A stretch of DNA of 64,000 bases from Scleroderma bovista (taxonomy: Eukaryota; Basidiomycota; Agaricomycetes; Boletales; Sclerodermataceae), in assembly GCA_037178675.1 (NCBI GenBank), contig JAYMGJ010000221.1, positions 62,001 through 126,000 of the forward strand. The letters run 5' to 3'. Below, piece by piece: positions 1 through 64,000 of this stretch (positions within the stretch are counted from its first letter, which is position 1; every line of letters begins with the position of its first letter). Position numbers and translations under genes: made by a program. The notes under the pieces are model-generated. The model made no database searches, was not told where the DNA came from, and saw only the letters and a program-made list of their open reading frames with translations.

Positions 1-3000
1 TCATTGAACATTCGCGATCTTGAGTTGGCACGGATCGTCTTCCCATGCGCCACCATTGCATGCAACTACGCGGTACGTATCGCTCTAAATGACCTGGTTG
101 CAATTAGCTCACGGACTCCAGTGCTCCGAAGTCGGTTTCGCTGGTGTCTCCCAAATGTTCATCCGTCCCAACGACCCTGTCCCGTCTGCCATCTCATTCG
201 GTGCTACGCAAGGTTGCTCCGATCTCGTTCTCCTCGATGAGACCCTGTGTGTCATTTCCAAAGCCGAGGAAGGTGCTACTGGAATCGTCGGCTTCGTTAC
301 AAACCAGAGCGCTACCCACTACTTGGGCAACGAGGATGCTACTAACCACATGTTCCGTGCTTGGGACGGTGAAGAGATGCTCCTCTATACCGACGATATC
401 GGTTGCATGCAGGCTGATGGCACGATCGCAATCAAGGGCCGCAGCTCTCGCAACGTCAAAGTCAACGGCTTGTTCGTAGACCTCGACTACGTTGAGCGTG
501 CATTGGCTCCTGCTTTTGCGAACGCCGGGCACAGAGTCACTGGCTTCAAGCTGGTCAAATCAAATGCCACTGAGAAGATCGTGCTGTTTGCTAGCACTGA
601 GTCGACAGACGCCATGTTCATTCTGAAGCACGCCCGTGATGCACTGAGAGCCTCCAACGGCGACGACCTTGCCATGGTTATCAGCAGTGTCCAATGCATC
701 GCGGAGATGCCTTTCAATGCGTCTTACAAGGTGGATCTCGCTAAGCTCCAGAAGATGGCTGATGAACCCTGTCTCCTCCCGCCTGGTCACTTTGCTGAGG
801 CTCCAGCGACGATCTCTGCAGACGCCAAAATCGACGCCCTGGCAGAGGAGATTGCAGCTGAAATTGCGAAGCTCTCCAAATCCAAGGAGCTCATTCCCGT
901 TACCACGCCTCTTCTTTACTCCGGCCTGAACTCGATCACCGTTGTGCGCCTTTACTTCTGGCTGCAGTCGGAGCATGAATACGAGGAGGAAATGACCCAC
1001 CTGTTCGAGGAGGAAGTCACCCCTCTCGTTCTCGCCATGGAAATATTGGGCGATGAAGTTGATGAGGAGGACGAGGAAGAGTATGCGGATGAGATTGTGA
1101 TTGAACCATCTAGCCCCGCCAGCCAGGCCACCATTGTGGAGGAAGAACCATCCAAGATCGTCCTCGCTGACGACGCAGACGACCTCATCAAGTCTGACAT
1201 ATACGAGCCCGAGTTTGAGGAAGTTGATATCTCGGCGTCCAGGCCTCGTCCCATGAGCACATTAGTTGTCATGCAGCCGCCCGTCGAGCCTGTCCCGGAT
1301 TCCATCAATGACATCGCCAACCACCCAACGCTACACGTAACCGCATTTTCGTTTCTGTTCATGACATGGATGACACCATTACTGAGTTTGGGAGCAAAGA
1401 GGCCATTATTGGAATCGGTAGTTATGTTCGCATCTAATTGAAGTGTACACATGTTCATTGCAATCTATTTCCTAATCACCTGTAGGACTTGCTGCCCTTG
1501 AGACGGAGCGATGAAGCGATCATTGTCGAACGTTGGATTGATCCATTCTGGACTCAGTTGCGAGGTTGGTTCTTTGACAGAAACCGCAAGCTCCCTGGAC
1601 TGTTCAACTCTGTGTTCGGTGCTGCATTTGGATTGTGGTGGGTTTCCTTTGACCACCCGAGAGTTCCAACGTCGTCTGATTTCGTTGGATCAACAGGATT
1701 ATCTCCGGTTTACTGTGGTTCATTTCAATTGGCTCGACTATCATGGCCCCTCTGTTCCTGCAGCAAATTATTGTAGCCGTCAATGCTCCCCCTGTTCCTA
1801 CCAACAATGCCACAGTGCTCGCGGAATACAACAACGTCATTAAGCAGAACACCGGCGGCTTCCCCTTGTTTCTTGACGACACCTACAAGCTCGGCGTCAT
1901 CCTTCTTGGTCTCAAACTAGCTGCTACGCTCTGCGGACGTTCATCGGATCAGCTTGTCAAGCGCATGGCTCTGAACGTCAAGACTGTTCTCATTTCCGCA
2001 GTATACAAGAAGGCCCTGCGTCTCTCTGCTGAGAGTAGTCAGAAATACAACAAGGGTTACATCATGAGCCTCGTCAATGTGGACTGCGAATCCGTCTCCA
2101 AAGCATGGGAGGTCACTCATCAAGTCTGGAGTATCCCTGTACAGCTGACTGTCGTCACGGTTCTCCTCTGTCGCCTCCTCGGTGCTTCTGCGTGGGCTGG
2201 TATCGGAGTTTTGTTCTTGGCACTCTTCATCTTGATCATGGTTGTTCCCGTGTTCATGCGCAAGGCAGCTCCGTGGTTCATGAGACTCGGTGACCGTCGT
2301 CTCAAGACCATTCGTGAAGTGTTGGACGGTATCCGCGTCGTCAAGATTAACGGTTGGGAGGATCACTTCCTGAACAAGCTGGAGGGTATCCGCAACGAGC
2401 AGCTTCGCTGGTTGCGTCAATTCAACACCGGCGTCGCATGCTTCGTCATCGTCGGTCAGATCACCAACACGCTGATGCCCCTTGCTGCGTTTTCATTGTT
2501 TGGAAGGGAGAACATGGGCAAGATTCCAGCTGCCAGAGTATTCCCGGCTCTTTCCTTGTTTGGTATGCTCGTCGATCCTCTGATCGCTCTGCCACAGCTG
2601 CTCAGTGCCTTCGTCGTCGCGATGACTTCATGGGGCCGTATCTATGTGTTCCTTCTTGCGGGTGAGAAGACCTCTACCAGCGACTCTTTCACCAGTGGTA
2701 TCATGAACATCAACCGCTATGCGATCACTATTACTGGTGGTGCATTCTCTTGGCCCAGTGCAGAGACTGCTGCTGCTCCCGCTCCCGCTCCCGTGAAACA
2801 AGAGAAGGTCATCGATGACGATGCCGACAGCATTGACCTCGAGAAAGGCGCAAATAACGAGGAGTCAGAGGAAGCTTCCGGTCCACTCCCCTTCCTCCGC
2901 AGTGTGAACATTGCTATCAAACGCGGCTCCTTGACTGCAGTCGTCGGTAATGTCGGATCTGGAAAGAGCTCTCTCCTGTCTGCGATCATTGGAGAAATGA

Positions 3001-5698
3001 TGCGCGTGTCTGGCGAAGTCAACTGCAACGGGACTGTCGCATACTGCGCCCAACAGGCTTGGATCCAGACCAGCACGATTCAAGAAAACGTTCTCTTCGG
3101 CCGTCCTCTCAACATGCAGCAGCTCCAGAAGGCCATTCAAACCACCTCATTCGACACTGACCTGGAGAGTTTCCCACACGGCTTGGCTACGCAGATGAGC
3201 GAGAAAGGAAACAATCTTAGCGGTGGACAGAAAGCCCGCCTTGCCCTCTCCCGCGCTGTCTATTCCGATGCCGACATCTACCTCTTCGACGATGTCCTCG
3301 CCGCACTCGACCCTCGTGTTGGCCGCAATGTCTTCAACAACTGCATCAGGAAAGCTCTCCGTGGAAAGACCCGTGTTTTGGTCACCCATCAGCTCCAATA
3401 TCTCAACCAGGTCGACCACATCATTGTCGTCTCCGAGGGAAGGATCATCGAGCAAGGCACCTTTGACGAACTCGTTGCCCGGAACGGTGAACTCAATCGC
3501 CTGCTTAGTGACGTCCAGTCATTCTCAGATGACGGCGAGACACAAAAGGATAACAAACGCAAGAGCATGTCCGGTGCCCAGAAGAAGGCCACTGAAGAGA
3601 AACCAGACACCCCCGACCAACTCATCGTCCAGGAAGAACGCAATGTGGGGGCTGTCGGAGCTGCGACCTGGTGGGCTTATCTCAAAGCGACAGGCGGTAT
3701 TAGCATGGCTGTTATTCTGTTCCTCGAAATCGTCATGTTGCAAGGCAGCGTTGTCGTCCTCAGCCAATGGCTCACCTGGTGGACGGAAGACAAATTCAGT
3801 CAGGAAGCTAGCACATGGATCGGCATATACGACGGCATTGGTTTCGCATCTGTTTTGTGTTTGGGTGCGTGCTGCATTCCGGAACCTGAACTACTTGCTG
3901 ATGCAGCTATTTAGTCGTTCTAAACGTCAGCGTCTTGATGAGCACCGTTCGCGCAAGTCGGACCTTCCACTCCAAGGCCCTCCAAGGTGTCCTCCGTGTT
4001 CCTATGTGGTGGTTCGAAGGCCAGCCCATCGGTCGTATCATGAACCGTTTCTCGAAGGATATTGAGGCCATTGATCAGCGCCTTATGCCCCAGCTTTTCC
4101 AATTGGTTGCTGGAATTGGCTCCCTCGTGTCGACCATTGTCATCGTCGGTTATAGCACCCCGATCATGCTTGGTGAGTATGATCGATCAAGTACTGTAGT
4201 ACTTCTGCTGACCGTCTTGATGACCAGCCTTCATGTTCCCAATCGCTGTCATCTACTGGTTTGTTCTGCGCTTCTATCGCAAGTCTCTCCGTGAGCTCAA
4301 GCGTCTCGAGTCTACCCAACGCGGTCCCCTCCAATCCCGCATCAGCGAGACCCTCGACGGCATCCCGACCATCATGGCTTACAGACGTGAGACCGACTTT
4401 GCTAATGCGGTTGGCAGCCTCCTCGATACCAGCAACAAGCCCACGTTCCTGAGGATGCATGCTGGTGCGTTTTCATACCTACCAAGACTGATATCAGTGC
4501 TTATGTGTATACAGAAATCTGGGTTACTTTACGTATGGAGGCCCTGTCTTCTCTGATCGTATTCGCCCTTGTCATGCTCGCACACACGAAACTTGTCGGC
4601 AACAGCACCCAGTTCGCTCTCGCTTTGACATATGCTTCTACTCTTACCTACCTTATGAACTTGCTCCTCAAGAGCGCTGCTAATGTCGAAGCTGAGGTAT
4701 GTGAACGAACGCCAACTCCATCGAAATATTTGCTGAGGGATGCTCTGTAGATGAACTCTGTCGAACGTCTCATGAACTACACAGAGAGCCTTCCACAGGA
4801 GCCCGCCGCCCGTCTTGCCTCTGATCCTACACAAGCAATGTGGCCCACTCGTGGACAAATCGTTCTTCGTGACATCGACGCCGCCTACCCATCTCGTCCA
4901 GACAAGCTTGTCCTCCGCAGCGTCAACCTCACTTTCAGGGCTGGCGAGACCGTCTTCATCGTTGGAAGGACTGGATCTGGGAAGTCTACGCTCTTGTCAC
5001 TGCTACTTCGGATGATCGACCCCAGTGCTGGCTCAGTCGAGATTGATGGAAGAGGTATGTTGTCATTCTCGTTGGTGTTTAGCGTAACATCTAAAAATAT
5101 CTGCCAGACATCACCTCCGTCGGATTGGCTACCTTACGCCAGGCCATGCAGGTGATTCCCCAAGGCATGTACCAGACCTGCTATCAAGTGTGCCTACAAC
5201 TAACAAACTACTGCAGATCCTTTCATCTTCTCTGGAACCATTCGCTCTGCTTTGGACTTTGAGGGTAAATTCGATGACAAAGCACTCTGGCAGGTGCTCG
5301 AGCTCGTTGGACTTAAGCAATTCGTGACCTCGCAAGAGTGCAAGCTTGACACCGTCGTCGAGGACAACGGATCCAATTACTCCGTTGGTCAACGCCAGCT
5401 CCTCTGCCTCGCTGCTGCGATCCTGCGCAACCCAAAGATCCTTCTTCTGGATGAGGCTACCGCATCCATCGACGCTGGTGCAGACGTATTCATTCAACAG
5501 GCGATGCGTCAGAGCTGCCCGAATGCCACGATTCTGAGCGTGATGCACCGGATGAGCGACCGGATTCTCGAAGAGTGCGACAGAGTATTGGTCATGGAGC
5601 AGGGTGTGCCGGTTGAATTCGCTTCTCCTAGTGAACTTCTGGCGCGGCCGAACAGCATGTTTTCGAAGCTGATGGCCGCGGCGAGAAACAGCAATTGA
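1..5698 (+). CDS. Adenylation-carrier domain fused to ABCC (MRP-type) transporter; 5' end outside window
   Basis: Ten exons hold one frame: <1-72, 122-1417, 1486-1637, 1697-3864, 3915-4172, 4228-4464, 4515-4696, 4751-5054, 5108-5164, 5217-5698 (about 1,735 residues in the window). The first ~250 residues are the C-terminal half of an acyl-adenylating (AMP-binding) domain: YTDDIG (A7-like), GRSSRNVKVNG (A8-like) and NASYKVDL (A10-like, with the catalytic Lys). A carrier domain follows; its phosphopantetheine Ser is in SGLNSITVV (codon 932-934). About 75 very acidic residues then lead, with no stop or splice site, into a full ABCC transporter lacking TMD0. NBD1 has GNVGSGKSS, LSGGQK and LFDDVLAALD (Asp in place of the catalytic Glu, usual for ABCC). 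NBD2 has GRTGSGKST and LLLDEATASID. The family exports conjugates and drugs at plasma or vacuolar membranes; coupling acyl activation to export is inference. The intron at 3865-3914 has alternative borders. The intron at 5165-5216 is GC-AG. Confidence 0.85.
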
Positions 5699-6837
5699 AT
5701 ATCTTCTGGACTTGAACTTAATATCAACTACGTACATCCTTGTGAACAGTTTAGCATCAATGAATTGGGATTTGGAGACATATATTATGAATGACTGTAG
5801 TGTGCGACATGAGATCTATTCTGTAGTATCTCCGCGGTGGAAAAATACCATGTGTCTATGGTTTATTGACTTCAAGTAGCAAGATGGCTTCAGCCACATA
5901 ACGTATGCCTGCTGTATACTGTGCTTCGTGTTGAAACAGAACAAGTCCGCCGGCCACTGGCGGCTTGGCATCTGTGGCACACTCTTCTTATCTCCCGAGA
6001 TTTCTGCATGGCTATGGAACCAGCGGTCAAAGATGCCCTCTATCGTAAGTATGTGATCCGGCGGACTTTCTTCTCCTTCTTGAGGGACGACTATCTCAAC
6101 GAAGATCTGACCGTCGGAGGGTCTCTCACTGTGTGTACATGTGCAACACGGACCAGATCTCGAGCGGCGCGCAAAAGAACTGTACGCAGGCTTCTTCCGA
6201 CGTGACAGGAGATAAGTCTCGAACCAACGTCCCCGATCATCGATAATGATCATCAGAGTTCACACTACTAGTACAAACAGGTCTGGCATCGCTCATGTAC
6301 GAATGGGAGTCGGACCGGTAAAGGGCAACCAGTTGTGCGGCTGCTGCATAGGCAGGAAAGATTGCAATAGCTATACCCTTCGCAATTTATATTCCAGTTA
6401 CCAGAACACTCTCCTCATTTGATTGAGTAACAAAAGTACCGTCGAAGCCATCAAACTTGGTTAAAAAACAATGCAAACGACGCTCTCGGTACCTCCGAGG
6501 ATTTGGTCGTCTGGCTGCTGTGGCGTCGGACATGCATCTGCACCGTCACCGTTCAATGTTCATTCGCGGGATGTCACGTCTCGGCTAAGCTGGAATGCGG
6601 GGCGATTGTCCGGGGAGATGAAACCTAAATGTCCTTGTCTAACGCCGAGGATCAAAGGGGAAATAATTACGACGATCCATATAATCTATGGGATAGTAGC
6701 ATAGGTGAGTACGTAGAAAACAGCAGCAAGGAATGTAAACAATCAAGATGAAGCGTCTGCAGAAATACCAAACGTCCAGTGTGAGAGGTCTCTGGAAGAC
6801 ATATACAGCGTCCCATTGTCTGATCCCTCAGTCCAGG
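5699..6837. other. Intergenic, no assignable gene
   Basis: This holds the 3' flank of the fusion gene and of the RHO3-like gene, which converge here. A 145-codon open frame on the minus strand (5816-6253) overlaps a 94-codon frame on the plus strand (5921-6205). Neither resembles a family I recognise and neither joins neighbouring frames through clear splice sites, so I do not call a gene. Confidence 0.4.
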
Positions 6838-8333
6838 TCACATTACTATACATCCTTCTCCTGACCCCTTCGTTCGCGTGCTCAGTGACACGCGTGCAGC
6901 TTCATAAAAGACCTCCGAGACACCCCGGTTGTGTTTCGAGCTGCACTCTGAAAGGGGAATACGGTAGTGCGTCAGTAACGAGTTTTTGAAGGACAGTCAG
7001 TGCGCACCGAGATATCGCGATGCTCGAATGCGTCGGGCAACAGCAAGGCCTTCCTCATACGGTACAGGATGCATTCCATGACGAGCCAATCGTTCTCCTA
7101 CGTTTCGGTCATCTCGTAGATCGCATTTGAGTGCTTCGGGGCCATCAGCCATTATCTGTATCCACGGATTGGGGAACGGAACTCACCGACAAGTATGAGC
7201 TGACAGTGCAAGGATGCAAATCAGTGAAATTGTTGTTAGCTGAAGGAGGGCTAGATGAGGCATACCTTGACACCAGGACAAAATTCCAATATTTCCTCTA
7301 TCCACTGTATTCATTGCTAAGCAAGCGAGATCTAGATGAGGGGATCGTCACCGCCTACCTTTGTTTCAACGTTCTCCAGTGATACTGGGTTATCCACCTG
7401 TCATAGACCATCGATCAGCTCCACAACTTCTACCGCAGGCGCCAAAATCGAACCCACTGACCGAAAAACAAATCATGACCACATGTGTCTCGGCGTAACT
7501 TAACGATCTCAGCCTGTCAAATTCCTCCTGTCCTGGTATCAATCCCTTCACACGTCAGAACACCGCATCGATACAGGACTACGTACGACCGAATATATAG
7601 ATAGAGCTTTACTTACCGGCAGTGTCCCATAGGCTGAGTTCGACTAGCTGGTCATCTACCCAGATATCGTGGACGTAGTTCTCGAATACAGTTGGTTCGC
7701 TGCGTGTAATTGTAACGAGGTGAGACGGGTAAATCGGAACGAGATGAGGGGGCGTTTGGCAGGTTTATGCATTAATGAATGCATTTGCCCAAGAACGAGG
7801 CCACCGCGCCAATCGAACGCCCAGCAATGAGATCGTAAAATACTCACTATACTTGTGTGAAGAACCCCCTTGTGAACACGTTCAAGAGTGACGTCTTGCC
7901 TATACAATGAATATGAAAAACGGAAATGTCGTGAGTACTCCCACGTATGAGTGCAGTGGCATGGACAACACCCAGAGGACAAGATAAGGCTCAGGGACCC
8001 AGTGCGGAAAGAACAGACACAAAGATACCGATATAGTTATCCATATCTTCAGGCCAAAGTCCCGCTTCTGCCAGTATGGCCGGGTGGAATGAAGTCATAG
8101 GAGGACGACCACGAAGAGCGAGGTGACGAAAGCAACATGACCACACTCACCGCAGGCACCATCCCCACACACCACGACTTTTCTCTGAACCTGGAACAAA
8201 CATCGTGTTCGTCACACGCAAGCAACCATCCCATACCCATGCGTCAATGCCACCTGCACTGACAAGCAAACTGAACACGACGTACCGGTCGACGCCCAAA
8301 CCTAGCCTTTGACGACGAACCACAAATAGCCAT
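6838..8333 (-). CDS. RHO3: Rho-family small GTPase, Rho3-like
   Basis: Ten exons, read on the minus strand: 8286-8333, 8151-8190, 7848-7899, 7617-7699, 7462-7532, 7359-7397, 7266-7304, 7187-7199, 7008-7133, 6838-6947. All phases fit and give 206 residues, the usual Rho length. Visible motifs are the P-loop GDGACGKTS, effector loop [12 protein letters not shown], switch [19 protein letters not shown] (guanine specificity, an NKxD variant typical of Rho3), ECSSK, and a C-terminal CIVM prenylation box. Rho3 proteins direct exocytosis and actin polarity at growing hyphal tips; here that role is by homology. One exon is only 13 bp, and two introns (148 and 251 bp) are long for this window. The start at 8333 gives [16 protein letters not shown] before the conserved core, as in fungal Rho3. 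Confidence 0.92.
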
Positions 8334-8706
8334 CGAAGCGGGGTAACGATAGAATGACTGTAAGAAAGCAAGAAATATTCTAGCCTCGTAGTGCTATGTG
8401 TGTGTGTGTGCTGTGCAGGTCCAAGGCGGTGACAACGCCAGTTGTAGAACACACAAGGCTGGTGCTGCTGCACTGCACTCCGGCATGAGTTCAATAGTTT
8501 GCTCTTGTTTGTCCAACAGTCCGCGACCGAGCAAGATGCCAACTCCAGTGTCCAAAGGATGCTAGGACTAACACACCTGACAAAAGACAAAGTGGCTTTA
8601 GAGTAGAGTATGTAGATCCACGTAGATTAAGTAATGATATTGATACAAGGGAAAAGCAAGAAAGCAGGAGTCACATCGGGAGACTACGGCCAGCGCACAA
8701 CGCACA
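8334..8706. promoter_or_regulatory. RHO3 upstream region / 3' flank of regulator gene
   Basis: The 373 bp between the stop of the Zn2Cys6 regulator and the start of the RHO3-like gene must contain the regulator's 3' UTR and the RHO3 promoter, since both genes are on the minus strand. Open frames here are not conserved-looking. No TATA box is convincing. Confidence 0.35.
8397..8410. repeat. (TG)7 dinucleotide repeat
   Basis: Seven TG units lie in the 5' flank of the RHO3-like gene, about 65 bp upstream of its start codon. Confidence 0.8.
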
Positions 8707-11700
8707 CTATCTTACACTCGAGCCCACGAATTGTTGCCACACTTCCTGCATCATGTTTCCCTCGGGTGAATCACCCCTGTTGCCTGCTCCTGGCATCCCC
8801 TGAGCAGGCCTCTGCAACACATTTCCATCCCTAAATTCGTATCCATTCATATTGCTGCCTGTGGGGTGCGGGTAATCGTACACCGGGAAATATGCAGGGT
8901 ACTGTCCTGGGAGCAGCTCTATCGATTGAGGCGTTTGACATTCGTCGTATTCACCTCCGTATGAAGAAGACGAGCGTCCGTGATATTGAGGGAAGTGTTC
9001 CTGTAATGGAGAGCTCGCACCGTATGCTTGTCCGTTCGACATGCTCCCACTATGGCTACGGCCATTGGAGGCACTGGGATGGTGGAAAGAACCCAAGTAT
9101 TCCACGACAGACTGGTGTACATGGCTGTTCCCTGAAACAGGTGGGAACGGAACCACGGGCTGTAGTGACGTCGGCGAGCGGTCCAGAAGAGCGGGCTGTA
9201 GCGGTGGTGACGGTCTCTCCACAAGTCTCGTTGTGCCGCCGAGCTTCACCAGCTCATCATCCTCTCCGTGTTGCAAGCCCAACTCAGATTGGTTCGCTGG
9301 CTGCTTTGCAAGTGGAATGATGTTGCCGCTGCGGTACTCTTCCAGGCTATGGTGCGCCTTCTTTTGCAGGGTTGTCATGACGTTCTGGGAATAGGAGTGT
9401 AAGCACCTTGATCGAAAGTAAAACACGCGTAACACAGGTGTTACAGATTATTGCAGGAGAGATAGCAAAGATACGCAGCAAGAATAGCACAAAGAATCTG
9501 CTTTGTACGACAACTTACCAATACTGGCTGTGCTCGGAAGCTCTGAGCAGCTTTGGAGAAGAGCTCACATGCGGAACCCAACTGTAGAAGCGCCGATGGA
9601 GCTATGCTCATAGATGGACATCTGGTCACTACTGATCCCAACACGATCTGACATTTAATCACGCGCTCAGTCACCTATCAATGAATCACGGGAATGCCGA
9701 ACTTACGGTGCACGAAAACATGTGGGTCCACAGGAACCATATCCGTTCACTCGGTTCCTTGAGTTGAGTATGGAGGTTCCGCACAAGAGCTATGAGCGAC
9801 CCTGCGCTGCGATAAGCCGCGATGACGGATGATCCATACGAGCTACCGAGGGGATCCTTCGGGTGATCTGTGAGCGCCCGTGCAAAGAAACTCCGGTGAA
9901 GGTAGAGAAGATCTAATTTGGTAAAAAGCATCAGCCTCAGGTGCATTGTAGGGTTGCGAGGTCGGCAGTTCGGGTGTGACTGGGATATACTCACTCATTT
10001 CTCGTATAGCTAGGACAATATGTCGCTGCAGCATTAAGGACACGTTGTCTTGATCACGGCGTGACTCGGAAGCGGATACCGAATTTCCGAAACCGGGGAC
10101 CTGAAGGTTGTGTGGGACAGGGAATGCCCGCAGCTTGCGATCTAGTTGGAGGACGGTGGCATATGACGGAGTCTTTGCGCCGAACGCTTGATCGTGGACA
10201 ATACTCATACATTCTGAGGTGAAGCGGTATTTCCAGGTGTGAACTGCCAAGTATGGACGATTTGTCATGAAGCTGACCGTATTCACAAAACCGATACGTA
10301 CATGAATCATCTTCCTTGCTCAAGGAAGGCAGCTTGCAATCTATATGTGCCAAGTAAAATGACGGTGGACGGCCCAAAGTGAAGCACTGCGCGGTGGCGG
10401 CCCTGAATAAGAAAGGGTGACTCTAGGCCTATATTCGACGTACCTGCCAAGAATCATAGGTATATAATTCCCAGAACAGTGTCCGGCGACGAAGGATTTC
10501 CCTCGAGTCAGAAAGCCATTTACTGGGATCGCGATCTGGAGTGGAAACGAACACATGTTCGCATCAGAAATTCAACATGGACGGCAGTAAAGCAACGCAC
10601 GAAGACCGATCTATCACCACAAGAAGGGTAATATAATGAGCCATTTTCACACAGTTATTCGGACATGAAGGAACTAACACTTTGCGCAATCTTGATGGCA
10701 GTGCCCATAATAACCCATCGGTTGCCAGAATTCGAACCGTGTCGGTTGGAGAGGAAGAGGTAGAAGGTCATAAGGAACTGCAAAAGTTTTAGTATTTGTG
10801 ATGGTCAAATATAGATGGTACACAAACCAGGGCCTGCACCGCGCTAACGGTTGGGTTATTGACGAGAGAGCTTTGAAAGAGAGCAGCACGAGCAAGATGG
10901 TAGTACTTTGTGGCGTCGAGGTTGTATGCGGGGGCTTGAGTGTTCATCAAACTGCCGATAGCGAATACCATGAAGGTTAGCGAGAGCTTGTGCGAAACAA
11001 GTGGATCCTCTGCAGTTGGGCTGGCACTCTGTTCGTAAAATATGGGGTAAACATCTTCTTCAAAGTCTTCCTGGCTTATGGGGTTGTACCTGATGTATCG
11101 ATCAGTGTTGTTTTCCCTCGTAAGTGTGAAGAATGGCATACATCCAGGCACCGAGATGATAATAAATTCGGATCAGATACTGAGCCTTAGATGCTTCAGG
11201 GAGATGCCAGAAAATCTCGCGTAGTTGACCACTCTCGATATCCATAGAGCGATGTGTATCTGGGGTAAGTGGAAGTGCTCCGCTTCGTGCCAGTATGGCT
11301 GGAGAGAGGGTACTCTTTAGCGCATCCAAGTAGTCGGCATCGCTGTCCTCGTGCTCAGAGACTTCGTTCTACTGTAAATCAGTAACGATTAATGATAGCC
11401 AGAGCGGAGTATTCACCTGGAGGAAAAGCTGGATTGGAGAGAACGTGATAAGGGTAAACGGCTAGAGAGAGAGGTGGATATGCGCTTACCCATGAGTTTG
11501 CGATGGAACCATAGTAATTCGCGCCGCCAAAAGCATTGATTGATAATGAGCCGAAGGCGTCGACGACCTCCCCGTTCTGGTCTTCTTGCTTGACTTCATT
11601 TTTAGGGAGGTTGCGCAAATGTGGGGGATCCCTTTGGAGAGGGGCTTTGATTAGAAGGAGATGTTCTGCAAGCAGGGGGTGTCGTTCGTGTGATACAATG

Positions 11701-12139
11701 GAATGGGACTCTCTCAGGGCATCCTCTAGTTGGCGCACACGGACACTCAGATCCGATATCTTTTCGTGAAGCTCTGACGTAGAGGCAAGGACAAATCTGG
11801 ATCGGCTGTGAGGACAAACGATGGTTCTTGAGTGGCATGGGATTCAAACCTGTTCCCTTGCCCAGTGGTGAGAGACCCTGCAATATGGCCAATTATGCAT
11901 CGTATTCGGGTAGAGTGTTGCATATATGCATACCATCCGGGCATATAGCCCCACAGCCGCGCTTGACGCAGGATCCACAGGGCACATGTCTATCGCAGCG
12001 CAGCTTGAGTCTGCCGGGGTTGTAAGCAGCGATGAGAATGGACAATGGCGAGGTGTTACCGTCGGCACTCTGCACAGGAGAGTCGAGTGGCGCCCTTCCT
12101 GCGTTTTTTTGAGGCATCGGTGTAGATTGCTGGATCCAT
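8707..12139 (-). CDS. Zn2Cys6 transcription factor with Fungal_trans domain
   Basis: Fifteen exons on the minus strand join in phase to 846 residues: 12060-12139, 11934-12010, 11850-11877, 11490-11796, 11417-11428, 11142-11368, 10828-11089, 10679-10777, 10601-10610, 10444-10535, 10302-10386, 9995-10243, 9707-9912, 9519-9647, 8707-9384. The N-terminus has a basic stretch and a binuclear zinc cluster beginning CAECRRLKLRCDRHVPCGSC, with the sixth Cys in GAICPDG. A short leucine-rich coiled coil (SVRVRQLEDAL) follows. The middle region is of the Fungal_trans type (LHRDPSKW, RRRTLFWELYT, YLHRSFFARAL). The C-terminal ~220 residues are low-complexity and rich in Ser, Pro, Gly and Tyr, as in activation regions. 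It should act in the nucleus as a DNA-binding regulator; its targets are unknown. Two exons are only 10 and 12 bp; each encodes residues expected in the family (IGL.H, LFLQ). Confidence 0.9.
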
Positions 12140-13030
12140 TCTGGTCGGATGAAAGAGGGACTCTTGCATTGGACCGCTGAACGTGCAGCAGAGACAGTGA
12201 GGAGAGAGTCTGATGGGGCAGTGAAGAAGCAAAGACGTCCATCTTCTCCCTCATTACTTATCCGAGGCGAGGGCGGTGGTCACTCCCGTGCCCATATTTG
12301 GACAACGTCACGCGGATACGGCGTACGTAATATTTCTCCTTCCTTTCTTGGATAGCCCGGAGTTAACTTTATGCCCCGGAGGCAATTTTATTCCATATTC
12401 GCGGACCCAAAAACGGTCGTCCACTGGAGTGTCGGCATCGCCCGGGCTGCGTTCTCATCTCTGCTGCTGTTTTCCGCCAGTGCTTGCAAACAGCTCTGAT
12501 ATTCGATATGAATTTGTCCAGTCTAGAGAGCACTCGATTAGACGCTATGAGTGAAAACTTCGGTGGCCACCGAGTTCGATCAATGCTATTGTTCTGCATG
12601 GATCAGAGGGCTATACTTCGGGGTTCAAGCAGCACTGCTTTTTTCTTTCTCCCGTCCACGCTCACATATGCGTTCTCACAGGCAATCCGCGGGTGGCCGG
12701 TAAATTCTGTCATAATATCTCAAGGCTATGTATATTTTGGCTGCGGGCCCCTTTTCGATGTCGGCGAGAAGTTGCTCCCATGCTCATCATTTTCCAGCAC
12801 TTCTTTGCTTCTCCAACCGCTGTATATACCATTATATTAACCGCTATCTTCGTTGAAAACTCCGGGTCACCTGGTACTATACGCTACCTGGCTAAAGGTC
12901 ACTGGAAAGGCTCTACGGTAACCCACTAAACTTCATTCAGCTTATGCAAACGTGCTTGGTGGAACTCGGAATGACCCGACCTTCCTCACTCGAAACTCAC
13001 TTTCCCATGGCGCACACAAACTTCGCGATA
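12140..13030. other. Upstream region of regulator gene, no gene seen
   Basis: Promoter-side DNA of the minus-strand regulator. Several 60-120 codon open frames overlap on both strands without recognisable motifs or splice-consistent joins. Confidence 0.4.
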
Positions 13031-13560
13031 TCAAAAATGGTCCGTGCACGTTGCACTTCTTCCAGCAGCAGACGTTCCATGTGCCGACATGCCAGAAGGA
13101 CTAGTTAAGGAAAACACACCTTCTGAGCCTGCACTCGCTGCGTTTGTACCCGAAGCCCATACCCCACCGATCATATACCCCACGCTCTCGAAGACAGTCG
13201 CAACCTTACCATTCACATCCTCGCCGTTTGATCTTATAGCTACGATCTGAGTCCCGCATTCTGATAAGCAATCGCAACCACCACAGGGTCTCGCACCGCT
13301 AGCGAGATGTTACACACGAGGAAACCCTCTTTCTTGTCTTCTTCGCCTGATAGTTCCTCCTAGCCAGATCCTAGCGCGAGGAGAAGACGTTCGTTGTCAT
13401 TGTGTATTCGAATGTAGTTGCAGAACTGAGCCACGAGATGTATCTTCGTCACTTACCCGCCGTTCTGAAACCGATCAAGACCGCTCAGCCGCTGGGTACG
13501 TTCAGAGTGAACACCCTCATTGATGCCGCTGTCTACCATCTGACGGCAATAGAAGCCAAT
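13031..13560 (-). pseudogene. Possible decayed protein-coding remnant
   Basis: On the minus strand several protein-like pieces lie in order but in different frames: FQNGG followed by a GTAAGT donor, then CNYIRIHNDNERLLLALG, an in-frame TAG, EEDKKEGFLVCNISLAVRDP, a stop, then VFESVGYMIGGVWASG, and finally a short piece ending IFDIAKFVCAMGK. The composition and charge pattern look like real protein, but the stops and frame changes are not removed by splice sites I can see. I do not recognise the family. It could instead be chance open frames. Confidence 0.3.
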
Positions 13561-16079
13561 TCGTGGGTAGAAGATCTGAATCCAGCACGTGGGACAGCAT
13601 CAGGGCGACACTCACCCGTTAAGCCCTTCGTTCTCTTCTCCTATTCGGATATATACTAATCGTTCAGGAAGAATTGGCAGCGGCGCCCGTTGATATATGA
13701 TCTCAAAAGACCGAAAATTAACGCATTGCATGCACATGTACATCTAGTGTATAGATCTTGCCAACCCCAATTGACGTTGAAGATAAGACCACGAAGCTTC
13801 AACGTAGCTTGGGTTTCATGAAATTACAGAAACCGAAGCCATGCAACGTGGGTGCTTTGTACATTACACATTAAACCGTCCAATATTGCGATCTACGTAG
13901 CTTGCTACAAACTTCTACGGCAGACCAGGGCAGAACCTTCCCATGAGTGTCTATCTGTTGGGTAAGTCAGGAGAGTCTCTGACGTTATTATCCACACGTA
14001 CATAAAAGCCATATAACTACTTAGCTTACTTACAGCTATGACTGCTTTGAGATTCGGATCTTAGCGATGTGGAGCTCCGACCACATAGCACGTCCCCAGT
14101 AGCGAGAGGAACATTATTCCCCTCCGACATGATTAGCCCGCGCATTTTCCCCACTCGAGTCGCGCTGTCCAACATATCGTATGTACAGCAAATGTCAACT
14201 CAGGCACTCACTGATCTGTCATGAGCTCCACTCACACCGCCTTGTTTTTGCACTGTTCTCTCGAAAAACCACTGTTCTGCGCAGTCTTTCCTTTAAAGTA
14301 GTGCGGCATTTCATTTCGCTCTCAGTTTTCGGGTCCTCAAAACTCGTGTGCCGGAGCTGAGTCTGTGTAGGTCTTTTCCATCCGAAGGAGCAGTTCCCCG
14401 CAGTACTAGTCACTCTTGTTCCGATGTGCAGAGCCATTTGGCTGGTACGAGAGCTGGGACCCAATCAAGTTGTCGATCTCGGCTTGTTCACAATTGAGTC
14501 TCTCCACATTGCCGGGCTTTCCCATAGGTGCTCCCGAGTCCCGACCTCAACTGACAGGCAAGCAAGAGTTGACCCTCTCAGGCCGCTCAGGACACAGATA
14601 AGGGTAGTACACAAACATTGTCAGCAACTGATAGTTGATGGACCCTCACTAATCAACTCAGTCTGGACCGAGCGGCGTATTGATAGGACTCCATTTCCCC
14701 TGAGGACGCGGCCACTGAACACACCCAAGCAGGGGGATAAGCGCAGCGTTATTCCCCAGATGGAGCTGTTGAATGGCTCACCTGGGCCTGTTTTTGCACA
14801 AAGTTGTATCACATATGCCCCTATTCATTACTTACGTTACGCTTTAGGGTGACATTGCCCGAGACCTGCGCATATTGCTCAGCTTTCAGTAGGATGAAAC
14901 AGGTCTATGAGGTAAACAACGTCTTCTATTAATCGACGGGGTTGCATCGAGGCTCTGGGGTACTAAACACAGTCGAATCCAAAAAAGACGCGATTAAACG
15001 GCACTATTATTGACCGTTTCCTAAATTCAGTTGACCCCGCTGCCTCTACTACACGATTGGACGTGCGAGGGCAGCGTACGAAAAACGCAAACTCCCCGGA
15101 GAGCGCCACTCCATGCAAGCGTGATGGCAATAGGTAGGTCACCCTTGGGCCGCATTCATGGTTCAGAGTTTCCTTGACTGGGAACCTCAGCTTCTCATTG
15201 TGTACGTACCCCATTCTCCAGTACAGGGACACACAGAGCTCTTAGTTTATTCGGACCTCTTTCAGGCAAAGCTGCTCGTATCAGATGTGTATCTCTGTTT
15301 CAATATCAACCTGCACGGTCACCTCCAGACTAATACCCACCGCCGGCACTTAATTCCAAATCCACCTTTTCGGAGATACTTAGAAAATTCCCCTTCAGGG
15401 CGCGATTACAGACCAGAAAGGGATCAACCGTTAAGAAGGAATTCGAAGGCCTGGACCGTGCAAAAACAGTACCCCAGTGTTCAATGGTCAAAACAAGAGC
15501 GAGAGTGTAGCCCCCTGAGATGATCTCTTACGTTTTGTCATGTTATTACATGTCTCTGGCATTCCAGGCATACTAATATACCCAAGCACGAAATATTACG
15601 GACCGTTCACCTCCATCAAGCACATAAAGAAAGCGGCCATTCCTTGCAAAGTATTGCACGTTGTATATAAAGGTAAGGCACCTTGACAAAGGGCCGTAGG
15701 AACAAGCCAGAATGAAAACGACCGCACAGTCTAGCGCAGTAACTACGAGGGCACCACACCCCAGCAAGCACGAGTGTTGCAGATCAGGTCTATGCGCGTT
15801 TCCCCTTAGTCAAACTAAGTTCTACTGGGAACGGCATAATTGACACTGGAGGTTAGGGGGGTTCTAATCATTATCCACGGAAGTGATTCCAGCAGAGCCA
15901 TGTGCGGCATGAATTGAATATTCTTGTTGTAACCGCCTTAACTGCCTTCTTCATTGAGATTATGTTTGTGACTGATGTTCCATCACCGTACTCCTCATTT
16001 GGTTCAAGTCAATCACGGCTTGAGATTTCGTCCGTATACAACTGCCACTTACTACTAAGCCTGTTCTCGTAATCCCGGT
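13561..16079. other. Gene-poor spacer
   Basis: About 2.5 kb with only short overlapping open frames, no recognisable domains, no tRNA-like box B and no clear repeats. Confidence 0.4.
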
Positions 16080-16330
16080 AGCCGGTAACTGATCAAGGCT
16101 GCCATAATGTTTTAGAAATGAGATATCATATTTTTTGAAAACATGCTAGAAGAAAATAATAAATTCTTCAAAAAAACATGGATTTTCCTGGATGCTGATT
16201 GACCGGCTGGAGTGTTATGACAGAAAATATTTCCCAGGTATATATTTTTGTAAAATAAGTGTCTCTTTATTCGTTTTTAGCTGCAGAATCTAAAAAAAAA
16301 ATGCTTGCTGCGTAAATCGGTTCTGTAAAC
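16080..16330. other. AT-rich segment with a short inverted repeat
   Basis: A strongly AT-rich stretch within otherwise mixed DNA. TTTTTTGAA at 16131-16139 and TTCAAAAAA from 16167 form 9-bp inverted arms separated by 27 bases. A run of nine A's follows near 16290-16300. It directly precedes the purine-biased block. Confidence 0.5.
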
Positions 16331-16419
16331 GAGATCAGTGCAGTCCATTGCCCCCTTGAACTTGTCTTGTCATATTGTTCAGATTTGAGAACCTGTCAAA
16401 ACCGGTTCTCCTCGACGAT

Positions 16420-17700
16420 CTTACTAGGAGGTCCAGGGGTGCAGGGAACTAATGAGGAGGTAAGTCCAGACACTAGTAGGTGCTAGTTAGTGTGGAGAGT
16501 CAAGTCCGGGTCAAACGAACGAAGTCCGGGCACTAGAGAAGCACAGGGAGTAAGTCCGGGTTTTTGCGGAGTAAGTCTGGACCGCGGGAAAGTGGTCCGG
16601 AGTTGAGCACAGCTTGTCCGGAGCAAAGGACATCCCAGAGGTGGGATAAGTCCTGAGAGGTCTAGCGTCGAGTCTGGGACAGAGGTGGCTTTTGCCCTCG
16701 TGCAAGTAGGAGACTTGCTAGGATCAGACATAGGACCAAGGGGACAAGATAAAGATAGGACGGAGGCCGGAGTTGGCCGGAGTTCAGGAGTTCAGATGAA
16801 CAGATGGATTAGGAGAGCATAATGGGTAGTACAGAGTGGGGAGTATCTTAGTCGAGATTTGATCTAAGGACTACTAGGCCGGAGTACGGTAGTTTATATA
16901 GTAATGAAACTAAGGTGAGTATATACGGTGACAAGTAAACACCTTAATGTCGAGACAAGGGATGGAGCGGAAGCAGACAGGAAAATAAACCAGGTACAAG
17001 AAAATAAAGCAGGGACAGGAAAATAAACCGGAGCGGAAGCAGACACGGGGAACTAGAGTTACAGGGACGACAGAGGAAAAGCAGGGACAAGGGAACTAGG
17101 TCGGAAGAGGACAGGTAAGGGTCAGAGGTGGACTTAACTAATGTTAAGTCTGGACCAATGTCCAGGACCGGAGGAAGTGGGACCGGAGGAAGTGGGACCA
17201 GAGGAAGTGGGACCGGAGGAAGTGCACGAGCGGAGGGAGTGCACAGGTGGAGGAAGGGCGGAGTAGCCAGAGGAAGGTCCGGAGTTGGACATGGAAATGT
17301 CCTAAGCCTTTGGTGGACCTGACAGAGGAAGTGGAGCAGGAGCAGGAGCAGAACTGAGCCGGAGTTGGATGTACCAGCCGGAGTTGGGCTACGTCGCAGA
17401 CAAGGCTAAGGGAGTGGCCGGACTGAAACCGGAGTAGCGACTAGTGGTAGGTACAGGTCCGACATGGAGGAGTTAGACCGCGGATCTGTCTGTAGGAAGA
17501 CAGGGGTTAGTCCTGAGGCGGAGATGGACGTAGTGACCGGAGTTGAGCTGGAGTGCAGCTATAGGGCTGGAGATGGCCGGACTAGATCCGGAGTTGTATC
17601 TATGCCTAAGGAGAGGTCAGGCGGGCCATGGTTAGACCGGAGTTGCGACTGGAAAAGTATGGATATGACAGAACCCAAGGGCGTTGACTCCGGGTCATCG
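16420..17700. repeat. Purine-biased block with dispersed CCGGAGTT motif
   Basis: About 1.3 kb in which the plus strand is dominated by G and A, for example 16960-17120. The nonamer CCGGAGTTG or a one-base variant recurs about nine times (near 16607, 16767, 16776, 17279, 17358, 17377, 17536, 17588 and 17637), mixed with AAGTCCGGG, GGACCGGAG and GAGCGGAAGCAGACA variants. Open frames across it are low-complexity and look like by-products of composition. It resembles degenerate minisatellite DNA rather than a gene. Confidence 0.6.
17166..17225. repeat. 15-bp tandem repeat, four copies
   Basis: The unit GACCGGAGGAAGTGG occurs at 17166, 17181, 17196 and 17211. The third copy has one G-to-A change and the fourth a changed last base. 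It lies inside the purine-biased block. Confidence 0.85.
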
Positions 17701-18274
17701 TAGCGAAAATGAACTGCCATCTTTTGTACCTCAGATAGGGGTCTTGTGACACTTAGCAGGGGAAGTCAGACTCGAGCTTAATTATAAGCAGGAACAGACC
17801 ACGATAGGCGGAAGGAGCGGGTACTACTGTGGTTACGAATACTACGCAGCATCGTATCGTGTATCAATATGCATTAATGTAGTATCGGCAGTGCATGGTT
17901 GTGTTGGTAGGATGCAGCGGGAGGAAGTGTAGTTAAGAGGGAAGGCATACATAAATGGTGAAACAATACATAGATCGAGCCCAGATCAACGAGACGAAAA
18001 GTACATTCCAGACATCCACCTCATGAGCATCCAGAAACAAACAGATCATATACAGACATACATAAAAGCAAAATGGCTGGGGCACCGAAATGTGCGGAGT
18101 GCATCGACATGAAACACACAACTTGTGTACGTACGTAATGAGATCGACGAAGATTCGACCGATGCAAGGCACCCATCACAAAGGACCCAGGCAACCGCTC
18201 AGAAGTGAAAACCAACGGAGGAAAGGCATATTTGCGAGAGCGATGACAGACATAGGAAAATATCTAACAGGTGT
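17701..18274. other. 3' flank of the cysteine-rich gene
   Basis: No gene seen. A 79-codon minus-strand frame (17933-18172) directly downstream of the cysteine-rich gene is probably 3' untranslated sequence. Confidence 0.35.
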
Positions 18275-18683
18275 TCAGCGTCCTCCACTGCGTCGATTCG
18301 TTCCGCGCTCGCATTCGCCGCAGAAATTGACGCCGCCAGACATAATGGTATTCGGAGAGAGGTCCATCCTGCATCAATGGAAATAAAGGTTAAAAGAGGA
18401 AGAAAAAAGAACTCTCCATCACGGAGACGGGGGATGGCAATATATGTGGCTTCGTGTGTTACTTACTCCTGTTTGCATGTCTCGACGCAGTTTTCGCAAG
18501 GATCCTCGTGCATTGGACTCTCGACGCAGTACCTGGAGGTACATGGCTCCTATCCCAATGTCATAAATAAAATCAAGGCTTCTACGACGCAGGGTCACTC
18601 ACAATCCACCATGGGAGGTCGTCACGGCGCGCGAAGTGGCTACACTCGTACTGCAACCAGATGGGCTTGACAAGCACACACAT
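18275..18683 (-). CDS. Small cysteine-rich protein (85 residues)
   Basis: Three short exons on the minus strand (18603-18683, 18467-18549, 18275-18368) with canonical GT-AG introns of 53 and 98 bp join in phase to an 85-residue protein. It starts MCVLVKPIWLQYECSH, has spaced cysteines in EPCTSRYCVESP, HEDPCENCVETCKQ and NFCGECERG, and ends with a basic tail. CxxC and HxxxxC pairs suggest metal binding; there is no signal peptide, so it is probably intracellular. I do not recognise a named family, but the Cys/His spacing looks like a recurrent small fungal protein type. Function is unknown. No single exon exceeds 31 codons, so simple open-frame scans miss it. Confidence 0.6.
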
Positions 18684-19843
18684 CACCAATCGAACGAGTG
18701 TAAAGGAAAAGTGAGCTCGAAGGAACAACAGGGAGGGGGAATAGCGAGCAGAGTAATATACGAATCTGCCTGGCCTTCCAGGAGATGATACTTACAATCC
18801 TGGGACCCCTATTATTCCCATTGTCGACCTGGCCAAAGATTTATAAGTGCGACCACCGGCCCTTCAAGTCAGAATATCTAATGGGTCAGATATATTTTCG
18901 AAAAGTAAAATAACGCCATGGGAAAGCCTATTACGACTCCAGGACCACTGAGTGTCACTGTATTAGTATTGAAATCGCTGTCTAACATGCCCACGGGTGG
19001 CGCGATGTCCGCCTAGTAAAATTGGATGTACAAGTGACAATGAAAACAGGTTGAGTAGATTATTGATATCACGTACAAGATCACGGTGCCATGCTTGGAG
19101 CATCATCGGGGTGATTGTGAAATGAAGCCACTAGGGCCGAGAGCACCATTGACGTCGGAATATCCGCTACGACTGGAATTGTTTCAAAATATGTTAAACA
19201 GCTAGGTAAAAGGTCTAGATGGAGGCACGGCTGACATTTGTCTCCTTCATGTTAGTTGAAAGGACTCATCTGAGAGCGCAGCAGGGGCGCCGCAGCCAGG
19301 ATGAGTGAGAGTGTGTTAAATAAACGAGTCCCAAAGTGTGCGAAAATTGGGTTAGGTTTAAATGTATGTATTACCATTCCCATATACGACCACTAGTGGT
19401 AAACTAGTTGCTCTGAGGTAAGTAGAGCAAACCCTCAAACCCTAGTAGCTCCACACTCAGTCGTGGCTTGCATGGTCGGCACAATATTAACGAGCAACCC
19501 GTGCATGGCGCTGAAAGGGCCAGGGCCAGGGAAATCAGTATGCGCGTAGAAGCCCAAATTTAAAGCTGTCACTGCGGCGAGGTGCCAGACTGCAGTACGA
19601 GTGTTACTAGAGCATGATTACATGGTAATCAACTTGAAGCCTTATTGTATAAACCTACGAAAAGAAAGAGAGATACTCGTGAATGTCCCTGACCGGATCC
19701 TACATGCATTATAAACATCAGGGGAAACGAGTTCCCATTCGAGTCGGGACTCCGTATACCATAACTATTATCCGCTATCACCCCTCCCGACTCCAGAATA
19801 GAACGAAGTGGGATGGACTACCCCATAAACGCCCCCCTCCGAT
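18684..19843. other. Intergenic spacer
   Basis: About 1.16 kb upstream of the cysteine-rich gene and downstream of the coiled-coil gene. I see no protein-like frames or RNA genes. Confidence 0.4.
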
Positions 19844-21346
19844 TTATAGTGTAACCGGGGTAAGCATCCCTTCGATAGCAGGCGGTGATCCAGGTCGCAC
19901 CGCTTTCTGCTCAGGACTTGTACCAAGACCCCGCGAAGAGCTCGAAGTGATGCTAATAGAGTCTCTGATCATAACTGGCTGTGGGAGCTCGCTTGCTGGG
20001 CTCAGGGGTTCCGCCACAGAGTCTGCCAGGGATGACGAATCTGACATTCTGCTGTTCATCGGTTCTTGTTCCACCCGTGATAGCTTGACTGGTGGCATTG
20101 TGGATGAGATACTACCCCTAGTACCGAAAAAGTCGCCAAGTTTTTTTGTGAGAGGCTGGGGAGGAGGCGATTGAGTGCCAGAAGACGTGATTGCAGCTGG
20201 AGGGGCAGTTTGTGGCGGAGTTGTAAGTGGAGGGCTTGAACTCTTTCCAGATGCCTCCGCTCGCCAGAGTCTGAATGCCCAACTTGCCGGCGCAGGGGGG
20301 CACTTCTTAGATTCATCCTGCGACGATGGTAAAGAAGTGCGGCTTGTCAAGGTATTTGGGTTGGCAGTTGTGGGCGTGACACCGACATTGTTCTCCTCTA
20401 TAAACGCGCGGAGTGCCTTGACGCAGAGTTCGGATGCTTCTCGTGCCTCGTTTGATTCGCTCAATTCATGTTTAACCTGAACCAGTTCAGATTTGAGGGC
20501 GCTGATATCCTTGCGAAGCATTTCGACCTCGGACGAGTCATCCAGTGCACGGAGGGATGAGGTCGGAGAGCTCTGCCCAAATAGCGCAGATGATCTCCGC
20601 GATGAAGATACTTGAGATTTGCCAAGTTGCAAAGAATCTGGAAAGCCGAAGCCCCCAAGACCGGGAATTGAAGAACTCCCATCTAGTCTTGCAAAACTAG
20701 CATCGGTCACCGATGATATGCGCCGATGGCTGTTTGCAAGACCAGCACCCGATCCTGTCAGCGGGGAAAAAGATGCCCGCTTTGCAGACGATATCGGCAG
20801 GGTCGCAAGTGTACCAGCTCTTGAAAGGTCAAGGGGTGACGGCACTTGGCTAGCTCTCCGACTCTCACTTTGCAACTTCATGAGCCCACGCCTGAAACAT
20901 CATGGTTGGGAACCAATCAACTCGCGGCAAGCCCAGCGTTAAACACACCTGCTCTCCTCCACCTTGCCGCGCAGGACCGAAATAGTGTTCTCATCCTCCT
21001 TCGCCCTCTCATTTGCCTTGTCGAGCCTGTCCTGCAGGGTGGAACACTTGTCGGACATATTTGCCAAGGCATCCTTCATATCCACCTCCAGCGCCTGAAT
21101 CTCAGAGAGCGACTTGGCAAGGTCGTCTCGCTCTCGAGTGACATCTGTCAGAGACGTCCGAAGTTGTGTAATGATGGAAGCCAGGACATTTGTATCTATA
21201 GACTGTGGCCGGCCTTTGTCCGCAGGAGAAGATGGCGGAAGCGATTCGCTTTCAAGCTGGTGCTCGAGTTCCAGAGTGAGGTCGATGGAATAGGGCCTCC
21301 TGGTGGCTTCAGTGTCTTGGTCGGCGCATCCGTCCTGTGCAGACAT
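19844..21346 (-). CDS. Coiled-coil, Ser/Pro-rich protein of unknown function
   Basis: Two exons (20949-21346 and 19844-20891, intron 57 bp) give 481 residues. Residues ~55-130 form a heptad-like coiled coil (IITQLRTSLTDVTRERDDL, then ALEVDMKDALANMS). A second coiled coil lies near residues 255-300 (EVEMLRKDISALKSEL). The remainder is Ser/Pro-rich and probably disordered, with many SP and RRxS phosphosite-like motifs. No signal peptide or membrane segment is seen. This organisation suits a scaffold or cytoskeletal adaptor, but that is a guess. It lies head-to-tail with the upstream Smr-domain gene, 278 bp away. Confidence 0.8.
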
Positions 21347-21624
21347 GGTCGCGGTTACTGGCGAGCTGTGGAAATTTCAGTAGCTACTAGGTAGTTGGCG
21401 GAACCCCATTCGTCCTTCGTGACCATCGACAATCCATCACGCGTATTGCCTTTTATGGATGTCTGCACTACCAGCAAGATTTCTATTCCACCGTATCTGC
21501 GTATTCTAAGTTACATATTGTACACGGTTTCGTTCCCAAAAATTATGCCTAGCCATCCCGTTACACTCAATCTCCAAGATGAAAAATGAACAACTATCTG
21601 GAACCGAACAACATTACTTGCGCT

Positions 21625-24408
21625 TCAGGAGTGAGTTAGCGCGTCGATGCAGATGACACCATCGCGCTCGTTCCATGGATATCCCCATCGATGGAGCCAC
21701 TCTCTGATGCCAGCAGACAGACGCACACGCGATGCACCCCTTGAAGGATCTTGCATCCCAGTATGCTTCTCTTCTCCGACGATCGCATAGGCTGTGTACA
21801 TACGCAATGAGCGCAATGCGGGGCCACAGAAGAACCGATGACTTACCAAGGCCCAAGAAATGTTCGTGTTCGAGCTGTCCCATGGCGTCAGCCGCAGCAG
21901 AGAAAAAAATAAAGAAAATATACCGACCGCAAGTAAAAATTCTTCTAGAACCTCTGTTGCTTCGTTGGCGTGCAACCCGTGCAAATCGAGCACCACCTCC
22001 GTCCTCTCTTCCGAGGTGAATTTCGCATCGCCCCCAGTGTCCTTCTTTGCAATTCCCAAACACACGCCCAGACCACCACCGCATGAACGACCCCTCGCGG
22101 AGCGATCACTTAGGTCATCTGACCAATTGAGATCGCGGCTTCTGACAGCCTGTTCCGCGAGTTTAGCACGCTCTCGGACAAGCTTGCCTGCAGACTCCGC
22201 CATCTCGCGGCTCATTTTTGCGTTCAGATCATGGCCTTCCCTGCTGAACCGCTTTGCAGCAGCACCGTCGCCCCGTCTCCACGCATCAGCTGCGCGGGAT
22301 AGACAAGCATTCCGCGCAGCACCCAATTGTAGTGCACGAGAACGATATGACATGTACAGGCTGTTGATAGACTCGCCAGTGGACAACGTCGGAAGTAGCG
22401 ATGGTGAGCGCAATTTGATGCGTGGGGATGGTTTCGGTGCCACGATGGTTGTCCTGAGGGGAAGGTTGTCGGCCGTGTTGTTGTTCGTGATGGGTTCACG
22501 CCGGGTCACCATAGCACGATCGGCAGGGGCAGCCGTAGGTGGCGCACGCTTGACGGCAGCGGCAAAGCGCGTCCGTCCTGGATCGTGTTGCCAGTGACCA
22601 TCCCGAGCGCCATACCCCTTCCGAGCTCGTCCAGCCGCTCCATTGTCATTGCCCAACGCAGGGAAGTCATCAGAAGGCGGACTTGAAGTGCCTGAATTGT
22701 TAGCGCCATTGTTAGTGCCCAAATTCGATCTCGAAAGCGCATTCGTAATAGCGGAGTCTACGTTATCTGGAAGGTGATGCAAGAATTCACATTGATCTTG
22801 CTTAGCACAAGTGCCGCGCAACCAAAACCGGCAAAGCGCGCGTTCAAGATCATGACTGCCGAGAAATATCAACCCTGAAGGACAGTCGAAAAAAATTGAT
22901 AATACTAACCTGAAACGACAATCTGCCCGCAGACATTCACCTGCAAGGTAGTAACGGCACACTCTGTTGTTGGCGCTGGGCGTAGCACGTGCACCAGTGC
23001 CCCTCCCCGTGGCTCGGACTGGAGCCTCATAGCCTCGCCCACCACGCAGTATGGATGCTGGTGCTTCCCGCGCGACGAGCGCGACGCGGTTCCCCATCGG
23101 TTGCACTCTGAGTTGGGCCTGTTGTGGAGGCGGAGGCAATGCACGATCGATGAGCCAGGCCATCGCTTTCTCGAAATCGTATCCATTCTGTGAAAGCGCC
23201 TCTTCTAGCTCCGAAGGCGCCAACGTTGATCCGAACACTGAACTAAGCACATCGAGAGGAGTCATGCCATCCGTGAGGTATGCAACGGCATCTGGATCTT
23301 CTCCCTCGTGGCCATATCCAGATAAATAGTTTCCGTGCTGCGGTCGAAGACCATCTGGTGATAGGGAAGGCACAGCGTCTGACCAAGAATCAACGTCTGT
23401 CACCATGATGGGATGAAAAGAGGGAGGCCCAGTCTTGAGCGCAAATGGATCGAACGGATCTTCTTCATCCTCATCCCCGCCAGGTTTCAGAGATGATCGG
23501 AGTGAACTGGGTGTAACAGCTCGAGGTTGGATGGATTGGTCTGGAAGCAAAGGTGCTGCAATCGCCAAATTGGAACTAGCTCTGTGGGGACTGTGCGACC
23601 ACAAGTCTGGTGATGGTGTTTCTGCCCTGTAACCTGAAATGGTTGCTGGGTTGGATGAGGCTGCAGAAAGGGGTCTCTGGATTGGCTTAAATTCGGTAGC
23701 TTTAGCGCTAAGAAGTCTCGGGGACGAAATTGGCGATGTTGGAAGACTAGAGGTGAATTGGGGTTGGGTTTGTGTGGATTGAGCATGTGCAAGTACGGGC
23801 GAGTGCATTGGCGATACGCTTCGGGCTGTGATGTAAGATGATGCGTTACCGCCAACGAGGGGGGAGGTAACGGGGGTGTGGGGCCGACGGAAACCGATGG
23901 GTAATGGGGAGTTGGGCAGAGAAGATGGGGTATCTGGTCTAGTTGCATTGAGTCGAGTAGAATGGCAAGAAGCCCTGGATGAAGGTCGCGAGATTGGGCG
24001 TCGGGTCGGGGTCAAGAACAAGAACGGCACACCCGTAACATCATCGCGATGTCTATGCATGAGGTCGAGGACGTGTTGCTCCAGCTGGCAGGGACGATCA
24101 GAGGAAGACACAGACTGCATTAATGAACCACAGACCGTATCGTCGTCGACTCCGAGTGAGGTTTTAAGCAGCTCCTTGAGCTCATCCTCGCGTTCGTCCC
24201 CTAGGAGTGCGGCTACTTTCGTGACCAGAGACGTAGTGATACGAGTCAATTCGTCGTCGTTATCTTCACAACCTTCAAGGGGACCTTTGTGCTGCTGGTA
24301 TATTGCTGAAAGTTGGGCGCGTATGTGGGGGAATCTTTGAGCGGGCTCAGAAGCGTTGTCGCTGGTAGCGAATGTGCCCTGAGGGGTCAGTGTGAGCGGA
24401 GGCGGCAT
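21625..24408 (-). CDS. CUE, CCCH zinc-finger and Smr-domain protein
   Basis: Four exons (22910-24408, 21928-22855, 21847-21874, 21625-21791) give 873 residues; introns of 53-55 bp must be removed although some read open. Domains in order: a long Ser/Pro-rich region; a CUE-like segment (PLDVLSSVFGSTLAPSELEE, then FEKAMAWLIDRAL); two CCCH fingers (CRYYLAGECLRADCRF then SHDLERALCRFWLRGTC); a DUF1771-type helical region (YRSRALQLGAARNACLSRAA); and a C-terminal Smr domain with DLHGLH, GLAYAIVGEEKHTG and a terminal REWLHRWGYPW. Smr domains bind or cleave RNA; CUE-Smr proteins such as yeast Cue2 and worm NONU-1 act as endonucleases in no-go mRNA decay. A similar cytosolic RNA role is likely here. 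Spacing to TSR4 upstream is 167 bp, same strand. Confidence 0.88.
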   Translation of the reverse strand: MPPPLTLTPQGTFATSDNASEPAQRFPHIRAQLSAIYQQHKGPLEGCEDNDDELTRITTSLVTKVAALLGDEREDELKELLKTSLGVDDDTVCGSLMQSVSSSDRPCQLEQHVLDLMHRHRDDVTGVPFLFLTPTRRPISRPSSRASCHSTRLNATRPDTPSSLPNSPLPIGFRRPHTPVTSPLVGGNASSYITARSVSPMHSPVLAHAQSTQTQPQFTSSLPTSPISSPRLLSAKATEFKPIQRPLSAASSNPATISGYRAETPSPDLWSHSPHRASSNLAIAAPLLPDQSIQPRAVTPSSLRSSLKPGGDEDEEDPFDPFALKTGPPSFHPIMVTDVDSWSDAVPSLSPDGLRPQHGNYLSGYGHEGEDPDAVAYLTDGMTPLDVLSSVFGSTLAPSELEEALSQNGYDFEKAMAWLIDRALPPPPQQAQLRVQPMGNRVALVAREAPASILRGGRGYEAPVRATGRGTGARATPSANNRVCRYYLAGECLRADCRFRLVLSIFFDCPSGLIFLGSHDLERALCRFWLRGTCAKQDQCEFLHHLPDNVDSAITNALSRSNLGTNNGANNSGTSSPPSDDFPALGNDNGAAGRARKGYGARDGHWQHDPGRTRFAAAVKRAPPTAAPADRAMVTRREPITNNNTADNLPLRTTIVAPKPSPRIKLRSPSLLPTLSTGESINSLYMSYRSRALQLGAARNACLSRAADAWRRGDGAAAKRFSREGHDLNAKMSREMAESAGKLVRERAKLAEQAVRSRDLNWSDDLSDRSARGRSCGGGLGVCLGIAKKDTGGDAKFTSEERTEVVLDLHGLHANEATEVLEEFLLAVGIFSLFFSLLRLTPWDSSNTNISWALVSHRFFCGPALRSLRMYTAYAIVGEEKHTGMQDPSRGASRVRLSAGIREWLHRWGYPWNERDGVICIDALTHS

Positions 24409-24575
24409 GGCTGAAGCTGCCAGGAAGTGTATTGGACTAAAATTGGGTTAGAAATCTTAGGTAGACATCCGTGGACATGAAAACAAGAGAGGCAACCATA
24501 AAAGACAGTCGCCGACAAACGCAGGACAATACAATTTGTAAAAATCTTGCGGTCTTAGACTTCATTGGTGTAACT

Positions 24576-26127
24576 TTACTCGTCCCACTGCACTAACACA
24601 TATTCCTCTCTCCAACATTCTTTCGCATCCTTTTCGTCGTCGCTCAGACAACAATCCTTCTCACATGAGAATACCATGCAAGTGCCCCACTCCATGCCCC
24701 GACTATCGGGCTCTTTGCTGCGTTTAAGAGCCTCTTGAACTGCTTTGATTCTTTGTTCATCTGTCAGTTTCTTGATATCGATGTCCTTTTCCTTGGTCGT
24801 GTCTCTTAAAATGTTTATGAGGTTTGGCATCAGCTGGCATTCAAATACACGGCTGGATTTGCAGATGGGACATCGGGGGATCGATGACGTGCTGTAGGAA
24901 CGCTTGACCTCTGGGGCGACCTTGAAAGCCGCCTTGGTAACAGGGAGTGGGTCTTGAGGAGGGATGGAGAATAGAGATCCGAAAACTTTGTCAGATGCAA
25001 ACGGCAGTGGGGTTCCCTTGAGATCATAACTGTAAACCGGGACTCAACGACGAACTTGAGCGTCTGGCAGAATACGTGACCTACCGGAGACATTGTTCCG
25101 CCGTATGACTGACCCGTTTTGTAAAGCGATCAAAAACGCTATCCACTTTTAGCGTATTTTCGTATCCTTCGAATCCCCATGATGTATCTTTTCCTTGTTT
25201 ATCATCTCCTGATGGCTCCTCCATTTGCGCACTGGGAGGGATTTTGAGTTTTGGCTCCGGTGGAATATGTTCCGCCATTGTAGAAAGGTATATCGGAGGA
25301 TACGATGGAGCTGCCGCCCATGCCGACCCTTGAATGGTGACCGAGGCCATGGCTGTGATGAGTGACCCCTCAGACCCGGAAGTCTCGCTCTCGGCGTCGC
25401 TCTGATCATCGGCGGGCGGTGGCGGATCAGAGGAATTACTGGAAACTTGCCCGAATATCTGATCCCCCAGACCAAAGGGTGCAAGAGAAAGGGGCCCTTG
25501 CATCTTGTCGAAAGATGAACCCCGCGTACAAACTCTTGTTGGAAACTCACAGAAAATGGATTGGCAGTGGGCGCAGGTTTAGGAGGGCTGGTGGCCTTTT
25601 TCTGCGTATCTTTGCGAGCCTTGCTCTTCTCGACTTTGGTGGCATAAGCAGCATTATACCTCAACGCTCGCCAAGCGCGCACGCTGACATCGCCATAGCT
25701 AAGTCGCGTACCATCAACGCCTTGTAGTTGACCCACCTCCCCGATTGTCTCTGACAACTGGCGCGTGCGCATCCCCAAATATACAAAGCCCTATCCATCA
25801 GGCTATCTTCGAATGGGCACCATATCTGAACAAGGAGCTCCATTGGATTTGAACAGTTGTTGCAGTGTGAAGAAGGAAAAGATGGTTCCATGGAAGGCAG
25901 AAGTGCCTTGAAAAGACGAAATAACACTGAATTGACTGGATATCCATACATGCATAAGAGCAGACTCGTACAGGGTGACCACCGATGCGGGAGACTGCAA
26001 CATCTTTCAGATCATTCTCATTGTCCACACCACCATCAGGTACACCGAGTAAAACATCAGTTTCGACTCCAGAGACAACGTCATCATCGGAGTCGGACCA
26101 ATCGTCATTATCCTCGAGTCGAGGCAT
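24576..26127 (-). CDS. TSR4: Tsr4/PDCD2-family ribosome biogenesis protein
   Basis: Five exons (25972-26127, 25737-25906, 25551-25683, 25085-25503, 24576-25029) join in phase to 443 residues. The N-terminal part carries the PDCD2 zinc-binding pattern (SSHCNNCSNPMELLVQIWCP and IWGCARASCQ). The C-terminal PDCD2_C domain has RCPICKSSRVFECQLMPNL, GMEWGTCMVFSCEKDC and EEYVLVQWDE at the very end. In yeast, Tsr4 is the dedicated cytosolic chaperone of ribosomal protein uS5 (Rps2) and is needed for 20S pre-rRNA maturation; this should be its counterpart. The start at 26127 gives the usual acidic leader. The gene is divergent from the MSC2-like gene, with 325 bp between start codons. Confidence 0.93.
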
Positions 26128-26452
26128 ACTGGTCGTCTATAAATTCGCATCAGTAAAATGCTCCTCAGAAGGTCGGGAAGGTACTGGGGAATCAGACAAA
26201 GCATGAATGGTAAAATAGGTGGGACTCGTCACCGACGCTGGTACAAGGAAACCTCACACCAGAGTACTCGGACTCGTCATCTGGAATTCATCAAGCAACT
26301 TTGCTAATGAAAAGTTACTCACCGTCTTTCGTCGTTGAAGCGCAAAATTATTTGAGTCTGTCAGTCTTATATAGGCGATGGGATCTATCTTCCCCTTTTG
26401 GAATGCAGCACTTGGTCACCTTGGCTGCCTTCGTTGACCGTATTGCGCTGGC
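26128..26452. promoter_or_regulatory. Divergent promoter region, TSR4 and MSC2-like
   Basis: The 325 bp between the two start codons must carry the promoters of both genes. No motif stands out clearly enough to call a core element. If the MSC2-like start lies further upstream, the region shrinks. Confidence 0.5.
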
Positions 26453-29400
26453 ATGGCTGCCCCAGACTCACGGACGCGTAGGAAGATCAGCATTCAGCCA
26501 GCCAAAGTTATATCTGCTTCGTGCGTCTTCCTGTTCGCAGTCTCGCAACGCTAACACACTCATGCTCGCAGGCTCAACAGCCGGTCATTTCCCAGACTCG
26601 CTATTTCGAACATCCTATTCGTATTGTCCCTCTTTGCTGCCAAAGAATGGCTTCTATCTTACGATGTCGGTGTATTTTGGGTGCTCATAAGGGTGCTCGC
26701 GATTGGCGGTCTAAGTACGCTAATCTGGGAGGGTATGAACTCCCAGTTTGTGGGGAAGAGTGATATTGAGGTATGCTGAAATGGTCTTGATTCTCGTAGA
26801 GGTTCTAAAGGGATGGAATTTAGTGGACGGCGCTCGGCGTCTCGTCATTTCTTCTGTTTATGCAGCAAGCCTCGCTATATACTGCACTCTATCGCCTCTC
26901 TTCAACACGGTATGCTTTATGACTGAATCCATTTTTACGACACTTCATTCTGCTTCATAGCGTCATCCTGTTCACCCACTTCTCCGCTTCTTGGGTGGGT
27001 GCGATAATTTCACATGGTTCAGTCAGTTTGGTATTCCCTAGCCCTTGTAAGGCGTGCTAAATCGCGTTTTCCAGATTCGGAAGCCCATAATCTTTACTGG
27101 CGCATTCATGCTGTCCTTTTTGTGCGATGCAGCGTTCTCGAATCGAAGCATTCAGATCTTGCTTCCAGGATATGGCTGCCTTGTTCTTCACGGCTTAATC
27201 ACATACGCTTTGGAATACATGCGGGGGGTTCTCTCTCCCGTTCTCAGTCCTTCTATGACGACCGCTGCTAGTGCTCTTGGCGCCGCCTCCCTCGCTCTTC
27301 CATTCTATGCCTTCCGGAAAGCACTCGTAAGTGCACATATTGCGGCGCTTGGTTCTGGTCCTCATTTTTCTAGCTGAATATCCCGCCGTCTCCCGTCTTC
27401 CCCCTGTTGTCCTTGGCTGTCCTTCCACTTTTGACTTATACCATGGTGTTCCTTACACCGGACACGAAGGCGAATCAGTATAACCCGTCACAGGCATCAC
27501 AAGCATACCTTTTGACTTACCCCTTGGCATTTCTTGTGGCCATAGGTCTCAGTCATCTAGGATTTTCGCAATCCCCCAACTGGACCGACTTGGTAGTGGG
27601 GTCCATCCTATACTATGGTATGTACAGTAGATCTTCTTAGCATCTTCTGCGACAAGCTGATGAATATTATGCTGCACCAGCTCTTTACCCTAGCAAAGAT
27701 CCAACGCTCTCATCATCTCCACGTACACCACTATCCAAGCTCGTTCGTTTCTACTTGAACTCTATTTTATCCGACAATGAGTCGAGGAAGATATTTTATT
27801 TTCTGGTGTTGAACATGTGTTACATGCTCGTACAGATGTTGTACGGTGTCTGGACAAACAGTTTGGGCTTAATTTCTGATGGTAGGTTTGTTACGCCCAT
27901 TAGAATTCCCCGCATTCTGAAGCACTGCGAAAGCAATCCACATGGCCTTCGATTGTTTGGCTATCGGCGTAGGCTTGGTCGCTTCTATTATGGCGAAATG
28001 GCCACCCAATGAACACTTTACCTATGGGTGAGTGGTGTGTGATCTGATTCCGCATTTGCATATAAAAACAAATATTCCTAGATACGGAAGAATAGAGACC
28101 TTATCCGGTTTTGCAAACGGGATATTTCTTATTTTGATATCTGTCTTCATTGTCTTTGAAGCAATTCAGCGCATGTATGCCCGTATCTCATGGCCTAACT
28201 ACATCGCTTCTTAACATTCTACGTTCTAGCTTGGATCCTCCGGAGATGACTACCAGCCAACTATTGTTGGTCAGCTCCCTTGGACTTGGCGTGAACCTCT
28301 TTGGTATGTTTGCCATGGGGGGGCATCATCACCATCACCATGTATGTTGCTTGCCATTTATGCATATTTCCCTTCTTCATAACAACATTAGGGACATAGC
28401 CATTCACACGGCCATGAGAGTCATTCTCACTCCCATGTTCACAGTCATAGTTCACATCACTCAGACAACCATGCCAATCATTGTCACTTACACCAGAACG
28501 ATTCTTCAAACTGCCATACAAACGGTCATCACTCGCACCCACAATCGTCACACAGTAACCATCATGGTGGTGACCATACATCATCTTTGCAGTCGCATCA
28601 TCGCCCCTCCAATAATGTGTCCGGCGAGCATAAGGACGTGTTGCAGCAGCCCCAGAAGGGCCTCAAGTCCCATTTTCGTGGACCATCGCTGATAACCGAC
28701 CAAGAGGGCTTGCGGTCTCTTTCTGCCCCTTCACAAGTTCCTTTCCCAGTCACTTCACCTACGGTAGCAGATTCCCCAATCTCGCCGAACTATCCGAAGA
28801 CGCTGCAACACGACCACCATCACACTCACCACTGCCATGATGACCACGACCCTGACCACGATCACCATCATGGCCATGGGCATCACCACTCGCACACTCA
28901 TGGTCACGACCATGAGGGACACAGTCATAATATGCGAGGTGTCTTCTTGCACGTCATGGCAGATACTCTGGGTTCCGTTGGAGTGATCATCTCCACCTTA
29001 CTTATCCAGTATTATGGTTGGACAGGCTTCGACCCAATTGCGTCGATATTCATTGCCCTTCTGATAGCTGGTAGTGTGATCCCACTCGTTATTGACACCG
29101 GAAGAGTGCTTAGTCTAGACCTGGGAGATAACGAAAAGCAGGTACAGCAAGCACTATCAGAAGTGAGGAATTCCGGTTGTTGGCTATACTTGTGCTAACA
29201 GAGTTTCTCAGCTTTCCCATGTAGAAGGTGTTGCATCCTATTCGTCTCCGCGCTTTTGGCCCAAAGATTCGACAAGCATAATCGGTTCCATCCGCATACA
29301 GCTATCCGATTCGTTTTCTCGCAACCATACCAAAGCATCACATATAGATCAAGTGTTTGAGCGTGTAAATACCTTGTTACGGAGTCGGATCCCCGGACTT

Positions 29401-29454
29401 GAGGAAGTTACCATCCAATTTGAACAGTCAAGGACTCCTGTACCTTCACACTAA
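26453..29454 (+). CDS. MSC2: CDF zinc transporter, Msc2/ZnT5-like
   Basis: About twelve exons: 26453-26520, 26572-26759, 26800-26909, 26961-27030, 27075-27326, 27374-27617, 27681-27881, 27934-28027, 28082-28174, 28230-28341, 28392-29162, 29212-29454. The N-terminal half has many hydrophobic segments, as in Msc2/ZnT5. The C-terminal half is a cation-diffusion facilitator: SLGLISDAIHMAFDC and MRGVFLHVMADTLGSVGVI carry the zinc-site HxxxD pairs. Two His-rich loops (28318-28590 and 28803-28930) separate them, and a cytosolic CDF tail follows. Msc2 works with Zrg17 to load zinc into the ER/Golgi; that role is expected here. Exon 2-3 borders are ambiguous (40-nt or 31-nt intron), and exons 3-5 show a one-base phase conflict, so residues there are uncertain. 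Confidence 0.85.
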
Positions 29455-29602
29455 TACGAGTAGTCTCATACCTTGTATCTACACAAACAAAAATTTACCA
29501 TTAAGTAGAAGGAAGAAAAGTAACTATACACAGGACCTAACAAACGTTGTCGAAATCCTCGCCGTGGGGCACAACAACCATGTCTCCCATCATGGTCTAT
29601 GT

Positions 29603-30594
29603 TCAGCAGCATTGACTCTTTGCTGGGGCTGACGAGTCTATGGCAACGGGGATGGTATCGCTGGTCGGAGCCTTGACTGCATCGGCGGACTGCTCAAGCG
29701 ATTTGCTCGATACAATCCGGTAGATGTCTGTCCTTGGGTATCAGTAATTAACATCCATGGAATCGGCACCACTACTCACCAGTCAAAATTGTTTGGAAGG
29801 CCGTGTCGACGTTCGAAGCGTCCAGCGCAGAGGTCTCGATGAACGACAGTTCATTTTCCGCTACCGAAAACAATTAAGTCACCCAAAACAGGACAAAACT
29901 CCAGACCACCAGACATACAAGAAAATCTTTTAGCTTCCTCTGTAGGAACTGCCCTCAGGTGCTTCAGATCACTCTTGTTACCAACAAGCATGATAACAAT
30001 GTTGGAGTCTGCGTGGTCCCGCAACTCCTTCAACCACCGCGTGACATTGGCGAACGTTGCTTGCTTCGAGATGTCATACACCAAGAGAGCGCCAACTGCA
30101 CCACGATAGTAACTGCAGTGCAATGTAATGTGAGTGGAGGAAGGACAAGGAAAGGCTATTAGGGTGAATGTAAAGGAGTACTGACGCTGAAGTTATTGCA
30201 CGGTACCGCTCCTGTCCTGCTGTGTCCCAGATCTGAGCCTTGATGAGCTTTCCGTCTACGTTGATCGAACGAGTCGCAAATTCGACGCCGATGGTGGATT
30301 TCGAGTCGAGGTTGAATTGATTGCGAGTGAACCGCGAGAGCACTGCGGATCTGATATAAGGGCTGTCCACGCTGCACAATTTACACCGTTCTACGTACAG
30401 TTTCTGAGAGGGGATGTGTCCAGTGAGTGGCTGGCAATGAAATGTCGGCGAATAAGGGGGAAAGCTTACGATTTACCAACACCAGAGTCACCAATTAGAA
30501 CAACCTACGCAACACAACCTTCAGTGTCCAAGTAGCGACATCTGGTGCACCAGCTTACCTTGAAAAGGTAATCGTAGTCACTTCCTTCAGCCAT
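29603..30594 (-). CDS. YPT3: Rab GTPase, Ypt3/Rab11-like
   Basis: Six exons (30559-30594, 30470-30504, 30186-30350, 29919-30112, 29780-29860, 29603-29727) join in phase to 211 residues. Motifs: GDSGVGKS (P-loop), [12 protein letters not shown] (effector loop, Rab11 type), [19 protein letters not shown] (switch II), GNKSDL, ETSALD, and a C-terminal Cys-Cys for geranylgeranylation. Rab11/Ypt3 controls trans-Golgi and recycling-endosome traffic to the tip or septum. The joint after the P-loop gives one residue more than usual before LSRFTRNQF, so the 30350/30470 junction could be slightly different. The gene converges with the MSC2-like gene (148 bp between stops). Confidence 0.92.
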
Positions 30595-31165
30595 GATGCG
30601 TTAATCGTTCGAAGCGGTACTTGTCGAGGTATAATACGGCTCTATGTACGAGACTTCGAACTTTGCAAGTTGGTGTGGTAAAGAAGCAGCGGAGTTTAAA
30701 AATGCTTTGTGATCGCAGTACACTACACACAAAACACTCGAGCTCGTATCTCCCCTACAGCTGACGACCTACTAGCTGACACTTGCTGATTGACATACTA
30801 ACGCTTCTAGGAATCCACTGGTGTCAATCAATTGATATACCCCTTGGTGCTGTAATGGTGGCAACGTTCAAAGCCTCGTGCGACTGGAACCTGAGCTGAC
30901 AGGGGAAATCCGCCAATTCATTTTCACTGTTCAGGGATGCTGGCAGGTTCCCTATAATCCATCATGCTAAGATGGCCTGGCATTGGCTGGCTTTGTGATG
31001 CCCGCGAAAATAAGGTTTGTAATCGGGTTCTCCAGTTGTCCTGTGTGCCAATACGACTCGTTCCATGACACGACATGATCATAGCAAGGAATTCCATTAC
31101 AGCAATAAAAGAAACAAAATGCGTCAGTACGATAAATGTCAGTGTCCTTGAAACAAAGGCATAAA
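30595..31165. promoter_or_regulatory. YPT3 upstream region and clathrin 3' flank
   Basis: 571 bp between the stop of the clathrin heavy chain gene and the start of the YPT3-like gene, both on the minus strand. It should contain the clathrin 3' UTR and the YPT3 promoter. Short open frames here are not protein-like. Confidence 0.45.
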
Positions 31166-34100
31166 TCAAAAGCCACCGAAACCAGTCATGGCCTGTTCAA
31201 AGATGTCAAGTTATTGACTCGGAGCGGGAACAAACACTTACAGGCATCATACTCATGCCCATATTCATACCTGTTCCGTTGGGCATTGGAGGTGCTTGAC
31301 TAGGGTATCTAGAGTTGATTGTCAGAATACAGACGGCATTCGAGGGATGAATGCACTGACCCATTGCCCTGTGTGATGAGCAAGCGGTTAAGCCCTGGGT
31401 TAATGATGGGTTGTTCCGCCTCCTGTTCCTCCTTGGCAATTTCCTTCTTCGAGCGCTCTCTAACCTCCTTTTCAAGCGCAGCCAGCTGGTACATTCAGTC
31501 AGCCGCCGCCAGATCAAGAAGGGAATGGCAAGGTGTACTAACCCTTTCCCGCATCGTTCTTGATGCCTGAATCTTGTAGGGCATGTAAAAGTCATTGAGG
31601 CCATGTTGCCAAGATAACTCTTCGACAACGTCTGGCCGCATTAAGTCGAAGCAGACATATAACGTGGCTGCAAAGCACTCTTTGTTTCCAATGACAACAA
31701 AATATGAGAGTAGGTCTTCAGCAACCTCCGTTAAGGCGGAAGTAGCAGCCGTGATAATGGCATCCCTGTACAGTTTGTCTTGCTTGGAAAGAGATATCGA
31801 CTCTTCCCAGCGAGTATTTTTCTACACGAGACATGTAAATAAGTGGCGGAAGAAGTGAGAAAATGACATACTTTGTAAAGGTGAGCAGCAAGTCGCCTGA
31901 ACTCGAGAAGATCGTGCTTCTCCAGCCGCTGCGCCAGCGCGATATTGTTGAAGTTGTCGAAACTGTCGATTGAATCACGGAGAGTCTTGTAGTCTTCTTC
32001 TTCTATGAGAAGGTCGTTGTACGCGTCATTGACAGCTTCGATGTTCAGCTGTGAAACTCAGTTTTAGGGCAGGATGAAATCTCAGGATATCAAGACAACT
32101 GACATGTTGTACAGCGATGAGGTACGAGCGGATGAGGGGGATGTGGTCAATCTGCCGGAACATACGAACAACACGTGTGTGGTCAATACGGGAAATCATG
32201 ACGGATAATAGATCGGTCAAGAGCGTCGGTTGCTCTTGTAGGTAAAAGGTAAGGGCCTTGTAGTAGCTGAAATTATGGTGGTATCAGTCCATTGTCGGGT
32301 GGGTATTACCTGCAGAACGTACATTTCAACATTTGCGACACGGACGATTACATCCTTGAATTGGTTATGTTCCCAAGCATCTGCAGAGCGCTCAATCATG
32401 GCTAATGCAGCGTTGTCCTACAAAAAGAGCAATTAACCGCGTTCATTAAACCATGCAGACCACCTACAAATTCGTCATATTTGATGTACAAGAAGACTAA
32501 TTCTGGCCATAGGTGTGCCTTCTCCGTGGCTTTGATAACCTGATAAGGACCTCAGCCGCAAGTCTCATTGCATAAACGAAGTTCAAAATACCTTGGGGAT
32601 GTTAATCCTTGATACGAAGAGCTTCAAGTGTTCCATCACTAACATCCACACATGTAAGTAATAAGGAACTATTCACTATGCAGGTCACGTACATTTCCCT
32701 GGTCTATACTTGCTGTACAAAGCGGACAGCTCAGTGAAGATACCCATCTGGGGATCCAGGTAAGAAAACTCGCCAGCCTGGAGAAATGCAATAACTCACA
32801 TGAGCACGTTCCAAACTCAAAGCGGCCTCCAACAGTGCAAGGACTTCATCAAAGTGACCACGGCGTTCGTAGGATTGGAGAAGCGCCGGAAGCTCTTCCG
32901 CGTGGACGACGATGTTCAAACCGCAAATTTGCGCCTGGCAATATCGTCAGCGGGGACCCCATTATAATATAAAGAACATACCAGGCGAAACTCGGATTTC
33001 TCCATACAGGCAGCATGTACTTGCTTCCAAACTCTGATATCTAAGTCAGCAACGAGTAATGCCAGTTATTAGTCAAACCCACTGTGTGTTACCCGCCTTC
33101 CTAGCGCTTTCGACCGCAGCCTGGTTCTCGCCCAAATAGATCAACGTAGTAGCAAGACGAGCCCAGTTAGAGATACTGGTGAACAACAGTCTGGCCGCCT
33201 GATATAGCTCGTCCTCGAAGCATTTCTCTCCGACCTCCAGAATATCTGCTACATTGGTCATACCCAAGAAGTCCTCCATGTCATGGAGACGATCGGTTTT
33301 CGCGTAGGCATAAGCCAGTTCCGTATCAATCTTAGGCTCCCGAAGGTGTTTCCGAGCCATCTGTAAGAAGCGCACAAGGTCGTCATGTTTGCCAGCGTGA
33401 CTTGAAATTTCGATCACTTCAGCAAAATTCGAAGGGTCATCGGCCTTGATATACGAGTCTATACACAAACGATGGTGAGTACGAATTCTGGTACTGATCG
33501 ATCGATTATTAGCCTACCAATCGCATCTTTGACACGAAGCCCATCAAGTTGAGCCTTCCCAAGTCGGCTCCAAACGTCTGGCTTGTTGACCTTGGTGGCA
33601 TACTCCAACCCCCGATCAATGGATACCACGTGCTCGACCAAAACATTCATGGCCATTACGTGCTGGTCGTACTTCTTATAGATAGTGAATGCCTCCTCGA
33701 AGAGACCGTGGTCCGTAGCAATCTTGGCGATTTCACCAGAGTCGTAATTTTGAAGCTTATTGATATAGCCGACAACCTTGCCCTTATCGGCACGGATAGC
33801 AGTAAGAAGCAAGAGATTTTGCAAATTGCGATTGTCGCTGAAAGACGAGGGTTCGATGACGATCTTCTCCAGTAGTTCTATCAATTCAAGAGGTAAGTCA
33901 GCCGACAGGAAAGCCTTAACAGTGACTGAAACGTCATCCGGATCTGTGCACTCCGGCAGTGCAGTGGCGACGATCTAGAGGCAGGAGGGTTACTCTATCC
34001 CTACAAACAGACGGAACGGAAGTACTAACCTGGTCAATGAGGGATCTGCGGTGAATGTTGTCGGACACGAGGACCTGTGCCCAAAGCTCAGGCTGACGGC

Positions 34101-37100
34101 GCTTAATAAGATAGCGAGCTTGTTGCTTGAACATCGAATTCTCATTGGTGATAGCAATGAGCTCATCATCACAGAACCCTTTCGCATATGCAATATACGC
34201 AAGGTAAGGGTCCCGGGCCTCGCAGAACTTGCCGACAACAAGAGGCTCATACAGCTAGATATGAAATTATTTAACTTTTGCAGCCTCTCAGTTTGCGACA
34301 ACTCACATGGTTATCCTTCAAGAACGCCTCCGGGTTGTTGTTACTGTCAATGTAAATCTTGGCCAGAGCATTGTATACTGCAGGGTCTTGAGAGCCAGAC
34401 TGTACACGAGCTTCTAGCCATGGGAGGATAAGCTTCAAACGATTCCGCTGCTCGACCTCCGCAACGAGCTCGTCAATAGGGAAGTTACCGGTCACCGAGG
34501 CGAGTAAACTCTTGATAGTAGCTTCCTCGCAGTCCACATCGAGTAAACCACCGATAACCTGAGGTGTCCGGACCGAGTTGACACGTTGAACGTACACTTC
34601 AATGAACTTCGTAAGTCCGTTCTGGTACAGGTACAGCACGAGGTCATGAACAAAGTCGAAGCGATCGCAGACAATGATGAGGGGCAACTGGTCTTGAAGT
34701 TTCGCCTCCTTGAGGAAGTTCTTGACCTTCTCGGGGTTGTAGTAGTTACTTTCCCGGCAAATTCGCTCAACCTCGCGAATTTGTCCAGTACGCGATGCAG
34801 CCTGGATATACTTGAAGTGGACCTCAGGGTCCTCGGATAAGTTGACGATCGAACCAAGATAGTAGTAGAGACCCTCGAAGCTCTTGAAAGATTCAAACAT
34901 CTCGATCAATTTCACAGGTCCGAGAATGTCGGAGTACTTCGTCGCAATTTGAATTACGACTTGGAGATTCTGACGAATATTGACCCGAAGCATCTCGTAC
35001 ATGCAGGCCAGTGATTGTTCAGTTGTCAAGCGACTGAAGTAGTTGACCAACCACTGAAAAAAAAAAAAGTAAGATACACAGACACTTATGGCTAGAAGCG
35101 TGTATACCTCAGTGTCAATGCCACTTGCATGAACGATTGCACGCTTAATATCAGCAAGATCTTCATAATGCTCAAGTGCCTTGAGAGACGTTGTCAATCA
35201 TGAATAACAATATATTTACACTCGTTGCTTACCCTCTGCAATAGGCCAGCTTTCTCACAAAGATTCGCAATGCGAGGACGGTCGTAGTGGGTAAACATTT
35301 CGTTCCCAAGAATAGCATCGGCAACTTGAGGGGCATGAATCAAATTCATCTCAAGCAAGCGTGTTTGCAAGTGACTGTGCTCCGGTTTGTTGTCCTTGAG
35401 AGCATCCAGAAGAAAAGATGTGGCTGGTTGTATCATGTTTTGCGACATAAAGATATCGACGACCTGCATAAAATAAAAATAAATTATGCAAGTATGACTA
35501 CATACCACCTCGCACTTACACGTTCCACGTCAACCAGTGGTCCGGACTCATCATTCACGAGCTGTGTAGCAAACTCAGCACCCTTCTCCGGGTTCGTCCT
35601 CATGACGTGTTGCAATAACGAGATATAATCGGGACTATACCCAACTTTCTTGGAGTAAAGTACGATCTTCTCCGTTTGACCAGTTTCAGCAAAGCACGCA
35701 ATGGCTTTGTTTGGCACATTAGCCCTGAGGTAAACGCTCAGTGCCAAAGTCATGTCGTGCAATCGCACAATGTCGCCGAGTTCCTCGCTGCATGTGAGCT
35801 GCAGGTGTACACCATGGCACTACATGTCAGCAACATAGCCTTGCTACCCAACAGCTGACTTACCTTGTTCTCCTTAAGCCACTTCTCTAATAGCTGTTTG
35901 CGTCCTTGCTGTAGAACAGGTCGGGCAAGTTCCAGGGACTCGAAGTGGTTTAGTTCGCCCTTCTCAAGTAGTATACCGAAGTACTGTAAGATAGGAGACA
36001 AACCACCCGCTGCCGTTGGTGCTTGCTTAAAAGACTCGATGACTTGCGCGGTCCGCAGGATGCCCTGTGGACAGAAAACATTAGATGAATCTCATTACCA
36101 CACCAATGAAAGACGTACACGAGGGGAGTTGGCTGCGATCTTGGCAGCCTCACTGAATTGACCAGCGGCGAACAGTTGCTGGAACTGTTTCGCATAAAGG
36201 TCATCAGCACCTGGAAGGTGGGCACGACTAGCGAGCTTGAAGGCGAGTTCGGTGTTGTTAAGGGTGCCTAGGATGTATGGAATAATTGTCTGCTCGTCTA
36301 TACTGACAGACAGAACTTGACCCTTTTTGTTCACACCGATAATGCCGTGAGTAGCTTCGTGCTCTGCGGTGACGAAGATGGTCTCCCCGGATATACGATT
36401 CATGTACACGCAAGCACCCGACTCGAGGTCATATAAGTGGATGAAACCGTACTTGGTGACTAAGAATATAATTCCGTGCTTCTTTGACACTTGAATGGCC
36501 ACAGGGAAGTCGTTTGTCGCTTCGGCAGGGAAGTATACGTCAACAGCCTTCTTGACAAAGGGTGGATCAGGTGCGGTGTGATCAATTTCCACCACATGAA
36601 GCTAAAACACAAGTCAGCCAAACACGAAGGCCTTGAATGCAGCTGGCATGCCTTTGCGCCAGTAGCGGTTCGCACCGCGAAGGTGAAGAGTTTGGTCACA
36701 TGCTGGTGACCATCGAGATTGAGCTCTGCGAATGAGGCCGCATGACCCTCAATAGGCTGGCTGACACCCCGATCCCTACTGTACAGTTGCATAGCACCCT
36801 TGACCTTGAATGCGGATGGATTGGTCGTATTTCCGGTAATCCCGATCAGAACCAGCCACTTCTCGTCAGGTGTGGCTCGATAGTTAATGATTTGAGCCCC
36901 TGTGAGAGTTGCATGACGGTCGAAGACCTTTTGCGGGGGAGATGTCTGGTCGGTGACCGTCCAATGGTAGACTGACGACTCTGTAACCATTCCAATAATC
37001 GACTCGGATATCCACTTCCAGAAAACAACGTCTTCGTTATTAATGTGTGACTTGACCTTCTGCTTAGTTTCGATGTTGAAAATCTGAAGCGTTCGACCGG

Positions 37101-37532
37101 CTTTAACGTCATGGGTGAGTATAGGATCAAAAACAGAGGGAACCTTGCTCACCCTTTAACGCGAGGATTTTCTTGGAAGGATGCATTATGGCCGAATCTG
37201 CACTGATAGGGCGTCTTAAGACATTGTTGGCATCCGCAAGGTCGATAATAACCACTTGATTTTGTCCGTTGACAGATTCGCGTACACATATGAAGTGGTC
37301 CGATTCTAAGGTCAGAGTCTACACGAGACTAGTAAGAGAAGTGGCCAGAAAGAGTAGAGGGCTTCAACTTGCCTAGGAAGTCCCGACGCACAAGACCGGT
37401 TAGAAGACATTGAGCGTGGAGGTCAGAAGAGAGAGGTACGCGTACCTGGAACGAAATTGAAGCTGGCTGAACACCGAGGCTTGAGAGCTGCAAATGTTCG
37501 CAGAAAGAGATTGGTTTGGATGTGTCCGCCAT
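31166..37532 (-). CDS. CHC1: Clathrin heavy chain
   Basis: Roughly two dozen exons on the minus strand run from the ATG at 37532 ([16 protein letters not shown]) to the stop at 31166; each exon reads as clathrin heavy chain. The N-terminal beta-propeller is recognisable from [21 protein letters not shown] and [16 protein letters not shown]. The linker and seven heavy-chain repeats follow, with for example [59 protein letters not shown] and [18 protein letters not shown]. The C-terminus is the trimerisation/uncoating tail with Pro/Met-rich end (MNMGMSMM, then MTGFGGF). Expected length is near 1,680 residues. It forms the triskelion of coated vesicles at the plasma membrane, trans-Golgi and endosomes. 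Individual exon borders were not all fixed. Confidence 0.95.
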
Positions 37533-37727
37533 GGCAGAGAAGTCGTCAACACCAGACACCGCGAAGTAGATAGACAAGAGGCAATGGGCGTTGGGTTAGC
37601 AAGTACCGAGAAAAGTTTACTGGTGTTTACGGTCTCACGCTTCACAACTCCAAGTTTCAAGTCGGTCTGACGTGTAACATTGTAACAATAACTGTGGTGA
37701 TACGGACATAGCTGTATGACTACTACT

Positions 37728-38853
37728 CTATTCCTCCGCGAGGGCAAGTGCTTGTTCCAAGTCCTCCTCCTGCTGGAGGGTCGTTTGTGGAGGTGGATTA
37801 CCGTAACGCAAACGCTGGAAAACGATCACTGTTATACATGAGGAGGTTAGAAACTCAGAACATGCAATGGGAACTCACTGAAGTCGACCGACAACTGGAA
37901 TATTGCGCAGACTTTGAATTGCAAGGGTGATCCCTGTAAGAAGAAGTAAATGGTTCTTTTGGAAATTAAGTGAATGACGAAAGGTGCTGGACGGGAACGA
38001 TACCTACTTGAACGAATCCCCACCCACCCACCCGATCAATGTGGAAGCACGGAAGCCATAGAGCGATTTCTGTTTGTAATTGCTGGGCAATGCCGAAGTA
38101 AGCTAATGAAGCCGTGGATAACAGTTCATGTCACGAACCTAATAAGTTGTGGGATCGGTAGCGTGCTTTCCATCCCCAATGCAATAAATCCCACCATGGA
38201 GATATAGAGGTCAGACCGTCCGAAAATTAAGTACAGTATCGCTGAGCAGAGGCTAAATAGACTTTGAACCGACAATGATACGGGAATACAATGACTACTC
38301 ACATGAATCCTGCCAGAAATTCTATGTATTGAGTGTACAGAGGCCATTTCCAGAATTCAAGTAATCTCCCCGACTGCCCATAAGCCTCAGGACCGACATG
38401 AGGTCGATATCGGATGCAAATGTAAAGCAACGCAAGCTTTCGTGATCGCGGCACAAGTCACTGTCATCAATGGCATGATATATGGATTACAAAGGCATGA
38501 CGCACCTGCGCAAGGATCATGAGAAGTGATTGGACCAGCAGGGGATACTCAAAACGTGTGCCCAGCCAAAAGAAACATCGTGTGATGTTGGCGAGCAACC
38601 TGCGAGGACATGTAGTATTGAACGGGTTTCGGACAAAATCTGGCTCACAAAATTGCACATACATCACGAGAAAACCCTGTGGAATCCCTAGTCACGAACA
38701 GAAGTAAACGAGCTGTCAGTGGCTGCGAGCGGTGAAGTCGAGTGGAGGGGCGCACTTTTTCTTCACGATAGACACCGCCTGGTCAGCGTAGACTAAGGGT
38801 GGCCCAATGGCCATCCCGATAGACGATGCTACGGAAATCCACGAGGGAAGCAT
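37728..38853 (-). CDS. PQ-loop repeat membrane protein (SLC66A2/Any1-like)
   Basis: Eight exons (38756-38853, 38649-38687, 38506-38599, 38303-38436, 38139-38252, 38008-38082, 37879-37955, 37728-37828) join in phase to 243 residues from the start MLPSWISVASSIGMAIGPPL. Two PQ-loops are visible: IGPPLVYADQAVSIVKKK and LPIPQLISNYKQKSLYGF. There are about seven hydrophobic segments and a cytosolic acidic tail (LQQEEDLEQALALAEE). Relatives include yeast Any1 and human SLC66A2, linked to phospholipid asymmetry and endosome-Golgi traffic; transport substrate is unproven. An upstream in-frame ATG at 38907 would add 18 residues. The stop is only 195 bp upstream of the CHC1 start codon, so the clathrin promoter is short. 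Confidence 0.9.
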
Positions 38854-39025
38854 TATGTATAGGGTACGTTGTATTCGAAACAAGTCGCTGCGGATATGGC
38901 AGGCCATTTATCACATGACCCGAGATTAATTCACTTACCAGATCGAAGACTTTTGTCCTCGCTCATACTACTCCCACTAGGTCGAGCAACTTAAAGCATG
39001 TGGGCACAATCTTCGTTGCATCATA

Positions 39026-39309
39026 CTACAGTATGTGGAACATTATGCATTTGAACCGTCCTGCAGGGTCGTCGGACAACTCGAAAAGCCAAAATTCCTC
39101 CAAGTCTACCTGAGACATCACTGGTGGAAGTTTTCTCAGGTATGCCAGCATGGTCTTCTGAGCATCAGTATAACGGGAATTGCATACATGCACCCTCACC
39201 CTGCCGCAGAGGATATATTATATTGTCGCCATGACCATCGTCGATAAGTTAACACGCTCATCAACAACGTTTCTTCTGCTGCAGCAACCTCGAGTCTCGC
39301 AATGCCCAT
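39026..39309 (-). CDS. Possible small hypothetical protein (76 residues)
   Basis: Two exons (39254-39309 and 39026-39200, intron 53 bp, GTTAAC...GGCAG) give a 76-residue frame starting MGIARLEVAAAEETLLM and continuing YTDAQKTMLAYLRKLPPVM and LEEFWLFELSDDP. The sequence is protein-like in composition, but no family is recognised. The start may not be the true one: further protein-like frame lies upstream without a convincing splice. It could also be a decayed gene end. Confidence 0.35.
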
Positions 39310-40668
39310 AGTGACTGCAGCAGCTACCAGGTAACCTGTTCAACAGCTGTCCTGGCAAATTTATATCCCTCGGTCGTCCAAGATGTCCTGGACACGATCA
39401 AGTTGTTCACGCGCCCAGACATCCACTCGCTACTGCTCCCTGGTCCCAGTCACTCACCACTGATCAGACTCGCTTGTTCGCAGCGATTTGCAACACCCCA
39501 TTTTGCGCAAGGCGGGCAACTCGCTTCCTCGATTAACTTGGATGGCACATATGCACCCTTGTCCATGTGTGGTGGCGTATATGGTTACTTCGCCTCTGTA
39601 CCAGATGCCCACATTTATTGTGCATGTGCGACATGAGTAGAAGGTGCAGGACGACGGAGTACGTGTGTCGTGCTGCATCAGAGGGCATGTAAACGATATG
39701 AAGAGCTAGCCGTAAGTCGCACATCCAGATGATTGGGTGTGTCTTCCATTTCGCTGCTTCCCCATCCTTGCACCCTACCAGTGTCCATCGAAATAGCGAG
39801 CGCGTGCAAGGGATGCGTTGCAATCGTGGATGATTCTAAAGAAAACTCATGTAGAGCTTATTTCCCTGGTATGCACTCCTGTGCTTTAGGGAAAGGAGAT
39901 CCTCACATAGGAATAATCTTTGCAGGCATGAAGTGCTTTCCACTCAATTTGGCCTGACTACTGTGCGACCCCACGTTTTCTTTTATTCGCGGAATTGCTC
40001 AATCACGAAGCTCCGCTCACTGTTCCCCGTAGGCCCGTGAATTTGGTTTCGCCAATGCTAAACTCAGCTTGGTCTGTTTAAACTCGAGGCAGTGAACATT
40101 GCAAATGTGCAGCCCTCGGCCCAGGTCCGCTCGATTCCCCTCTTTTCATGGCTACTTTATTGTTTTATGCATACGTATGGCGTCACCCTGCATCCTGGAT
40201 GCTACTGGATTGGATTTCTTATCGCTTTATGATATCAGGGCTCACCAGTCCTTGATGGTTCGATCCAATTAACTTGATCATTCCACGGACAATGCCGAAC
40301 TGCAACGTTCGACGATGAGATCTTGGTTTGTTGCAGGCAGGCCAACTGCTTATCTCTGGGAGGTGAAATGTTCCTTCGACGCAGTCTTCTTTTCTTTCAT
40401 AGATGGATCGTCTTGGCCATCGTCTGTAATTAGAATGTTCTGCAGACACTGTGACCTCACCCTTAACTTGTAACTAATTTTAGGGACCCCTCGTGAGGGC
40501 AGGGTGTGTGTTTACCGCGGCTGTCCATTGCATAAAGCCTTGGGCCGTCGTCGTGGTAGTCGCATCAAAAGCCCCTCCAACTTAAGCCTTCGGACAAGTT
40601 CCTTCACTACGGGACATTAGTTTCATTGTGTCTTTGCTTCCGTCTGACCCACAACAACCTCCGTCGAC
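39310..40668. other. Intergenic, promoter side of the 40.7-kb regulator
   Basis: About 1.36 kb without a supported gene. It contains the upstream region of the plus-strand Zn2Cys6 regulator. Open frames on both strands are short and unrecognised. Confidence 0.4.
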
Positions 40669-42107
40669 ATGGCATCGCCACAATTCCAGGAACCTGTCCT
40701 GCACACGAACAGCAGCCTCGAAAACGACTGGACCGTCGGCAACACGGACAACTTTTCAACGTATTATGACCCAGACTCGTTTCTGTTCCCTGCAAACGCT
40801 GGCGCCTCTTATGACCACTACCCCGAGCATAGTTGCGTGTGGCCGAACACCGACATCTTGTATCCGAATCATCACTCAGATAACTTTGCTTATTCATCGT
40901 ATTATTCCCCCATACAGTCCTTTGACCCGATATTTTCTGTAAGCGTTTTCCTCCTGTTGCGTTGCAGCTGAGTGTCATACCGTCGCCGAGCAGGCCGAAC
41001 ACACTATCCACCAAAAGAACGATCTCGATGCACCGATACTAGCGCAATCACACTTGTCCAGCTCGCTCATTCCTAGTCATCCCCAACCGACGTTAAAGAG
41101 CAGCTGCCCGCGCCAGGGTACCTTCCCTTCGTATGACCAACACCGATCGAGTATCGCACTCGCAAGTGACACCTACCCTTCGCAAGCCTCCTCGTCAAAC
41201 AATGTGCATTCCAGCACGAAACACGAGAACTCCCTGGGTTACGTCCCGACCTCACACTTTCAGTCCAGTGTTAGCCGGCACACACGCCCTCAGTCCAAAA
41301 AGCGCTCTTTCGAAGCGATAGACTTAAAGGTTCAGGCACTTATTTCAAGTGGCAGACCTTGATCTAATGATCGAAACTTTATGCAGGAAGAGGATGGCGC
41401 CCATTTGGCTTCGTCCACAACGAATGATCCATGCTGCCTCGCTCAGCCCCACATGATAGTGCCGTCTCAGGGTGGTGTAGCTCCTCTGAGAATGCCGTAC
41501 CATGGCGACCACTCTATTACCTCTTTGCACCGCATATCCCACCATCATGAGCGTAATTCGCTCTTGCTCCGTCCGGACGACAGATCATCCGTGCCCAAAC
41601 AGTTTAGCAACAAACGATTCCATCGTCCCACTGAGGAACTGATTCGGCAAGAATCCGGGATCAGAGCCATTCCCCCTACTCATGCGACGTGGCAAAACCC
41701 TGATAATCCGCTTTTGAAATCTACAAAGAAGGGCGGCGAGCAAAAGAAGCAGGCTCTAGCATGCCTATTTTGCCGAGAGCGGAAGATCGCGTGTGGCAGG
41801 CCGCCAGCTAACAACCCTGACCAAACTTGCAAGTAAGTTCTTTTACTCCTCGCTGGAGATGATGCACATATTTATTACGTATCCCAGCCAATGTTCACGC
41901 CGTCGTATCAAATGCGAGTACCCGACAGAGTCCCGTCGCGGGCAACATAAGCGCCGAAGAAAAACACTCGAAGGCGAGGCCACCAGCCAAACAACGCAAA
42001 CTCAAAGCTCGACACGAAGCAGCTCTGCATCGTCAAGCGTCGCCTCCACAACCAATAGTATCTCCGCATCTTCTCCACCCAATGTCGTTCCTTCCGCTTC
42101 GGCATAG
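40669..42107 (+). CDS. Regulator with C-terminal Zn2Cys6 cluster
   Basis: Four exons (40669-40938, 40973-41329, 41387-41832, 41888-42107) give 430 residues. Most of the protein is Ser/Tyr/His-rich and probably disordered (an activation-type region). The DNA-binding cluster lies near the C-terminus: ACLFCRERKIACGRPPANN, then QTCNQCSRRRIKCEYP. This is C-x2-C-x6-C-x11-C-x2-C-x6-C, followed by a basic stretch (RRGQHKRRRK) and a Ser-rich tail. Such C-terminally placed clusters occur in basidiomycete regulators; some are tied to fruiting, but no specific role is assigned here. The first intron is only 34 nt if the frame is kept, using the second AG of GCAGCTGAG, so that junction needs transcript data. 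Confidence 0.85.
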
Positions 42108-42942
42108 AATCTTGGGGGCTGTCAAAAATCCCTTGTATTTTTCTGTTCATCTGGTATTGTTTGCATTCAGGTAATCTCCGTCCTCGGCACCAGCACCGTT
42201 GTTTTCGTTCAAGCAAACGTCGAACGATATACCGTATGTATACCTTACGATCGTAATTCATAAACTACAGCATTTTTATCCATCCTTAAGTATCTATATA
42301 TCCCTTCACTCTACTAGCTAGCTGGTTGTGACATAGACGGGTTTCTACGTTTTGGGTTTTGCTGGGTTGTATATACTTAGTGTCGCCAGGGACTTAATAC
42401 ATGCGCATCCTCTACGTATGTAGAGGTGCCCAATGACGGCACAGACTATGTATGTGACTGCCAGGAATGTCGCACTGTATGGTGGATGTGGATCAAGATC
42501 AAGAATACCGAGCATCTTCAACCAGCGCCCATTCAAGTCGCTTCGACTTCGAAATCAACGAGTAGCGCCCGATGATCTGCGCTTTGATCGAGTCAGGATC
42601 AGCCCTCGACGTTAGCCTGCAGGGGACGTACAACAGGCAGAGTTGGAGCTTTCCACACCAACCGCCACCCCCTAAGTTTAATGCGGTACAACTCCTACCC
42701 ACTAGGCCGCACCATCATGAAGCACAACTCGCATGCCAATAGCCACGAACACACCTCTATCTCATATTGGCAGACAGTTTACCCCACAATAGATTAGAAG
42801 CTCCAGCGCGCTAATCAATCAGAATCAATACAAAAGGTTGAGGTGTTGTTATTGGAAGAGAAAAAATATCCAAAGTCAATACACATCTCCGCACCACTAG
42901 AACCCTACTCCAAGGAACTGGCTCACACCATGAGGCACAATT
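42108..42942. other. Intergenic, convergent gene ends
   Basis: 835 bp between the stops of the Zn2Cys6 regulator (plus) and the sorting nexin (minus). Minus-strand GGCCTAGTGG near 42700 matches a tRNA/SINE box A, but there is no box B or cloverleaf. No gene called. Confidence 0.4.
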
Positions 42943-45060
42943 CATCTCCCATTGACCGTTGCAGAAGAATCTCTTCGAGCATTCGATGAACCTGCCACGC
43001 CCTTTCCACTCGGTGTGGCTGGCAGGCTGTTAGGGTGGTCAGGAATTTTCTCGATTTCTCTTTTGGCTGCCTGCCACGTTTCCAGGTTCTAGCCGGGTAT
43101 TCATATAAGCACGCAGTCAAACGCACGAACAAAGTAAGGAAACATGCATACCTTCTTACACCAATCTCTGTGGCTTCTCGCCATGCTAATCGTCATTTCT
43201 CTTAAATCAGCAACTTTCTGACGCTGGAAGCGATCAAGGTCCGCCTGGATGGTCGAACTAGAATACTTCAGGTCTTGCGCCGCTAGGTGAAGGGCATCCT
43301 CCAGCTTCGCCGCTGTTTTAATAACGTACTATCAAACAGATTGAATGAACCCACCTGGGATATGTTTTCACGTGTTTTACCGATACCATTGCGTCTGGCG
43401 GTTTCAGGGTCAACGTCCATCATACCATGCAGCGTATAGCTCAACGCGTTGAGGAAACCCATCCCAGGTGCACGTTTCTTGTAGGGATTAGGTCCGGGAT
43501 GTGGTGGCAGATAAGCAGATGCTGGTTCTTCTGGACCCTCATTCTCTTCCTGCCCTCCTGGGCGAGGTTGGAGCCCGTTGACCCGTCCGCGTGCTAAGGC
43601 CTCGTCAAGCCTCTTTGCCTCCCGTTCACTCTTCTCGTATTCCTCAAGGAGATCTCGCTTGTTGTCCAGCGAGTCTTGCGTCATTTCATATTGAACGTGC
43701 TTCTGGTGTCGATATGCCAGGAGCTTCTTAATTATGGAGGCAAACTGTGTGTACTCATGTAGTGGTTCTGCCCAGTTCTGTTCAAGTTCCTGGACCTAGA
43801 AATGGCAACAGTGAGTATTGATCATTCGAGAGATGCTGTTGAAGAATGGCACCAATCTCGTCGTCGACATGTATGTAGCATCAGCTGCCTGTCCTGTCTT
43901 CTCGATAGCAGAAGCAAGGGCTCCGCTTTCATTCAAACTGAAGCCATTGAGCGCTGCTCCCAGATCGGAATAGTCTTGCGCACTCTCTGCGCGGTCATGC
44001 TATCAGGTACAATACGCTCTTACCACGGTTGCAACCACATACCTGACCACCGCTTAAGCGACCGGCGAGAAACCTTTTCCATGGGTCCACTGAGGTGGCT
44101 TAAAAATTTGTTTGTAAAGCTCTCAGAGTCTATGAACCGCTGATCCGGTTGTCGCAATGGGTGGGTCGCCGATGGATTCGGCAGTGCCTCATAGGCAGGT
44201 GATGCGTTCTGATCAGTCGGGTTGTGTGAAGGCGCCTTCAAAACATTCTTTGGTAGGAGCGACAAGGGCGGAGAATGTAGGACCTCAGTCTAACGCGTTC
44301 ATGTGAGCTGCTAGAGGGAGGGTACAGCTCACAAGTAAACGCACCCATGATACTTCACCATCTAAAAAGCGGTGGAAGACGTGTTCGTTCGACAATATGG
44401 GATGGCGTGCAATGCGATTGAGAAATGTTTGCAACATGCGTTTACGTCTCGCAATCATTCCAGCATCCTCCTTTGCTTTTGCTGGCTTGGTAGCATAGTC
44501 GCTGATGCTCTGCTTTGAAGGAATGGGCGGGATGATGATGGTTGGGTAAAGCTTGACGAGACTGGATCGCAGCGATTCGAACTCGGAATAACGATGTCTA
44601 GCTTCCGCGGTCTGCCGGCGTACATCATTAGCGGGCACTCGAACTATCCAGCACCCTCGAACGCTCACCCCTGCATGAATCACATACGTTATATAGGGCG
44701 TGGCAGAGTTTACTGTGGTCTTCTGTGCATCGGTTATCTTATCGTTTACGTTCATTAGCCAACCAGCCACACAAGAAGGTCCGAGCCACATACTACGATT
44801 TCGACGTCGTCTCCGGAGTGTAACCACCTGTCCCTAATGCAACAAAAGTCGCTCTTGTCCATCGTCTGCGGCTGCTTGCTGGTACCAGAGGATGGGAATG
44901 GCGTGCTTTGGTGGCCGAAGGTGGGTGAGAGCTGTCGTACTGCTGTCTGGGATGGCGGCGAGGCGGGAGCAGATATATCCACTTTCGACGTCGACGACGT
45001 TTCCGAGGATATGCGATCGACGTCATTTTCGAAAGGATTGTCGTCCTCGAAGGCTTCCAT
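42943..45060 (-). CDS. PX-BAR sorting nexin, Snx41/Atg20-like
   Basis: A multi-exon minus-strand gene from the ATG at 45060 (MEAFEDDNPFENDVDRI) to the stop at 42943. After a Ser/Pro-rich leader comes a PX domain: YITYVIHAG, HRYSEFESLRSSLVKLYP, and IPPIPSKQS, with the Arg of the PI3P pocket in HRYSEF. It ends with FLNRIARHPILSNEHVFHRFLDG. The C-terminal half is helical and BAR-like: FASIIKKLLAYRHQKHVQYE, LLEEYEKSEREAKRLDEAL, LDRFQRQKVADLREMTIS and NLETWQAAKREIEKIPDHP. This order fits fungal Snx41/Atg20 proteins, which bind PI3P on endosomes for cargo recycling and selective autophagy. Which of the two paralogue types it is cannot be settled here. Exon borders in the middle (43.8-44.3 kb) are approximate. 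Confidence 0.88.
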
Positions 45061-45327
45061 GAGTTGATCGAATCACCAAGTCCGCAGTCGGCTGTGAGGG
45101 TAATGCTCAAAGAGATGGGGCGCCCGACGCAAGTTCAGTGGCAGCGAACAATAGTCAAGTCGATATTTTACAACCAATGAGCGCTTGCAAGAGACTGGAT
45201 GCGCGAATACTTGGCGTTTCTCAAGAGTGAGTAGCAGCCAGTCGCGGAATCCTACAATTAGGCAGAACTCCAGAGGCTTGCTGTATTTGGCGTTATGTAC
45301 CAGGCTCATACTGCATACGAATAATTA
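45061..45327. promoter_or_regulatory. Sorting nexin upstream region
   Basis: 267 bp between the BFR2 stop and the sorting-nexin start on the same strand. It holds the BFR2 3' UTR and the sorting-nexin promoter. Confidence 0.4.
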
Positions 45328-47187
45328 TCACCCAAAGACTTTGAAGCCCTCTGTCAATGTAGCATCCACTTGGTTTTGCAAGCTTTCCGTATCATCATTG
45401 ACAACTTCTCCAACCTCCCGCATTGCATTCTCGAACCCTTTACCAAGAAGAGAGGCAAATAACTCGTCAATTTGCTCGTCGTGCCAGCCGTTATGCACGG
45501 GGATGGGCACCATGAAGCTCTGCAGCTTTTCATGAACCTGATATCTGGATGACCGCCATCAGTGATGGACAGGATGGTGAAAGGCAACCGTACCTGAGCT
45601 TGCGACCCTTACTTGCTTTGGTATCGACTTGCTTTTTTGACTTTTGTGCTTTCTGGACAGTCATCCAGCCGTCACCCCCGCTAGATCCATTCCGTGAATC
45701 GATAACATCCCTCAACAGTTGTTGATAGAAGTCGGTATCGTCGAAAATAGTTGCATCCTCCATATTTGCATCTTGGAACCCTAATCGTTCGCCTTTGCCG
45801 CGGTAGACTTTTGTCCGGGAAAGGACTTTATCGTGGTCCGCAAGAGTTTCGTCAATCAACTGTGCAGCGGATTTCAGGTGTTGTATTGACTTGGAGAAGG
45901 CATTGCGATCTGAAGGGAGTAGTACAGAAGGGGCGACAGCCTGAACTTTGGCAGACCAATTGTTCAAAGTCTCTATAAGGTGGGGATGGTAGCTATCACG
46001 TGCATGAGAAAATCGGATACATATTCAACAGAGGCGACAAACGCGTGCTGCAATGACAAAAAGTCTGCTGTGGCTTCTTGAAAGTTATCGGCATAGTCTG
46101 CTACTGACGGCTCTGCATCCCTTTTCCGCCGTTTACGTGGGGGAAGCTCAATGCATTCGTTGGACGTAAGCAAAGCCTGTACAAAGGTCAAATAAGATTA
46201 AGGTTTTAACCCAAGACTTGCCTGCTGGAAACTGAACAACTCATCGGAGAGACATTGGGCTTGCTCCAGCATGGTGGCGAGAGCACCATGGACCTGTTCA
46301 GAATTGGCATGCTGAGGGACCTGCGGTGTATCAGATAAATCGATAACGAGAAGTACAAATATAGCTTACTGATGGGAGACGATTCCCGGTCGATACCAAT
46401 TTTTGGAGACGTATTCGCGCATCCAGGAGTGAGTCCCAGAGTGCCTATAAGGGTATCAGTCAAGATCAATAAGGCACATAAGTTCACATGCAATCTGCCT
46501 CAAAATTGCCTTCCCCTTCTTACGGTCATCTTCTCGTTTTTGACGAAGGTTGGAAGATAAGTCATTGTGGGTACCAGGGGTTGGCGATTTTCTCGAATAT
46601 TCTTCTGCGGGTAAACCTTCCTCATGTTCAGATGGTTCCACTTCATCTTCGGAAAGAGGCGGTTCATGATCGTAATCATCTTGACCACGCGTATCACGTT
46701 CGTCAACCTCGTTTCCCTCGTCTTCAAGCTGACTATCGACGTTTTCGTCCTCACTCCACTCCTCACTCTTGCTATCTCCCGTAGCACTCTGATCCTCCAT
46801 CAGAGCTTTTCTGGAGACTCTGATACCCTCGTATTTTGGATCTGCGATGCTATCGTGTGCCTTTCGCAGGAGAGAAGGTCTGTCGTGATATGCACTAGGA
46901 TAGGATTTGAGATAGAAATTACCACGTACCCCACGTCGACATAGTGTGTTCGGGCAGCGCTGGAGTAAGCTGAGACATCGTCTTCAGAGTCGATGCCCTT
47001 GACTTGGGCGTCCTCAGGGTCAATGTCTGCAAATGACCAGGTAAGAGTGGCGGGTGACGCGCTCAGAGTGCTTACCAGCGGGGGCTACGTCGTCGAGCTC
47101 TGCGATCTGCTGTGCTAGAGATAGACCTAACAACCACTAGTCAGTCCACTGCTGCCCAGCCGTCCAACTGGGACACGCACGCTGCAT
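45328..47187 (-). CDS. BFR2: Bfr2/AATF-family ribosome biogenesis protein
   Basis: Minus-strand gene from ATG 47187 to the stop at 45328. Firm exons: 47181-47187 (7 nt), 47076-47126, 46930-47026, 46492-46879, 46370-46444, 46222-46320, then the exon starting at 46176. The first frame reads [20 protein letters not shown]. An acidic region ([19 protein letters not shown]) precedes the AATF leucine-zipper-type region ([19 protein letters not shown]). [18 protein letters not shown] and the C-terminal TRAUB segment ([16 protein letters not shown], then [20 protein letters not shown]) complete the family pattern. Bfr2 is a nucleolar SSU-processome component for 18S maturation. Two introns appear to be GC-AG (46445-46491, 46177-46221). 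Near 45980 the frame needs either a 29-nt intron or one missing base. Confidence 0.9.
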
Positions 47188-47768
47188 GGGATAATTTTTC
47201 TGCAGCGAAAATGTCAATTTCTTAGCTCTTTACGTAATCACAGATATGAGCTAGGTTGCAGAATTTATTTCTTCCCTTGCAGCAACCACCACCACCGTCC
47301 AACTTATAGTGGTCCCCCGCCACTGTCTACCATTGCGTTCCAACTAGACAACGGCCAATCTGGAGTCTTTATCTTATCCATGTTATTTTCTATCAAAAAA
47401 TGCAGAGAACTTGTGAGTGCTCGTCGGATTTTTATCTTTTCGGCGTTGGCTCCGGTTTGGCTGTTCCCCCCCAACTACGCGATCTAGTCACGCGACACCA
47501 ATCACCAATGAGGCCCTTGTCACTGATCTTTACATGTAATATGATAGCGTACATCCCCATCTTCACTCAATTTTTTTGAGGCACTTCTCGGGCACTTCCC
47601 GGGTTTGCATTTTCCCTGCAGCTCATGTGAGCTGCCTCGAGGGTGCCTCAGAAGTGCTTCGTAACGTACTTATATATTTTGACGTCTTCTCCCAACCTCT
47701 CAAGCGTACGCACACAGAATCTTATGCATGCTCCTCGCACAGATCATCGAAAGCAATCGCCTCTAACA
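47188..47768. promoter_or_regulatory. Divergent promoter region, BFR2 and AT-hook gene
   Basis: 581 bp between the BFR2 start (minus) and the likely start of the AT-hook gene (plus, 47769). An in-frame ATG at 47643 could make it shorter. The pyrimidine-rich stretch just before 47769 is typical of fungal start regions. Confidence 0.5.
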
Positions 47769-50571
47769 ATGTCGCATTCCCTCGTCTCTTCCGCCGGCGC
47801 CGGCGCAAGTCGTCTCTCGCCAGACGACGACGAAGACAACGATATTTGTCCCGTGTGCGATGGGGACTGCACGTGCAACAACAGACCCCACCTCCTTCCT
47901 GCCCCAGTCGCAAGCTGTGGAGATGCGCGCTATGTAGCTACTGCGACCGGATCAACCAACTCATTCGAGCGCGCTCCCGGAGCCGAGTCATTAAAAATCA
48001 AACTCACCGTCCCCCCCAGTATGCAAAACAGGGTACGAGTGCTAGCAGCGTCACCCAAGAGGCGTCGCGCAGATGGTACATCTGCAGCATCCAATGGAGT
48101 TGCAGAAAGCAGCTCCATTCCAAATTCTGGCCAATCTTATCGCGCAGATACGCCCAGCACCGTTGGCCGTGGATACCGCCGTCCACCAGAACCATCAGGT
48201 CCAAGGAAGAGGGGTCGTCCTTCCAAGGCCGTCCGTCAAGAATTGTCCGATCTCTCGGATTCAGACCGGCTAATACGCGGCAACGAGGCCACCATGTTGC
48301 CACAGTCACAATCTCATCTCCAATCACAATCCTCTCGCGCAGGTGGATCAAAAGGCCTCCGCCCACTTATCAAGGGCAACGGCAAAAAGAAATCAAATAC
48401 CAAGACCTCAAGGCGGGTTCCAAAATCCCAGGCCAAAGGCACAATCACGAAGAAGAACGTCTCCACGAAGAAACGTGCTTATCTCAGCGACGATACCGAA
48501 CCAGACCTTGACCTAGACGATCAAAGCGTCGATACTGAAGATGGATCTTCGGCTCATTTCCCCACCTTTCTACCCGCAGACGAACTTGTATCCACGGCCT
48601 CGGAATCTTCCGAGTCGGATCTGGAATCTGCCGGATTTGGCTCTGATTCGTCACTGGAGGCCGAGGAAGAGAGTTATATTTTGGCAGAGCAGAGGCGTCA
48701 CGACAAGGCACGCGTTCGCCGAGAATTACTTGGTGACGATGTCCCAAAACGCAAAGATCCACACAATAGTTGGGTAATTCGCCCCCGCAAAAGAAGTGTT
48801 GGCCTCAGCGATGTAGAGATGGACGCCGATACCGGCGAGGGGACGGAGGAGGAGGAGGAGGAAGAGGGAGAGGAGATGGATGACGATGAAGAGGAGGACG
48901 AGACAGATGGTCAGGCGTCACGACCGATGTACACTGGCGTTGCCACCGGGTGGTCTGATGACGAAGATAGCTTTGATGCCGACCTCTTCTTTGCCAACCT
49001 TTCTGACACAAACACCGACGGCAGCTCATCGGACGAAGACGGCATGCCGCAGATCCCTGATGCCACTTCTGATGCCATGGGCGACAGCATCAGTTCCCTT
49101 CCCCGTAGCGTGGATTTCGAAGTAACCGAGGCGTGGGATGGTCAGGTTGTCTTCACCAACGGATCCAATGAGGGCCATGGTGTCCTCGATGCCGCCTTTG
49201 AGGCTACCGCTGCTCAACTCACAGCGTCTGACTGTACATCTGTCGACCACGACAGCGATGTCGAGATGCGCACTAGTGATGGCGACGGCGATGAAGATGA
49301 GGGTGAATCCGAGTTCGGGGAAAGTGACGGTGACACAACCGAAGAAGAGCTTGTTGACGAGAGAGGGCTTCCGACTTCTCGAGCCATGAGGCTCTTCCGT
49401 TGGCCTACTAATGTCTCAGCCATCAATCCCCTCTCAACAGTCAGTCCTGGTTGCTCTCCTGCGCCCAACAACCGTCATTCAGCTGCTTCAGCCTCGCAGC
49501 CATTGGAGTCTCTCCGGCCCGCTGATATCCTTGCAGGCAAGTCATTCTTCGATGTGCCAGATGATGGATCGCAGGATAGTGCCGAAGGTGTCACTGGCAG
49601 TCCCCGCGTCATTTCCAGGGGCGGAGTTCCCGTTATGGGCCAGTTTAACATAGGCAACCGCACGCCACAGAAGGCCACTGTCCTAACAGGTGTGAACAAG
49701 GATGTGCCTTCGCCTTTCCCTCGTCTTGGTCATAGGCAGAGAAGGCATGGGTCTAGTAGTTGCGGAAGCTTCAGTAGTGTAAGTTCTCATGTCTTTGTGA
49801 TGCACTTGATTTCTGAATGAAACTTTCTAGGAACTCCGTGACCGTACGACGAAGTTGTCCCTTTGCACACCTTCATTACCTCCACCCTCTGATGAACCAT
49901 CATCCGAGGTCATGGCTGACGACGTTCTCGGCGAACCCATCCAACTCTACGACGTCCTTGACACCACATTCATCGACTCAGAGCCTGAGGCGCAGGCACA
50001 AACTACCTCCAGTAGTGAAAACGGGATGCAAAAACACGTGCAAAGTTTGAATCGGTGGGATCGTGTGCCCGTCAACGCTTTCAGACTTACCAGGGAGTCT
50101 GTCCCCTCCGATATTGCCACTTCACCTGGCTGGACCTCGGAACCTTCGAAGTCTGTTGTGTCTGACACTCTTTCGTATGAGCAAGTGCTACGCAATACTT
50201 CGTTGGGCACTATGCTGTGGCAAGATAAGAACAGTGCCAAATCGACTCCCCGAAGGTCAAAAACGATCGTGGATATCGTGATATCACCCGTCCTACTTCC
50301 TGTCCGCGATGGCGATCGCACACCTCCCCGTCCACCTCGCTATGACTTGAACACCAACCGCCATCAGCAACAGAACCATAAAAACCGAAAAGAGTCGCGC
50401 AGAGAGACGACGTCGAAGCGCAAGAGTCGCACCCCTGCCCAACGTCATTATTATCACCAAAAGCAACACTTCCGTCACAACCACCACCCGAACACCAAGT
50501 CGCGGAGCACTGGGTCGATGCAGCGCAACTTCCACAGCTCTCCGACCTCCATCCCAACGCTGAATATCTGA
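47769..50571 (+). CDS. Acidic AT-hook protein, putative chromatin factor
   Basis: Two exons (47769-49778 and 49831-50571, intron 52 bp) give 916 residues from MSHSLVSS. Near the N-terminus is a Cys motif (CPVCDGDCTC). An AT-hook core (PRKRGRPSKAV) lies near residue 140 and basic segments follow (GKKKSNTKTSRR). Long Asp/Glu runs occupy residues ~360-400. The C-terminal ~100 residues are basic and His/Arg-rich. The whole is disordered-looking, with no enzyme domain or membrane segment. An AT-hook, acidic runs and basic patches suggest a nuclear chromatin-associated protein; this is inference. The conserved-looking segment NRWDRVPVNAFRLTRE near residue 740 may be functional. The upstream ATG at 47643 is in frame but follows a hydrophobic leader, so 47769 is preferred. 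Confidence 0.8.
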
Positions 50572-51158
50572 ACAATCACCCTTCTTTCCTTTTCTGTATC
50601 GCACAAGCAAAGTGATTTTGTTACTTATCTGACCTTTGTTGTATTTTTCGCATTCCAGTGATTGATGACGCCCTATATCCCATTCCTTGCAACCACTACA
50701 TCACTCAGACGTTCTACTCTTGCTGTGTCTATGGGTAATATCCGTATACCACTCGGGTTTCGCGGTGCACCCGTTCGTTAGAGCAGATGATCTATTTAAT
50801 CCGACCTTGTACCCCCGGTGGTCAGTTTCACTTAACCCACGGTAGTTATGTATATTAAAATTTCCAGATCTTGGTGCGAATGAACTATTGGACTGTCATG
50901 CAAGGAACGAATCCACTTCGGGAATCAACTCGTCCAACAGTTATCAACAGTTCCGAAACCAAGTTCTTCTCCCCATCTTCTCTCACCTTACTTTTCGCGT
51001 CGAGTTCCCGCAGTCTGTCGCAGTCTCAGACTATGAGCCGGGCATTGAACCCGCAGGAGTCTTATTCCATCTCCATGAGCGGCTTCCCAGCATTCTAAGT
51101 GCTTCGAGCCTTTGGTAGAGTGCCTCGATCTAAGGGAAAGCATCGAATGAACGATATA
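50572..51158. other. Intergenic
   Basis: 587 bp downstream of the AT-hook gene. Two overlapping ~75-codon plus-strand frames (50871-51118) are not recognisable. No gene called. Confidence 0.35.
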
Positions 51159-51855
51159 TTAATAGAAGCACACTCCTAAACGGTCAGTATGCCTCAGTGG
51201 TGCGCGGAATCGACACAAGGTGCAGGCGCTTGCATCTTGTGTCGTCGTAGACGTGGAAATGATGGTTGGTGGTTGAGGTGTGTGAGGCAATGGTCTGGTC
51301 GGCGTCGTCGTCGTGCTTGTCCCCGTCGCTCTCGATGTGGCTTGGTTTTTGGCTTGTGATGGTGTGCGCAGGATCGAAAATGTTGGGACATTAGTAGCGG
51401 GCAGCAGCGCCAAATTGTAGACGCGAAGTAAATAAAGCTGCAAAGACGTTAACGTTACAGCGGCAACATCAGACGAAGAAGACTTACGTGTCTGCCAGCT
51501 GGGTGACGAACTGGTGATGCAGGCATTGAAAAAGACGATGAAATGGTATGTGGACGCCCACCATGGCTGAAGTAAATGACACTACATTGAAAACAACCAA
51601 GTTAGAGCAACGAGAAAGTAAGTGAGGACATACTTACCATATACGGACTGCCGCCTGGGGTGTTGTGGTGGTAAGCGAGGTGACGTTGGCGACAAGAGAG
51701 TGGTGACAAACACTGATGGGGGAGCCGTAGACACTGACAGGGGGGCTGAGGGCACTGATGGAGACGATAGTGTAAAGAACCCTGGAGGTGCCTAGCCCAG
51801 TGGCCAGAAATACCAGTATGCATGTCTGCCTTGTGGTACGTGCAGCGCAAAGCAC
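51159..51855 (-). CDS. Possible hypothetical protein with hydrophobic N-terminus
   Basis: Three exons on the minus strand (51638-51855, 51488-51581, 51159-51437), with GTAAGT donors and TAG/CAG acceptors, keep one phase and give 196 residues. It begins MLCAARTTRQ, followed by a hydrophobic stretch (TCILVFLATGLGTSRVLYTI) that could anchor it in a membrane. The C-terminal third is Thr/Pro/Ser-rich and low in complexity. No family recognised. Consistent phase at two splice joints is the main support; it may still be a chance assembly. Confidence 0.4.
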
Positions 51856-52600
51856 ATATCCGGTAAGTTACTTAGGTTCCGCTGGAACTAGGACGACGAC
51901 GACTTACTCGAATACATCATTGACCTACAGATTGCAGAGAAAGGGCGTCAACGGAGCGTTACAATAGCCGGCCATGGTCGAGGTCGGGGTGGAGGTGTAG
52001 GTAATGGCGGATGGGGAGCGGTGGTGCTGCAGGCGTGTATGTGCATAGTGGAGGCACGAGATGTCGCGTGGATGATGTTGGGAGCCACGCGAATGCATCG
52101 AGGAGGCGCGCGGGCGATGCAAACAGTGTTGGGAGTCGTGCGTATGCATTTGAATCGAAGTCATCACGATTCCCGCTAACTTAGGCGCCGGACAAGACGT
52201 CGAACAAGTTTCGCGAGTTTTGCGGGACTTATTCAAACAAATATTGTCCTTTGGATCCGAATTCGAGAGGGTGCTTCTATATTAGGTATTGTCGTCGGAC
52301 TGACACCGCCACTGCACCGCATACCCCTGAGGTAAAAACAATGTATCTCGGGTCGGACAATCAGGTCAGGCATTCAGCAATGAAGTGACTAGTAAGCCGG
52401 CGGACGTCCTAACTACGGGAGTCATTGCTATATGGAAAATGCACAATCAGGTCAGGTATGGATCATCGGTGATACGTTAGAAGACCTCATAAACTCTGAC
52501 CAGGTTCCGGAAGTCCCTCCGTTCCGGGTGGCGCTCGGTACGGCCCAAGTATTTGGGTCGCCATAGGGGTCAAACACTTGGGGTCAAACTACTCGATTCC
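51856..52600. other. Intergenic, upstream of kinase-like gene
   Basis: A 103-codon minus-strand frame (51925-52236), His/Ser-rich, is unassigned. The 13-mer CAATCAGGTCAGG occurs twice (near 52358 and 52444). Nothing else supported. Confidence 0.35.
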
Positions 52601-52601
52601 C

Positions 52602-52668
52602 ACTCTCTCATACTCTCTCATACTCTCTCATACTCTCATACTACTCTCTCGTACTCTCATCCTCTCTC
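52602..52668. repeat. ACTCTCTCAT decamer repeat next to a start codon
   Basis: About six imperfect copies of a CT-rich decamer (ACTCTCTCAT and close variants) end directly at the ATG of the kinase-like gene at 52669. CT-rich tracts are common at fungal transcription starts; tandem decamers are less so. Confidence 0.75.
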
Positions 52669-53576
52669 ATGGATGTGACTAGACTCGAAAGAATATCCAG
52701 AGGTGCTTCTGGATACAACATCAACCTCAAAAATCAAGTCCTCAAACTTTCATGGAGTCCCTCTTATGGTAGCAGAGCACAAGTTTATCGAGGTGCTATG
52801 CGTTCAACGGGCAAGAAAGTGGCGATAAAAGTAATTTGTTCTCGCCCGCCCTCAGACGACAAATCTATCAGGGTGGGTGTTTACTTTCATTCCAATTTAC
52901 TACAACTTAAGTAAAAAAAAAACATTCAGGTTATTCTCCGTAAGGTTTCTACGTGGTCCAAATTGCGCCACGAAAATATTGTTCGAGTATCTGGCATTAC
53001 CACCCAGTTTGATTCCTTGATAACTGAATGGGCGAACATGGGAAGCGCCATCGACTATGTGCAGAACCGCTCAGTTGACCCTCGTCCTCTAGTAGGTGGC
53101 ATCAATGCAACCATGGCAGCGCTGTCTAATAAGATTTTGCAGCTCATCGATGTCGCACATGGGTTAAGTTACCTTCATGGACAGTGGCCACCAATTGTTC
53201 ATGGCGATTTGAGAGGCGTAGGTCAAGGTTACTATACCCGTGGCTGTTATTCTGAAATACTCTGATAGAAAAACGTCCTCATTTCGCAGAACGGTCGAGC
53301 CTTAGTTGCTGACTATGGGGTTGCAACCCTCGTGGACAGTGATTTCGACAATAGCGAAGTTAAAGTTTCTTCGTTTGACTTGGTTAGATGGGTGGCCCCA
53401 GAAACTTTCGAAAGCATAGGTAAACCACCAACCATCGAAGGCGACATATGGGCCTATGGAATGTTAATACTCGTATGTCCCTCAGCTTGTTCGTAGGTCT
53501 GTACTTACATTCCTATAGGAACTGGTCACGACGCAACCACCATTCCATGAAACTCATGGAACACGGGCAGTGATTG

Positions 53577-53664
53577 TAAAAGATCTATACGAGTGCGGGA
53601 AAAGCTCAGTCGCGCGCGATACAGCGACAAACGTCTGAGGTGGGGGCTCTACAGTACGAGACTA
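53577..53664 (-). repeat. Truncated 3' LTR of the copia element
   Basis: 88 bp identical to 57959-58046. The rest of this LTR and the end of RNase H are missing. Confidence 0.9.
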
Positions 53665-56600
53665 AATGGCGAAAACAGCTCTCCGATGAGCGACCGCAGC
53701 CATAAAGCCTCCTTGGCTGCGTGCGTTGCGGCCACGTACTCGCTCTCCGTCGTTGACAACGAAACAATCTCCTGCTTTTTGGAAGACCACGATACAGCGC
53801 CGCCATCGATCAAGAAAGCATACCCAGAGATCGCTTTGCGATCCTCTGCCATGCTGCCATCTGCGTCCGCATAGCCGACCAGCGCGCTCGGCGCTCCTCC
53901 GTACGTGAGTCTCAAATCTTTCGTCCCAAGTAGGTAACAATAAATTCGTCTGACGGCCTCCCAGTGAGGCATTCCAGGGTTATTCGAGAAACGCGAGACA
54001 GTGGTCACAGCATACGAAATGTCGGGACGAGTGGCGAGGGAAGCATACATGAGCGAGCCAACGGCTTCGCGATAAGGTATGTGACGCATTGCAGCGTATT
54101 CAGCGCCAGTCTACGGTGACTGACCTGAGTGCAATTTAGTGCTCGGTTCCATCGGGTTCGACACGGGCTTGAGCTCGTCGAAACCGAAACGGCGGGCAAT
54201 TGACTCGATGTAGGGTCGTTGACACAACGCGACGGTATGTTCGTCTCTGTTTCTCGTCACCTCAATCCCCAACAGCCAGTGGAGTTCGCCGAGGTCGGTG
54301 ATCTCCACGTGCTTCCTTATGTCGCGCTTGAATTCATTAATCTCCTTCAGGGATGTAGCAGCAATGGTGCAATCATTGACATGCACGACAATGATAACGA
54401 GCTCACCGGGCTTGCGGCGCCTGAAGTAAACGGCCTGGTCGACAGAACATTGGGTGAAACCCATTTCATCGACGAGGATCTCCACCAGCCGCTGATACCA
54501 GCGACGACCGCTTTGTTTTAAGCCATACAACGTCTTTCGAAGACGGCAGACTTTGTGGGGGTGGTCAGCAGACTCGAAACCGGGTGGCTGACGCATGTAA
54601 ATGACTTCGTCGTCGGTGAGTGTCCCGTTCAGGTATGCGCCCTTGATGTCGATCTGATGAAGCTCCAGGTCTGATCGTGCTGCCATAGCGAGGACTGTTC
54701 GAATAGACGCAAGCGTTGCGACTGGGGCAAAAGTGTCGAAGTAATCAACACCTTCGACCTGTGAGTATCCCTGGGCGACGAGTCGGGCTTTGTGGCGGAC
54801 CACATTGCCTGCAGCGTCCTTCTTTGCGCGGAAGACCCACTTGGATCCGACTATGTTGGCGCCGTGAGGTACGTCAACAAGTTCCCAGGTGCCGGCTGCC
54901 TGCAAAGTCGCTAACTCCTCCTTTATGCCTGCCTCCCACTGCAACCAATCTGGGCGACGGCGGGCTTCAGCCAATGAGCTAGGCTCTAGGGCCTCAGACT
55001 CGGCGGTGGCTGTCTCCATCATCATGGCAAGATCGACAGCACACAAGACATTGTCTGTGTCCTCGACAACCGTCATGAGATACGCTGCTGCGAGGTTGTC
55101 GTCGTCAAGGGGGTTGGTGAGTCCAGGGAGGATGACGGATTCTGCGATCTCAGTCGGGAGCTGCACGCCTCATGGTACAGTGGGTTGGCCACGTCGACCT
55201 ATATTGCCCTGACCTGCAAGAATGTCAGCAACGCGTTGGCTGGGCTTACGGACTCGCTTTTCGACAGGCGGGTCATCTGGAGGTGGTGCAACCTTGAGAG
55301 GAATCGGGATAACAGGGGCGGGCGGTACAGCTCTCGTTACTGGAACTGGGGGTGGAGCCGTTAGTATCGCGTTAGGTAAGTTACTCTCTTCTTGCTCCCC
55401 CTCGCGAGATAACGGCTCAGCAGAGGTCGGGTCCCAGTACACGTTCCGCTCGACAGAGACAACATTTTTCAGGCCAGTAGACACGACAACCGTTAGGGCT
55501 GTCATCATCAATGCCCACCCAGCGACCTTCCACAACGCGCCCACCCAGCTTAGTTCCCCCTTCAACACGCACCCAGACACACGAGCCCCATACGCGTGCT
55601 CGGCTAAGGTCAGGCTTCTGCCCAGTGGCAGCCTCGAGAGGCGTCCCGCCCTCGAGTGCTTTTGTTGGCGTCCGATTCTTCAGCCAGACGGCATGGCGGA
55701 CAGCCTCGCCCCATAGCGTACAAGGTAAGCCGCTCTCGTGTAGCATGGCTCTGACTTTCTCCAGCAAGGTATGGTTGAGACGCTCAGCGACGCCGTTGTG
55801 CTGCGGAGTGTCATGAACGGTAAGCTTTTGCTTCGTTCCAGCTGCCTTGAGATACATAATAAACTCCTTTCCAAGGTACTCTCCGCCACGATCGGAGTGC
55901 AGTGCCTTGACAGCGACACCGTGCTGGGTACGGCACCAAGCCTCGAACTGCTGGTAGGCGGTAAAGGCTTCGCTCTTCTGGCGGAGGAGATGCAGGTACG
56001 TGAGGCGGGTCTTGTCATCTGTGAACGTGATATAGTAACGTCGTCCTCCAAGGGTTTGGACGGGAGCTGGTCCCCATACATCTGTATGCACCTCAGCAGC
56101 AAATTCTTTGGCACGCTCGCCAGCACGCTCCTTGGCGACGGGCTTCCTGGTGGCCTTCGCATAGACACAGGCCTCACAGAAGGTAGGTTCGTCTTTCGAC
56201 AAATCAAACTTCAAGCCTGATACAAGTCCATTTTCTGCCAAGCGGCGAGCAACGGTCGGCAAGATATGTCCCATTCTGCGATGAAGCTCCATGACAGTAA
56301 CAGTCTCGACCGCATTCGCACTGTCATCCCCACCGGTGTGGATGACACGATAAAGTCCTGCCTGGGACTTAGGCACGCACCCAATGACATCGTCGTCAGG
56401 GCTGCGAATGGTACAAGTTCCGTCGGCAAAGGTGACAGAATATCCAAGCTGGTCGAGACGCCCAATGGACACCAGAGTGTAGCCCACTGCAGGCGAAAAC
56501 AAGACTTCGGTGAGTATGAGCTTGGTCGTGTCATACCCGTTAGGCACATCAATGACCAAGTCACCGACTGCAGTAGCGTCGAAGGACTGTTTATTGGCGG

Positions 56601-57882
56601 CCGAGAATGATTTTGGTGGGATATCCGTGAGAGACGTGAACTTGTCTTTATATGGCGAGATATGACGCGTGGAGCCGGAATCATAGAGCTCAACAACGGG
56701 CGCGCTAATCTGGCTATCATGCACCAGACTCGCGGAATCTGAGGGGAATTCAGCAGGGTTGTCATCAGAGGTGACATCACCAGGAGGTAAGCTCTCTCCT
56801 CCTTCGTCTGTATCTCCCATCTCACTGAAACAATCCTCCTCAGATGAAACATAGTTCCACCTTTCTTCGTCATCGCCATCAGAAGTATCGCTCAGCAAGT
56901 CAAGGTCGCCCAGAGCAATCACCGAAAATGCTCCCTCCTCTTCTGAGTCGAATGTAGCCGCATTAGCTGAGTCCTTCTTAGCGTCATCAGCGGTGCTTCG
57001 GCTCGCTGACTTATCAGGTTTGGGGCATCGAGACTTGAAGTGCTCTCTCGATCCACAGTTCCAACATGGACCATGCTGGCGGGTGGGTCCTGTGGAGCTG
57101 TTCCCTTGTCGTCCATCCCTCCAGTTCCCTCGCCCCCGGCTGGAAAAATTCCCAGGAGCCACAGCCAAGGCTTCATCGCCATCGCGAGCCTTCTGTTTCG
57201 TGCGTAAGTACCGAGTCTCCTTGCGACCGCGTCGCTCTGACTCTTCGATAATCAGGGAAATGAGAATGTCGGGATCAATTGTCTTTGTTTGACTGTACAG
57301 ACGAGCAGTCGCCAGTTGCCCAGACGCGAAGCTGGCGAGGTATTTCGGAAGTGATTGAATGATAGTCGATCGATAATCCTTTTCTTCGATCTGTACGCCG
57401 ACGGCAGCTAACTCGTCTCTCTTCGTACGCAAATCGTCCAAGAACTGGCGGACATCGCCATCGACAGGGCACTGCGAGCCCAAAAACTTCGTTCGGAGGT
57501 CTGTCTGAGCATAAGCTCCTTTCTCTGTATACTCACGAACGATTTCGTTCCACATAGCCTCAACGTTATCGAGACTCTGTACTCGGAGGGCAGTGGAGTC
57601 AGGAATTCATTGGGTAAGCAAGTGTTTTGCCATATTCTCGCTCTTCTGCCATTTTGCAAGCTCATCAGCGTCCGGGGGTGTTGTGGTCACAGTTCCGTCG
57701 GTGGCAGTGCTGGTAGTACTGACAGGACGTGCGGAGGTTCCGTCAAAGTGCGACCACAACTCCTTTGCTTCGACAGCAGTCCGGAAACGGAGCGAGAAGA
57801 TCGCCCAGTTGGCACCTTTGATGTCAAGCTTCGGGACGTTACCCGGGAGGGTATCAGTGGTAATGGGGATGGCAGTGGCCAT
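53665..57882 (-). pseudogene. Copia gag-pol polyprotein, inactivated
   Basis: The frame starts at 57882 (MATAIPITTDTLPG). Gag has a CCHC knuckle (CWNCGSREHFKSRC). The protease motif is DSGSTRHIS. Integrase has the HHCC finger (MELHRRMGHILP, then CEACVYAK) and the DDE core (HTDVWGP, SDRGGEYLG, TPQHNGVAERLNH). RT has WVFRAKKDAAG, QIDIKGAYLNG and LYGLKQSGRRWYQRL. RNase H begins ALVGYADADGS and is cut off after KEALWLRSLIGE. Lesions: in-frame stops at 57607-57609 (TGA), 55170-55172 (TGA) and 54111-54113 (TAG), one frameshift near 55,450, and Asn in place of the first catalytic Asp of the YVDD box (HVNDCTIA). It cannot make a working polyprotein. Confidence 0.9.
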
Positions 57883-57958
57883 GGTTTCGTGCAGCGAGAA
57901 TATTGAAAGATAGGTGAGACGTTGATTTCAAGGCTATTAAAGCGCAGGGCTCATAACC

Positions 57959-58328
57959 TAAAAGATCTATACGAGTGCGGGAAAAGCTCAGTCGCGCGCG
58001 ATACAGCGACAAACGTCTGAGGTGGGGGCTCTACAGTACGAGACTATATATACGAGCTAATAGAACAAAGAATGAAACAACAAGGCGTGGATGTTGGATC
58101 CGCGCTGTACAGTACGTGAGACCGTGTTGGACAGTACAACAGTAACCTAGACATGTTACAAGGAAAGAGTGAGACTAGAAACACAATAAAGAAACGAACC
58201 GCGCTCCGAATCGTATTGTAGGTTGACGGAGCGTATGTTATGTAATCGTTTCGCGGACAGTATCTCGCGACTAGAGTGAACGCGTCAATTAGCAAGATAC
58301 CGCTACGAACGACTTGCCAATTTCAACA
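57959..58328 (-). repeat. 5' LTR of the copia element
   Basis: 370 bp between the putative primer-binding site and the right target duplication. It should carry the element's promoter. Its inner end is TAAAAG (plus strand), so the LTR ends TG...TA rather than the usual TG...CA. Confidence 0.8.
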
Positions 58329-58659
58329 GATTGCTCGCATCAAACGAGGACCACCACATCTCCCTAGTGAAAAGGACGCCTTTGGACGTCTGACGAAAGC
58401 TTGGGAAAATGCTTGCCTCTCGTGCTGGAATCGCATGCCTTCGGAACGCCACCCAATATCTGAAGTACTCCGAATGCTTCAGCAATATTAGCCATACGTC
58501 ATCTTGTCGTAAAATTCCCATTTATAGGAGTAGCAGATTATCTTTTACAGTAATGAAACATGCGTAGAAAGCGAGCCCAAAAGGCGTCTTCCAGCCCTCC
58601 AAACGCAGAGTGGGCTCATTTTATCGGGTGATTGAGGCGCTGATATTGATCTGGGCGAA

Positions 58660-59097
58660 ATGCTTTCGGATTGGCACAGACTATCAGCGAAGATCAGTGC
58701 GATATCGTCCAACTTTGACTCGTGCCAATTGGAAACTACTGACATCTGGATCGATGCGCACGCCAAAGCGGAAAGCACTACATATAGCACATCGCTGGAC
58801 GAACCTGTAGAATTTCTGGGGAGCTGTGATGAGTACACGTTCAATTTGGTAAGACTTGCACCACCAACTTTGTGTGTCATTTGGGCTTTGTGATTGACAA
58901 CCATGGTGACATCGAAGAAGGCCCAACATGATAAGCTTGCATGGCCATCGTCAACTAAAAGCAGTGGAAGGGTGAATGAGGGGTTCTCCTCACTGATTCT
59001 TGTAGTTCTACTTGCAATTCCCAGCATGTGCGAGGGTATTACGACTGCGACTACTCTGAGCCTCCCTAATGACGGGGTTTTTACAACATGTTACTAG
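58660..59097 (+). CDS. Possible small protein with C-terminal hydrophobic segment
   Basis: Two exons (58660-58848 and 58918-59097, intron 69 bp) give 122 residues: MLSDWHRLSAKISAISSNFD, a middle region rich in Asp/Glu/Ser/Thr, then a hydrophobic stretch SSLILVVLLAIPSM. The same frame stays protein-like upstream (ADIDLGE), then meets a TGA at 58647-58649, so the true start may lie in an upstream exon or the gene may be broken. Family unknown. It sits between the interrupted kinase gene and the triple-kinase gene, on the same strand. Confidence 0.35.
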
Positions 59098-59451
59098 GCG
59101 CCCTCTGTGGACCATGACTATGACCTCGATGTAATGTGGATATGATCTGATGATTTGTCGAGGGTCTCTAGGATATTGGCATGATTGGATTAGCAAACCC
59201 GTTGCAGGCAGCAGAGCGGCCAGATAGTACGTGCATCACATAATTTCTTTTTTCTGTGACAGTGTTGCCTAACTTGTGCTCTTCGTTCCTCAGAAGGGAT
59301 TTATGTATCTGAGCGCCTGGCCAGAGTATGTAGTACATGATAACGCGAAGAAGTCGGTTCGTGTTCCTCGTGCTTCCCTCCCCTCCTTCCTGGCACCCCG
59401 CTTAAGTCAGTATATTGATTCCCATCCATCATCTCCCCACCTCCACTGGCG

Positions 59452-62400
59452 ATGGATACAGCAGTGACTTTCCAAGAAGAACCTGGCCAGACCTCTGCTA
59501 ATCCTAATCGAACTGTATGTATTTTGGAGCACGAGCCCACTGTCACTGATTCCTCGCCTTTCTGTGGGTGAAGAGTATCTTCGGCGAGCTGCATATTGTA
59601 GTAGAGGAGCGATTTGGCTCTATTGACCTTGGAGATCGGGTTTCTCTAGACGCATCGAAGCTCGTTGGATTTGGCGCCTATGGTAACGTGTACGAAGGAA
59701 CTCTGCACCCAGAACAAACAAAAGTGGCTGTGAAAGTCGTCCGTCATTGTAATAAGAGTGATCTTCTTGAGCTCAAGGTCAGTAGGTCCTTTACTCTCAT
59801 CGCCCTCATGTCTCACGGCAGGGATCAGAGAGTGCTGGGAGAAGTGTATGTCTGGTCCAAGCTCGATCACGAAAACGTTATCAAACTACTTGGGATTACA
59901 ACTTCTTTTGATCATACAATATCTATAGTGTCGCCATTGATGTCCAGGGGAAATGCGTTTGACTACGTGCAAAATCCAGATGTCGACCCTCGTCCATTGG
60001 TGTGCTACATGAACCTATTTCACATTTGTTGCTCGTCTCAGCTCGTCATTTAGATTCTGGGGATCGCTAAAGGACTACAGTACCTCCACACGTATGAGCA
60101 GGGACCTATTATACATGGAGACATTAAAGGCGTGGGTGTTTTTATTCCTGCGTCAGTTGTTTGATTCAACAACCACCCTCGTAGTCAAACGTTTTGGTCT
60201 CCAATGATGGACGTGCACTCCTTACCGACTTTGGTTTCTCCCATCTTGCCGGGGCATCATTTAGCCTGGCTGTCGAACAGCGCCAAGGAGGTACCTTGAA
60301 TTGGATGGTTCCCGAATACTTGGAGGACAAGTTCATGATGACCACTGCAGGCGACGTGTGGGCCTTCGGAATGACAACACTTGTAAGCTATTCGACAGCG
60401 CTTCCATTAAATATCATTCAACTTTATCTTTGAAGGAGTTGTTTACTAGGAAGCGCCCATTCGATCATTTAAAGAACGCAGGTGTGATAATATGTCACAT
60501 TTTTTTCAATAAACTTGAACGCCCAAGCCTGAATGCCTCTTGCTCCCGCCTGACGGATGAGTGGTGGAATATATGTTTGTTATGCTGGCATCACGACCCA
60601 TCTCAGCGTGCTTCGATATCAAGCGTTGTCGAGAACATCAAAACTTTCCACCTACGCAATCGCCTTCTGACTCGCAATATAACTCACCCTCAAAATTTAT
60701 CCAAGGTTGTCACAGGCTCGCTTCCTCGTCCGGTGTGTACCTTTTTTCAACGTGATACCATTACTCTCCGTCTAACTTCCAAGTGTACCCAGTCCTATAT
60801 CGCCAAGCATGCATTGTGAGCCAGTGTCCACCATCGTGGACTAATGACTGATATATACTATCCACCAGTTCAGATTCACATGATCCGAGTGGACTCCGCG
60901 AACTAGCCCATCATGCATCGCGGTATAGCGTCGTTTTGGATGGCCGGGTCTCCGGTGACAATCCACGGCTTCGTGGGGGGTACGCTCTTGTTCGTTCTGG
61001 CACTCTGTACCCGTCTGGGGTGGCTGTTGTAGCTCCTGTAGGCAGTGGCCTTCTGAGTGATGCAAAGACTACCAAGGTAAGGTCACTCACGAACCATCGT
61101 GATTTGCCCTTAAAGTGATCCTGGGGGCATAGGTAGCTGTAAAGACTCCAGTCAGTGGGCCTGAAGATATAAAAGCCATCAAGGTATTTTTCGCCATCAT
61201 ATTTTGGCTCGTTCTGACACTTAGGCAGCTAATCCTCAGAGAAGCACATTTATGGTCGAAGCTCCATCATGAACACATCCTCCCATTCCTAGGCATCACG
61301 ACCGATTTCGATCTGATGGTGTCAATCGTGACTCCATGGATGGTAAAAGGGAACGCACACGATTATGTGCAAGACCGGGCCATCGATCCTCGTCCGCTGG
61401 TATGTCGAAGTGCCTTAATATAATTGGTAGCTTTATCTTATTTACACACGCAGATCTGGGGAATTGTACAAGGATTACATTATTTGCACAAGCACCCCTT
61501 AGGACCAATAATCCATGGCGATATGAAAGGCGTAAGTGTTCCTATCCCCCAGCGCAGCTTTACAAGACCTTTTTCTAGGCCAACGTAGTAATATCTGACG
61601 ATGGAAAGGCTCTCCTTCACGATTTTGATCGTTCGCTGTTGAGAAATTCTTCATTTTCTATGTCGGTTTCAGGCCCGCAGGGAAGTACATTAAACTGGAT
61701 GGCACCAGAAATGCTTGACAATGGCGATGCGTCAACTGAGGCTGATGTGTGGGCATTTGGAATGACGGCCTTGGTACGCGTTTCGTTCGCTCCTTCTTTA
61801 GAGGTAAATTGAATCTTTGTAGGAATTGTTCACGCGGAAAAGACCTTTCCACGATTGCTGGAAAGTCATAGACATTATATCCAGTATTTTAGGAGGGCCA
61901 CCACGTCGCCCAAGTGATGAAGAGACGTACTCTCGTATGACAAAGCAGTGGTGGGATATGTGTATCTCATGCTGGAGCCGCAACCCCTCCTTGCGACCGA
62001 CAATGTCGGATTTGGTCGAAAGGATCAGAAAGATGGTACATCCCCAACGTTTCTTTGTTCCTCGTTGCCCACCAGCTGATGCAGATGGATTCTGACCTGG
62101 CGAGATATGTGGATCGACATTCGGTGGCGGACGAGACTTCAATGGACCCGGCGCTCGCACTTGAAGAATTTTCTAAGCTGGCGTTGTCGTATGGCTTTGA
62201 TCTCAGTGCGCAAATCGAACGAGATGAAATGTCGCCAAGTCCCAGTCACACAGCCATGGCACTCCAGAGGAAGTTACGCCAGAATGGGATACGAGGAACG
62301 ATAGTCAACATTGTACGTTTATGGCGTCGAAAGAGAACAAGGGTAGCAGTGAAAACATTATGTGGCAGTCCTTGTAACATGAGGACTGTAAAGGTTGATA

Positions 62401-63252
62401 TACCAATTACTTCTTTTGCGTATGGCTTACTCTCGGCCAGTATCTGGTCGAAGCAGTGCATGCATTGACCAAACTCCACCACCAAAACGTTCTTACTTTA
62501 TCCGGAATCACCATAGCTAAATTCGATAGCAAGGTATCACTTGTGTCCGAATGGATGGAGATGGGAAGCGCTCGCGATTATGTACGAAATGACCATGTTG
62601 ACCCTAGACCTCTGGTATGCAGAATGCATCCCCTCTTCTATTTGCAAGCCTTTGAAAAAACCCACTTAGCTCTTTGGAGTTGCAAACGGGCTGCAGTACC
62701 TTCACTCTGACATTTCACCGTGTCCCATATTTCACGGCGCTCTCAAAGGGGTATGCTCGCATTTTTATGACTCAGCAATGACTGAGCATATGTTAGTCGA
62801 ATGTCCTGATCTCCGCTCGTCGACAACCACTCCTCACAGACTTCGGATTGTTTGACCTCACCGAATCTCCCTTTTTAGTAAAATGTGTTGGCACAATCAA
62901 TTGGACACCCCCTGAACACTTGAATGATTTCAAGGGGTCTGCCGCGGGGGATGTGTGGGCGTTCGGGATGACAGCGTTGGTACGCCTGAGTTTCCTTCCC
63001 ATTCGTTAAGTCAGATGTAGAAAATGTCTGCAGGAACTGTTCACTCGAATAATTCCATTCGATTCAATCCGTAGTTCAGAGGAACTTGAACGTCGTATTA
63101 CTCAGGGACCACCTGATCGTCCTAGCGATGAGACTACTCGTCAACGTTTGACAGACGGATGGTGGACGCTCTGCTCAGTATGCTGGTCACATGATCCATC
63201 CCAACGTCCCTCGATCGACGAGATCATTGGGCTGATTGAAGATGAACTCTGA
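59452..63252 (+). CDS. Protein with three tandem TKL-like kinase domains
   Basis: Starts at 59452 (MDTAVTFQEEPGQ) with exons 59452-59514, 59574-59777, 59829-59999, 60054-60131 and many more to the stop at 63250-63252. Domain 1 (to ~60640) has GFGAYGNVYEG, VAVKVV, IIHGDIKG and TDFGFS, so it may be active. Domain 2 (~60940-62035) has VAVKTP and IIHGDMKG but DFD instead of DFG and a weak glycine loop. Domain 3 (~62090-63250) has VAVKTL and TDFGLF but HGALKG, losing the catalytic Asp, and no glycine loop. The joins 1-2 (CAT GCA TT/T after the intron to 60872) and 2-3 (AAG ATG/CTG ATG across 62036-62080) keep the frame, so one polypeptide is likely. Each domain repeats ELFTRxxPF and a CWxxxPSxRP-type end. 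Substrate and pathway are unknown. Confidence 0.75.
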
Positions 63253-63753
63253 AGCTCGGCGGCGAGATAGAGACAAGACGCAGCGAGTGCCTATGGAAAG
63301 AAGATGAAAACGTGACACTTCAAACTCTTTATTACTTGGGGTCTTTGGTTTGTATAGGTACTAATTTCCACGTCCGGAAGGTCTTGCCAGGTCACTATTG
63401 TTTCTGACGCATTGTGATTCTGTGGGGAATAGGTTTGGATGAGATGTTTGCCTGTATCATACCTACTTAACTAGAGCTGAATTACTGGTTATTTGTGTCA
63501 ACTCACTAAGGCTGAGCAGGTTCTTCTTTGTTTGACACATCTTAGTGCTTCAACATACATAGGAAATTCATTTGCTCATGAAAATCACCACAAACTCACC
63601 ACTTAGCTGGTTTGGATAGATGTGCTTTTCTGACAGGTCGATAAGTAGCATCGCCAGATCCTTTGCTGGAGGTGCAAGAAATAAGGCATGGGATAATGTG
63701 AATCAACTGAATTGAAGGACGGGAAAAGAGACGTGAGTGTGTCCCATTACAAC
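63253..63753. other. Intergenic, convergent gene ends
   Basis: 501 bp between the triple-kinase stop (plus) and the stop of the partial right-edge gene (minus). No coding or repeat signal seen. Confidence 0.4.
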
Positions 63754-64000
63754 TTATTCGTTTAGACGCAAGTACATTGAGGCTTCAAGGTCAACCCGGT
63801 CCTTAGTAAACGATAATGACATTGACCATGTGTCGATGCCATGCAGGGACTGCTTATCGTGTTGTAAGAAGTTGTGTAATGTTACGGTGTGAAGGAAAGA
63901 ATACCGTACACTTACAGTCTCGACAACATCATCATACATTTGTGGGTATTGGGTCGATGCTTGAAGAAGTTTCCGGTTTGACAGAGGGCAAGATTTTCTG
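63754..64000 (-). CDS. 3' end of an unidentified gene entering from the right
   Basis: Two minus-strand exons: 63916 to beyond the right edge (frame reading SNRKLLQASTQYPQMYDDV, donor GTAAGT) and 63754-63852 (SLHGIDTWSMSLSFTKDRV to the stop). The phase agrees across a 63-bp intron. Too little is present to name a family. An alternative acceptor 3 bp further in would remove one residue. Confidence 0.45.
   Translation of the reverse strand, partial: RKSCPLSNRKLLQASTQYPQMYDDVVETVSVRYSFLHTVTLHNFLQHDKQSLHGIDTWSMSLSFTKDRVDLEASMYLRLNE

Follow-up and report, generated by a model that had tools for sequence, protein, structure and literature searches.

An adenylation and carrier module fused to a full ABCC exporter in Scleroderma bovista

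Architecture of the fusion gene

The start of the window, i.e. the whole stretch of 64,000 nucleotides of Scleroderma bovista DNA (contig JAYMGJ010000221.1) that was analysed, raises the question whether an acid-activating module and a membrane exporter are made there as one protein, and what the one would do for the other. The earlier note had read a continuous frame from adenylation (A) motifs through a carrier (T) Ser codon and an acidic linker into an ABC transporter. This reading held up. Splicing by hand, after addition of 9.5 kb of upstream sequence, gave a gene of 12 exons encoding 2,021 aa (Table 1). Once spliced over its 11 introns (10 GT-AG and one GC-AG), the frame is open from an ATG at window position -960 to the stop codon at 5696-5698 (2,021 codons plus stop). 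The domain order is A, T (Ser581), acidic linker (27 Asp/Glu versus 4 Lys/Arg in 85 aa) and full ABCC exporter. A single exon of 1,296 bp (122-1417) spans the end of A (motifs A5-A10), the carrier Ser codon, the linker and the ABC elbow. The earlier note had also counted nine later introns; nine do lie in the window, but eight rather than nine follow the junction exon.

A domain search of the full protein identified, in one chain, an AMP-binding domain (Pfam, residues 15-361, E 5.5e-21) that is N-terminal to two ABC_membrane and two ABC_tran domains, which together make a full ABC-C transporter. As claimed previously, it is a transporter that occupies the position after the carrier; no reductase, thioesterase or condensation domain is found among the best 25 of 36 Pfam matches to the full protein. 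The ABC motifs are intact, and a pseudogene was rejected because frame and motifs are unbroken. Fusion of A, T and ABCC in one polypeptide is confirmed at the coordinates in Table 1.

Table 1. Features of the fusion gene (window positions unless marked aa)
Feature	Position	Strand	Basis or remark
Exons 1-2 and remainder of exon 3	upstream, -960 to -1		gene model
Exon 3, 3' part (A domain)	1..72	+	gene model
A3 motif TSGSTG	aa 158		motif scan
Intron 3 (GTACGT..CTCCAG)	73..121	+	NYA/CSEVGF as in uninterrupted P0001, P0003
Exon 4: A5-A10, carrier, acidic linker, ABC elbow	122..1417	+	gene model
A domain, C-terminal part	122..764	+	Lys513 (A10), Glu313, Asp402, Arg417 conserved
Carrier (T), predicted four-helix bundle (aa 541-622)	812..1057	+	model of Pisolithus orthologue P0089, same numbering; weak Pfam match
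Carrier Ser581 codon (GLNSIT)	932..934	+	gene model, motif scan
Acidic linker, predicted disordered	1055..1321	+	composition; pLDDT <50 at 622-721 in P0089 model
ABC elbow/lasso HPTLHVTAFSFLFMTWMTPLLSLGAKRPLLES	1322..1417	+	
Intron 4, donor GTAGTT	1418..1485	+	longest of 11
Possible alternative 3' end, A-T-only product: VVMFASN and stop within intron 4	1418..1441	+	
Exons 5 and 6: TMD1, NBD1, linker, start of TMD2	1486..3864	+	
TMD1	1698-2582	+	Pfam match
NBD1	2895-3296	+	Pfam match
TMD2 (aa 1465-1729), exons 6-9	3711..4660	+	
NBD2 (aa 1796-1944), exons 10-12	4913..5464	+	
NBD2 motifs			Walker A GRTGSGKST, signature YSVGQ, Walker B with Glu
H-switch VMHRM	aa 1970		after NBD2
Fusion stop codon	5696..5698	+	gene model

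Relatives with and without the transporter

The same layout recurs in P0001, P0002, P0003, P0005 and P0006, and is therefore not due to chance. Partial A-T-ABC sequences are seen in P0004 and P0213; the P0004 model begins within A, where its frame may be shifted. The fusion was found in Astraeus, in two transcript-like contigs and in two chytrid paralogues, the A-T parts of chytrid and bolete being 51% identical. The ABC family was defined as the 28 matches ranked above P0219 among the best 120 of 202; P0005 is not among the matches listed, although it was one of the query sequences. In a tree of 26 family sequences and 11 hand-picked outgroups (P0209 and P0216-P0218 left out), the ABC halves of the family form one clade (26 of 37 leaves, support 0.998) apart from other ABC-C proteins. 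Judged by sequence, the fusion is a conserved family common to relatives. In S. bovista the fusion gene is the only copy found: a genome search for a second A-T or A-T-T paralogue gave three matches, all of them the fusion gene. On the ABCC side, the top-ranking other match in this genome, in order of E-value, has 36% identity, over the NBD1 part. A genome search with PF00501 was no guide, since 15 of 44 candidates were scored and the fusion gene was not listed.

Could the frame instead be an annotation or assembly artefact that links two neighbouring genes? Some public models would fit a split, their parts lying on contigs of matching length, in Pisolithus marmoratus (P0089 and P0207), P. microcarpus (P0127 and P0214) and Boletus coccyginus (P0087 with P0203/P0204). 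Against this, one exon spans the join, and P0001, a fused open reading frame (ORF), nests inside the Pisolithus group of the ABC tree. The fused ORFs of P0001 (2,021 aa, longest contig 8,188 bp) and P0003 (2,004 aa, longest contig 6,368 bp) are uninterrupted and, on such short contigs, resemble transcripts after splicing, evidence against two separate genes. The pattern used for the elbow motif matches seven of the eight fused sequences, being imperfect in that it fails on the fused P0213, and gives no match in any of the family's 22 unfused ABC models. Two genes, or an assembly join, are therefore rejected as a highly improbable origin of the frame, and neither the split transcripts nor the always-separate homologues that the earlier note had named as possible refutations find support.

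A-T-T and A-T-T-T relatives without the ABC part also exist, indicating that an A-T module can work without a pump, and they retain the same or nearly the same pocket. Of the bolete A-T-T sequences, 10/15 end with an ABC elbow remnant (it is absent from P0084, P0086, P0088, P0138 and P0139), which suggests that some bolete copies probably lost the pump.

Predicted pocket, carrier and intron 4

The ANL hallmarks A3, A5 Glu, A7 Asp, A8 Arg and A10 Lys are all present in the A domain, with deviating A7 and A8 motifs (YTDDIG and GRSS). Among the 38 proteins scanned, the window's included, the A10 Lys motif is found in 37 (it is missing from P0213), the carrier Ser also in 37 (missing from P0004) and the A3 motif in 31; the remaining seven are fragmentary or are models in which this region is lacking. 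The predicted pocket is nearly identical across the family. Its code, LRFHVGNFAK, is common to the chytrid fusion and the bolete, and is the same in 22 of the 24 sequences in which all ten positions are readable, both chytrid copies among the 22. This sameness suggests that the cargo is probably one conserved metabolite. As the pocket sits in stretches that are conserved throughout, its identity is not pocket-specific: residues 190-221 are identical to the chytrid at 30/32 positions, versus 265/519 across the A domain. The Asp of NRPS A domains that activate alpha-amino acids (PheA 235) is absent from the fusion. In the alignment column that we take to be that of Asp235 by PheA numbering, Leu202 is found in 24/24 readable sequences and Asp in 18/20 comparators. 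The predicted substrate is thus an acid other than an ordinary alpha-amino acid. Structure comparison was made with a weak model of P0089 (pLDDT 61.9 overall, below 50 at 154-223), and the rmsd exceeded 13 in every pdb_via match listed.

The carrier was assigned on the basis of the GLNSIT motif, PF00550 in multi-carrier relatives and the four-helix bundle predicted in the orthologue. PF00550 is absent among the best 25 of 36 Pfam matches to the full protein, and with an 85-aa carrier peptide it stays below the gathering score (15.6 of 20.8 bits). It is present in relatives with two or three carrier motifs and absent in the single-carrier P0085, P0087 and P0089. In the P0089 model (pLDDT 84-90 for residues 551-620 and 63 for 541-550), Ser581 opens helix 581-595 of the predicted bundle.

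The donor of intron 4 is weak, and the intron holds a conserved stop in frame: in 19 of 20 sequences of fusion type (the window's among the 20; P0147, with an A-T-T-T-like end and no elbow, was left out), its start reads as seven codons followed by a stop. This tail is about as conserved as the coded elbow; the control, intron 6, consists of two sequences only, P0217, which has diverged, and the closer P0218, which is still window-like. The conserved tail and stop suggest a second product, in which the locus would also yield an A-T form without the pump via intron 4. If so, enzyme and transporter would be separated through alternative 3' ends, and the tail may be the reason for the apparent splitting of this gene in some public annotations.

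Proposed function and comparison with known systems

The best explanation of the whole, to which we give a probability of about 0.45, is that A charges T, next to the exporter, with one conserved acid, which a partner acting in trans turns into the finished product for export by the ABC part. The A domain would form an acyl-AMP from one specific carboxylic acid, and the acyl group would be loaded as a thioester on the phosphopantetheine arm of T, which, tied by a flexible acidic linker to the full ABCC exporter, would sit at the place of TMD0 in other ABCC proteins. Since no release domain is among the Pfam matches shown, we infer a partner in trans (an acyltransferase or an NRPS module) that would take the acyl group, the finished product then presumably leaving through the ABC part. 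Ten neighbouring ORFs were scanned, i.e. 7 of the 19 window ORFs of at least 170 aa outside the fusion gene (all below 37.2 kb) and three upstream. Among these, no partner gene or local biosynthetic cluster was seen; six match housekeeping-like families (Mus7/MMS22, Rcd1, CCCH/DUF1771, cation efflux and, twice, clathrin), and four have no match at E 0.001.

A more speculative reading, against which we would place the odds, joins both putative products. Regulated retention of intron 4 would give a free acid-loading A-T protein, ending LLES-VVxFxS[GN], together with the A-T-ABC pump, in which a docked carrier would couple activation to export. Such coupling in one chain, for one conserved organic acid, would amount to outward vectorial acylation. 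The fusion would have been kept since the chytrid/mushroom split, or moved between the two, and in Boletaceae the short form would have got its own gene (A-T-T), often with a remnant of the pump's first segment.

Alternatively, A-T and ABC may be independent, without acyl hand-off, the ABC part being only a membrane anchor or the A-T sensing or regulating the pump. The pocket kept by A-T-T and A-T-T-T proteins without ABC is consistent with this, as are the long, acidic and poorly conserved linker and the intron-4 stop, which would part A-T from ABC. However, none of the 22 unfused models is an ABC half of the clade with its own elbow but without A-T, so that the family pump seems to be kept only with A-T; independence is somewhat unlikely, though it deserves real weight. 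A direct transfer of the acyl group from the loaded carrier to the ABC part, for delivery across the membrane to an outside acceptor as in D-alanylation by DltA-DltC-DltB, would fit both the lack of a cis release domain among the Pfam matches shown and the presence of DltA among the pdb_via matches for the A part. It is nevertheless improbable, because no residue of the ABC half is known to be able to accept an acyl group and the ABC part is by sequence an ordinary ABCC, DltB being an MBOAT protein and not an ABC. Even less credible is a decaying, inactive A-T passenger: P0004 and P0213 each lack one catalytic residue, but between chytrid and bolete, whose A-T parts share only 51% identity, the catalytic residues and the pocket have been preserved. 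Acid loading beside the exporter, completed in trans, remains our preferred reading.

The earlier note knew of no described enzyme of this layout, which proved mistaken, as the layout has been in print at least since 2015. Kovalchuk et al. 2015 (PMC4692070; their ref. 15 is Kovalchuk 2013 Mycologia) describe, for Boletales, an ABC-C transporter that has an AMP-binding domain at its N-terminus, report its NRPS-cluster association in Coniophora puteana and Serpula lacrymans, and put forward the idea that synthesis and transport are coupled; their species set includes Scleroderma citrinum and Pisolithus. Their group matches the present family in layout, order (Boletales), isolation within ABC-C and coupling hypothesis. 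The words carrier, PP-binding and phosphopantetheine do not occur in the main text of that paper (PMC4692070), and in the portions of it available nothing was found on relatives of the A-T-T or A-T-T-T type, on a copy in a chytrid, on the pocket or on the tail in intron 4. New here are the carrier in the fusion and, by sequence comparison, the occurrence of both the fusion and its predicted pocket in a chytrid, the elbow remnants at the ends of bolete A-T-T sequences, and the conserved tail and stop in intron 4. The family offers a ready system for asking whether an acyl-carrier feeds a membrane pump in cis.

Other known systems share parts of this organization. Epsilon-poly-L-lysine synthetase (Pls) and delta-poly-L-ornithine synthetase (PosA) likewise combine one A-T module with membrane segments that come after it in the same polypeptide. 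In Pls, tandem condensation-like domains lie between the TM segments and the substrate is a diamino acid, whereas the fusion has a complete ABCC with two NBDs, no Asp235 and no such tandem domains. P0194, a weak match only (E 8e-4), has the domain set PF05977+PF00501+PF01553+PF07690, presumably that of the bacterial LplT-Aas fusion, in which an AMP-forming acid ligase is also fused to a transporter; there, however, the other parts are an MFS flippase and an acyltransferase, with no ABC. In D-alanylation, an acid ligase and a carrier (DltA and DltC) feed a membrane protein (DltB), but these are separate proteins, D-Ala is activated and the membrane protein is an MBOAT. A single A-T module is common in NRPS-like A-T-R and A-T-TE enzymes, which have a terminal reductase or thioesterase, whereas neither is among the Pfam matches shown for the fusion. 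With ABCC exporters (ABC transporter C family member 2, ABCC1-5 and Ycf1), the fusion shares two TMDs, two NBDs and asymmetric ABCC motifs; it differs from them in carrying an A-T module in place of TMD0.

One reading frame across the A-T/ABC junction

The gene, on a genome of 51.8 Mb in 850 contigs (the window being bases 62001-126000 of its contig), was spliced by hand after adding 9.5 kb upstream of the window. Its product of 2,021 residues joins an adenylation domain (A) and a carrier (T, with Ser581) to a full ABCC exporter (A-T-ABC). Introns are 49-68 bp long, 10 being GT-AG and one GC-AG. The continuity of A-T and ABC in one frame, proposed in the earlier note, was borne out by an exon that spans the junction, and the positions it gave are correct; of the nine introns it had placed later, nine do lie in the window, but only eight come after this exon.

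Features of the fusion gene and its window (window positions)
Feature	Position	Strand	Description
Fusion gene	-960 to 5698	+	12 exons, 11 introns (hand splicing)
Junction exon	122-1417	+	A-domain end, carrier Ser codon (932-934), acidic linker and first ABC segment, unbroken
Elbow	1322-1417	+	First ABC segment
Intron 4	1418-1485	+	Donor GTAGTT
Read-through tail	1418-1441	+	VVMFASN + stop; 7 codons from intron 4 start
GC-AG intron	5165-5216	+	In NBD2, the second nucleotide-binding part; frame kept only with its removal
Two long ORFs	54114-57606	-	Resemble a Copia-type retrotransposon by eye

The full protein, used as query, matched 80 proteins, the top six of which are family members: P0001 and P0003 (84 and 75% identity, both over 100%), whose reading frames (2,021 and 2,004 aa) are unbroken and whose contigs measure at most 8,188 and 6,368 bp, respectively; P0002 from Astraeus odoratus (84% over 76%); P0004 from Chiua virens (70% over 89%), a model without the first part of A; and P0005 and P0006 from the chytrid Irineochytrium annulatum (42% over 100% and 47% over 42%). 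The fusion is conserved among relatives. Because P0001 and P0003 are uninterrupted on short contigs, whereas 11 introns have to be spliced out of the window gene, we infer that both are spliced transcripts. P0004 has Pro in place of the carrier Ser (GLTPIT), and the same species has P0086, an A-T-T protein (two carriers, no ABC half).

These fused relatives, including the uninterrupted P0001 and P0003, speak against homologues always being separate A-T and ABCC genes, which, together with an assembly join here, the earlier note had named among its refuters. A search with the ABC half found 202 proteins, 120 of them listed. Among the matches listed, 28 down to P0218 share at least 52% identity, except the chytrid P0006 (47%), and those below P0218 share at most 35%. 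A-T or part of it is present in six of the 28 (P0001-P0004, P0006, and P0213), the other 22 being models or ORFs that start within the linker or ABC half. The elbow motif was found in none of 22 unfused ABC models and in seven of eight fused sequences, the exception being P0213. The ABC tree unites P0213, the two chytrid proteins, and the 23 Boletales sequences used in a single clade (support 0.998), with P0001 nested in the Pisolithus group (support 1.0). Public models in this group appear split (P0089 + P0207 and P0127 + P0214, paired by contigs of equal size). Given the position of P0001 and the lack of the elbow motif in all 22 unfused models, this split looks like an annotation effect. 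P0213 itself is a partial fusion of 1,624 aa, with 35 member sequences and without the A10 Lys motif; its A domain is perhaps inactive and of another lineage.

Relatives without the pump and the intron 4 tail

An A-T profile search returned 116 proteins, including bolete A-T-T proteins (named ones in Tylopilus felleus, Chiua virens, and Boletus edulis) and three-carrier A-T-T-T proteins in Gelatoporia, Thelephora, and many further contigs. One A-T copy was found in the window's genome. A recognisable elbow remnant (e.g. FSFLFSSWITPL..ETRRPLLDSVL) ends 10 of the 15 A-T-T sequences examined and is absent from five; bolete proteins with this remnant include P0081, P0131, P0132, P0134, and P0135. 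The donor site in P0132 and P0135 could not splice, because Ile is read where GT would be. The A tree, built from 29 sequences, places A-T-T (0.938) as sister group of the Boletaceae fusions (0.992), with their joint node (0.978) within the fusion clade; the chytrid root is an assumption, since the gene could have reached this single chytrid genus sideways. The simplest reading of these sequences is that A-T-T arose by loss of the pump, whereas in A-T-T-T it may have been either lost or never present.

The tail read through into intron 4 was compared, as amino-acid letters, in 20 fusion-type sequences reaching this intron, window included. The pattern V[VL][MI]Fx[SF][GN] fits all 20, and a stop follows directly in 19 (exception P0158). 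In this set, which holds many related boletes and mostly resembles ORFs from unspliced DNA, mean pairwise identity across the tail, coded elbow, and coded linker is 0.79, 0.80, and 0.51, respectively; for the tail it falls to 0.73 once two splice-site codons are removed (8 distinct tails). Restricting the comparison to pairs whose linker identity is below 0.5 (106 of 190) gives 0.73, 0.75, and 0.43 in the same order. At donor position +5, nine of the 11 introns have G, intron 1 has A, and intron 4 has T; V[VL] in the relatives also implies a T at this position, provided that their junction is placed alike. Read-through of intron 6 is a weak control of two sequences only, P0217 having diverged from the window and the closer P0218 not. 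P0085 (733 aa, at most 2,422 bp) looks as if introns 1-3 were removed and intron 4 kept, and reads as a transcript of an intron-4-retaining form would. The tail may be either coded protein or a splicing signal, and a second product ending in it is possible.

Predicted pocket and coupling to export

The ten pocket positions of PheA were placed on the A domain through motif anchors. The pocket reads LRFHVGNFAK in 22 of 24 sequences with all ten readable, both chytrid copies included, an identity to be read with caution, as conservation spans the whole of the stretches around it (window versus chytrid, 30/32 at 190-221, 15/17 at 246-262, 28/45 at 276-320, and 265/519 over the A domain). In the remaining two, both of the A-T-T type, Tyr occupies the fourth position. 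In a separate alignment, Leu202 lies under Asp235, where 18 of 20 comparators have Asp. Because of this Leu and the near-constant pocket, an ordinary alpha-amino acid is an unlikely substrate, and one acid is probably common to the whole family; that Arg203 and His249 point to an acidic or polar one is a guess.

A, T, and ABC motifs are intact in a single protein with a conserved pocket, in which no cis release domain was found. Tentatively (probability about 0.45), A would load an acid onto T, a partner in trans would then take it, and the ABC half would export the product. Somewhat less likely, A-T and the pump would act side by side without any hand-off. The partner of the coupled scheme, if any, is probably elsewhere, because those neighbouring ORFs that could be named are housekeeping-like. 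Another ligase-transporter fusion, P0194, combines MFS, acyltransferase, and AMP-binding domains and is presumably LplT-Aas-like.

The literature searches brought up no prior report of a carrier in the A-T-ABC layout nor, using queries that did not name these three, of the intron 4 tail, the copy in the chytrid, or relatives of the A-T-T type; the words carrier, PP-binding, and phosphopantetheine are absent from the main text of Kovalchuk et al. 2015 (PMC4692070). The earlier note knew of no described enzyme of this layout, which has to be corrected: layout and coupling idea are already in print, because passages of that paper report an ABC-C/AMP-binding fusion and cite for it a hypothesis of coupled synthesis and transport. 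According to these passages, NRPS clusters adjoin the fusion gene in C. puteana and S. lacrymans, and none do so in mycorrhizal species (PMC4692070).
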